Below are positions 1 to 36,534 of a stretch of DNA of 36,534 nucleotides, piece by piece. Position numbers and translations under genes: made by a program. Origin of the DNA: a virus; the IMG/VR virus record IMGVR_UViG_3300042547_000045, positions 1 through 36,534 of that record, one strand, 5' to 3'. The notes under the pieces are model-generated. The model did not search any database, was not told where the DNA came from, and saw only the letters and a program-made list of their open reading frames with translations. Positions within the stretch are counted from its first letter, which is position 1, and each line of letters starts with the position of its first letter.

Positions 1-1170
1 TTGCTGCGTGTCAAATTCTACGCACAGTGAGGGGTAGCCCGCTAGTAAATGTTGCTTGAGCTTCTGACGGACGTTCACGATGATCGGGTACATCGTGGAT
101 TTGTAGAATTCGTCCAACATCGTTTGCGTGTTGTTGTACTTCCCGTCCGCGATTCCGATCATCGCCGGGGGCACGCCAAACAATCCGCAGATGCGCTTCA
201 TTGTTTGCAGCTTCAAAGCCGCAGCGTCGGCGTCTTGCAAGGAAAGCATCTTCAATGCTTCGTATTTCATCCCTTGATCAAGCAGCATCCCTTGGCCGGG
301 CTTGGACGGGTCGGTTGTCCGGCTTCCGGTCATGCTTGACCATGCTTCCTTGAGCCGCGCCGCAATCTCTTTGTATTTGGCGTCAGGAATGACCGACTCG
401 GTGGTGAACATCCCCGAAGGCTTCGCGCCGTTCTGCATGACGTAGTTGGCGTACAGGTCGATGTCCTGATCCAACCCAATCAACTCCACCGCAAGCAGAC
501 CCTTGTTGAAGCCCGCCGAACCCTGCCACGGCATTTCTTTGACGTGCATGACTTGGTAATACTCAAGTGGCTCGTCCTTGGAAAACCCGTAGGAAGGCGT
601 GGACAGTCGATACGACGGGTAGCGGGTCGGGGTGAGCGTGACCGCAACTAGCGTCGAATCAAGAATAAACATTTCGGTTGGCGTCTGCGTAGGATTCTTC
701 TGATCCTTGCGCCACCAAAGCGTGAATGCTTCACCCAAGAGGTCATGCCACATCAACCACTGATACCAAAACTCGTATTGGCTTTGGAATTGGTTGGGGT
801 TCTGTAGCAGAGACAAGACTTGTTGGGCCTTGGTCTTGTTCCGAGTGGATACGCGGGAATCCCTGACTGCATCGACCACGGTGCCGTCGTCCAACTCGCA
901 CATGATCTTGATGGGCAATTGACTCAAGGCGCGGGCTTTTGCGCCAACAGCAGCCATTACGGTGCCATTTCGGGACAAGGTGGACATATCCACCACCCGC
1001 CCTGCGTCTGTAACGGCACTCGTGGTGACGTACAGAATCTGCGTATTGACCGTCGGCCTGCGGTTGTCGCCCTGATAGACGACGTTGTTACCTAGCGCGG
1101 TCTGCCCAAACAACGTGTTTGCTTCGTTGTTTTGCGTTTGTTTCCGCTTGAAAATGTCTAGGATTCCCAT
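1..1170 (-). CDS. Portal protein, HK97 family (C-terminus cut by window edge)
   Basis: Forms the dodecameric portal ring at one capsid vertex, through which DNA enters and leaves and to which the terminase docks. The visible part is 390 codons from an ATG and runs off the window without a stop. HK97/phage_portal features are visible: start MGILDIFKRK, a middle stretch with VMQNGAKPSGMF, then ICGLFGVPPAMIGI followed by YNNTQTMLDEFY and STMYPIIVNV, the typical late part of this family. Family members are usually about 400-450 residues, so only a short tail is missing. It lies 25 bp after terL in the terminase-portal order standard for this phage type. The prohead protease that should follow is at the other end of the window. 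The family call is firm; the missing end cannot be described. Confidence 0.93.
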   Translation of the reverse strand, partial: MGILDIFKRKQTQNNEANTLFGQTALGNNVVYQGDNRRPTVNTQILYVTTSAVTDAGRVVDMSTLSRNGTVMAAVGAKARALSQLPIKIMCELDDGTVVDAVRDSRVSTRNKTKAQQVLSLLQNPNQFQSQYEFWYQWLMWHDLLGEAFTLWWRKDQKNPTQTPTEMFILDSTLVAVTLTPTRYPSYRLSTPSYGFSKDEPLEYYQVMHVKEMPWQGSAGFNKGLLAVELIGLDQDIDLYANYVMQNGAKPSGMFTTESVIPDAKYKEIAARLKEAWSSMTGSRTTDPSKPGQGMLLDQGMKYEALKMLSLQDADAAALKLQTMKRICGLFGVPPAMIGIADGKYNNTQTMLDEFYKSTMYPIIVNVRQKLKQHLLAGYPSLCVEFDTQQ

Positions 1171-1195
1171 GTTTGGCCCCCGTTTCCCGCTTACT

Positions 1196-2875
1196 TTACC
1201 ACTCAAGCGTGCGGAAACCAAACGATTCCGAGGTGTAAACATTGTCCAAGTGGCAATGCACGGCCATGATCATGGCAATGATGCCGTCGATTTTTGCCGA
1301 AGGATCGGCGGCGTTCTTCCTAACCTTGACGTTGGCGTTGATGTCCACAAAGCATTCGCAGTTCCCTAGCTGCCAACCGACAAAGGGATTACCCGAATGC
1401 TTGATTGCCTTCTTCAGAATCAGTTGCTCAGTCGTCTTTGACGGGTTGGACAGGACGGCCATGCCCTGCCCCACCTTCTTCACCGGCAAGCCTTTGCCGT
1501 AGAGGTTGGCGACTAGGGCAGCGGCGTTGTAGGGGTCAAAGGCGATTTCCTTAACCTCGTACTTCTGAGCTTGGGAGGTAATGTAAGCCTCCACTTCGTT
1601 CAGGTCGGTCACGTTGCCTTGGGTCAGCTTGAGGATGCCTGACTGCCGCGCCTGCTCAAAAATGCTCAGGTAGTGGTTGGGCACAAAGTCAAGCGAGTCT
1701 TCGGGCAGGAAGAACTGAAACTCTGCGTAGAAGTCTTCCTCGCCGTACCTGTGGAGCGTGCAGACCGCATTCAGGTCGCGGGAGTGCGCCAAGTCGAAGG
1801 CGATGAAGGTGGACTCGGGCTTGCCCTCGGGCATCGGGGCAATCGACTCGTCCCAATGCTTGCGGTCCACCCAGGCGGCATTGGCCGAGACATAGACGTT
1901 GAGTTGCTTGCAAAGGAATTCGTTAAGGCTTGCCGGTTTGGCCGATGCCTCGTCTGCCATGTGCTGAATATGCTCAGTCGTGACGGAGATGCCCAACATG
2001 GGGTTGGCCTTGCCCCAGGTGGATTCGTCGCGCCAGTTGTCGCCCTGGTCGATTGAGTAGCACAACCCAAACCACTTGCCTGAGTCGGCGGCATCGCCCC
2101 GAAGCAGGCTGCGGAAGTAGGTCAGGTCTTCAAAGAACTTGGTCTCGCGGGTGAATGACGCCGTGGTCATGTAGAGCCGCAGCGGGTTCTTTCGCGCCCC
2201 CATGCCTGAGTGCAGGACTTCGATGGAGGATCGTTCTGTGATCTGTGCAGCCTCGTCTATAAGGGCGCACGAGGGGTTCTTGCCGTCGCCCGTCTTTCGG
2301 TTCTCCCGGCTCAGTGCCCGGTAGGTCGAGGTCGTATCGCCCTGCTTTTTGATCTCTGATCGGTAGGTCAGGAACTTGGCGGCAAGTCTTTCGTCCATTG
2401 ATTCCACGATTGCTTTGGAGGAATCAAAGCAAATGGATGCCTGCTCACGGTTGGTGGCCAAGGTGAAGACTTCCGCGCCTGCGTCCCCAAACATCAGTTC
2501 GTACAGAGCCACGATAGAAGCTAGGGTCGTCTTGCCTGACTTCCGAGGCACGAACAGGACGACATCGGTGACCCACCGCTTAGAGTGGTCGGCCTTATCC
2601 CTGAACCCGTAGACGCCCGCCAAGAACAGGACTTGGAAAGGCTGCAAGACGATGGGCTTGCCTGCGTCCGGTCCCTTTACATGGCGGCAGAACCCGACGA
2701 ACTTGAGGATGTGTTCAGCTTTGGCAGGAACAAACTCGTAAGGCGCATCCTTGCGCTCTGCCATGTCCAAGAACCGCTGAGAAGCTAGTCGGACATCCTC
2801 ACAAGCCGGAATATCGCCCCGAGTGACCGAAGCCGCGTATTGAAACGCAGGCTCAAGCAGTGGCGAACAGTTCAT
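1196..2875 (-). CDS. terL: Terminase large subunit (HK97-like ATPase/nuclease)
   Basis: Motor of DNA packaging: hydrolyses ATP to pump DNA into the prohead and cuts the concatemer. 559 residues, normal for the family. The ATPase half shows a Walker A variant VPRKSGKTT (about residues 109-117) and Walker B with catalytic glutamate, ALIDEAAQI (204-212). The C-terminal RNase H-like nuclease shows IAFDLAHSRDLNA with Asp361, IAFDPYN with Asp447, and the closing KIDGIIAMIMA with Asp530, a plausible metal-binding triad. The start overlaps the end of terS by 23 nt in another frame, suggesting translational coupling. Together with a P27-like small subunit and an adjacent HNH nuclease this matches the cos-packaging HK97 type; the packaging mode itself is inferred. 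Confidence 0.96.
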   Translation of the reverse strand: MNCSPLLEPAFQYAASVTRGDIPACEDVRLASQRFLDMAERKDAPYEFVPAKAEHILKFVGFCRHVKGPDAGKPIVLQPFQVLFLAGVYGFRDKADHSKRWVTDVVLFVPRKSGKTTLASIVALYELMFGDAGAEVFTLATNREQASICFDSSKAIVESMDERLAAKFLTYRSEIKKQGDTTSTYRALSRENRKTGDGKNPSCALIDEAAQITERSSIEVLHSGMGARKNPLRLYMTTASFTRETKFFEDLTYFRSLLRGDAADSGKWFGLCYSIDQGDNWRDESTWGKANPMLGISVTTEHIQHMADEASAKPASLNEFLCKQLNVYVSANAAWVDRKHWDESIAPMPEGKPESTFIAFDLAHSRDLNAVCTLHRYGEEDFYAEFQFFLPEDSLDFVPNHYLSIFEQARQSGILKLTQGNVTDLNEVEAYITSQAQKYEVKEIAFDPYNAAALVANLYGKGLPVKKVGQGMAVLSNPSKTTEQLILKKAIKHSGNPFVGWQLGNCECFVDINANVKVRKNAADPSAKIDGIIAMIMAVHCHLDNVYTSESFGFRTLEW

Positions 2876-3236
2876 CGACGGCAGTTGCTTTGTTTACCTT
2901 CTTCGGACGACCACGCGCCACCAAACCAAGTTCACCAAGAATCTTGATCAGCTTGTCGATGCACTCGTTCCTGAGCTTGACCCATCCGGTAGTACCGACA
3001 CCCGCCGCGTACTGCGTGATGTAGCCCTCTTCGTTGATGTGCCGCTGCGCCTCAGTCAGCGACTCCATGATCACGATCATCGACGCAATCAAGGTTTCGT
3101 CGCTTGGCGAGATTGACCCGTAAGTATTTTCCAACTCGTCCCGGATCAAAGTTTCAAACACGGTCGCGTCCCAAGAACTTGGGTCTTTGAAAAACCCAAT
3201 GATCTGCCGAGGGGGTTTGCGTTTTGGTTCTTTCAT
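2853..3236 (-). CDS. terS: Terminase small subunit, P27-like
   Basis: Recognises the packaging site on phage DNA and hands it to the large subunit. 127 residues, in the normal range. It starts with a basic segment (MKEPKRKPP) and continues as a helical protein with the central IRDELENTYG and ESLTEAQRHI and a C-terminal helix VKLRNECIDKLIKILGELGL before a basic GRPKK tail. This resembles the P27 family, where such helices oligomerise and bind DNA. An AAAGGGA ribosome site lies about 8 nt before the ATG. The gene directly precedes terL and follows the HNH nuclease gene and a 26-bp palindrome. The assignment rests on position plus family-like pattern. Confidence 0.8.
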   Translation of the reverse strand: MKEPKRKPPRQIIGFFKDPSSWDATVFETLIRDELENTYGSISPSDETLIASMIVIMESLTEAQRHINEEGYITQYAAGVGTTGWVKLRNECIDKLIKILGELGLVARGRPKKVNKATAVDELFATA

Positions 3237-3289
3237 GGGGAATTCCCTTTCTTCTCTTGTTTGATTCTCTTACTTTAACTTAATAGTGT

Positions 3290-3315
3290 TCAACTTTGTG
3301 TCTACACGAAGTTGA
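3290..3315. repeat. 26-bp near-perfect palindrome between HNH gene and terS
   Basis: The left half is TCAACTT-T-GTGT-C and the right half T-ACAC-G-AAGTTGA, symmetric about 3302/3303 with a single mismatched pair (3297/3308). It sits in the 129-bp gap between the HNH gene and terS, which otherwise holds only AT-rich sequence and the terS ribosome site. The position fits a cos/terminase recognition site, which in HK97-like phages lies just before terS beside the HNH gene. It could instead be a repressor operator: a -35-like TTGAAC on the minus strand overlaps its edge. As a terminator it is unconvincing because no T-tract follows on the minus strand. Confidence 0.55.
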
Positions 3316-3365
3316 CCCCGCGCTTGCTCTTGGACAAACCCCAAATATTTTACTTTCTAACGGGT

Positions 3366-3803
3366 TTACCCTAACCTCTCCGCAACCACGCGTGCGTAGT
3401 CGTCGTCGGTGAACTGCTCCACCTTGTCTGTGTACGCCTCGTATATCCCGCGTTGCTCTAGCCCCGTCTTGTAGCTGTGGTGGCTTTGGCAAAGGCTTTG
3501 GAGGATGTTGCGCTTGAATGCCTGTTCCCCGAACTTACGCCACGGGAAGACGTGATCCACATGGAGGGCCAAGGTCACCTTGCCTTCGACTAGGCAGGCT
3601 TGGCATAGAGGGTGGCGGGATAGCTGTGCCGTCCTAAGTTGCCGCCATGCTGCGGTGTTGTAGATGGCGTCGTAATCTCGGCTTAGGCTTTCCTTGCCCC
3701 CGTGGTCGAGGCAGTAGCTGTTGAGCTTTGATCGGGGGTTCTTGCACCCGAGGTGTCCGCACTTGGTGTTGTAGGGTGAGGTAGGGATGGTGCCTCCCGG
3801 TAT
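3366..3803 (-). CDS. HNH endonuclease with zinc-ribbon N-terminus; no canonical start codon
   Basis: Metal-dependent DNA nuclease. In HK97-like phages an HNH protein next to terS works with the terminase in cos cleavage. In order: an N-terminal cysteine cluster CGHLGC...SYCLDH, an Ap2/WRQLR-like helix (AAWRQLRTAQL), CxxC in PLCQAC, the histidine pair of the HNH motif in HVDHVFPW, asparagine in RNILQSL, and CQSHHSYKTG, a complete betabeta-alpha-metal fold. This frame is open from 3845, but its first ATG/GTG/TTG is a GTG at 3578, which would delete the zinc ribbon and CxxC. The interval given starts at an ATA at 3803. More likely the protein is entered by a -1 shift from the overlapping upstream gene, or a base is wrong or missing. 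Function is confident; the start is unresolved. Confidence 0.8.
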   Translation of the reverse strand: MPGGTIPTSPYNTKCGHLGCKNPRSKLNSYCLDHGGKESLSRDYDAIYNTAAWRQLRTAQLSRHPLCQACLVEGKVTLALHVDHVFPWRKFGEQAFKRNILQSLCQSHHSYKTGLEQRGIYEAYTDKVEQFTDDDYARVVAERLG

Positions 3804-3907
3804 CCGCTTGCGTATGCTGCCCTTGCGACGGATAGAGCCTTGGCCTTAGAGGGAAATGGCCCCTTGCTGCCCCACATCCATCCGGTTTTGGTGTGTCTGA
3901 GCGGCAT
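3683..3907 (-). CDS. Small conserved phage protein, possibly the N-terminal part of the HNH gene
   Basis: A 74-residue reading frame. Its first ~38 residues look like a small phage family with pattern TGWMWGSKGPF, then KAKALSVARAAYASGYRE (family proteins resemble 'W-WG-G...K..A..Q/ARA.YASGYKE'); no function is known to me. The rest is a proline/serine/threonine-rich run that looks like out-of-frame reading of the HNH gene, with which it overlaps for ~120 bp. The start shares bases with the stop of the preceding gene (TAATG), so translation is coupled. Either this is a short protein with an over-long tail, or its first 38 residues are fused to the HNH domain by a frameshift near 3795. Confidence 0.6.
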   Translation of the reverse strand: MPLRHTKTGWMWGSKGPFPSKAKALSVARAAYASGYREAPSLPHPTTPSADTSGARTPDQSSTATASTTGARKA

Positions 3908-4314
3908 TATTGATAGTCGCGCAGCTTGAGGATGGTCACGTTGATGAGGTTGGCGATGTTGTCTACCTCGTTCTGTAGTTCGGAGTCTTGAGGAAATCCG
4001 GGCGCCCGCCTGAGCGTTTCGACCTCATCCTTCAACGTGGTGATGTAGGCAAGGGGGTCGTTTGGGGGCAGTTTGTAGTCCGCAATGAAGTCGTGGAGTT
4101 GGCCGTACTTGCCTTGGAAGGATTCGATGAAGCCGTCGAGCTTGTCAGACAGTTCATCGTAGAAGATGCCCAAAGCCCGATGTGCTGCGTCTGCTCCCGG
4201 CCCTTTGCGCGTCCAGTGCAGGATGTGGGCATTCGTCACGGCATGAAGCATATGCATCGTGAAGACCATCAAGGGGTCGTTTTGCTCTTGAGCTTCGTTG
4301 ATTGCGAATCGCAT
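3907..4314 (-). CDS. DUF5856-type, Dps/ferritin-like helical protein
   Basis: 135 residues, predicted all-helical. The segment HILHWTRKGPG...AHRALGIFYDELSDKLDGFIESFQGKYG is the recognisable core: His/Trp early in helix 1, His-x-x-Leu and Phe-Tyr in helix 2, and an acidic helix with E-S-F-Q-G, as in the DUF5856 phage family and reminiscent of Dps-like four-helix bundles. Whether it binds iron or DNA cannot be told; a full ferroxidase set was not identified. The start is supported by AGGGG about 8 nt before the ATG. It is the first gene leftwards from the divergent control region, with a candidate promoter just upstream, and is coupled to the next small gene by TAATG. Confidence 0.65.
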   Translation of the reverse strand: MRFAINEAQEQNDPLMVFTMHMLHAVTNAHILHWTRKGPGADAAHRALGIFYDELSDKLDGFIESFQGKYGQLHDFIADYKLPPNDPLAYITTLKDEVETLRRAPGFPQDSELQNEVDNIANLINVTILKLRDYQ

Positions 4315-4342
4315 GACTGCCCCTGTGGATAACTTGGTCTTT

Positions 4343-4371
4343 ATTTGACCATGTCTCTATATAGATAACAA
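4343..4371 (-). promoter_or_regulatory. Candidate sigma70-type promoter with operator-like symmetry
   Basis: Read leftwards: TTGTTA as -35, a 17-nt spacer, TCAAAT as -10 (4 of 6 consensus bases), leaving a leader of about 20 nt before the ATG at 4314. The spacer contains the perfect 10-bp palindrome TCTATATAGA (4356-4365), and the -10 is flanked by TGGTC...GACCA (4335-4351), either of which could bind a regulator. This is a pattern match only. Confidence 0.4.
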
Positions 4372-4380
4372 CCTAAGAGA

Positions 4381-4610
4381 TTCTCCTTTGGTGAATGTCT
4401 GAGCAAAGCACAGCCTTACCGTAGCCTCACTACAGTTCGCACTGTGCCGCAACGCTTCTCCTTCGGAGCCATGCCGTCGCTTCGCACTACCCTAGACTTG
4501 TTTCAACCACCCGGCTCTAGGATTCGCCCACCGTCCCCGCCTTGGCTTGCTCGTGCAGCGGGGTATCTCAAGCCTGACCACCGACGTACCGCATCAGGCC
4601 GTCCAAAAGC
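4381..4610. other. Hairpin-rich non-coding segment, 5' half of the divergent intergenic region
   Basis: No credible gene on either strand. Several perfect short inverted repeats are visible: ACAGT/ACTGT with a TCGC loop (4432-4445), CTCC/GGAG in a TTC(G) loop (near 4459-4468), CCTAGA/TCTAGG (4491-4521), CCCCGC/GCGGGG (4535-4563) and GCCTGA/TCAGGC (4572-4599). The density is higher than expected for plain promoter DNA. It continues without a break into the stronger structure at 4614-4800, so the two may be one large RNA. An origin of replication is an alternative. Confidence 0.45.
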
Positions 4611-4613
4611 AAA

Positions 4614-4800
4614 AACCCCGTAAAACTCTCTGTGGTCTTGGCTCTTGGCGAGAGCAGCAGCAAAGCGATTGAAGATGGACAAAAGCCTCGCTTGCTACCT
4701 GACAAGACCACACAGAATTCTGCGGGGTTCAAGGCCCATCTTCATCGCCTAGATGCCACTCTAGACAAGCGCATTCTTGCACAGATGAATGTTGCTTGCA
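4614..4800 (+). ncRNA. Candidate structured non-coding RNA (closed multi-branch stem with possible pseudoknot)
   Basis: The arms 4614-4640 and 4703-4729 pair over 27 positions with only three mismatches and one G-U. The 62-nt interior holds GCTCT/AGAGC (4641-4655) and AGCAAAGCGA/TCGCTTGCT with one bulged A (4659-4668 with 4688-4696). The loop of the latter carries GAAGATGG (4671-4678), complementary to CCATCTTC (4736-4743) outside the main stem: a possible 8-bp pseudoknot. Downstream come CTAGA/TCTAG (4749-4764) and a two-part hairpin CAAGC+CATTC with GAATG+GCTTG (4766-4798). The one wobble pair is T-G on the plus strand, weakly favouring plus-strand transcription. A 68-codon frame through it is judged spurious. 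I recognise no Rfam family; transcription is unproven. Confidence 0.5.
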
Positions 4801-4868
4801 CAGCAAAAAACACCCAAAACCTAGGGTTTCCACTATAGGGTGACGGTCTAGTCGAACTACACTAACAA

Positions 4869-4902
4869 CATCGCAACAACGCGATGCCTACATCAAACGG
4901 AG
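4869..4902 (+). promoter_or_regulatory. Leader hairpin and ribosome site of the first early gene
   Basis: CATCGC-AACAAC-GCGATG makes a 6-bp stem with a 6-nt loop, ending 23 nt before the ATG at 4910. It is followed by GGAG at 4899-4902, seven nt before that ATG. The hairpin could stabilise the transcript or modulate entry at the ribosome site. No clear sigma70 promoter was found between it and the RNA structure upstream. Confidence 0.5.
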
Positions 4903-4909
4903 CTACATC

Positions 4910-5305
4910 ATGAAGATCGGAACCCAAACCAACAGCCTGATCAACCACATCTATAGCCGCGCCGTCATCGGTCAACCCGAGCCGGTCGTCGGCATGGGTG
5001 CCACGATGCTGCATTGGACTGACCGCACCCCCGGCACCATCTTCCGCGTGTTCGCAGTTGGCAAGTCCACCTTTGTTGAGGTGCGCGAAGACAACAAGAC
5101 CCGTACCGATGACAACGGCATGAGCGATGCCCAATCGTATTCGTTCAAGACCAATGTTAACGGCCATGCCCGCACCTTCAAGCGCAAGGCCAATGGTCAG
5201 TGGGTTCAGGTCTACAAGAGCAATGACACCGGGCGTTGGTTGCAGTCTGACGGATGCGGCCTTCGCATCGGTGAGCGCAGCGCCTACTACGACTTCTCCT
5301 TCTAA
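4910..5305 (+). CDS. Conserved hypothetical early phage protein
   Basis: 131 residues with no function I can assign. The start MKIGTQTNSLINHIYSR and the central GMGATMLHWTDR resemble a family common as a first early gene in phages of Gram-negative bacteria. After the ATMLHWTDRTPGTIFRV segment there is a regular alternation typical of small beta-rich proteins (VFAVGKSTFVEVRED, later FKRKANGQWVQVYKS), then a C-terminal GERSAYYDFSF. It has a strong GGAG ribosome site and is first in the plus-strand operon, followed by a GC-rich UUCG hairpin that would lower transcription of later genes relative to it. This suggests high early expression, perhaps a host-takeover protein (inference). Confidence 0.8.
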   Translation: MKIGTQTNSLINHIYSRAVIGQPEPVVGMGATMLHWTDRTPGTIFRVFAVGKSTFVEVREDNKTRTDDNGMSDAQSYSFKTNVNGHARTFKRKANGQWVQVYKSNDTGRWLQSDGCGLRIGERSAYYDFSF

Positions 5306-5312
5306 TCAACCC

Positions 5313-5328
5313 GCCCCCTTCGGGGGGC
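5313..5328 (+). terminator. UUCG-tetraloop hairpin after the first early gene
   Basis: GCCCCC-TTCG-GGGGGC: six G-C pairs closed by a C(UUCG)G tetraloop, 7 nt after a stop codon. The following bases (ATCTTC) are only weakly T-rich, so it may be a leaky terminator or an mRNA-stabilising/processing hairpin rather than a full stop. Confidence 0.5.
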
Positions 5329-5346
5329 ATCTTCAAGAGACAAGAC

Positions 5347-5442
5347 ATGAAACAAAAACTTATCGACATAGCCTTCGCCATCATCACCGGCTTGATTGGC
5401 TGCGCCTTCCTTCTTCATGCGCTCGGTGCGCTTTGGGAGTGA
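5347..5442 (+). CDS. 31-residue single-pass membrane peptide
   Basis: MKQKLIDIAFAIIT followed by a hydrophobic run through GLIGCAFLLHALGAL: one predicted membrane segment and almost nothing else. It sits between two real genes; its stop is two bases before the next ATG, and the leader GACAAGAC directly before the ATG is also found before the Erf gene. No homologue is recognised. It could be a small inhibitor or superinfection peptide, but that is a guess. Confidence 0.5.
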   Translation: MKQKLIDIAFAIITGLIGCAFLLHALGALWE

Positions 5443-5444
5443 GC

Positions 5445-6161
5445 ATGAAAGACGATGGTGAATACCGCGTAGAGGTCAAGGTCAGGAACAACCTGATCCT
5501 GAGCGCAATGGAAGCTGCGGGCTACAAGAACGTCAATCAGTTGTGTGTGGCGGGCGGCTTTGCTCCTACGCATATCGGCGCGTTTGTGAACATGAAGTGG
5601 TCGCCATTGGCTGCTGATGGCGACTTGACCCCAACAGCAAAGCGTCTGTGCGACTTTCTTGGCGTGCTGCCTGAAGACCTTTGGACACCCGAGCAACTGA
5701 TGTTTGTGCTGCCTGACAACAAGTCGCACTTTAACGTCGGGCATCGCGCCATGATGGAGATGCTTGCGCGTCACACGGGTGAGTTGTTAGAGCAGCCTGA
5801 CATTGATGCAAACATTGAGAGCGATGATCGTAAGCGCATCATTTCCGAGATGCTCGACACGTTGTCGCCCACTGAAGCAAAAGTGTTGCGCCTGCGGTTT
5901 GGCATTGACTCCCCTGACGAGCACACGCTTCCTGAGATTTCAGAGCTTTATCAACGCAGTAAGGAGCGCATCAGACAGATTGAGATGAAAGCCATCAGGC
6001 GATTGGGCGACAAGATACGCGGCCCAAAGCTAAAGCCTTATGCCCAAGTGCAGCCAAAGGTTGATTTTGACGCCATCAAGCAAGCGCACGAGCTTGCCAA
6101 GATGACGCCGGACGAACGCGCCGCGTGGGAAGAGGAACAAAACAAAAGGAAAACAGCATGA
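5445..6161 (+). CDS. XRE-like / sigma-70 region 4 transcription regulator
   Basis: 238 residues with two parts. Residues ~14-90 resemble a Cro/CI-type helix-turn-helix seen in phage sigma-like proteins: NNLILSAMEAAGYKNVNQLC, then sPLAADGDLTPTAKRLCDFLG and PEDLWTPEQL. Residues ~128-192 are a clear sigma-70 region 4: LDTLSPTEAKVLRLRFGID, HTLPEI, then KERIRQIEMKAIRRL, the helix that contacts the -35 element and RNA polymerase beta-flap. No regions 2 or 3 are visible, so it is not a complete sigma factor; it likely redirects or modulates host polymerase, for example for late genes. The ATG at 5445 follows GGAG at 5 nt; the frame is open further upstream, but that part lies within the preceding genes. 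Confidence 0.85.
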   Translation: MKDDGEYRVEVKVRNNLILSAMEAAGYKNVNQLCVAGGFAPTHIGAFVNMKWSPLAADGDLTPTAKRLCDFLGVLPEDLWTPEQLMFVLPDNKSHFNVGHRAMMEMLARHTGELLEQPDIDANIESDDRKRIISEMLDTLSPTEAKVLRLRFGIDSPDEHTLPEISELYQRSKERIRQIEMKAIRRLGDKIRGPKLKPYAQVQPKVDFDAIKQAHELAKMTPDERAAWEEEQNKRKTA

Positions 6162-6277
6162 GATGGCTTACCGATTGGCTTGCCGCTGCATGGGCACTCG
6201 CCATCTTGCTTGTGATTTTTCTTGGGCCTTTTGTGTTGGTCGGAATGTTGGTTAGCTACCTGTGGGGGATGCTATGA
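6158..6277 (+). CDS. 39-residue membrane peptide
   Basis: MRWLTDWLAAAW then a long hydrophobic stretch (ALAILLVIFLGPFVLVGMLV), one membrane span with a proline in the middle. It begins within the stop of the sigma-like gene (ATGA) and ends within the ATG of the next gene (ATGA), so it is embedded in a translationally coupled string. This context, not homology, supports it as a gene. Function unknown. Confidence 0.55.
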   Translation: MRWLTDWLAAAWALAILLVIFLGPFVLVGMLVSYLWGML

Positions 6278-6489
6278 GCGAACCCGTGATGTGGACAACG
6301 ATAAAGGGCAAGGAAGGTCTTGTGCCGCTTTACACCGAACCACAACAGCGCAAGCCGCTGACAGATGAGGAGATTAAGCGTTTGGCGCGACAGGCGGCTG
6401 ACCTTCCGTGGAATGTGGTCAACCGAATTCTTGAAAGCAATTTTGTTCGCGCAATTGAACGCGCACACGGGATTGGGGTTGAACAATGA
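6274..6489 (+). CDS. Small hypothetical phage protein
   Basis: 71 residues from the ATG that overlaps the previous stop (ATGA). A GTG 12 nt earlier is possible but less likely. The segment YTEPQQRKPLTDEEIKRLA followed by FVRAIERAHGI is a pattern common at the C-terminus of small hypothetical early proteins of Proteobacteria phages (a helical tail, function unknown). Its stop overlaps the next start by ATGA. Confidence 0.7.
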   Translation: MSEPVMWTTIKGKEGLVPLYTEPQQRKPLTDEEIKRLARQAADLPWNVVNRILESNFVRAIERAHGIGVEQ

Positions 6490-6830
6490 TCGCCCTTCCT
6501 GAATGGATCGACCCCGAGGCTTGGGAAGGCTTCTGCGAGATGCGGAAGGCGATGAAGAAGATTCCCTTCACCGACCGCGCACAAAAGATGGTGCTCAAGT
6601 CTCTGTACGACCTACGCGCTGCCGGACATGACCCGAATGCTTCGCTTGACCAATCAACGCTGATGGGTTGGCGCGATGTGTTCCCGCCACGAGCCAAGGA
6701 AATCCCCGTGGTGAAGTCGCAGGCCGACGAGACAGCCCGATATCTTGCCGAGCAGGAAAGAAATCGTAGAGAGTCTAAAAACAGCCCTGCGCGTATCGCA
6801 GCCATGCAAGCAATTCGACGAATCCAATGA
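6486..6830 (+). CDS. Replisome-organiser/helicase-loader C-terminal-like protein
   Basis: 114 residues. LPEWIDPEAWEGFCEMRK followed by AQKMVLKSLYDLRAAGHD, ASLDQSTLMGWRDVFPP is the pattern usually found at the C-terminal end of phage replication-initiation (DnaT/O-like) proteins, where it binds or loads the replicative helicase. The usual N-terminal winged helix is absent from this polypeptide, but the next gene is a small HTH protein, so the two may split the job. No helicase, primase or polymerase gene exists in the window, so host enzymes are presumably recruited. Coupled at both ends by ATGA overlaps. The role is inferred. Confidence 0.6.
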   Translation: MIALPEWIDPEAWEGFCEMRKAMKKIPFTDRAQKMVLKSLYDLRAAGHDPNASLDQSTLMGWRDVFPPRAKEIPVVKSQADETARYLAEQERNRRESKNSPARIAAMQAIRRIQ

Positions 6831-7195
6831 TCAAAGTCAACGCCATGTCTCAGGCGCAGCTAATCAAGCTGCTGCTTGACGGCACGCACACTTGCACCGA
6901 ACTAGCCGAGGCAACCGGATTGCACTATGTCACCGTGCTCCATTACTGCCGGGAGCTTCACAAGGCCGGTGCTGCACACATCCATATGTGGGAGAAAGAC
7001 AGCCGAGGCAGGGACTTGCTCAAGGTCTACAAGTTGGGACAAGGCAAGGATGCCAAGCGTCGGAAGATGAGTTCGGCAGAGCGTCAACAGAAATACCGAG
7101 ACAAAAAGAAGCACGCTCAGATGGTGAAAGTCACCACCGGGAACGGTGAGTACGAACCCCGCGCCAATGGGCGTGTTGCTTTTGTGGGGAACTGA
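6827..7195 (+). CDS. Winged-helix/HTH DNA-binding protein
   Basis: 122 residues. Near the N-terminus, LIKLLLDGTHTCTELAEATGLHYVTVLHYCRELHKAGAAHI reads as a helix-turn-helix/winged helix (ELAEATG-turn-VTVLHYCREL recognition helix). A basic region follows (KDAKRRKMSSAERQQKYRDKKKH) that could contact DNA. It overlaps the replisome-organiser-like gene by ATGA and could supply DNA binding for replication initiation, or act as a transcription regulator. The fold is fairly clear from the pattern; its target is unknown. Confidence 0.7.
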   Translation: MIKVNAMSQAQLIKLLLDGTHTCTELAEATGLHYVTVLHYCRELHKAGAAHIHMWEKDSRGRDLLKVYKLGQGKDAKRRKMSSAERQQKYRDKKKHAQMVKVTTGNGEYEPRANGRVAFVGN

Positions 7196-7197
7196 CC

Positions 7198-7860
7198 ATG
7201 AACATCAATGTGCTCCCAATTGCATCGTTTGAAGCAGAACCTTGGCTTTTAGAAAAGCATTACGCCAAGCGCATTCCTTCTATCTCCTATGCCTTTGGTG
7301 CCTACATTGGCAATGAGTTGGTAGGCATAGTGACCTATGGGACATCAGCAAGTTCGACACTTCGTTTTGGAGTGTGCGGTAAGAAGTGGGAAGAATGCGT
7401 CATTGAGCTGAACAGACTTGTTTGCGTCAATGAAAAAAACATGGCATCTCAGTTGATAGGCAAGTCATTGCAAATGCTTCCCAAGCCGACCATTGTTGTT
7501 TCGTATGCCGATTCAGGTCAAGGTCATGTTGGATATGTCTATCAAGCAACAAACTTTCACTACACGGGGTTAAGTGCAAAGTTTCGTGATCCGAAGGTTA
7601 GAGGTCTTGAGCATCAACATCATGCAACTTACGCGCATGGCTTGAGCAATGAGCAGTTGATTGAAAAGTATGGTGCTGAGAATGTCTATTTTGTGGAGCG
7701 TTCGCAAAAGCATCGATACATCTACTTTTGTGGAAACAAGAAACAAAAAAAGCAAATGCTTGATGACTTGCAATATGACCTGATGCCTTATCCGAAGGGC
7801 GAGTCACAGACCTATGACGCAGGCGGCAAAGTCAAAACACAAATGTTGCTTTTCGCTTGA
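7198..7860 (+). CDS. mom: Mom-like DNA adenine modification protein (GNAT-related)
   Basis: 220 residues resembling phage Mu Mom, a GNAT-fold enzyme that converts adenine to a carbamoylmethyl derivative and protects phage DNA from restriction. Visible features: an acceptor-type N-terminus (EKHYAKRIPSISYAFGAYI), NELVGIVTYGTSASSTLR, CVIELNRLV, ASQLIGKSLQMLP, and the family's best marker SYADSGQGHVGYVYQATNF (about 102-120), then a C-terminal RSQKHRYIYFCG. The base composition is visibly more AT-rich than its neighbours, suggesting recent acquisition. It starts 3 nt after the HTH gene. In Mu the partner com activates mom translation; no com was recognised, though the Cys-rich gene just after is a zinc-finger-like small protein. 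Confidence 0.78.
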   Translation: MNINVLPIASFEAEPWLLEKHYAKRIPSISYAFGAYIGNELVGIVTYGTSASSTLRFGVCGKKWEECVIELNRLVCVNEKNMASQLIGKSLQMLPKPTIVVSYADSGQGHVGYVYQATNFHYTGLSAKFRDPKVRGLEHQHHATYAHGLSNEQLIEKYGAENVYFVERSQKHRYIYFCGNKKQKKQMLDDLQYDLMPYPKGESQTYDAGGKVKTQMLLFA

Positions 7861-7870
7861 AAGGATTGTG

Positions 7871-8122
7871 ATGATCTCTTGCATGGGCGGGTGGTGCGAC
7901 CGCAGAGAAAAGTGCCTGTACTACCAATACCCTTCTATCAACCATGTCGAGCGACTATGTGAGGACGGCAGCTATGACGCATTTGTATCGAGAGTTTCAC
8001 TTGCGCGACCTGAACGTGTGGAACACCTTTGTGGCCTTCGTGGGGTCGAACGCGAAAGCAATGGCCGACGCGGGGACTCCCCTGCGGCTTATCGTCACCA
8101 CCGCAGAGACAAAGAGGAATAG
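7871..8122 (+). CDS. Small cysteine-rich protein overlapping ninB
   Basis: 83 residues from an ATG preceded by AAGGA at 5 nt. The first ~38 residues (MISCMGGWCDRREKCLYYQ, then VERLCEDG) contain four well-spaced cysteines in a C-x4-C-x5-C...C pattern seen in small phage proteins and likely to bind zinc. The remaining residues lie over ninB in another frame, are Arg-rich and look like non-functional read-through, so the functional protein may be the first half. Position right after mom invites comparison with Mu Com, a small zinc-finger translational activator, but the sequence match is not specific. Confidence 0.6.
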   Translation: MISCMGGWCDRREKCLYYQYPSINHVERLCEDGSYDAFVSRVSLARPERVEHLCGLRGVERESNGRRGDSPAAYRHHRRDKEE

Positions 8123-8384
8123 CGAACAGAACAAAAGGTATTGGGGACTTGTCCTAAAGACCATAGCCGCGACCGCTTGGGTGCAGGGCAAGCAGCACTC
8201 AGCCGATGTGTGGCACGAGTTCTTCGCTAGGAAGTTTGGCGTCTGTGAGGATGTGACCCTGCCCGGTGGTGAGGTCGTCAGTCGCCGTAGAAGTACAACG
8301 GACATGAGCGTGTCTGAGTTCACCACCTACATGAACGAAGTTGAGTCCTACGCCGTGCAGAGCTTGGGGGTAGTCTTTGAATAA
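7974..8384 (+). CDS. ninB: NinB recombination protein
   Basis: 136 residues matching lambda NinB (Orf), a recombination mediator that binds single-stranded DNA and SSB and can substitute for RecFOR in loading. Diagnostic segments: RNSEQNKRYWGLVLKTIA (48-65), W..GKQHSADVWHEFFARKFG, and STTDMSVSEFTTYMNEVESYA near the end. The ATG chosen has AGGA 8 nt upstream; an in-frame ATG ten codons earlier has no ribosome site. It belongs with the nucleases, Erf, YqaJ and SSB of the same operon. Confidence 0.88.
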   Translation: MTHLYREFHLRDLNVWNTFVAFVGSNAKAMADAGTPLRLIVTTAETKRNSEQNKRYWGLVLKTIAATAWVQGKQHSADVWHEFFARKFGVCEDVTLPGGEVVSRRRSTTDMSVSEFTTYMNEVESYAVQSLGVVFE

Positions 8385-8682
8385 GTATCCCTATGTGCGT
8401 AACAAGCGCATCCTTGAGTTCTGCCGCACGGTGCCTTGTCAGTCATGCGGGGTGTCGGACGGCACTGTGGTCGCAGCGCACTCCAACCAAAGCATTCACG
8501 GCAAAGGAATGGGCATCAAGGCTTCAGACCAATTTGTAGCCGCTATGTGCCGCGCCTGCCATTACGAGATCGACCAAGGCAGAGCGTCTTTCGAGGGCAA
8601 GCTGATGATTTGGAATGCAGCGCATGAGCGAACTAAGACTCTTCTCAAACGCGCAGGACTGTGGCCCGATGAGCAACCCTGA
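8377..8682 (+). CDS. HNH-like (NinE/Ref/DUF1364-type) nuclease
   Basis: 101 residues beginning with TTG, with GGGGG six nt before, overlapping the end of ninB. Pattern: PCQSCGVSDGTVVAAHSNQ (CxxC and the His of an HNH fold), GKGMGIKASDQFVAAMC, then CRACHYEIDQG (second CxxCH), and AHERTKTLLKRAGLWP. This matches the family of small zinc-binding phage recombination nucleases that follow ninB in lambdoid phages, related to RecA-dependent nuclease Ref. Likely cuts recombination intermediates; substrate unproven. Confidence 0.75.
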   Translation: MNKYPYVRNKRILEFCRTVPCQSCGVSDGTVVAAHSNQSIHGKGMGIKASDQFVAAMCRACHYEIDQGRASFEGKLMIWNAAHERTKTLLKRAGLWPDEQP

Positions 8683-8989
8683 AGAACTATTCGCCTTGCA
8701 CCTTCGCGCCATGCGGGTCATGCCCCCGGTGCGGGAGTACAAGTTCCATCCCAAGCGCCGGTGGAGGCTCGACTTCGCTTGGCCTGATGACCTGATCGCC
8801 GTCGAGATCGAAGGCGGCGTGTGGACGGGTGGGAGGCATACGACAGGCGTGGGCTTCACCCTTGACTGCGAGAAGTACGCCGAAGCGATCTGCCGGGGTT
8901 GGACGATCCTGCGGGTCACGAGTGGACAGGTCAGCAACGGACAAGCGATTGATTGGCTTACTAGGGTTTTCACCCTTAAAACACGCTAA
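8669..8989 (+). CDS. PD-(D/E)XK nuclease, Vsr/DUF559-like
   Basis: 106 residues. The nuclease core is visible as RRWRLDFAWP (Asp35), AVEIEGGVW (Glu46/Glu48 in place of the E-x-K), GRH, then DCEKYAEAICRGWTILRVT, the ordering of very-short-patch-repair-like and DUF559 nucleases. Phages carry such proteins as Holliday-junction or recombination nucleases. The start is set by an ATG overlapping the previous gene by 14 nt with AGGA 11 nt upstream; a longer in-frame start exists inside the previous gene. It sits between NinE-like and Erf genes, so recombination is the likely setting. Confidence 0.75.
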   Translation: MSNPEELFALHLRAMRVMPPVREYKFHPKRRWRLDFAWPDDLIAVEIEGGVWTGGRHTTGVGFTLDCEKYAEAICRGWTILRVTSGQVSNGQAIDWLTRVFTLKTR

Positions 8990-9022
8990 CATCTGACGAC
9001 AATAGAGCTTTTACGGGACTAA

Positions 9023-9160
9023 ATGATGACGCTCTCACCTAACAAACAAAAGAACCCCCTTGGTTGGCCTTTTGGAGCCTTACCACCCAAGGTGCTGTCG
9101 CGCCTGCTTGCCGAGCAGAAACGCGACAAGATTGCCAAGGCTCCACCCGCACCCTTCTAA
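9023..9160 (+). CDS. 45-residue hypothetical protein
   Basis: Starts at tandem ATGs after an ACGGGA ribosome-like site. The product has a Pro/Gly-rich middle (NPLGWPFGALPPKVLSRLL) and a basic helix (AEQKRDKIAK). It fills an otherwise empty gap before Erf with same-strand spacing. No homologue recognised; retained for good spacing and sensible composition. Confidence 0.5.
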   Translation: MMTLSPNKQKNPLGWPFGALPPKVLSRLLAEQKRDKIAKAPPAPF

Positions 9161-9174
9161 GTGAAAGACAAGAC

Positions 9175-9732
9175 ATGAAACAGATAGCACAAGCCTTCGT
9201 AAAGGCGCAAAAGGCATTCGCCCCTGCGCTCAAGACTTCCTCAAACCCCCACTTTAAAAGCCGATACGCCGACCTTGCCGCCTGCGTTGAGGCAGTCATT
9301 GATGCCTTGAACAACAACGGCATTGCCTTGATTCAGCAGACGCACGAATGCACCGATGGCGTGATTGTGGAAACGTCCCTGCTGCATGAGTCGGGTGAGG
9401 TGATCAGTGGGGGCAAACTCCATGTGCCCGCCGCCAAGCAAGACCCGCAGGGCTATGGCTCGGCCTTGACCTATGCCCGCCGGTACTCGCTCATGGCGAC
9501 CTGTGGCATCGCCCCGGAGGATGACGACGGCAATGCCGCTTCTAAGCGTCCTGACCCCGATTACGCCGCTTTTGAGCGTCAGTGGCTACCCATGCTCCAA
9601 GACGCCGCAATGGGGGGCGTGGCGACCCTAAATAAGCAGTTCGCCGCCATGCCCAACACCGGACAGAAGCGTGCTTTGTGGGCGGCGCACGGGCCTTCCC
9701 TCAAGAACGCAGCAGAGAAGGCGGGGGCGTGA
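9175..9732 (+). CDS. erf: Erf-type single-strand annealing protein
   Basis: 185 residues, ERF superfamily. It coats single strands and anneals complementary ends, allowing RecA-independent recombination and genome circularisation or concatemer formation. Signatures: NPHFKSRYADLAACVEAV near the start and GYGSALTYARRYSLMATCGIAPEDDDGN (93-120), the best-conserved part of the family. After residue ~125 comes a variable tail (YAAFERQWLPML...). The ATG is preceded by AAAGACAAGAC, similar to the leader of the 31-residue membrane peptide. Coupled by TGATG to the exonuclease, its expected partner. Confidence 0.9.
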   Translation: MKQIAQAFVKAQKAFAPALKTSSNPHFKSRYADLAACVEAVIDALNNNGIALIQQTHECTDGVIVETSLLHESGEVISGGKLHVPAAKQDPQGYGSALTYARRYSLMATCGIAPEDDDGNAASKRPDPDYAAFERQWLPMLQDAAMGGVATLNKQFAAMPNTGQKRALWAAHGPSLKNAAEKAGA

Positions 9733-10334
9733 TGGAACAGAAATCACCTGAATGGTTTGCCGCCCGTCTAGGCAAGGCCACGGCATCTCGAATTGCCGAT
9801 GTGATGGCAAAGACAAAGACGGGATATGGAGCATCGCGGGAAAACTACCTGATGGAGCTTGCGCTAGAGCGCATCACCAATGCTCAAGCGCCGTCGTTTA
9901 TGAACGCCGCGATGCAGTGGGGCGTTGATCAGGAACCCGCAGCCCGGTCAGCCTATGAGTCCACAACAGGGAACTTTGTTACCGAGGTGGGGATGATTGA
10001 GCATCCGACGATCCCTATGTCCGGCGCATCGCCTGACGGGTTTGTCGGGGAAGATGGGCTGATTGAGATCAAGTGCCCTGAGTCCAAGCAGCACCTGAAG
10101 AACCTGTCCACGCGCAAGCCTGATACGAAGTATGTGTATCAGATGCAGTGGCAGATGGCGTGTACGGGTCGGAAGTTCTGCGACTTCGTGAGCTATGACC
10201 CCCGTTTCCCTGACCACCTTCAACTGATGATTGTCAGGGTTGACCGCGATGACGCACTGATCGCGGACATTGAGAAGGAAGTGCGTTTGTTTCTAGATGA
10301 AGTGACCAAGATGGTCGAAAGGATTTCCCAATGA
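9732..10334 (+). CDS. YqaJ/lambda-Exo-like recombination exonuclease
   Basis: 200 residues. Digests one strand of double-stranded ends to give 3' tails for Erf. Order of motifs: SPEWFAARLGKATASR, acidic Glu68 in WGVDQEPAAR, SGASPDGFVG with Asp102, IEIKCPES with Glu112-x-Lys114 (the PD-(D/E)XK catalytic core), then YVYQMQWQMACTGRKFCDFVSYDPR with the conserved glutamines. Length and arrangement are normal. TGATG overlap with erf and ATGA overlap with ssb give a textbook SSAP-exonuclease-SSB cassette. Confidence 0.92.
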   Translation: MEQKSPEWFAARLGKATASRIADVMAKTKTGYGASRENYLMELALERITNAQAPSFMNAAMQWGVDQEPAARSAYESTTGNFVTEVGMIEHPTIPMSGASPDGFVGEDGLIEIKCPESKQHLKNLSTRKPDTKYVYQMQWQMACTGRKFCDFVSYDPRFPDHLQLMIVRVDRDDALIADIEKEVRLFLDEVTKMVERISQ

Positions 10335-10732
10335 TGAAGCTAATTGGAGTCGGTCGCATCGGTAAGGATGTCGAACTGCGCCGCACCGCAGGCGGTGAGC
10401 CTGTTGCCAACATCTCCCTTGCGTGGAATTACGGCATGAAGGATCAAACCGGCAAGATGCCCTCACAGTGGGTAGACGCCACGCTATTCGGCAAACGCGC
10501 CGAGTCGCTTGCGCCCTACCTCAAGAAAGGCGTGACGCTGTTTGTTGACCTGAAGGATGTCCATGTGAAGACCTTTAAGGGCAACGACGGCAATCAAAAG
10601 AGCAGCTTGACCGGCATCGTGGACAGCGTTGCCTTTGCCGGGGACAGACTTAAAGAGTCCCCACCTTCCGCGTCGGGTCGCCGCCATGACCCCGACAACA
10701 ACCCTGAAACCTTTGACGAGGTGCCTTTCTGA
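10331..10732 (+). CDS. ssb: Single-stranded DNA-binding protein
   Basis: 133 residues, one OB fold: MKLIGVGRIGKDVELR, GEPVANISLAWN, QWVDATLFGKRAESLAPYLKKG, VDLKDVHVKTFKGNDG, followed by a short disordered linker and an acidic-aromatic tip DEVPF that in SSB proteins recruits partner enzymes. Protects single strands during replication and recombination and probably contacts NinB and the exonuclease. Start at tandem ATGs overlapping the exonuclease stop; the second is equally possible. Confidence 0.92.
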   Translation: MMKLIGVGRIGKDVELRRTAGGEPVANISLAWNYGMKDQTGKMPSQWVDATLFGKRAESLAPYLKKGVTLFVDLKDVHVKTFKGNDGNQKSSLTGIVDSVAFAGDRLKESPPSASGRRHDPDNNPETFDEVPF

Positions 10733-10932
10733 TGAAAACTCTATTCATTCTCCTCATCGCCGCCGCCAACCTCTCGCCGGTGGTGGCCTTCGCCCGTGCG
10801 GGCACGCTGATTTCTTGTGAGGGCATCAGCACCGCGCAAGGTTATCGGTATGTGGGGACGTACTGCGTGGACTACCAATGCAAGTACACCACCACCCGAG
10901 TGTTCACTTCTTACTGCCCGTTCAGTCTCTGA
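10732..10932 (+). CDS. Small exported cysteine-containing protein
   Basis: 66 residues with a clear signal peptide: MKTLFILLIAAANLSPVVAFARA, cleavage likely after the Ala-rich stretch. The mature part of about 43 residues has four cysteines (ISCEG, TYCVDYQCKY, SYCPF) that could form two disulfides in the periplasm. TGATG overlap with ssb. No homologue recognised; a role in superinfection exclusion or the host envelope is possible but unproven. Confidence 0.6.
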   Translation: MKTLFILLIAAANLSPVVAFARAGTLISCEGISTAQGYRYVGTYCVDYQCKYTTTRVFTSYCPFSL

Positions 10933-10934
10933 CC

Positions 10935-11087
10935 ATGAAATCATCACACTACAAGACACCCCGCACGATGGCCGAATGCGAGTTCGTGGTCGGCTATCCA
11001 ATCATTGAGCAAGACAAGCCTAGCGAGTGGCGCATGGCCGCCGTTTGCATCGGCGTCATCTTGGCGATCCTTTGGATATTTAGATGA
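10935..11087 (+). CDS. 50-residue membrane-anchored hypothetical protein
   Basis: MKSSHYKTPRTMAECEFVVGYP, then near the C-terminus the hydrophobic segment MAAVCIGVILAILWIF: a C-terminal tail anchor. The ATG is 2 nt after the previous stop, and the end overlaps the next start (ATGA). Position and coupling support it; function unknown. Confidence 0.55.
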   Translation: MKSSHYKTPRTMAECEFVVGYPIIEQDKPSEWRMAAVCIGVILAILWIFR

Positions 11088-11512
11088 GGCCACTCTACGA
11101 AACTCAGAAGCATCTGAGCGTAGAGCAACAGATAGCGGATCGGTTCGCTGAAAAGGCGCAATGCCAAATGATGAAGCTGCCGATTCGCTATCACCTCGAC
11201 TACGCGATGACGCGAGGAGAAAAAGCCTTCGCGTTTGCCGAAATCAAGACCACTAAGTACGACCTTGAGACACATGACCGCTATGGGGGTTTCAAGATCA
11301 GTCTAGCCAAGTGGTCAGCAGCAGAGCAGATGTGCCGAATCGCTAGGTTGCCCTTCTATCTCGTGGTTGGCTTTCCTGATTGCATTGGCTATACAAGAAC
11401 AACAGACTTTTCCCATGACGGGATCGTGTGGTGGGGCAGACAAGACCGAGCAGACTCTCAGGACATGGAACCGGCGGTCAAGCTAAACATGACGCGATTC
11501 ATGGGGCTGTGA
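11084..11512 (+). CDS. Putative PD-(D/E)XK-fold early protein
   Basis: 142 residues. LDYAMTRGEKAFAFAEIKTTKYD contains Asp39 and Glu53-x-Lys55, a possible nuclease core, followed by YGGFKISLAKWSAAEQMC and LPFYLVVGF, a strand-helix pattern seen in restriction-endonuclease-like phage proteins. No close named family is recognised. ATGA overlap upstream and TGATG overlap downstream place it in the same coupled string. It may be a DNA-processing or host-DNA-degrading enzyme, tentatively. Confidence 0.55.
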   Translation: MRPLYETQKHLSVEQQIADRFAEKAQCQMMKLPIRYHLDYAMTRGEKAFAFAEIKTTKYDLETHDRYGGFKISLAKWSAAEQMCRIARLPFYLVVGFPDCIGYTRTTDFSHDGIVWWGRQDRADSQDMEPAVKLNMTRFMGL

Positions 11513-11703
11513 TGAACTACAAGAAACGAATAGACGAAACGCACAAGGTCGCAGATGCTTTGCTTAACAGCATTTATGAAGAAGCAAAAGCCCGTTGTCC
11601 TGACGATGACATCTCAAGGCTAAACCGCGAAATCGGTATGCTCCATGCAACCATCCGCAACCTGATGATTGACCTTGAGTTGTCCAAAGATGAAGTGCCC
11701 TGA
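11512..11703 (+). CDS. Small helical hypothetical protein
   Basis: 63 residues, almost entirely predicted helical (THKVADALLNSIYEEAKARC, then ISRLNREIGMLHATIRNLMIDLEL), likely a coiled-coil or helical hairpin. Starts in a TGATG overlap with the previous gene. No family recognised. Confidence 0.6.
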   Translation: MNYKKRIDETHKVADALLNSIYEEAKARCPDDDISRLNREIGMLHATIRNLMIDLELSKDEVP

Positions 11704-11962
11704 GTGTGGTTTGTTTCTTCGCACCCTTGAGACAAGGAAGACAGAGCAGTGGACAAGGCGCAGCCGAATGTGCAAGAACAAACACAAGGTCTTGACCCGT
11801 CAGAAGCCGGGACAGGCCGAGACTATCGTGCGTCTGAGCAATTTCGTGCCGAATGCGAAGCCCGCTACGTCCTTGCCAAACCCCTTGCAGAGCGTCGGGA
11901 GTATCTTCGCGATGTGGAGAAGCACCGAGGCATCGCAGGCCGCAAGTACCTTGAGCGAGTGA
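11690..11962 (+). CDS. Zinc-ribbon protein (NrdR/Ogr-like), overlapped by next gene
   Basis: MKCPECGLFLRTLETRKTEQ and RRSRMCKNKHKVLTRQK give CPxCG...C...H, a zinc-ribbon pattern of small phage regulators similar to the N-terminal domain of NrdR. The functional part is about 40 residues. The rest overlaps the following gene in another frame and looks like read-through. It overlaps the previous gene by 14 nt. Its role is probably nucleic-acid binding; target unknown. Confidence 0.55.
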   Translation: MKCPECGLFLRTLETRKTEQWTRRSRMCKNKHKVLTRQKPGQAETIVRLSNFVPNAKPATSLPNPLQSVGSIFAMWRSTEASQAASTLSE

Positions 11963-12006
11963 TCATGTCCGAGTGGCAAAAGAAAGCCCCCGCTAAGGGG
12001 GGCTAA
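11749..12006 (+). CDS. Small hypothetical protein at end of early operon
   Basis: 85 residues with GTG start, no strong ribosome site. The second half CEARYVLAKPLAERREYLRDVEKHRGIAGRKYLERVI is a helical pattern found in small early proteins of other Proteobacteria phages (the 'CEAR..L......R..YL..V...RG' type). The stop lies inside the hairpin closing the operon. The N-terminal part overlaps the zinc-ribbon gene, so the true start may be later. Function unknown. Confidence 0.6.
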   Translation: MDKAQPNVQEQTQGLDPSEAGTGRDYRASEQFRAECEARYVLAKPLAERREYLRDVEKHRGIAGRKYLERVIMSEWQKKAPAKGG

Positions 12007-12030
12007 CCCGAGAATGCCCTCAAACTCGGG
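11986..12030. terminator. Two GC-rich hairpins at the convergence of early and late operons
   Basis: GCCCCC-GCTAA-GGGGGGC (11986-12003) overlaps the last early stop codon, followed at once by CCCGAG...CTCGGG with a 12-nt loop (12007-12030). Neither strand has a clear T-tract after them, so they are probably leaky or protein-assisted, but the position between converging operons fits bidirectional termination. Confidence 0.55.
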
Positions 12031-12047
12031 AGAGGAGACATTAGCAA

Positions 12048-13595
12048 CTACGCTTCCATCATAGCGAGATTGGCCTTGATGCGCTCATCTTCGGGCGCAA
12101 ATTCCAAGGCTTTTTTGCAATGTTCAAGCGCCTCGCCCTTCATGCCCAGGTGCCATGCCGCGATGCTTAGGTAATCGTGAGGCTTCTCCGTCCACACTGA
12201 CGGGTCCATTGTGTATACAGCCGCCTTGTCCTTGATCTCAAGGGCTGTTCGACAAGCCGCATAGCACTCAGGCCAATTGTGCGTTGAGTAGGCCAACTCA
12301 GCCACCCGAACCCAAGGCTCTCGCGTGTAGGGTGCCTCAGCGGTGGCCCTGCGCGCCCAGGTGAGTGCCTGCCAATAATCGCCCTTGGCTTGATAGGCTT
12401 CCGACAGCAGGCGCATCGCGTAGCAGCGTTCGTTCTGCCAAGTCGCCTCGGGCATCTTCAGGTAGTAATTGAGCCGGTCAATCGCCTCATCCCACAGACG
12501 ATAGAACGTCAGTTCCCGAGCAAAGTAAAAAGCATTCCGAGGGCAGCGAGGGTCTTCAGCAACTGCCATCCTAAGCAGCGGAAGGTACTGTCCACGGCTC
12601 TTACTCGGGTCGGGGTGGTGACTGACAAGTAGTTCATCTGTCTCGGCATAGACTTCGTTGATTCGGCCATCCGGCACCGGGTATTCGTGAACCGGGTGGT
12701 GCCACCGATAGCCGTGGCGGGCGTGTATCTTTTCGTACTTGAACCGAATGTTGTGGCCCCAGTCGAACATATAGCGCAACCGGGTCGTTTCCCCGAGCTT
12801 CCACACCCGTTCGATTTCCTCGCGCCATCTCGGCTCTAGCACTTCGTCTAGGTCGAGGCTGATGCAGATATCAATGTCCCGAGGGATCAAGGCTAGTGCC
12901 GCGTCCCGCGCCTTGTCGAAGCGCCAGGGCGTGATGCAGATGTCGTAGACCGTAGCGCCACACTCGGCAGCTTTGACTGCGGTGTCGTCCTCAGACCCGG
13001 TGTCGGCAATTAGGATCAGGTCAGCGTCCTTAGCTGACGCGCAGAATCGTTCTACAAACTGTTCTTCGTTCTTGCTGATCGCATACACGGCAATCTTGTG
13101 TTTGCGATAGACGTACACGCCGATTTCTTTGTCAATGTGATGGGCGTAAGGATGCCCAAAAACATTGATGACTTGCTCATGCGTCCAGTTGTCAACCACA
13201 TGGGCTTCGTATGGGTTGCCGTCAAACTCACCTTGAGGATAGTGCCCCAGGGGAATACTGATGATGACAGTGGCGCAGCACTTCTTGAGCTTGGCGAACA
13301 CATCCTTGGCTTCCTCAGCCGTCATGTGCTCAAGCACATCGCCAAGAATGCAAAGGTCGTACTGCTCAGAAAAATCTAGCCTACGAATGTCGTCAACAAT
13401 GACGTTATCGTATTTGGCCGCTAGGTTGTACTTCTCGACATACGGTGCCCAAACTTCCACCGCTGTCCATTCTTTACCCAGGTCAGGAAACAAGTCCTTG
13501 TAGGTGCCGCTGCCTGCGCCGACATCGAGAACTGTTTTGACTTTGAGGTTGAGTGAACGAATGAAATCCTTACCGCTTGCGCTACTAAATGGCAT
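12048..13595 (-). CDS. Methyltransferase-glycosyltransferase-TPR fusion protein
   Basis: 515 residues with three parts. Residues ~1-165: class I SAM-dependent methyltransferase (VLDVGAGSGTY as the SAM-binding loop, then DLCILGDVLEHM). Residues ~168-330: GT-A family 2 glycosyltransferase (VYAISKNEEQFVERF, ADTGSEDDT, and SLDLDEVLEP containing the metal/nucleotide-binding acidic motif). Residues ~335-515: helical TPR-like repeats (AFYFARELTFYRLWDEAIDRL, RLLSEAYQAKGDYWQAL, LGMKGEALEHCKKALEFAPED). It is the last gene of the late operon, after lysis and fibre genes. It likely adds sugars to a virion protein or surface polysaccharide; the collagen-like fibre, rich in Gly-Pro-Thr, is an attractive substrate (inference). 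Confidence 0.82.
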   Translation of the reverse strand: MPFSSASGKDFIRSLNLKVKTVLDVGAGSGTYKDLFPDLGKEWTAVEVWAPYVEKYNLAAKYDNVIVDDIRRLDFSEQYDLCILGDVLEHMTAEEAKDVFAKLKKCCATVIISIPLGHYPQGEFDGNPYEAHVVDNWTHEQVINVFGHPYAHHIDKEIGVYVYRKHKIAVYAISKNEEQFVERFCASAKDADLILIADTGSEDDTAVKAAECGATVYDICITPWRFDKARDAALALIPRDIDICISLDLDEVLEPRWREEIERVWKLGETTRLRYMFDWGHNIRFKYEKIHARHGYRWHHPVHEYPVPDGRINEVYAETDELLVSHHPDPSKSRGQYLPLLRMAVAEDPRCPRNAFYFARELTFYRLWDEAIDRLNYYLKMPEATWQNERCYAMRLLSEAYQAKGDYWQALTWARRATAEAPYTREPWVRVAELAYSTHNWPECYAACRTALEIKDKAAVYTMDPSVWTEKPHDYLSIAAWHLGMKGEALEHCKKALEFAPEDERIKANLAMMEA

Positions 13596-13601
13596 CTTGT
13601 C

Positions 13602-14072
13602 TTATCCTAAAAGGGCAGCTTCAGCTTGCCGCCGAAGGGTTAGCCCTTTCATAACCCTGCCTGCGGCCTTGTTCCACTTGACGATTTCTTCTTGCGCTCC
13701 CGACCAATCTTGAGCATCTATGCGTTTCTTGAGTGTCGAGATGCGGTAGTTGCCTAGACCGCAGTTGTACGCGAAAGAAATGATAGCCGCAAGTCTGCGT
13801 GCGGGTTGTTTTAAAAGAATCGGGGACAGCTTCAGCACCCCCGCGCAGAAATGCAGCAGATGATTGTCTAACGATTCCTGCGCTTGCGCCTCTGTCCACA
13901 CCGTGTCAGGCGTCACTTCGGGTCCAGTGCTGCCCCACCCAATCGTCCAAGGATGCCCGCCTGTGCCGGGGTCGGGATAGGCTTTGCAAGACCCGTCAGG
14001 CAAACGTTTGGCGTAACCCTCAAAGGGCTTGCACAGTGTTTCCCGAGCAATCTTGATAGCTTCGGAAGTCAC
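13602..14072 (-). CDS. Endolysin, GH24 muramidase
   Basis: 156 residues. Cleaves the MurNAc-GlcNAc bond of peptidoglycan at the end of infection. Catalytic set of the T4-type lysozyme family visible: Glu18 in CKPFEGYAK, Asp34 in AYPDPGTGG and Thr43 in WTIGWGS. Then FAYNCGLGNYRISTLKK and WNKAAGRVMKGLTLRRQAE, the typical second half. No signal-anchor sequence at the N-terminus, so it probably depends on a holin for release. ATGA overlap with the three-span membrane protein upstream supports a holin-endolysin pair. Confidence 0.92.
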   Translation of the reverse strand: MTSEAIKIARETLCKPFEGYAKRLPDGSCKAYPDPGTGGHPWTIGWGSTGPEVTPDTVWTEAQAQESLDNHLLHFCAGVLKLSPILLKQPARRLAAIISFAYNCGLGNYRISTLKKRIDAQDWSGAQEEIVKWNKAAGRVMKGLTLRRQAEAALLG

Positions 14073-14554
14073 TTCTGATACTTCTCAATACTTCTTCCGA
14101 CAAACCAAAACGTCAGGCACATATTCAGCATGGCGAAGTCGTCGGCATCCCAAACGCGGGTGATGACTTCTGACCAATGACCGCCTGACTTGAATGCCAT
14201 GTAGATTGCCGCCGCCTTGACCGTGGCATACATGAAAAACAACGCCCAGGTGATGCCGGGTCGCACAAGGGCAGAGACAGCCGCGACAAACCATCCCGCC
14301 TCTTTAGCGGTTGTGGCTTGTTCTTTAAAGGCTTCCTTGATAGCGTCGAGTTGGTTGACGCTGTAGTCAACGTACCGTTCTTCCATCTTAAACTGACCGC
14401 GCATCTTCTCAAGGTCGGTCTGAAGCGTGAACATCGACAGTTCATGCTTGCGCTCATTGCCCTTGTCCATGAACTTCAGGACTTCAGGGGCAAGTCGAAA
14501 CAGACCGCCGAAGATGCTGCCCAGTAGGCCACCACTCAGGATTTCAAACATCAC
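14069..14554 (-). CDS. Three-span membrane protein, GTA-type holin-like
   Basis: 161 residues. An N-terminal hydrophobic segment (ILSGGLLGSIFGGLF), a charged helix (MDKGNERKHELSMFTLQTDLEKM), then two further membrane segments around AAVSALVRPGITWALFFMYATV and MLNMCLTFWFVG. The 'LVRPGITW' followed by a membrane span resembles the 3TM holin family first described for gene transfer agents. Immediately upstream of the endolysin with an ATGA overlap. Holin function is inferred. Confidence 0.65.
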   Translation of the reverse strand: MMFEILSGGLLGSIFGGLFRLAPEVLKFMDKGNERKHELSMFTLQTDLEKMRGQFKMEERYVDYSVNQLDAIKEAFKEQATTAKEAGWFVAAVSALVRPGITWALFFMYATVKAAAIYMAFKSGGHWSEVITRVWDADDFAMLNMCLTFWFVGRSIEKYQK

Positions 14555-14826
14555 TTGTTCCCCTTGGCAATGCGCTCGCGTTCCTCAAGCAGCCTGACCT
14601 TGACCTGAAGGTCGTTGATGTGCGTCATCAGTTGCTCTTTCAGTATCGCCCTGCGTTCTGCGCTGATTGGGCTGTCGGTGGGCACGCCTTCCTTGGTGAT
14701 GAGCGCGGGCATCTGCCCCTCGATCTTGGTCAGACGCTCAGAGAAGGACGCCACTTGACCAAGTAGCCATGCGAGTGCGGCCACCACGATGGGGATGACT
14801 GCCTTGAGTACGTCTGACCATGCCAT
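14551..14826 (-). CDS. Membrane-anchored coiled-coil protein, lysis region
   Basis: 91 residues. One N-terminal membrane span (VIPIVVAALAWLLGQVASF) then a helical part (TKIEGQMPALITKEGVPTD, LMTHINDLQVKVRLLEERER). It is similar in plan to conserved lysis-region proteins of other siphoviruses and to inner-membrane spanins, but no spanin partner with a lipobox is recognised. ATGA overlap with the holin-like gene. Confidence 0.65.
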   Translation of the reverse strand: MAWSDVLKAVIPIVVAALAWLLGQVASFSERLTKIEGQMPALITKEGVPTDSPISAERRAILKEQLMTHINDLQVKVRLLEERERIAKGNK

Positions 14827-14827
14827 G

Positions 14828-15304
14828 TCAGGCTCCTAGAGCAAAGAAGAACAGAAGCACCCCTACCGCCCCCACGCCAATGGAAGCGTAGAACAGGCTC
14901 AGAGTGACGGCCAGGATAGCCGCAGAGGACAGGACGATGGCCAGTTGCAGCGCCATGCCGGAGTAAGAGTAGTAGGAAGACTTGGCCTTGGCTGCATCCC
15001 GCTTGGCTTCAGCCGCACGGGCCTTTTCCATGATCTCGTCCATGTCGGCGCGTTGCTTGACCGCCTTCTGCTCGTGGTTGGTGACCTCATAGATAGTCGC
15101 CCGGACGTTCTTGGCCTGATACCACGCCCACAGGTTGTTGGACTCTATGGTTCCATTGAGAACCGCAGAGGAGTTCCTTCCGGCAAAGTAATTTGTAACA
15201 GCAAGGAGTAGAGCAAGCAGGCTAATAGAAACCGCAGCAAGAGCCTTGACATGGGCTTCCCTCTCTGACCGGCTTGCGCCATCCGGCGGCTTCCTGAAAC
15301 TCAT
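14828..15304 (-). CDS. DUF4337-like membrane protein
   Basis: 158 residues. Hydrophobic segments near residues 20-40 (LAAVSISLLALLLAVTNYFAG) and at the C-terminus (ALQLAIVLSSAAILAVTLSLF, then GVLLFFFALG), with a central soluble part bearing NNLWAWYQAKNVRATIYEV and a long basic helix. This is the DUF4337 layout. Function unknown; membrane location and position between lysis genes suggest a role in lysis timing or the envelope. Confidence 0.65.
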   Translation of the reverse strand: MSFRKPPDGASRSEREAHVKALAAVSISLLALLLAVTNYFAGRNSSAVLNGTIESNNLWAWYQAKNVRATIYEVTNHEQKAVKQRADMDEIMEKARAAEAKRDAAKAKSSYYSYSGMALQLAIVLSSAAILAVTLSLFYASIGVGAVGVLLFFFALGA

Positions 15305-15795
15305 TGCTGTACCTTGTCGAGTAAGTAGTAGCCCACCCCAATCAGGGCGACGGCTACGAAGGCAATTGCTGCGCCGTACTTGGCGTTGAGCATGAACTCC
15401 TGCTGCCGCAGGCGATGCTCACGCTCCTTCTTTTCGCGCTCCTTCTTCAGTCGGATGCGCTCCATAATCATTTCGTTGTAGACGCTTTCACCATAGTGGG
15501 CGACGATCAGAATCTTCAGTTCGTACTCTTGTTTGATCAGCGCCTGCTTGTGCATCGTGATCTGCAAGGCTTCCTGCTCAATGCTGTCGTCGTGCAGCAG
15601 CCGCTTGAAGACCGAGGGTTTTTTGTTGGCCTTCTCGGTGGCGAGGCGATTGAAGTCCCCGAAGGCGCCGTACCATTTACCGATCTGACCGGCAACGTCC
15701 TGAATCTCGCGCCCAGTGGCGACAAGTCTTTTGACTGCACCGAAGGCGGCATTCGCTGCTGATACTGCCGCAAGAATGCCGGTGATCGGTTCCAT
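15301..15795 (-). CDS. Coiled-coil protein with C-terminal membrane anchor
   Basis: 164 residues. N-terminal Ala-rich stretch (GILAAVSAANAAFGAVKRL), a long charged helix (RIRLKKEREKKEREHRLRQQEFML) and a final membrane span (AIAFVAVALIGVGYYLL). Overlaps DUF4337-like gene by ATGA. Seen in other aquatic phages near the lysis genes (recollection, unverified); function unknown. Confidence 0.65.
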   Translation of the reverse strand: MEPITGILAAVSAANAAFGAVKRLVATGREIQDVAGQIGKWYGAFGDFNRLATEKANKKPSVFKRLLHDDSIEQEALQITMHKQALIKQEYELKILIVAHYGESVYNEMIMERIRLKKEREKKEREHRLRQQEFMLNAKYGAAIAFVAVALIGVGYYLLDKVQQ

Positions 15796-15992
15796 CAGAG
15801 TCCGAGCAAGTTCTTCAGGAACAGTGCCGCCACGCCAGGGCCAAGGAAGACCGCAGCGATGGTGATGTACAGCAAATGCTCAATGCGCGTCATGCGCTTG
15901 CTGCCATCCTCAAGCCGCTTCTCGATTGCTTCGTACCGTTGAGCGCAAACTGCTTCATGTACGAAGAATTTGGTTTCAACCGACTCTTCCAC
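15795..15992 (-). CDS. XhlA-like small membrane protein
   Basis: 65 residues. ETKFFVHEAVCAQRYEAIEKRLEDG leads a helix (MTRIEHLL) into a membrane span (YITIAAVFLGPGVAALFL). This arrangement resembles haemolysin XhlA-like proteins that accompany holins. The one-base overlap with the following gene keeps it in the same coupled series. Possible holin accessory or antiholin. Confidence 0.6.
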   Translation of the reverse strand: MEESVETKFFVHEAVCAQRYEAIEKRLEDGSKRMTRIEHLLYITIAAVFLGPGVAALFLKNLLGL

Positions 15993-15994
15993 AG

Positions 15995-16309
15995 TTACCC
16001 TCCTGAAATGGTGTCTGATGCGCTTCCGATTGAGTCTGCTTCCCCGCTTGAGGCTTCCGTATCAATCTCAATGACCGGAAGCACTTGCTCTACAGGCGTA
16101 GCAAATCGCATCCATTCTTCCTGAGTCTGCGACCACTTGAAGAAGTATCCCGGTTCTACCGGCATCGGGGGGCGCACCACCCATCCAGGCGGGAACCACC
16201 ACACAACCTCTTGACCTTCGCCGGGAATCGGAGGTTCTTCGACTTCAATCCACCCTTCGGTGCCGTCAGTCTCAGGTTTGGGAATAGACCCGTTTTTGGA
16301 ATACAACAT
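15995..16309 (-). CDS. Hypothetical protein following fibre genes (possible fibre chaperone)
   Basis: 104 residues, very rich in Trp, Pro and Glu: GWIEVEEPPIPGEGQEVVWWFPPGWVVRPP, then GYFFKWSQTQEEWMRF. It sits directly after the LamG fibre gene, where many phages encode a fibre-assembly protein, and its W-P-rich character fits a small accessory or chaperone. No named family recognised. Confidence 0.6.
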   Translation of the reverse strand: MLYSKNGSIPKPETDGTEGWIEVEEPPIPGEGQEVVWWFPPGWVVRPPMPVEPGYFFKWSQTQEEWMRFATPVEQVLPVIEIDTEASSGEADSIGSASDTISGG

Positions 16310-16317
16310 GGCTGACC

Positions 16318-18342
16318 TTATTTAGTCGGTAATGGTTGCGACGGCGGCGTGAAGTTGGCGGTGTATCGAGCGAAGCCCTTAGTGATGCGGAGGTCGTCGA
16401 TGTAGCCGTTGAAAAATCCACCATTAAAACCTGTGCTAGTACCGCCGCCGACATAAAAATTAGCAGCAGTTGCCGTATATTCGGTCGTGTCAGTAGCCGA
16501 GCCAACAGATGTGCCATTTCTATATATGGTGGTAGTTGTGCCATTACGCACAATTGCCATGTGATACCAAACCCCCGCGCTCATAGCTGACCCACCATCA
16601 GCCACGACCAAAACAACAGTAGTAGGCGAGGTTTGTTTATAGAAATTAAACTTGCCATTTCCGGTTCCAGTCTGAACCAACCAACCGTTAGTTACCGGGC
16701 TCGTATATCCATTTGAGATAATCGTTTGAGCACCAGTCAATGAGTTATAGTAAATCCAAAGTTCAATTGTAAAGTTTCCTGAGCCAAAATTAGGATTTTG
16801 TGATGGAGGAACAAACAAGCCATCACCGTTCCCATCAAACAACATCGATCCACCACCGAATTTGCTCTGCGCGGTGCTGATCTGCGCGTTGCCAACCGTT
16901 TCTAGGTTGTTCATTTCGGCGTTGTCGATGATGCCTGCGTTGGTGAAGTTGGCGAGGAACGAAGTATTTGTAACTGCTGTAAGCGGCGCAGTTGGCGGCG
17001 TGAAGGCAGTAGTGTAAAGGCCGGTGCCATTTACAATGCGAACGTCCGACATATAACCAATAACGAAGTAATCGAAACTGGGGGCATTATTGTCGCCAAT
17101 CCAAACTTGTTGACCCGTAAACGCCGCGCCGGTTCCAAGAGACCCGGCTTGTGTACCATTTACAAACAAACGCAAAGTCCCGGACACGCGGGAGAGAGCT
17201 ATATGTTGCCAAGCGCCCGCCGTTAACGCAGCACTAGCGGTTATTACAGCGGATGAATTGGGAGACACCCAAAGTTCAAGTGCTGCACCATTTTGGTAGA
17301 GCGACCAACCGCCCGTTATTGCCGAATAATTTTCGCTTGAGACTAATGCCCTATACGCAGCAGACGTATTGCTTGGGTATAACCAAAACTCAATTGTGAA
17401 GTCATTGGTACTTAATATATTGCTTGCCGAAGAAGCGGATACTAATGAATCTCCAGTGCCGTCAAAGTACCCACTCCCGCCATCAATGCTTGGCGCGTAG
17501 CTCGCCGTCGGTGAGAAAGGGCTGAAGCGTTGGACGCTTGTGTCGCCGTTGCGCGTGATGGTGAAGTTGTTGCTGCTGTTGTCGATGAAGCGGTTACTTT
17601 GACAAGTGAGCAGCGAGGTGTTGGTGATGGCGGTGAGGGGGGCGGTCGGCGGTGTAAAGTTGGCGGTGTAGACAGCAGTACCTTTTACAAGCCTGAAGTT
17701 GCTAAAGTAGCCCGGAAACGCAGCCTGCCCGCTTTCAAATGCAATGCTTAGTGACCCAACATAATTAGTTGTTGAGGCGCCAGTTGCCGTGCCCACACTA
17801 TTACCATTTACATACAGTGTGACTGTAGTACCGCTTCTAGCGATTGCCACATGATTCCACGCATTTGGAATGTGTGCGTTATTTGCCGTGATTATAGGGG
17901 TAGAGCCTGTCCATACTATCAATGAATTGGTGGTAAAAAGAAACAATCTTAAAACATCCCCAATCGCACCGTAGGAAAATAAATTTATGTATCCGCCGGG
18001 AATTGTTGCGGTGTAGTACCAAAATTCAATAGTAAAATCACCTGTTCCGGGTTGCAGATTTGCCTGATTCAATGGCAATGACAAATAATCCCCGCTGCCA
18101 TCAAAGAAGTTTGACCAGTTGTTACCATACGGGCTAAAAGTGCCCTGCGTCGTGTTGCCGTTGCGGGTAATAGTTAAGTTATTGGTACTGCTGTCGCGGA
18201 ACGTGTTGTTCTGCGCCCCATTGGTGCCGTTCCCCGGCAGCAACATGGTTACATAATTGAAGTATGGATCGCTTGGCGAAATGCTGCCAAGAAAACCAAA
18301 AGCTCTAGCAGAACCCGCCGCAAATGAATTTGGGATAGGCAT
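16318..18342 (-). CDS. Triple LamG/concanavalin-like receptor-binding protein
   Basis: 674 residues built from three similar jelly-roll modules (about 50-235, 285-455 and 480-670). Each has a 'FDGSGDYLSLP'-like opening, 'FTIEFWxYY' strand, a 'WNHVAIARSGTTVTLYVNG' core and a 'DVRIVNGTGLYTTAFTPPTAPL' close. This is the laminin-G/concanavalin-A fold, which usually binds glycans. N-terminus IPNSFAAGSARAFGF may attach to the tail. It is probably a receptor-binding or host-surface-adhesion protein at the tail tip. Low GC compared with the collagen-like gene. Confidence 0.8.
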   Translation of the reverse strand: MPIPNSFAAGSARAFGFLGSISPSDPYFNYVTMLLPGNGTNGAQNNTFRDSSTNNLTITRNGNTTQGTFSPYGNNWSNFFDGSGDYLSLPLNQANLQPGTGDFTIEFWYYTATIPGGYINLFSYGAIGDVLRLFLFTTNSLIVWTGSTPIITANNAHIPNAWNHVAIARSGTTVTLYVNGNSVGTATGASTTNYVGSLSIAFESGQAAFPGYFSNFRLVKGTAVYTANFTPPTAPLTAITNTSLLTCQSNRFIDNSSNNFTITRNGDTSVQRFSPFSPTASYAPSIDGGSGYFDGTGDSLVSASSASNILSTNDFTIEFWLYPSNTSAAYRALVSSENYSAITGGWSLYQNGAALELWVSPNSSAVITASAALTAGAWQHIALSRVSGTLRLFVNGTQAGSLGTGAAFTGQQVWIGDNNAPSFDYFVIGYMSDVRIVNGTGLYTTAFTPPTAPLTAVTNTSFLANFTNAGIIDNAEMNNLETVGNAQISTAQSKFGGGSMLFDGNGDGLFVPPSQNPNFGSGNFTIELWIYYNSLTGAQTIISNGYTSPVTNGWLVQTGTGNGKFNFYKQTSPTTVVLVVADGGSAMSAGVWYHMAIVRNGTTTTIYRNGTSVGSATDTTEYTATAANFYVGGGTSTGFNGGFFNGYIDDLRITKGFARYTANFTPPSQPLPTK

Positions 18343-18352
18343 TTTTCAATCC

Positions 18353-19327
18353 TTACTTGAACTGAACCTGTGCAGCCAAAACAGTAAATGTTGCACTTGC
18401 GGTTTTGATGATGGTGTAGGAATAAATATCTATTCCACTAGCATTGCCTGCGGTCGGTGCAACGCCTCCTTGCCACCTTGGCGTAATCGTAGTTCCGTCA
18501 ACTTGAATCACGTTGTTGAAATAAGGTGTTGCCCCTTGGGTGACCATGAAAACAACGGTAAGTGTTTGCCCTGTGGACATCAAGGTGTTCAGACTTGTGC
18601 CACTAGACCCCCGTAAGTTCACCGTCCAATTTGCTGAAGCATTGGATGTGTAGTACAAAACAGATTGGGTTGTTACATCGTAGTTGATGGTTCCTGTCGC
18701 AGCAGTCGCCGAAACTGTCGTGACTTCTGCGACATCATTCAAAACCACGCCAAGGACACTTGACGAACCGTTAAAGGTTTGAGTCGCGGTGTACGTTGAC
18801 GCAACACTTGGGTCAACATAATCAGTGCCCGCTGTTGCAGCAGTAAAGGCAGAAGTGCCGTTGCCCTTAGCCAAGCCGTTAAGCGTTGTCGCTCCGGTAC
18901 CTCCATTAGAAACAGCAAGAGTGCCTGTTACGCTAGTCGAAAGATTGAGCGTTGCAATCGCTTGCTTGAGTGCGCCGAAAGTGTCAAAGGTGCCATCAGT
19001 AGTCCAAGTATCACCAACATTAAGCGTGACTTTTGCAATGGTGCGTTGAGTGCCGTTGTTGTCATATTTAACGGTGATAGTGACGGGCGCAGTATCTTTA
19101 TTTTCTATCGTGATGTATTTAATGATTCTTCGATAACCGGCCGCGGGCGCACTAACAACCGAGACATCTGTCGTGCCTGACAGAGTGCCGTCCGAAGCGC
19201 CCTCAATAAAATTCGTACTATTGTTGTCAGCCCATGCCGCTGTAAAGTCAGGATTTGTTGTCGCGGCAACGCCGGACATTGAAACCTGAATTGACTTTGT
19301 GGTTGTGTCAAGAATTAAAGTGGACAT
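18353..19327 (-). CDS. Tail fibre / virion-associated beta-rich protein
   Basis: 324 residues, Thr/Ser/Ala/Gly-rich and almost lacking Cys. N-terminal part (RRIIKYITIENKDTAPVTITVKY) looks like a virion-attachment beta module. The middle LAVSNGGTGATTLNGLAKGNGTSAFTAA is a very common connector of phage tail fibres. The C-terminus is a beta domain (TVVFMVTQGATPYFNNVIQVDG). Lies between the collagen-like and LamG genes, so probably part of the same adhesion apparatus. Confidence 0.72.
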   Translation of the reverse strand: MSTLILDTTTKSIQVSMSGVAATTNPDFTAAWADNNSTNFIEGASDGTLSGTTDVSVVSAPAAGYRRIIKYITIENKDTAPVTITVKYDNNGTQRTIAKVTLNVGDTWTTDGTFDTFGALKQAIATLNLSTSVTGTLAVSNGGTGATTLNGLAKGNGTSAFTAATAGTDYVDPSVASTYTATQTFNGSSSVLGVVLNDVAEVTTVSATAATGTINYDVTTQSVLYYTSNASANWTVNLRGSSGTSLNTLMSTGQTLTVVFMVTQGATPYFNNVIQVDGTTITPRWQGGVAPTAGNASGIDIYSYTIIKTASATFTVLAAQVQFK

Positions 19328-19336
19328 GATGTTTCC

Positions 19337-21061
19337 TTAAACAATAAACCATGTGAAGGCATTGCTGCCGCCACCGCCGCCGCCACCACCCGCCGGGCCA
19401 GTGGGGCCGGTCGGGCCTGCGACCGTAGAGGCTGCACCTGTTGGCCCGGTCGGGCCTGTATTGCCAATGGAGCCAGTCGGCCCGGTCGGACCCGGTGTCG
19501 TAGAAGTTGCGCCGGTCGGCCCAGTCGGTCCGCTTTGTGTGTAGGTGACTTGGGTGGCCGTGAAGATCACGCCGGGAATCTGCGGGGAAACCGGAGCAGT
19601 TCCTGCGGGGACAGTCTGAATCGAAACTGCGGTGTTAGTAGCAGCCCAAATCATTTCGATGTAGTCTGCTGCCGCCAACTTCAGAACGAAGTTGACTGTC
19701 ATCAAACCATACCCGTCCACGCCGCCGTGACGCTGCTGAATACTCAGTCGGGTATCCGAATCGGGAATGTCGCCCGCACTTCCCGCGTTGTTCTTTCGCA
19801 GCCACACGTTGACATCGTGAATCTGCGTGTCGGTGTTGACGAACTGAATTGAGAACGTCAGGCTATAAGTGCCTGCTTGCGAGAATGTGACTTGGCTGTT
19901 TGAGACAACACTAATACCGCTTGAGTCAGGATCGGTGTTGTTAAGCGTGACCGAGTAAGCTGTATTTGCAGCCGCAGCAATTTGATCCTGCGTAGACCAA
20001 AACGATCCCCAATATGCGACCGTACCGCCCACGCCGGGGGTGCCTTGTGCGCCGGTGGGGCCAGTCGCGCCCTGTGCGCCAGTTGGCCCGGTTGGGCCTG
20101 CCACTGTGGAGGCTGCGCCCGTTGGCCCGGTGGGTCCGGTTGTGCCGTTAACACCAGTCGGGCCGGTCGGGCCTGCAACCGTGGAAGCTGCGCCAGTCGG
20201 GCCGGTTGGTCCCGCCGTTCCGTTGGCACCAGTCGGTCCGGTAGGGCCAGGGGTCGTAGAAGCTGCACCAGTCGGACCAGTAGGCCCGGTCACCGATGTG
20301 CCACTAGCTCCCGTTGGGCCAGTAGGGCCGGGCGCCGTGGAAGCCGCGCCGGTTGGCCCTGTTGGGCCGCTTAAACCAATTGACCCTGTCGGCCCGGTGG
20401 GGCCTGCAACCGTGGAAGCCGCGCCGGTCGGCCCGGTGGGTCCTGTATTGCCGGTCGGGCCTTGAATTCCGGTTGGCCCTGTGGGGCCGGGCGCACCCGC
20501 GCCAGTTGCACCTGTGGGGCCGGTCGGGCCGGGAGCCGTGGAAGCCGCCCCCGTGGGGCCGGTCGGTCCTGATGCGCCAGTCGGGCCAGTATTTCCTGCG
20601 GTGCCGGTAGGGCCAACAGACCCCGTAGGCCCGGTGGGGCCGGCCGATCCAACACTTCCGGTAGGCCCGGTAGGTCCGGCGGTTCCTTGTGCGCCAGTGG
20701 GGCCGGTGGGGCCCCCCGCAGGGCCGGGAGCGCCCGTGGCACCAGTCGGGCCTGCAACCCCGGCATTTCCGGTCGGGCCGGTCGGTCCTGCCGTGCCAAC
20801 ACTTCCGCTAGGCCCGGTCGGTCCAGGACCGCCCTGGGCACCAGTCGGGCCGGTCGGGCCACCCGCAGCGCCCGGTGCGCCTGTAGGCCCGGTGGGGCCG
20901 CTACCCGTTGGACCAGTAGGGCCGGGTGTGGTTGATGTCGCGCCTGTAGGCCCGGTCGGGCCTGCCGTGCCCGCAGCGCCTGCCGGTCCGGTCGGGCCAA
21001 GCGTCCCACGGTCAATGATCGCGGTGATGTTGTTCGCGTCTTGTACGATGATCTTTGCCAT
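19337..21061 (-). CDS. Collagen-like fibre with internal C1q/TNF-like domain
   Basis: 574 residues. A short head ([21 protein letters not shown]), then ~320 residues of collagen-type Gly-x-y repeats dominated by GPTGPTG with [13 protein letters not shown] variants. A globular beta module follows ([13 protein letters not shown]...[20 protein letters not shown]...[17 protein letters not shown]), reminiscent of C1q/TNF jelly rolls. A second short collagen run, poly-Gly and the terminus FTWFIV end it. Collagen triplets form trimeric rods, so this is probably a long thin tail fibre or whisker. Thr at the third position of the triplet is the place where bacterial collagens such as BclA carry sugars, and a glycosyltransferase lies at the end of the operon. 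Confidence 0.85.
19370..21005. repeat. Tandem short repeats encoding Gly-Pro-Thr
   Basis: Degenerate repeats of the 9-18 bp unit reading CCGGTCGGGCC/GGGCCGGTTGGCCC-like on the plus strand fill this interval except the globular-domain part (~19535-20030). Third bases vary, so the repeat is kept by protein selection rather than recent slippage throughout, though such tracts commonly change length by recombination. Confidence 0.75.
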
Positions 21062-21069
21062 GATGATGC

Positions 21070-21567
21070 TCAGACGTTGGTGATGCCGTCAGACCGGATC
21101 AGGAACAGCAGGAAGATGATGGTGTCGTCGGCAGGGGTAGACCCCGAGGCCGGGAAACTCACCTTGATTCGCCCTGAAAAGGCCACGGGGGACGAAGCCG
21201 CGATGTCTAGCCCCGCTTCTCCGGCAATGATTCCCCATGCGCTGTCGTCAAGTACGACAGTAAAAAACCCTGAGGGATCGTCACGGTTGGTGATCGTGAG
21301 ACTGATCGGGGTGGGGGTCGGGGTGTAGTTTCCGATGTTGAAGGTTAACCCGTTGCGGGTGTCGACAACATTGGTGACAGTTCGCCTGACAATCTGTGCG
21401 CTGATCGTCGCCCCCGTAAGATTGATGGGTACTACCGGGGTGCTGCAAGCGTCCTGCGCGAGCCGGATGTTCCAGTAGGTCTTCTGTTGGTAGACCAGTT
21501 CACCGGCAATGATCTGATTGTCAAAGCCGCTTACTTGTGCAAGCGTATTCTTGTTAAAGACGGCCAT
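21070..21567 (-). CDS. Hypothetical tail/fibre attachment protein
   Basis: 165 residues: [43 protein letters not shown], then [15 protein letters not shown] and a beta-strand-rich C-terminus. The '[15 protein letters not shown]' segment is similar in style to the N-terminal attachment domains of BppU-type baseplate proteins. Sits between the central tip protein and the collagen-like fibre, consistent with an adaptor. Identity is inferred from position. Confidence 0.6.
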
Positions 21568-21647
21568 ATTCGTTCCCTGTACTCAGGTTGTGACGCAGCC
21601 CACATTCTTGCGGGTTGCGAATGGATGGTGTCTTGTCTTACCAAATT

Positions 21648-24600
21648 CTATTTAAGTCTTGCCTCTAAGTCAGCAACTTTTTGCGAAAGTTCTTGCACTG
21701 CCTTGATCAGCGGGGCAATGAATTCGCTATAGCGCAAACCCTGAATGCTATCGGGATCGTCCTTGTCTGCCAAAACCCACCCGGCAAAGCTATCCACGCC
21801 AAGCTGATCTAGGGTCGCTTTGACTTGTTGGGCACTCAAGCCGTGGAAGGTACGCATTCCTTCCCGAGCCGGTTGGATTTCCCGCTCGCCCGTCAGGTTG
21901 CCCTCATCGTCAAAGACATTTTCCTTGACCGCAGCCTGCGCCACCTTCCACTTGTATTGGATGGTTTGCAGCTTATTGATGAAGTTAAGCCCGAGAGGAT
22001 TGTCACCAAGGATGTTCTTTTCCCGTTCATCCGAGGTGTTGACCGACCCGCTGACTGCATACACATCCACGAATCGGAAGGATGCCGCGCCGAGCGTGAT
22101 GGTGTTATCGGTTTCAGGCCGAACATATGCATCTTCTACCCGCGCCCGTGCTGTAGCTTTAGTGCCGAGCAGGACGGCTTTTGGACTAGCAGACCCTGAT
22201 GCGCCCGAGATTAGATAAAGCGCATCGTTGCCGTCTGTGTAGACATAAGCACCAATGTTGCCTCCCGAGGTTCTCCATCGAACTTCACCGGATTGCGGGA
22301 GTTGGACGCCACTTGCATATAAACCTTGTGTGCCAACTGTTGCACTAAAAAAACCACCGTATCCCGTGCTGCCTGTCCCGCTTCCTATAACACCCGAGCC
22401 GCCTGCACTACTTCCAAATACACCGCCGCTTGTAGAACTTGTCGATGTGTTGCGACCCCAAATTGCATAAGGCGCACCATCAGCACCACCACTATTGTTT
22501 GTGGTGCCGTAGAAACAAGAATTGCCGTTTACATTGTTAGCGACAATTGTTGAATAAAGCAGTGGATACAAACCGCCGATTGGCGATGTGGTTGATGTAG
22601 TTCCATCAAAATTTGCGCTACCACTGATATTGATGTTTGATGACCCAGTTAGGCTTAAAGCAGAGCCATTCCAAAGCATTGAAGATGAAGGCGAACCAAT
22701 ACTAAATTTGTATGCGCCACCGCTGTAGCCGAGGAAAAAGCCAGTGCCGGTGTTGTAGTCGGTCTGTCCACCTTGGATGTTGCCGGTGCTGCTGACCGTC
22801 AACGTGTTTTGAATAGTCAGCGCACCCGTGTTGACCGTAATGGCCGACAACGTGCCGACTTTTAGGCTTGAGATGTACGGTGTAGTCCAAACCGTATTGC
22901 CTGTAGTCGGGTCATAGATGCCGTCCGATTGATAAAGCGAGTCAGTGCTAGACGGGTTCGGGTCACTTGCGCCCCACGTTGCCGCAAATCCCCAAACAGA
23001 CAATGACTGTCCGCTAGATGGGAATGAGCTTGAGCCGGTGGTGGTGATGTTTCCTGAAACCGGAGAAGGGTTGTTGGGCACACGCGCAAAACAGATGCGT
23101 GACGATGCGCCCGCAGTCCCCGATCCCGTTGGGCCTGTAGTGCCGGTTGGCCCTGTCACCCCCGCGTATCCCGCCGAAAGAATGCTTGCGATTGTCCAAT
23201 TGATCGTGCTAGTCGCTTCTGCATCAAAGGCAAGCAAGTTGACAGATGCCGCCCAAAGCGTGAAGCCTGCGCTTGGTGCTGCCGTAATGGAAGTTGACCA
23301 ACCCGCAGGAACAGGGCTAATGCTGCCGGTTGACCATGTGTAGGTCGAAGTGCCTGTCGGGCCTGCCGGGATCGTGATTGCCCATTGATAAATGACAGCA
23401 CGCCCGGTCTTGTCGCCTGTTGTGCCGGTTGCGCCTGTGCTTCCAGTTGCGCCGGTAGTTCCGGTCGGCCCGCTGCTTCCGGTAGGTCCGCCGGTGCCCG
23501 TTGGGCCGGTCGGGCCGATGGTGCCAGTAGGATTCCAAACAAGCGCAGAAGATACGGACGAAAGCTGCGAGGTTGCTACGTCGTTTGCAACCTTGAAGGC
23601 AAAGTAATAGGTGGCCGGTGGCAAAGATATGTTCGCAAACTTGAACGCAAGAGATGGGGTGAAAGCCTGCGAATTGGCCGAATACTCTGTGCCCCAAACC
23701 TTCCAATCAGACACAGAAGGCGTCGCGGAAGTTGTGTAGAAAAGCGTGATGCTTGTGACCCGTCCAGTCGACGGAAGATTGCACGTCACGCTAAACGATG
23801 GAACAGTTGCGGTTGGGTTTAGGTCGCCAACCGTAGGAGCAGACAGCGCAGAAAAGAAGAAGGCAGAGACAAGCCCGCTGTTAGGCGCAGGCGTGAATTG
23901 AGTGATGTTCTGATCGTCGTATACGTCGGCGTTGTACTCGGTGCATTCAATCTGTGCGCCAAGGTTGCCGTCAGGCAAGGTTGTTTCGCTGACCTTGATG
24001 GCGCGGAACAGCTTGTTCGTCCAACCGTAGTCGCTGTTTGTGATGCTGATGACATCACCCGCGTCCACCTGAATGCCGGGGTATGCGGTCGAGAAAGTGA
24101 CAATCAAGTCCTCACGCGCCTGCTCAAGCATCCGGTTGGCGATGTACTGCGCCTGCACCGAGTCGTTGATCAGGTCGAACGTCACCGTGGCTTTGTTGGC
24201 CGGTTCGTTCGCATACATCAATGCGCTTGGCGTTTCCAAGAAAATCAGGTTGGGCTGATCCTTGTTGCCCTTCCACGGGAACGTGGCTTCGACTTGGTTA
24301 ATGCTCTGCGTGATGTCGGAGATGCTTACGCGAAGTTCGCCGATGATGTTGGAGTCATCAAACGAGAAGGATGACGACTCTGCTTTGTTGATCACCGGCA
24401 TCCACTGACCCGTGGTTTCTTGGTACGCAAGCCAAGAGTCGCAAGCCGTGAGAATGCGATCGATGTTGCTTAGGACGTTCTCGCCCGTGTTCAGCACACC
24501 ATTGATCCGATACCGAGCTTGAGTAGTAGACCCGCCCGTGTAGGGGATGTATGTGATCAGTTGGTCAGAGTAGGTGTTCAGTGCCCCGCAAGCCGTGGTG

Positions 24601-25358
24601 TTGATGTTGCCGATGGGAACCGCGCAGCCATACACATCTGACTTCAGGTAGTCCTCAAGCACATCGCCGGGGCGTGCCGCGCCTGCGCTTTTGAGGTAAT
24701 GAGAAACTTTGAAGGTCAGGGGCTGAAGTCCCGTCGTGCCCGCTTCGCTGTTGTAGGTGAGCTTGACGATGGCGAATGCCAAGCCGTTCATCTGCCGATT
24801 GGTTGCAGGCCACCGCAGGCTAGGCGTGATGTCAGCACCACCCATCACCACACTCGGTGCAGAGCCGGTCACGTTGGTGATCGTGCCCGCCGCGTTGGAG
24901 GTGTAAAGATTGATGTAGAGATTGCCCGAAATCTTCGTGTCTACGTTGCCCGCGCCGTCAGTCAGGGATACAACCTTGGTGGGGTCGGTGCCGTCAAAGG
25001 TGACGAGTCGGTCGCCGTAGTAGAACTGCGTGCGGTCATAGGTGAACTGACCATCGGGCGAGATATTGCTGATTGCTAAGACGTAGTACATCGTCTTGTT
25101 GTCGGTGGACAGCACCGCATCAACAAACGTGCCGCCTAGCCAAGCGTCACCATAGACAACCGGAATCGGGTTGTTTGCGCTTGGGGGGATTTGCTGTCTT
25201 GCGCCAGGATCGACTTGGTTGGGCGCCTTGTTTGACCCGAATGTGCGCGTAATGACGTAGGACAGCGCGTAGTTTGCAGCAAACGCGACGGCCACATATG
25301 CAAAGGTTCCTGCCGCAGCCGCGCCCAACACGGCGGTGGCAATCATTGTTCCGACCAT
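21648..25358 (-). CDS. Central tail tip/host-specificity protein with collagen stretch and S74 chaperone
   Basis: 1236 residues, the largest protein here. The N-terminus has a hydrophobic segment (ATAVLGAAAAGTFAYVAVAF), then SANNPIPVVYGDAWLGGTFVD, followed by J/TipJ-like beta domains to about 480. An Fn3-like module follows (SVTCNLPSTGRVTSITLFY), then a short GPTGPTG/GATGSTGATG collagen stretch, a repetitive beta region with GGVFGSSAGGSGVIG, and a C-terminal intramolecular chaperone of the peptidase S74 type: TSDEREKNILG with Ser1109 and Lys1114 as the likely self-cleaving pair, ending in a coiled coil (IKAVQELSQKVADLEARL). The chaperone trimerises the fibre and is then released. The protein links tail tip to fibres and probably sets host range. 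Confidence 0.8.
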   Translation of the reverse strand: MVGTMIATAVLGAAAAGTFAYVAVAFAANYALSYVITRTFGSNKAPNQVDPGARQQIPPSANNPIPVVYGDAWLGGTFVDAVLSTDNKTMYYVLAISNISPDGQFTYDRTQFYYGDRLVTFDGTDPTKVVSLTDGAGNVDTKISGNLYINLYTSNAAGTITNVTGSAPSVVMGGADITPSLRWPATNRQMNGLAFAIVKLTYNSEAGTTGLQPLTFKVSHYLKSAGAARPGDVLEDYLKSDVYGCAVPIGNINTTACGALNTYSDQLITYIPYTGGSTTQARYRINGVLNTGENVLSNIDRILTACDSWLAYQETTGQWMPVINKAESSSFSFDDSNIIGELRVSISDITQSINQVEATFPWKGNKDQPNLIFLETPSALMYANEPANKATVTFDLINDSVQAQYIANRMLEQAREDLIVTFSTAYPGIQVDAGDVISITNSDYGWTNKLFRAIKVSETTLPDGNLGAQIECTEYNADVYDDQNITQFTPAPNSGLVSAFFFSALSAPTVGDLNPTATVPSFSVTCNLPSTGRVTSITLFYTTSATPSVSDWKVWGTEYSANSQAFTPSLAFKFANISLPPATYYFAFKVANDVATSQLSSVSSALVWNPTGTIGPTGPTGTGGPTGSSGPTGTTGATGSTGATGTTGDKTGRAVIYQWAITIPAGPTGTSTYTWSTGSISPVPAGWSTSITAAPSAGFTLWAASVNLLAFDAEATSTINWTIASILSAGYAGVTGPTGTTGPTGSGTAGASSRICFARVPNNPSPVSGNITTTGSSSFPSSGQSLSVWGFAATWGASDPNPSSTDSLYQSDGIYDPTTGNTVWTTPYISSLKVGTLSAITVNTGALTIQNTLTVSSTGNIQGGQTDYNTGTGFFLGYSGGAYKFSIGSPSSSMLWNGSALSLTGSSNINISGSANFDGTTSTTSPIGGLYPLLYSTIVANNVNGNSCFYGTTNNSGGADGAPYAIWGRNTSTSSTSGGVFGSSAGGSGVIGSGTGSTGYGGFFSATVGTQGLYASGVQLPQSGEVRWRTSGGNIGAYVYTDGNDALYLISGASGSASPKAVLLGTKATARARVEDAYVRPETDNTITLGAASFRFVDVYAVSGSVNTSDEREKNILGDNPLGLNFINKLQTIQYKWKVAQAAVKENVFDDEGNLTGEREIQPAREGMRTFHGLSAQQVKATLDQLGVDSFAGWVLADKDDPDSIQGLRYSEFIAPLIKAVQELSQKVADLEARLK

Positions 25359-25361
25359 TTT

Positions 25362-25808
25362 TTATTCCTTGCAGTACGTCGAGTCGATCTTCTTAAAGCC
25401 TCGGCTTTCTAGATCAATCTTAGGGCTTTGAGGCATCAGCGAAATGATGACAACCTCTGCCCGTTCCTGATCAATCAATTCTTGTGCTTTCTTGTTGTAG
25501 GCCAAAAACAATTTGCCGCCAATCGTTGTGTTCCTATGCTCGGGCGCGACCCACCAAGCTAGTTCCCTGACTTCGTTAACCTCGGGGCACCACACATTCG
25601 GCACCACGATTCCCGCCGCCATCCCGCGATATTCGTTGTCCACTAGGACAAAGCCGCGACCGATGATGAGCGAGGAGAGAAGCTGCCGTATGTGTTGCTC
25701 GTCGTGTAGTCTCTTGTCTCTTAGCTTAATGATCGGGGACTCTGCCGCATATTGCCGCATCATCTCGACGCAGGCATCTATGTCGAATTTGTTTGCCTCC
25801 CTGATCAT
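25362..25808 (-). CDS. GNAT-family N-acetyltransferase-like protein in the tail module
   Basis: 148 residues with the GNAT plan: an N-terminal 'MIREANKFDIDACVEMMRQY', central strands GFVLVDNEYRGMAAGIVV, an ELAWWVAPEHRNTTIGGKLF segment that corresponds to motif A with a weak acetyl-CoA loop (R-x4-GGK), and C-terminal VVIISLMPQS. Overlaps the tail-tip gene upstream by ATGA. May modify a virion protein or host factor; proteins of this type occur among tail genes of some siphoviruses, role unknown. Confidence 0.7.
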   Translation of the reverse strand: MIREANKFDIDACVEMMRQYAAESPIIKLRDKRLHDEQHIRQLLSSLIIGRGFVLVDNEYRGMAAGIVVPNVWCPEVNEVRELAWWVAPEHRNTTIGGKLFLAYNKKAQELIDQERAEVVIISLMPQSPKIDLESRGFKKIDSTYCKE

Positions 25809-26491
25809 GGTTGGATAGTTTCGTCGTATTCAATCCTTGGAACAGTAGTGCCGCCGTTGCCGCCATTGATGCCGCCAGGACTTGCCACGCCGCCACCGGA
25901 TGCAGGCTTGCCAAAGTCGAAGTAGGTGCTAGAAATCGCGTCAACACGATCCATTGACGTTTCGCTAGTACCGTATCGGTCTTGCCAAATTGCTTTGTTA
26001 GTCTTGGAAGATGCCACATAAGTTTCTAGCACCCGCTTCATGGAGGTGCAGGAAATCGAGCAAGTGGCAATCCTGCTTCTCACATCATCATTCCAATCTT
26101 CGGTGATCGAAACATTGGTAATGATGCCTTGGTAGCGTTTGAAGAACTGCTGCGTCGGCGTGGTGATGATCTGATTGTTGGTGTCAAGGAAGCCGCGCCA
26201 AATTTCGACGGTGCTGCCCTTGATGTCTGCGCTTAGGATCAGTGCGACGTTGGCCGGGTTGATGCCGGTGAGCGACACCATCATGTCGGTTGAGGTTGAC
26301 TTGATATTGCGCTCGACCTGACCGATCCCGAGCAGCGACCCCATCCCCGAGAACGTGATTCCGCTGACAGTGATAGGCGCGGCCGCGTTGCAGAATGTGT
26401 AAGTCGTTGGCGATGTCTTACCCACCACCATCCTCACAAACTCAGCGTGTCGAATGTTTGCGCTGTTCAGCGCGTTCATGGTGGTACTCAT
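25805..26491 (-). CDS. Tail tip/hub-associated protein
   Basis: 228 residues from the ATG in an ATGA overlap with the preceding gene; an in-frame start 13 codons earlier is less likely. Pattern: HAEFVRMVVG, ISGMG-type strands, then DMMVSLTGINPANVALILSADIKGSTVEIWRGFLDTN and FKRYQGIITNVSITEDWNDDVR, as in conserved minor tail proteins lying between the tape measure and the central tip protein (DUF2163/L-like). A Gly-rich stretch near the C-terminus precedes a short acidic tail. Structural role inferred. Confidence 0.65.
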   Translation of the reverse strand: MSTTMNALNSANIRHAEFVRMVVGKTSPTTYTFCNAAAPITVSGITFSGMGSLLGIGQVERNIKSTSTDMMVSLTGINPANVALILSADIKGSTVEIWRGFLDTNNQIITTPTQQFFKRYQGIITNVSITEDWNDDVRSRIATCSISCTSMKRVLETYVASSKTNKAIWQDRYGTSETSMDRVDAISSTYFDFGKPASGGGVASPGGINGGNGGTTVPRIEYDETIQP

Positions 26492-27138
26492 GGCGCGACG
26501 TTCTCCCGGAACACGAAGGGTTGATCCCAATTCACGAACGCGCCGTTGGTCATCGGCGTCAGCGTGTAGATCGGGCAGACTTCCGCATACACGGGGAAGT
26601 AGACCGCAGACCCGACTGCCGTGAGCGTGCCCGTACTAGGCGTGCCAATGACGGGACGATGCAGATTGACCGATACCGTCGAGTCACCACCGCGTAAGAC
26701 TTGTTGCGTGACCTTGTAGACGTAGCTGCCGAGTTGCAGGAAGTCGCCTGCCGCAAACACAACGGTGCCCGCGCCGACAGCGGGAAGATTGCCGACAGTG
26801 ATGGTTTGTGAGTTTGCCGGAGGAACCGAAGCAAGTGTCAGCGCCGCCGCCTGTCCCGCACTTAGGCCACCCTTGTATTCGGTGAACCAAGAGAGCGTGG
26901 TTCCGCTGAACGTGATGTTTGCGGGAAGCTCGCGATCCAGGTTGTCGATTGTCTGAATGACATTTCGAACTTGCGGGTAGTACAGATAGTTATGCGGGAC
27001 GATGGTGAACACCCAAGGAACAGACGTAAGGTATTGCGCCGTCCTGATTTGCCCGCCCCGCGTGACTTGCTGACCGACCGTACGCCGGTTGTTCACAGTC
27101 ATCGACTGCTGAATGTCAACGATAGTTTGAAACGACAT
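26488..27138 (-). CDS. Distal tail/minor tail protein
   Basis: 216 residues, all-beta in look: MSFQTIVDIQQSMTVNNRRTVGQQ, then QYLTSVPWVFTIVPHNY, TFSGTTLSWFTEYKG and a repeat-like LPAVGAGTVVFAAGDFLQLGSYVYKVTQQVLRGG. Position right after the tape measure is that of distal-tail or lambda gpM-like proteins. Likely forms the first ring of the tail tip. Confidence 0.68.
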   Translation of the reverse strand: MSFQTIVDIQQSMTVNNRRTVGQQVTRGGQIRTAQYLTSVPWVFTIVPHNYLYYPQVRNVIQTIDNLDRELPANITFSGTTLSWFTEYKGGLSAGQAAALTLASVPPANSQTITVGNLPAVGAGTVVFAAGDFLQLGSYVYKVTQQVLRGGDSTVSVNLHRPVIGTPSTGTLTAVGSAVYFPVYAEVCPIYTLTPMTNGAFVNWDQPFVFRENVAP

Positions 27139-29145
27139 TTACATTCTCCCCGGCGTGACAGCCAAGCCTTTTTGCGCGTACTGATTCGCCGCCCAAATTG
27201 CCTTAGAACTACCAAGTAGCCTTTGCTCAAACGACTTCACATCAATTGCTTGAATGTTGTAGTTCGTAATGTTGGTTGACGCCCCCGCGCTTTGCAGACT
27301 GTGATTCGGAATGATGGTGCCACTCATGCGTGGCACGAACAGTTCAGGCCCGCGCTCGCCCACGAGATAGGCAGAGTTGCCCGTAACCGTGCCGCCCATT
27401 GCCCGCGTGGGAAGGTTGAAGCCGAATACGTTTGCCAACAGCTTCATGGCCGAAGCCTTCAGTTGAATGGCAATCATGTCAAGGATGATGCTGCGAGCAA
27501 ACTCTTTGAAGTTGAGCTTGCCGGTACGCACGAAGTCGTCAAGGGCACGAGTCATGTTGCCCATCAGCGAACCAAAGATCGTAGCGCCGGTTTCCATGTC
27601 TTTCGGGAAGTTCTTAAAGAAGTCTCCCGCAGCTTTCTTAACGCCCTCAAACACGCCCAAGTCCTTGTCTGCCCTCTCTGCTTCATCCCGAATGATGACG
27701 AGCAATTGGTAGCGTCGCTCATAAAGATCATTAAGCCGCTTTTCAGCAGCTTCACGATCTTTCGGGTCAAGAGAGGCTTCGTTAAGTTTTCTTTGTTCTT
27801 CTGCAAGTTCAGCAGTGAGCTTGATTCTTGAACGGAGAAATTCGTAGTTGTAGTCGCGCATCTCGCTGCGTCGCAACTCAAGGTCGGTTAGTCTTTCCTC
27901 AGTAGCGAGTGCGCGGCTTTGTGCCTCGTCATACTCCTTGATTGCCTGCACATAATTTATGTATGAGACAGTCGCATCGTCGATGTCTTTCTGTTCTTCC
28001 ATCCGAGCGCGGTGCGCCTTAGCCGCCATATCGCCGCGCCGCTTAATTTCTGCCTCTTCTTCGCGCTTGCGTTTTTCTGCCTCGCGCTTGCGCTTTTCTT
28101 CTTCGGGATCAACGCCCTCTTTTACATCCCGAATCTTTGGGCCTGCCGCGCCGCCGACCAAGGGAGGATTGATAAAGCCGCGCCCCGCTCCGGCCTGAGA
28201 ATTGCCGGATTGCATTTGCTTGAGTTCGCCATTCATCGCCGCAAGGATCGGTTGCCATTTGGCAAGCTGATCTTGCGCTTCCTTCATCCTCTCTCGATAC
28301 GTGCCCTTCCAAAACGAAGACACATTCGGGTCTTGAAGCAGCTTCCCCATCGCGGCAATTTCTTCTTTTGCCGCCGTGATTTGCATTTCAGCGAAGTCTT
28401 TTTTGAGCGTGCCGAAGAATCCCTGAATCAGCGTGCCCGACTTGGCGTGCCCGCTCATCTTGTCTAATGCTTCGTTGATCTTGCGAATCGCAGGCTCTAA
28501 GAAGTCAACAAAGTTGAGCGTGAGATTGCGACTTGCCTGACCGAGCTTGTCATAGAAGTCAGCAAGCAATTTGATTGCATTGGCCTGTTTCTCTGTAATG
28601 TCGTTGGCCTTGCTAATACCTTCTGCAACGCCCGCGATATCTACGCCCTTTGCCGCCTTGCCTAGCAACTCCATCGCTTTTGCAGAGCGCGTCAGTGGGT
28701 CTTCAATCTCTGCAAGTCCTTGAATGGTTCGCAGGAAAAGCTGCTGACTCGTCAAAGTTTCGAGGTCTTTGAGCGAAACGCCAATCTTTGCAAAGTTGCG
28801 TTGCGCCTCAAACGATCCCTCTGCGGCCTTGTCTACATAGTTAGTGAACGAGGCAAACATCTTGCCCGCGTCTTCGGCTTTGCCGCCTGAGTTGGCTAGG
28901 GCATTCTGTAGCTTGATGACGGTATCAATCGCCACATCGTTTGCCGCCGCCACGTCAGCAATTTCATCGGCAAACAACATTGCCTTGGTGGTCATGGCAG
29001 CAAATGCCGCCGTTGCCACCGTTGCCATGCCTTTTGCCTTGCCGACAAACTCCTCCATCTTCTTGCCCGATTGAGCAAGACCCTGATTGAATTCGGCAGT
29101 GTTCAGCCCGAGCAATACGCCCAAGCGTGCAATCATGTTAGCCAC
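27139..29145 (-). CDS. Tape measure protein
   Basis: 668 residues. Determines tail length by spanning the tube lumen; at about 0.15 nm per residue this predicts a tail near 100 nm. N-terminal MIARLGVLLGLNTAEFNQGLAQSGKKM is the usual start of the lambda/HK97-like tape measure, with an Ala-rich helix and long charged coiled coil (PEEEKRKREAEKRKREEEAEIKRR). The C-terminal part FVRTGKLNFKEFARSIILDMIAIQLK and RAMGGTVTGNSAYLVGERGPELFVPR is the conserved TMP C-terminal domain. Overlaps the frameshifted chaperone by 8 nt. Confidence 0.92.
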   Translation of the reverse strand: MANMIARLGVLLGLNTAEFNQGLAQSGKKMEEFVGKAKGMATVATAAFAAMTTKAMLFADEIADVAAANDVAIDTVIKLQNALANSGGKAEDAGKMFASFTNYVDKAAEGSFEAQRNFAKIGVSLKDLETLTSQQLFLRTIQGLAEIEDPLTRSAKAMELLGKAAKGVDIAGVAEGISKANDITEKQANAIKLLADFYDKLGQASRNLTLNFVDFLEPAIRKINEALDKMSGHAKSGTLIQGFFGTLKKDFAEMQITAAKEEIAAMGKLLQDPNVSSFWKGTYRERMKEAQDQLAKWQPILAAMNGELKQMQSGNSQAGAGRGFINPPLVGGAAGPKIRDVKEGVDPEEEKRKREAEKRKREEEAEIKRRGDMAAKAHRARMEEQKDIDDATVSYINYVQAIKEYDEAQSRALATEERLTDLELRRSEMRDYNYEFLRSRIKLTAELAEEQRKLNEASLDPKDREAAEKRLNDLYERRYQLLVIIRDEAERADKDLGVFEGVKKAAGDFFKNFPKDMETGATIFGSLMGNMTRALDDFVRTGKLNFKEFARSIILDMIAIQLKASAMKLLANVFGFNLPTRAMGGTVTGNSAYLVGERGPELFVPRMSGTIIPNHSLQSAGASTNITNYNIQAIDVKSFEQRLLGSSKAIWAANQYAQKGLAVTPGRM

Positions 29146-29503
29146 GATTGAACCTTTCTTTGTTGAAGCCCGGTGCCATCGTCATAAAGGCTAGAAGCTG
29201 CTCGTTGGCTTGAGCCTTCTTCTGTTCATCGGTTAGCGGGGGATAGATGTAATCGTATGCGGGACCAAGAACTTTCTCAAGCGAAAACGGCTGCGCGTTG
29301 GCCGATCTCATGTAGTTGAAGACGCCCGAGACAAGCGACCCCAACAGGTAGATGACATTGTGATTGCCAAGCATTCCGTCGGAATACATGGTTTGTATAT
29401 CGCCCATCACATCGTGGTCGATGGCAGCAATTGAGTCTTGTGTGTGCCCGTTGAAGATCATTGCTGCCTCTACCTGTTTCTTCAACGAGCGTGTCAGTTT
29501 CCC
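29138..29503 (-). CDS. Tail assembly chaperone, T-like extension (made by -1 frameshift)
   Basis: The reading frame continuous with gpG after the slip, ending just inside the tape measure start: ...GKLTRSLKKQVEAAMIFNGH, IYLLGSLVSGVFNYM and MAPGFNKERF. It has a TTG within it (29485) but no good ribosome site, so it is most simply produced as the end of a G-T fusion. In lambda the T part binds the tail tube protein while the G part binds the tape measure. Confidence 0.85.
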   Translation of the reverse strand, partial: GKLTRSLKKQVEAAMIFNGHTQDSIAAIDHDVMGDIQTMYSDGMLGNHNVIYLLGSLVSGVFNYMRSANAQPFSLEKVLGPAYDYIYPPLTDEQKKAQANEQLLAFMTMAPGFNKERFNRG

Positions 29504-29973
29504 CGCGATTCCCGGTAGGTCGGGGAGATGACTTCGGCAATCTTCTCAACTAGGGCAAGCTGCGTGGACATCGGGAATTCCGCTTCGATGTCCTCATAGG
29601 TGATGTCTGCCATCGTGCCCTCTACAGGGACAAGCAGCTTGATGAATTCGGTGATGCGCGTTTGCGTCATCACTTGTGTGCGGACAGTCTGACGGGTCGA
29701 TTTGCCCTCAATCAGAATGTCGTCCTCGGTGAATTCAAAGCCGGTCTTTTCGGCATCGTCCTTGAATTCAAGAAGTGGCTTTGACAGCTTTTCAAAGAGT
29801 TCTTGAATCTTGGCTTCGTCGGGTTCGTTGATGCGCTTGAAAATGGCATCAGTCTCAGCGACGACCGGAACCCTGACCTTGAAGGTGTGCCCTCCAAGTT
29901 CAAACTTGCGAATGCGGAGTTCTTCCCGCTTGGCTTGGTATGACTCACCAAGCGCGGCTGCAATCTTGCTCAT
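29494..29973 (-). CDS. Tail assembly chaperone, G-like
   Basis: 159 residues: MSKIAAALGESYQAKREELRIRKFELGGHTFKVRVPVVAETDAIFKRIN, then a helical middle and AEFPMSTQLALVEKIAEVI. The position directly before the tape measure, small size and a slippery site at the very last sense codons identify it as the gpG-type chaperone that coats the tape measure before tube assembly. The start overlaps the previous gene by four bases. Confidence 0.85.
   Translation of the reverse strand: MSKIAAALGESYQAKREELRIRKFELGGHTFKVRVPVVAETDAIFKRINEPDEAKIQELFEKLSKPLLEFKDDAEKTGFEFTEDDILIEGKSTRQTVRTQVMTQTRITEFIKLLVPVEGTMADITYEDIEAEFPMSTQLALVEKIAEVISPTYRESRGN
29497..29503 (-). promoter_or_regulatory. Programmed -1 ribosomal frameshift site, G GGA AAC
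   Basis: Read on the minus strand, the zero-frame codons are GGA AAC TGA. The heptamer GGGAAAC fits X XXY YYZ and is the lambda site (GGGAAAG) with only the last base changed. Slipping back one base turns GGA-AAC into GGG-AAA and continues into the T frame, avoiding the stop. Confidence 0.88.
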
Positions 29974-30533
29974 CTTTTCGTCCTCGTGCGGTATCTTGTG
30001 ATTTGCTCACCCAATGTTTTGCCCAAGTTGTTAGCCACTTGAGTTGCGTTATTTTCTAACGCGGGTCGCAGGAACGGGTGAGCCGGGTTCCTAGCCGATC
30101 CAAATTCTTGCGCCACCGCCCGAGCGTCGTAGGGGAAACCCTGAGAGATGGCAAACTTCTTAAACTTCTTTTGGTAAGCCGACGGGTTGCTTTCCAAAAG
30201 CGATTTGTTTTGTTCCCTGAACTGCGCCCGCAGCTTTTTTGGGAATGCCTTGGTCGTGACCGCCGCAATCACCGCATCGTTAGGATCGACGTACTTTGAG
30301 CGTTGATCCCTGCGGTTTGGCCTACGCGCCTCGACCTGAAGATGCTTTGCAAGCGCACCTGTATCGACAGGAGCTGTAGCTTTGGCGTCTGCCAAGACCG
30401 GCTGCATCGCTTTACGCATGGCCGGTATCAGCACCCGGCTTCGTGCTTTCTTGTCGCCAATTTCCTCGGCAAGTTCATTGAAAGCGCCGATCACATCAGA
30501 CAGACCTTCAACTTTGAATGTGAAGCCTGCCAT
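29970..30533 (-). CDS. HK97 gp10-like tail completion/neck protein
   Basis: 187 residues: FKVEGLSDVIGAFNELAEE, RSRVLIPAMRKAMQPVLADAKATAPVDTGALAKHLQVEARRP, a basic middle and the family close NPAHPFLRPALENNATQVANNLGKTL. The 'APVDTGALA' and 'PFLRPA' marks are typical of the HK97 gp10 family, which normally lies between head-closure and tail-terminator genes. Here it comes after both tail tube genes and two small genes. Overlaps the chaperone by four bases. Confidence 0.82.
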   Translation of the reverse strand: MAGFTFKVEGLSDVIGAFNELAEEIGDKKARSRVLIPAMRKAMQPVLADAKATAPVDTGALAKHLQVEARRPNRRDQRSKYVDPNDAVIAAVTTKAFPKKLRAQFREQNKSLLESNPSAYQKKFKKFAISQGFPYDARAVAQEFGSARNPAHPFLRPALENNATQVANNLGKTLGEQITRYRTRTKR

Positions 30534-30539
30534 GATGAC

Positions 30540-30764
30540 CTACTGTGGCTTAATGATCTTGTAGAAGATTTGCGTGTTGATTGCGATAGCGTACTCGACG
30601 ACTTCCTCGGGAGTCATCTTGTCGGCATGACGCGCAGCAATCTCGTGCGCTAACGAAATCGCCGTCATCCTTTGTTGTGTGAACCCAAACCAGTCCTTGC
30701 GAGATTCGGCTTGAGTCACAAGAAAGGAAAGAAGGTCATTCGTGTTTTGTATTGTCGTGGTCAT
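30540..30764 (-). CDS. Small hypothetical protein, tail module
   Basis: 74 residues, helical: TNDLLSFLVTQAESRKDWFGFTQQRM, then AHEIAARHADKMTPEEVVEYAIAINTQIFY. No family recognised. In line between the tail tube and gp10-like genes with only 2-6 nt gaps, so translated as part of the structural operon. Could be a minor assembly factor. Confidence 0.6.
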   Translation of the reverse strand: MTTTIQNTNDLLSFLVTQAESRKDWFGFTQQRMTAISLAHEIAARHADKMTPEEVVEYAIAINTQIFYKIIKPQ

Positions 30765-30766
30765 GT

Positions 30767-30964
30767 TTACTCTTGTGGTGCAGGCTTACTATCCACCACG
30801 GGATGATATTCAGCCAACAAAGATAAAACCACATGATCGACGGTTCCGGGCTTGGCTTTGGCTAGGGCCGCCGCGACTTCCTTGGGAGAAACCGCAGCAG
30901 ACCGAGCCAAGGCCCGAATGTCGCCGTAGCTTGAGCCGATTTCCTCAACGACATCAGAGAGCAT
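30767..30964 (-). CDS. Small hypothetical protein, tail module
   Basis: 65 residues: MLSDVVEEIGSSYGDIRALARSA, AAVSPKEVAAALAKAKPGTVDHVVLSLLAEYHP. Helical with a possible HTH-like turn (SPKEVAAALAKA). It starts within the stop codon of the second tail tube gene (TAATG), so its translation is coupled to that gene. Function unknown. Confidence 0.6.
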   Translation of the reverse strand: MLSDVVEEIGSSYGDIRALARSAAVSPKEVAAALAKAKPGTVDHVVLSLLAEYHPVVDSKPAPQE

Positions 30965-31482
30965 TAGCTGTTACTCCATCCGTACTGATTGCCACGCGGG
31001 TGAATCGTAAAGACGCACTTGGCTTCCGCACCCGGCTGTGCGTCGATTTGGAATTGCGACACGCGGCCATTGAAGGCGTAAGCGACCGTGTTGGTGCCGT
31101 CATACGCAGCCACCACAAACGTGCGATCCACGGTGCCGTTGTAGGCGTCCGAACGAATCTGAAGCAGGCCGGTGTCTGAAGGATTCCAAGCTGCCGTGAT
31201 GGTCATCGAGGTGGGTGCGGATTGCGTCGGGATTTTGTCCGACTGACGAGAACCGGCAATTGAGAAGTTTGCCATCGCATCGTCTTGACCGAATGCGGGG
31301 ACAGCTTCAACGTTCAGTTCAGCGCCCGCAGCCCCCGTGCCGCCCGCAGAAGTGCCAACAATGGTGGCGACTTGCGCCGACCACACCGACAGGTTAGCCG
31401 TGGACAAAGGCGTGGGAGTGGCACCCGTTTGATACCACAACGATGCACTAAAGCCGGGAAGAACTTTGTTGGGCAGTGCCAT
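30964..31482 (-). CDS. Tail tube protein, second copy
   Basis: 172 residues, paralogue of the preceding gene. It shares the 15-residue start MALPNKVLPGFSASL. From LNVEAVPAFGQ to the end (about 116 residues) it differs at only about eleven positions, including identical KIPTQSAPTS and AEAKCVFTIHPRGNQYGW. Residues ~16-55 are clearly different and about 8 residues longer, with an Ala/Gly-rich GTSAGGTGAAGAE. Ribosome site GAGGT six nt before the ATG. Predicted to build the tube that carries DNA. Whether it forms a second ring type, a mixed tube or a minor decoration cannot be told from sequence. Confidence 0.85.
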   Translation of the reverse strand: MALPNKVLPGFSASLWYQTGATPTPLSTANLSVWSAQVATIVGTSAGGTGAAGAELNVEAVPAFGQDDAMANFSIAGSRQSDKIPTQSAPTSMTITAAWNPSDTGLLQIRSDAYNGTVDRTFVVAAYDGTNTVAYAFNGRVSQFQIDAQPGAEAKCVFTIHPRGNQYGWSNS

Positions 31483-31490
31483 GATTTACC

Positions 31491-31985
31491 TCAAGCGTTG
31501 TTAGACCAACCGTATTGGTTGCCACGGGGGTGGATGGTGAAGACGCACTTAGCTTCAGCGCCGGGTTGTGCGTCAATTTGGAACTGACTCACGCGACCGT
31601 TGAAAGCGTAGTAGACGATGTTGGTGCCGTCAGTTGCAGAAACCACGAAGGTACGGTCAACCGTGCCGTTGTAAGCATCACCACGCATCAGCAGCAGACC
31701 GGCATCCGAGGGGTTCCAAGCTGCGGTAACCGTCAGGGAGGTCGGTGCAGATTGAGTCGGAATCTTGTCAGACTGACGCGACCCTGCAATCGAGAAGTTG
31801 GCCATTGCGTCGTCCTGACCGAAGGCCGGGACAGCCTCAACGTTCAGGATGTTGCCCGACACGGCAATGGGGGAAACGCTTGCCACAAGCGACAGTTGCG
31901 CCGTGGTCAAAGGGGTCGGGGATGCGGTCGGTTGAGCGTAAAGCGATGCGCTAAAACCGGGAAGCACTTTGTTTGGAAGGGCCAT
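31491..31985 (-). CDS. Tail tube protein, first copy
   Basis: 164 residues, first of a tandem pair. Starts MALPNKVLPGFSASLYAQ, a variable ~40 residues, then the conserved part (LNVEAVPAFGQDDAMANFSI, AAWNPSDAG, GTVDRTFVVSATDGT, FNGRVSQFQIDAQPGAEA). Strong AAAGGAA ribosome site 8 nt before the ATG, as expected of an abundant virion protein. Placement after the tail terminator and before the chaperones is that of the major tail protein. Synonymous third-base differences from the second copy are many, so the duplication is not recent. Confidence 0.88.
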   Translation of the reverse strand: MALPNKVLPGFSASLYAQPTASPTPLTTAQLSLVASVSPIAVSGNILNVEAVPAFGQDDAMANFSIAGSRQSDKIPTQSAPTSLTVTAAWNPSDAGLLLMRGDAYNGTVDRTFVVSATDGTNIVYYAFNGRVSQFQIDAQPGAEAKCVFTIHPRGNQYGWSNNA

Positions 31986-32018
31986 GATTGATTCCTTTCT
32001 GTAAAGACGCGAATTGTC

Positions 32019-32435
32019 TTATGTTGGAATGTCGAGTTGACAATCTAGAAAAATCTGTGCGAGTTTTTCTTCGTTGTCATACGAGTTGTAGAGCCACATC
32101 ACATCAACCTTGGACACATAGATGCCGTTTGGTGAACCCCCAAACAAACCGCTGTACCCGTGCAAGGATTGTAGGATTTGATTGGAAATTGTGAAACCGT
32201 CTTCTATCTGTTGCGTGAAGATGCTGACCTGAAAGATTGGCCGATCAATCCCTTTGTTGTTTTGGTTCTGACCCGTGTAAACGTCCTGATGGATGTTTCG
32301 CAGGAACCAAGTCACAAACTTGGGTTGAGTCGCAAAGTTCCGGTTGAACGCCGCATAGACGGGGACAGGCGTGACGACAGCTTGCAGCGCCGCTTGGATT
32401 GCCTTGCCGTAGACGACGGGATTGCTCTGTGCCAT
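32019..32435 (-). CDS. Tail terminator/DUF3168-like protein
   Basis: 138 residues: SNPVVYGKAIQAALQAVVTPVPVYAAFNRNFATQPKFVTWFL then DRPIFQVSIFTQQIEDGFTISNQILQSLHGY and a closing strand YVSKVDVMWLYNS. The plan (N-terminal helix, 'VPVYAA...P.FVTW', then a beta strand with vQVSIFt and paired helix) resembles DUF3168/tail-terminator proteins that cap the tube at the neck. The position between head closure and tube fits. Confidence 0.68.
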   Translation of the reverse strand: MAQSNPVVYGKAIQAALQAVVTPVPVYAAFNRNFATQPKFVTWFLRNIHQDVYTGQNQNNKGIDRPIFQVSIFTQQIEDGFTISNQILQSLHGYSGLFGGSPNGIYVSKVDVMWLYNSYDNEEKLAQIFLDCQLDIPT

Positions 32436-32436
32436 A

Positions 32437-32781
32437 TCAGACCGCCGCCACAGGATCGTTGCGATAGCACATGAAGGTGATGCTCATGCGGTCGTTAGCC
32501 TCTCGGCAGTCACTGATGCGCCACTCATGCCCGCGCCAAGTGATTGAATACAGGTCTTGCCGATCCACCATCTGTTTGGTGTTGGGCGTGTAGTTCAGTG
32601 TCAACTGCACCAAGTCCTGATACAGACGGTACTTCTCGGAGATGCGAAGACTGTTGGACACGTCTGAGACACGCGCACGGGTATCGAACCACTTGGTTTG
32701 AGTGGTCGATTGCTCGCCGAAATCCGACTTACCGAAAGTCAGATTGTTGACCGCGATGTTCTCAAACCGTGCGATTGCCAT
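32437..32781 (-). CDS. Head closure / head-tail adaptor protein
   Basis: 114 residues: MAIARFENIAVNNLTFGKSDFGEQSTTQTKWFDTRARV, LRISEKYRLYQDLVQLTLNYT, then RQDLYSITWRGHEWRISDCREANDRMSITFMCYRND. Typical head-closure elements are a 'W.T.' strand, an 'Y.I.WrG..wrI...R...dr..itfmC' tail as in SPP1 gp16-like/HK97 gp7 families. Plugs the portal after packaging and docks the tail. Identity inferred from order and pattern. Confidence 0.7.
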   Translation of the reverse strand: MAIARFENIAVNNLTFGKSDFGEQSTTQTKWFDTRARVSDVSNSLRISEKYRLYQDLVQLTLNYTPNTKQMVDRQDLYSITWRGHEWRISDCREANDRMSITFMCYRNDPVAAV

Positions 32782-33468
32782 TTACATCACCAAAGGCTTG
32801 TAAGGCCGCAAAAGAGCAGTCACGCCGAAGGGGATGTCGCGAAGCATTCCCTCGGTGCTGTTGCTGCGGTTGTTGTAGAGGTGAGTCAATAGCAGCAGAC
32901 CGGCCTGTTTGATTACGGGATACGCCGCCAATGGACTAGCTTCCACGGTGTATTCGCAGACCACCGGAGAGGTCATAAAGACATTCAAACTGCTAGGAAG
33001 ATCGGCAAGGATCACCTTATTGCCGCTGTTGTCGTACATATACTGACTTGCAGCAAGGGGCACGAAAACAGAAGGCGTGTCGTCGTTCCAATAGCCAACA
33101 CTATTGATGGTGACGCCGTTGTTGCCGTTGTAGTTGCAGCCCGTTGATCCTTGGCTTACCTCGGGCAAGTCAAGCGACAGAGGAACGCCGTACAGACTGC
33201 TTGCGTTGTAGTACACGCGATAGCTGATCGGCATGATCGGCAGACCGATCAAGTCCTCGATGGCCTGACGAGTCGCAACCTCTAGCCCTGACAAGTAGCT
33301 GTCTTGAGATTCGTCATTGAACAGGTTTAGCTGCTGCGTGACTTCTTCAAGCGTGAGCCAGGGGGTCGCGTTGTCGCGGTTGATCTGCTCAAACTTCGCG
33401 TAGTTGAAAGGGTTGCGGGTCGGCGCAAGCGCCGGTCCCCCATACGTCAGATAGTTGTTGACTGACAT
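32782..33468 (-). CDS. Head-tail connector protein (gp6-like)
   Basis: 228 residues. After a tail (MSVNNYLTYGGPALAPTRNP), TPWLTLEEVTQQLNLFNDE...YLSGLEVATRQAIEDLIGLPIMPISYRVY is the typical helical opening of DnaPacking/gp6-like adaptor proteins. The C-terminal half is beta-rich with AYPVIKQAGLLLLTHLYNNRS. It attaches under the portal. It is longer than the usual ~100-110 residue gp6, with an inserted beta segment of ~80 residues (SLYGVPLSLDLPEV...). Confidence 0.72.
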   Translation of the reverse strand: MSVNNYLTYGGPALAPTRNPFNYAKFEQINRDNATPWLTLEEVTQQLNLFNDESQDSYLSGLEVATRQAIEDLIGLPIMPISYRVYYNASSLYGVPLSLDLPEVSQGSTGCNYNGNNGVTINSVGYWNDDTPSVFVPLAASQYMYDNSGNKVILADLPSSLNVFMTSPVVCEYTVEASPLAAYPVIKQAGLLLLTHLYNNRSNSTEGMLRDIPFGVTALLRPYKPLVM

Positions 33469-33477
33469 GACAACCCC

Positions 33478-34506
33478 TTAGAGCTTGATCCGCACCCCTG
33501 CGAACGGGTCGCGCACGGAGCTAACCACGCGCTTTTCAGCATACATGGTCACGAATCCGGGCAGGGTCTGTTCCATCATCTGAATGCTGAATTCGGTGTG
33601 GTCGCAGATCGTCAGGAATCGCGGCCAGTTGGCAAGGTATATCGGGTACGTTGCCGACAGGTAAGGATTCGGGATCACAGGCCAACCGAAGATGTGCGCC
33701 ACCGCACCGCCGTCATCGTCACCCGTTTCGAGGAAGATGGGGAGGTTGTTGGTGTCTTTGAGTTCGCGCAGCAGTTCGATGGTTGCAGGCGCAATGTGCC
33801 AAGCCGTGCCGGGAAGCGACCAGTATTGGCCGGGCAGCTTGGAAGCCGCAGCCGTGATGTCGTTGTAGGCAATCGCGGTCGTAGCCGTTTGCGTGGCAAT
33901 CGTGTGGATGCCGTTGGTGATCGCTGTGCCCGAGGTGCCGTAGGCTGACGTTGCGCCGTCAAGGTACATATTCAGGCCACGCAGACCATCGGTTGCGCCC
34001 GTGGTGGTGGTGGTCGAACCGGCTTGGTCGGAGTTGACCGCCATCGACGCGCCTTCGAGTTGGGCAAACTCAAGCATCAGGTCTTCGACAAGCGTGGCGT
34101 CGAGGTTGTTAACGTCGGACAGGACAGCCGAGCGAATCGGCAGGCGCGCAGCAACGACGCGCACGGGAAGCTGCCAAATGGTCGTGTTCGTGTCGGGAGA
34201 GCCGGTGTTGTTCTGCACCGCATAGCCCCAAGGGTTGCCCGCTTGGTTGGTGGCATTACCCGTCTTGGCGACGAACTGCATATCGGAACCTTCGCAGTCC
34301 CGAATGCGTGCGCCTTGTCGGAAGGGGTTTGCGTAGCGCAGAGCAGCGAAGGCGTCGTCAAAGATGACGCGACCGCCAATGCCTGAGCCGGAGCCTGTAA
34401 GCGCCGATGCTTCAGAGATGTCCACCTTGACTTGGCGGTTTTCTTGGATGGCAGACTTGATGCCGTTCAACAGCAGTTCAGTTACCGTGCTTTGTTGCTT
34501 GTCCAT
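33478..34506 (-). CDS. Second major capsid protein paralogue (HK97 fold, no scaffold domain)
   Basis: 342 residues from the ATG that has AAGGA 8 nt upstream; a TTG 51 nt earlier is less likely. Strong relation to the preceding gene: GRVIFDDAFAALRYANPFR, AKTGNA...NPWGYAVQNNTG, NTTIWQLPVR, PIRSAVLSDVNNLDATLVEDLMLEFAQLEGASMAVN, TGATDGLRGLNMY and the end VVSSVRDPFAGVRIKL. It lacks the N-terminal coiled-coil domain of its partner and has a different N-arm. A plausible role is a special position such as the pentamers, in the manner of T4 gp24 beside gp23. It lies downstream of an intrinsic terminator, predicting lower expression. Confidence 0.88.
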   Translation of the reverse strand: MDKQQSTVTELLLNGIKSAIQENRQVKVDISEASALTGSGSGIGGRVIFDDAFAALRYANPFRQGARIRDCEGSDMQFVAKTGNATNQAGNPWGYAVQNNTGSPDTNTTIWQLPVRVVAARLPIRSAVLSDVNNLDATLVEDLMLEFAQLEGASMAVNSDQAGSTTTTTGATDGLRGLNMYLDGATSAYGTSGTAITNGIHTIATQTATTAIAYNDITAAASKLPGQYWSLPGTAWHIAPATIELLRELKDTNNLPIFLETGDDDGGAVAHIFGWPVIPNPYLSATYPIYLANWPRFLTICDHTEFSIQMMEQTLPGFVTMYAEKRVVSSVRDPFAGVRIKL

Positions 34507-34568
34507 TGGCGTAGTCCTTTGCAAAGTGCGCCCGAAATCCCTTTCAAAGAGACTCAATGAATCCCTTT

Positions 34569-34593
34569 GAAAAGAGGGGAGCCGAAGCCCCCC
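34569..34593 (-). terminator. Intrinsic terminator after the first capsid gene
   Basis: On the minus strand: GGGGGGC-TTCG-GCTCCCC, a 7-bp stem with one G-U pair and a UUCG tetraloop, followed directly by TCTTTTC. It starts 6 bp after the stop codon of the first capsid gene and leaves ~60 bp to the next ATG. It would let most transcripts end after the first capsid gene while some read through into the second capsid and tail genes. Confidence 0.8.
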
Positions 34594-34599
34594 ACTTTA

Positions 34600-35943
34600 T
34601 TAAGCGCCCGTAGCGGTCGAGCGATAGCGAACCCCTGCGAAGGGATCGCGCACGCTCGTGGCCAAACGCTTCTCACCGAAGAAGGTGATGAAGCCCGGAG
34701 CCGTTTGGTCGTAGCGACGCATGACCATGTTCAGACGGTCGATGATCGTGTGGAACCGGCTGAAGTCTGCGAAGTACAGGGGGTACTTGGCGACCGTGCC
34801 TGCGGAAGCACCGGCAGCGGTGGGGGTGTCAACATAGGTGTTGACCACCACATCGAAGCCGAGCAGCTTGCCCACGATACCGTCTTCGGCGGCGGGGTGC
34901 ATACGCTCGAAAATCGGCGTGCCTTGGTTGTCCTTCAGGCCGCGAATTGCCGAGAGCATGACCGGGTTGATCATCCACTTGGCGTTCGGCGTCCAGTAGG
35001 CTTGCGGCAGCGCATAAACCATGTTCACGAGGTCTTGGAATTGCACGTTGTTCGCGCTTGCAAAACCGTTCGTGGTCAATTGGTCATACGTTGCCAGGGA
35101 GTGCAGGCCGGAGGTCGAGGAAGTACCCGAAGAACCGAATGCAGCCGTAGAGGTCGTGCCGCCCGTGTAGGTGGAATTTGCGCCACCGTACTGGTCAAGA
35201 CCACGCAGACCATCAGCGCCGCCGGTGGTCACCGAAGTGCCCGTGCCGGTCTGATCGTCGTTGATGATCATGGACAGGGCTTCGGCTTGCGCGAATTCGG
35301 CAAGCATATCGTCCACCACGTTCGCTTCCAAACCGTCGATGTCGTCGAGTGCGGCAGTACGGATCGGGAATTGGACGTTGATGTCCTTCAGCACCAGTTG
35401 CCAAATCGAGGTGTTTTCAGTCGTTGCTGCGCCGTTGTTCTGAATGGCGTAGCCCCACTGAGCGCCTGCGTTGCCGGTCTTGACCCGGAACTGATAGGAC
35501 GAACCCTCGGTAGCCACGGTACGCGACAGGCCGCGCATCGGGTTATACATACGCAGAGCCACGAACACGGGATCGTATGCGGTACGACCGCCCTTGCCGT
35601 CGCCGCCTGCGGTCAGCAGAGAGGCTTCGTTCATGTATGCGTAGTACTGAGACTCGTCAGCGAACATCTTGAGTTCCTTCTCGAAACTCTTGCCGCCGTT
35701 TGCGTACTCTTTCAGTTGCTCACGCACGCTACGGTTGACATCAGCGCGAATCGACTTAGCGATGGGTCGGATGATGCTCGGAGCGTTCAGGCTTGCGACC
35801 TTGGCTTCCAAGGTGGCGACCTTCTCAGTCAGTTCAGCCTTGGCAGCTTCGACCGACTCGTTAGCCTTGGCTGCGATTTCTTCAGCTTTGGCAAGGGTAG
35901 ACGCTTCGATTGCGTCCAACTTTTCGATGATTTCCTTAGACAT
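34600..35943 (-). CDS. Major capsid protein (HK97 fold) with N-terminal scaffold-like domain
   Basis: 447 residues. N-terminal coiled coil (MSKEIIEKLDAIEAS, ...KAELTEKVATLEAKVASL, to ~100) is the delta/scaffold domain normally removed by the prohead protease. Then the HK97 fold: GRTAYDPVFVALRMYNPMRG, YQFRVKTGNAGAQWGYAIQN, TSIWQLVLKDINVQFPIRTAALDDIDGLEANVVDDMLAEFAQAEA, GGADGLRGLDQY, and the close FGEKRLATSVRDPFAGVRYRS. AAAGG ribosome site seven nt before the ATG and a strong terminator afterwards mark it as the abundant shell protein. Preceded by the protease as expected. Confidence 0.93.
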   Translation of the reverse strand: MSKEIIEKLDAIEASTLAKAEEIAAKANESVEAAKAELTEKVATLEAKVASLNAPSIIRPIAKSIRADVNRSVREQLKEYANGGKSFEKELKMFADESQYYAYMNEASLLTAGGDGKGGRTAYDPVFVALRMYNPMRGLSRTVATEGSSYQFRVKTGNAGAQWGYAIQNNGAATTENTSIWQLVLKDINVQFPIRTAALDDIDGLEANVVDDMLAEFAQAEALSMIINDDQTGTGTSVTTGGADGLRGLDQYGGANSTYTGGTTSTAAFGSSGTSSTSGLHSLATYDQLTTNGFASANNVQFQDLVNMVYALPQAYWTPNAKWMINPVMLSAIRGLKDNQGTPIFERMHPAAEDGIVGKLLGFDVVVNTYVDTPTAAGASAGTVAKYPLYFADFSRFHTIIDRLNMVMRRYDQTAPGFITFFGEKRLATSVRDPFAGVRYRSTATGA

Positions 35944-35945
35944 GA

Positions 35946-36534
35946 TTAGCCTTTCAGACGATTGGAAAGATGCTTGAGAATTTCCCGCTGCTCAAGAGCA
36001 GCAAGCAATTCGGCTTCGGTCGCTTCCGCATCAGGCTCACCCTGATTCGGCGCAATTTCAAGAACGGTCGTCACAACCTCACGCTGCTCCAACACTTTCT
36101 TGAAGGTAGATGCGGCAGCGACCGCATCTTTCTTGGACAGCCCTGCTTCACGCAAAGCCTTCTCCAAAATCTTGAGATCAGCAGAACCATCAGGTCGGAA
36201 GAATTCCAACTTGTGAACCTCTGCCATCGGGTTGTTGGGATGCATTACGACGGAGACTTCTCTGAGTCCGCCTTGCGAAATTTGGAAATAACCTTCCTCC
36301 ATGTCGCTACCGCTTTGGAGGGGATTGCCTTCAGCATCGACCATACAGTATTCATCTGCGTATGCTCCTACAGAGACACCGCCGAACATAGCCGGGGATT
36401 CGGTCATCACCTGATACAGATCAGACCCTTGAGTGGTGTTCAGGTACAGACGGCCTTCTGCCATCATGCCCTTGTCAGTGAATTCGAATGCAGTCCACTC
36501 ACCCACCGGCATTGCATCGGCGTTGTGATTGACA
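35946..36534 (-). CDS. Prohead protease, HK97 type (N-terminus cut by window edge)
   Basis: Serine protease (U35-like) that matures the capsid by removing scaffold domains. The visible ~196 residues begin VNHNADAMPVGEWTAFEF, where the His is likely catalytic (family pattern 'NH....P.G.w'), continue with GMMAEGRLYL, then FGGVSVGAYADEY, GGLREVSVVMHPNNPMAEV (Ser in the 'REVSVV' strand, the probable nucleophile), and a long helical C-terminal tail. The N-terminal ~50 residues lie outside the window: the frame is open to the edge and the first in-window ATG would remove the catalytic His. Ends two bases before the first capsid ATG. Confidence 0.9.
   Translation of the reverse strand, partial: VNHNADAMPVGEWTAFEFTDKGMMAEGRLYLNTTQGSDLYQVMTESPAMFGGVSVGAYADEYCMVDAEGNPLQSGSDMEEGYFQISQGGLREVSVVMHPNNPMAEVHKLEFFRPDGSADLKILEKALREAGLSKKDAVAAASTFKKVLEQREVVTTVLEIAPNQGEPDAEATEAELLAALEQREILKHLSNRLKG

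Follow-up and report, generated by a model that had tools for sequence, protein, structure and literature searches.

RNA1, a structured RNA family of metagenomic phages with a hypervariable pseudoknot and a possible attenuator role at operon heads

Does a densely self-complementary stretch between two operons of a metagenomic virus encode an RNA and, if so, on which strand and with what role? The stretch lies in a window of 36,534 bases, an IMG/VR virus record analysed over its whole length, in which terminase and structural genes are mostly on the minus strand and early genes on the plus strand. The closest named relative of its terminase is that of Methylophilaceae phage P19250A (60% identity). 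A preliminary description had placed a folded RNA on the plus strand at 4614–4800, with a 27-nt stem, two enclosed hairpins, a loop-to-flank complementarity and two further hairpins. The stretch is non-coding, as claimed. The stem arms (4614–4640 and 4703–4729) are present with 85% Watson–Crick pairs; read on the plus strand they contain the one G-U pair and three mismatches described, and read on the minus strand two G-U pairs and two mismatches. The complementarity that crosses the main stem was recovered at a measured 9 nt (4670–4678 with 4736–4744), as were both enclosed hairpins (4657–4667 with 4689–4698, and 4641–4655). One of the two further hairpins, at 4747–4766, is real, whereas the stretch at about 4776–4803 lies upstream of the inferred RNA start and outside the family described here.

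The strand had to be reversed. The folding z-score was −4.64 on the minus strand, where none of 200 shuffles folded as well, and −3.35 on the plus strand, so that the region beats shuffles on both. In relatives, many positions of the helices P1, P2 and P3 are G-U on the minus strand: P2 columns 63–173 are G-U in 66 of 68 sequences, and U-G or G-U pairs occur in P3 in up to 26. These conserved pairs would be A-C mismatches on the plus strand, and the RNA is therefore placed on the minus strand, transcribed leftwards toward the gene at 3907–4314; an RNA on the plus strand is ruled out by the G-U distribution and the U-tract. Its boundaries are about 4605–4766. The outer stem had also been understood incompletely, as its base together with the U-tract resembles an intrinsic terminator.

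The element, referred to here as RNA1, is about 155 nt long and spans 4605–4766 (minus strand, as are all of its parts) from the inferred P1 start to the end of the U-tract. A covariance model, R1, matches 4600–4772 with 177.9 bits, a score that is not independent because the model was built from relatives plus the window sequence. The 5′ hairpin P1 (4747–4766; GTCTAGA-GTGGCA-TCTAGGC, with a conserved GTGGCA loop) is 99.6% paired and has two-sided changes at seven of seven pairs. It is followed by X, the 5′ strand of the pseudoknot (TGAAGATGGG, 4735–4744), and by the 5′ arm of the 27-position closing stem P2 (AACCCCGCAGAATTCTGTGTGGTCTTG, 4703–4729; 98.9% paired, two-sided changes at 11 of 25 pairs). 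In 181 of 205 cases the P2 arms span 27 positions, and the top of the stem, GGTCTTG/CAAGACC, is identical in 68 of the 68 sequences of alignment A3. Inside P2 are the P3 5′ arm (4689–4698; 97.4% paired, two-sided changes at six of nine pairs), the pseudoknot 3′ strand Y (TCCATCTTCA, 4670–4679) within the P3 loop, the P3 3′ arm (4657–4667) and the nearly invariant hairpin P4 (4641–4655; GCTC..GAGC, loop TCGCCAA), which is 100% paired, three of its four pairs never varying. The P2 3′ arm (4614–4640) leads directly into a terminator-like U-tract (TTTTTGCTTTT, 4605–4615), and a U-run is kept in 68 of 68 relatives. X and Y were located by covariation, permutation test and coordinate mapping, and the 3′ arms of P3 and P2 from the pairing in A3 and coordinate mapping. 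The window matches the definition of RNA1 (an R1 match, P1–P4 and a self-complementary X–Y), with an X–Y helix of 9–11 bp.

Relatives were sought over viral contigs with a gapped pattern derived from the stem (GTGGTCTTG, 48–78 bases, CAAGACCAC). At least 119 contig stretches match, and all but one form a single family with a tight spacing of 77–86 nt; the exception, L031 (spacing 68), falls outside this range and was rejected as a chance match. Members with compensatory stem changes, such as GCGGTCTTG/CAAGACCGC, were found using a second pattern. About 160 stored viral loci match R1, one match per locus and mostly at 136–195 bits; as the model was trained on relatives including the window, only matches outside the training set are informative. 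A few weaker matches are elements interrupted by contig ends. Two members have diverged, L311 at 5650–5845 (69 bits) and L325 at 319–481 (56 bits); the P2 of L311, largely rewritten at similar length, suits a deeper alignment. The element is single-copy in 11 of 11 RNA1-bearing virus records of 14–56 kb, the weaker second match being the same site on the other strand.

The claim that no known family is involved held: Rfam 15 gave no credible match, with no family at gathering score in the window plus 8 plus 11 loci, and at a permissive E-value (window region and five loci) nothing matched at RNA1, the sole match being a 13.6-bit chance match on the plus strand. DNA-similarity searches of INPHARED (50,697 phage records) and PLSDB (72,556 plasmids) returned no RNA1, and it is absent from Methylophilaceae phage P19250A and every other named phage checked. 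Nor did about 800 Burkholderiales genomes yield a credible one. In bacterial genomes the stem pattern occurs with scattered spacings and no credible R1 score (best 21.7 bits), and serves as a negative control; an 85-nt match of 34.6 bits in 401 genomes adjoins an apparent groEL-like coding sequence and is probably a chance match. The open-access papers searched contained no description of RNA1. As judged by sequence comparison, RNA1 is a previously uncatalogued family of structured phage RNAs that is common in metagenomic phages.

Standard pairs fill 96.0% of the cells of A3, an alignment of 68 distinct sequences. A lack of compensatory changes had been named beforehand as one outcome that would refute the fold, and two-sided changes were found at 33 of the 55 pairs. 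The covariation score is 0.375, whereas shuffles give 0.160 and sliding no more than 0.095, in an alignment made to the nested structure and so favouring its helices. The pseudoknot alone scores 0.563 compared with 0.161 in shuffles; its columns were picked from the same alignment, and an alignment-free permutation is therefore the stronger evidence. In that test the Watson–Crick run between X and Y is 9.7 nt within a phage and 4.7 nt between phages, and none of 2000 permutations matches this. There are 71 distinct perfect X–Y helices, and at the three central positions the four bases are almost equally frequent. RNA1 thus pairs an invariant core with a pseudoknot that is near-randomised between phages and always complementary within one. 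Recurrence in about 160 loci and this covariation exclude an origin by chance, as had been argued from the density of complementarities. Family, strand, fold and pseudoknot can be regarded as established by comparison.

The hypervariability of X–Y suggests a self-specific partner, but a search within the phage gave no clear signal. In the fetched DNA of the same locus, matches to the variable helix were at or below control at w=8 and w=9 and marginal at w=10 (7 compared with 2.8 in the control). An antisense target in the same phage and an immunity RNA of the P1 C4 or P4 CI type were rejected on the same ground, there being no clear enrichment of matches. A direct repeat shared by Y and the 3′ flank was also rejected for RNA1 (212 of 1000 permutations, not significant) and was weak in a second class of module introduced below (class 2; 22 of 1000), where it had first been suspected.

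Promoters were assessed using a σ70 criterion of TTGACA and TATAAT at 15–19 nt spacing, about 6–7 nt before the RNA start. Among the relatives, an exact TATAAT stands at a fixed distance upstream of P1 in 71 of 102, and an exact TTGACA precedes it by 15–19 nt in 42 of 102, compared with none in shuffles. Comparison thus indicates that most copies carry their own σ70-like promoter. The candidate promoter of the window copy (4773–4801, minus strand) has a −10-like AAGAAT at 4773–4778 that is weaker than in most relatives; the −10 also deviates in relative L002 (CAGAAT), and the window copy is a poor σ70 match. The window phage encodes a divergent protein with σ70 region 4, so that a phage-specific promoter is possible. 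This protein (344 amino acids; 5127–6161, plus strand) is divergent from the RNA1 leader and is a candidate phage σ factor adjoining a leader with a non-consensus promoter. At the other end of RNA1, a GC-rich P2 base (GCGGGG/CCCCGC) followed by a U-run is present in 68 of 68, which is the sequence signature of an intrinsic terminator; P2 base and U-tract look like a rho-independent terminator and are predicted to act as one. The stem encloses about 60 nt, a loop far larger than in classical terminators, and a simple terminator scan missed P2 because it allows only loops of 3–8.

The gene downstream of RNA1 is co-directional in all 101 scorable loci. The upstream gene points the same way in 39 and the opposite way in 62, so that a position between divergent operons, as first described, is correct for the window but not general. 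Most copies lie in the early region. In the commonest setting RNA1 is flanked on one side by an ERF recombinase or cro-like genes and followed by an O-like replication gene, which stands just downstream in 79 of 101 copies; several copies lie between the terminase large subunit and downstream structural (portal) genes. In the window, RNA1 precedes a DUF5856 gene (3907–4314, minus strand; 135 amino acids, Pfam PF19174, PHROG 858), which lies ahead of the terminase genes and has the same orientation.

In most phages a second RNA begins within a few bases of the U-tract. It belongs to unrelated types, type A in most loci and also B and C. Type A in the window (4389–4600, minus strand) is a separate structured RNA that ends in CACCA and occupies a leader-like position before gene 3907–4314; 12 of its 34 predicted pairs show two-sided changes in 24 sequences, and Rfam gave no credible match to it. 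Its helices covary and its loop reads ATGCGGTACGTCGnTGGT; the loop motif occurs in 119 stored loci, 65 with RNA1 upstream, and three one-mismatch matches to the motif were found in 399 genomes. Type A also carries a covarying direct repeat, with an internal copy of AAGGAGAA (4456–4463, minus strand) and an equal 3′ copy, AAGGAGAA, directly after CACCA (4381–4388, minus strand). The run shared by the two copies is 7.5 nt within a phage compared with 3.9 nt between phages (n = 112). A complementary (inverted) partner of this repeat was sought within the leader and none was found. The other types appear to be structured: type B (CCGTACTCC..TGGCTTGGAAGAAAACACCG) from L009 4273 onward and type C (about 380 nt, GGACTCAGAACCTAGCC..) from L277 2162 onward. 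A further variant was seen in L061, L070 and L082 (L061 from about 13705 onward). Type B, type C and the L061-like variant have no gathering match in Rfam, and a type-B-like stretch is present in MW202484 at 33705–33812.

The 5′ position is exchangeable as well. Type A loci without RNA1 have other 5′ modules or a bare promoter (L284, L290 and L322), and since in these three the promoter directly precedes the second RNA, the 5′ module is an insertable unit. Alternative modules were read in L281–L337 (upstream of type A) and L344–L408 (upstream of the replication gene). Those in the same slot include class 2 (GTTGCCGTAGGAAGC..AAGCCGTTTACTCATGC..GTAAACGGCTTTTTT), with a hypervariable pseudoknot of its own, and class 3 (GCCCTGCGAAGGC..TTCGCAGGGCTTTTT). 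Most non-RNA1 modules are of class 2 and have a P1, a closing stem with a T-run and a hypervariable pseudoknot, with no sequence similarity to RNA1. In 38 modules, mostly of class 2 with a few of another class, the pseudoknot run is 7.3 in its own module compared with 5.5 otherwise, a value reached in none of 5000 permutations. Among 69 loci fetched by their replication gene, a regular expression identifies RNA1 in 32; the others, among the matches listed, mostly have class 2 followed by a type-B-like RNA. Comparison therefore points to a slot that holds exchangeable, sequence-unrelated modules of the same architecture. The novelty lies in the RNA class and this arrangement of modules, and the physical principle may prove familiar.

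We tentatively read RNA1 as an exchangeable 5′ leader module that acts as a transcription attenuator at the head of a phage operon, and assign this reading a probability of roughly 0.4. An insertable 5′ module, with a T-run ending each alternative, fits an attenuator. The σ70-like promoter would start an RNA that folds into P1, X–Y and a P2 enclosing P3 and P4, with the U-tract as its end. Its parts would be made in the order P1, X, P2 5′ arm, P3 5′ arm, Y, P3 3′ arm, P4, P2 3′ arm and U-tract, so that X could pair with newly made Y ahead of synthesis of the P2 3′ arm. If X–Y yields, P2 would zip down to its GC-rich base beside the U-tract, polymerase would terminate and an RNA of about 155 nt would accumulate. 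If X–Y persists, winding of the 27-bp P2 would be hindered, since such a helix would wind poorly through a loop closed by X–Y while polymerase holds the 3′ end, and transcription would continue through the second structured RNA to the operon beyond, which in the window is that of DUF5856 and the terminases and in most phages holds a replication gene. X–Y would then be the antiterminating fold, and P2 with the U-tract the terminator. We infer termination, readthrough, the competition between X–Y and P2 and a factor that sets the switch from this layout. Speculatively, the hypervariability of X–Y might restrict the response of each phage to RNA of its own. When transcripts were cut before the P2 3′ arm, X–Y was in the minimum-free-energy fold of 52 of 68, and at full length P2 was present in 68 of 68; the loss of X–Y at full length is partly built in, as a nested folding program cannot show X–Y and P2 together, and the series therefore shows order and plausibility, not exclusivity. 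Counting against an attenuator, no antiterminator helix shares nucleotides with P2, the competition being argued from topology and folding order alone. P2 and P3 are conserved beyond the needs of a plain attenuator, and the roughly 60 nt enclosed by the stem and the poor σ70 match of the window promoter count in the same direction.

A stronger version of the attenuator reading is unlikely. It supposes a phage lineage with a mandatory two-part leader, both parts exchangeable among unrelated RNAs of shared architecture, and with a private pairing code in each phage (X–Y and the 3′ direct repeat), in which sensing of its own kind sets readthrough into the replication or late operon. What is sensed could, for example, be its own copy number or superinfecting siblings.

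The strongest rival, less probable but quite possible, is that RNA1 is a free-standing gene for a trans-acting small RNA, whose terminated product of about 155 nt uses its invariant parts to bind a protein or RNA of the host or phage. A promoter of its own, the U-tract in 68 of 68, a single copy and differing genomic contexts all speak for such a gene, and the GTGGCA loop, GGTCTTG/CAAGACC and P4 would supply the invariant elements. A trans-acting RNA, however, requires neither a co-directional operon nor a second RNA; the 101 of 101 co-directional arrangement upstream of an operon and the second RNA near the U-tract in most phages therefore both count against it, as does the search of fetched DNA, which found no phage target of the variable helix. 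It is improbable that RNA1 is instead the 5′ domain of a larger ornate RNA of about 400 nt or more that includes the second RNA and functions as an assembly or ribonucleoprotein, with homotypic X–Y contacts between copies, comparable to the intermolecular loop contacts of GOLLD and ROOL. The start of a second structured RNA just past the U-tract, the strong conservation and the precedent of modular 5′ and 3′ domains in GOLLD, the 5′ region divergent and the 3′ region conserved (PMC12286853), would suit it, and a hypervariable self-complementary pair would yield phage-specific assembly; but the U-tract, kept in all copies and also in unrelated 5′ modules, argues for termination between the two RNAs, some phages have no 5′ module at all, and neither GOLLD nor ROOL was matched in Rfam.

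An origin or primer RNA resembling ColE1 RNA II, in which RNA1 would form the regulatory domain at the 5′ end and the purine-rich direct repeat in the second RNA would anchor an R-loop, is very unlikely. The position of 79 of 101 copies just upstream of an O-like replication gene speaks for it, as does the repeat, which is 81% purine compared with 67% in the next 20 nt and lacks an inverted partner in the RNA. That richness may merely reflect a ribosome-binding region, though, and the terminase–portal and window copies are not beside replication genes; in co-directional terminase–portal contexts there is no GC-skew flip at the element. A DNA-level element (inverted-repeat operator, cruciform or MITE-like) has the 27-nt inverted arms in its favour and next to no probability, given strand-specific conserved G-U pairs, pseudoknot covariation and the placement of promoter and U-tract, which bear out the earlier preference for a folded RNA over operator DNA, and given a single copy in a fixed slot, which together with the pseudoknot rules out a MITE, an inverted-repeat mobile element and an operator. 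No evidence was found to support the decoy or packaging role first suggested.

In its working principle the attenuator reading of RNA1 most resembles replication-gene attenuators and phage leader RNAs. With pT181-type attenuators RNA1 would share a structured leader running from a promoter to a replication gene, in which a terminator opposes an earlier helix. The hallmark of the pT181 type is an antisense RNA, made from the opposite strand, that tips the balance toward the terminator, whereas in the predicted layout of RNA1 the competition would run through a pseudoknot that crosses the terminator stem; there is no sequence relation. At λ pR′ a constitutive promoter makes the short terminated 6S RNA, which ends at tR′ with the operon beyond the terminator, and control is exerted by the Q protein on polymerase. 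Promoter, short terminated RNA and operon beyond are predicted for RNA1 too, but the structure is unrelated. The φ29 pRNA, also from a phage and comparable in size, has covarying loop contacts that are short and intermolecular, and forms a ring on the packaging motor; most RNA1 copies, in contrast, lie in the early region of tailed phages unrelated to φ29, and no link to packaging was seen. The put RNAs of HK022 are likewise cis-acting RNAs of a λ-like early leader: they follow an early promoter, make polymerase ignore terminators and antiterminate without a phage protein. They are about 70 nt with two stem-loops, and putR lies about 270 nt after PR (PMC9378689), a site comparable to that of RNA1 after cro-like genes. 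With its roughly 155 nt, P1 plus P2–P4 plus pseudoknot, own promoter in most copies and terminator-like end, RNA1 is not a put RNA by size and structure. GOLLD and ROOL are also structured noncoding phage RNAs with pseudoknots, but they are 600–800 nt or longer, form homo-oligomeric cages and have another structure, and RNA1 and its neighbours have no Rfam match.

If the attenuator reading is true, RNA1 would be a point at which replication or late operons of phages are controlled by RNA alone. Natural compensatory X–Y variants exist, which makes a mechanistic test unusually clean, and since alternative RNA modules fill the slot, its function is testable by module swaps.

Three minor features were noted nearby. 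In L344, an Rfam int-alpA RNA (RF02996, 38.6 bits) at 4026–4091 is a further small RNA downstream in the same early region. At 4831–4840 of the window (plus strand), CACTATAGGG is a T7-type promoter core upstream of the plus-strand early operon, probably a coincidence as it is not kept in relative L002. The window also encodes a protein of unknown function of 131 amino acids (4910–5305, plus strand) that shares 60% identity with one of Synechococcus phage BUCT-ZZ01 and 56% with one of Variovorax phage V45v66, both of which are phages of 156–160 kb.
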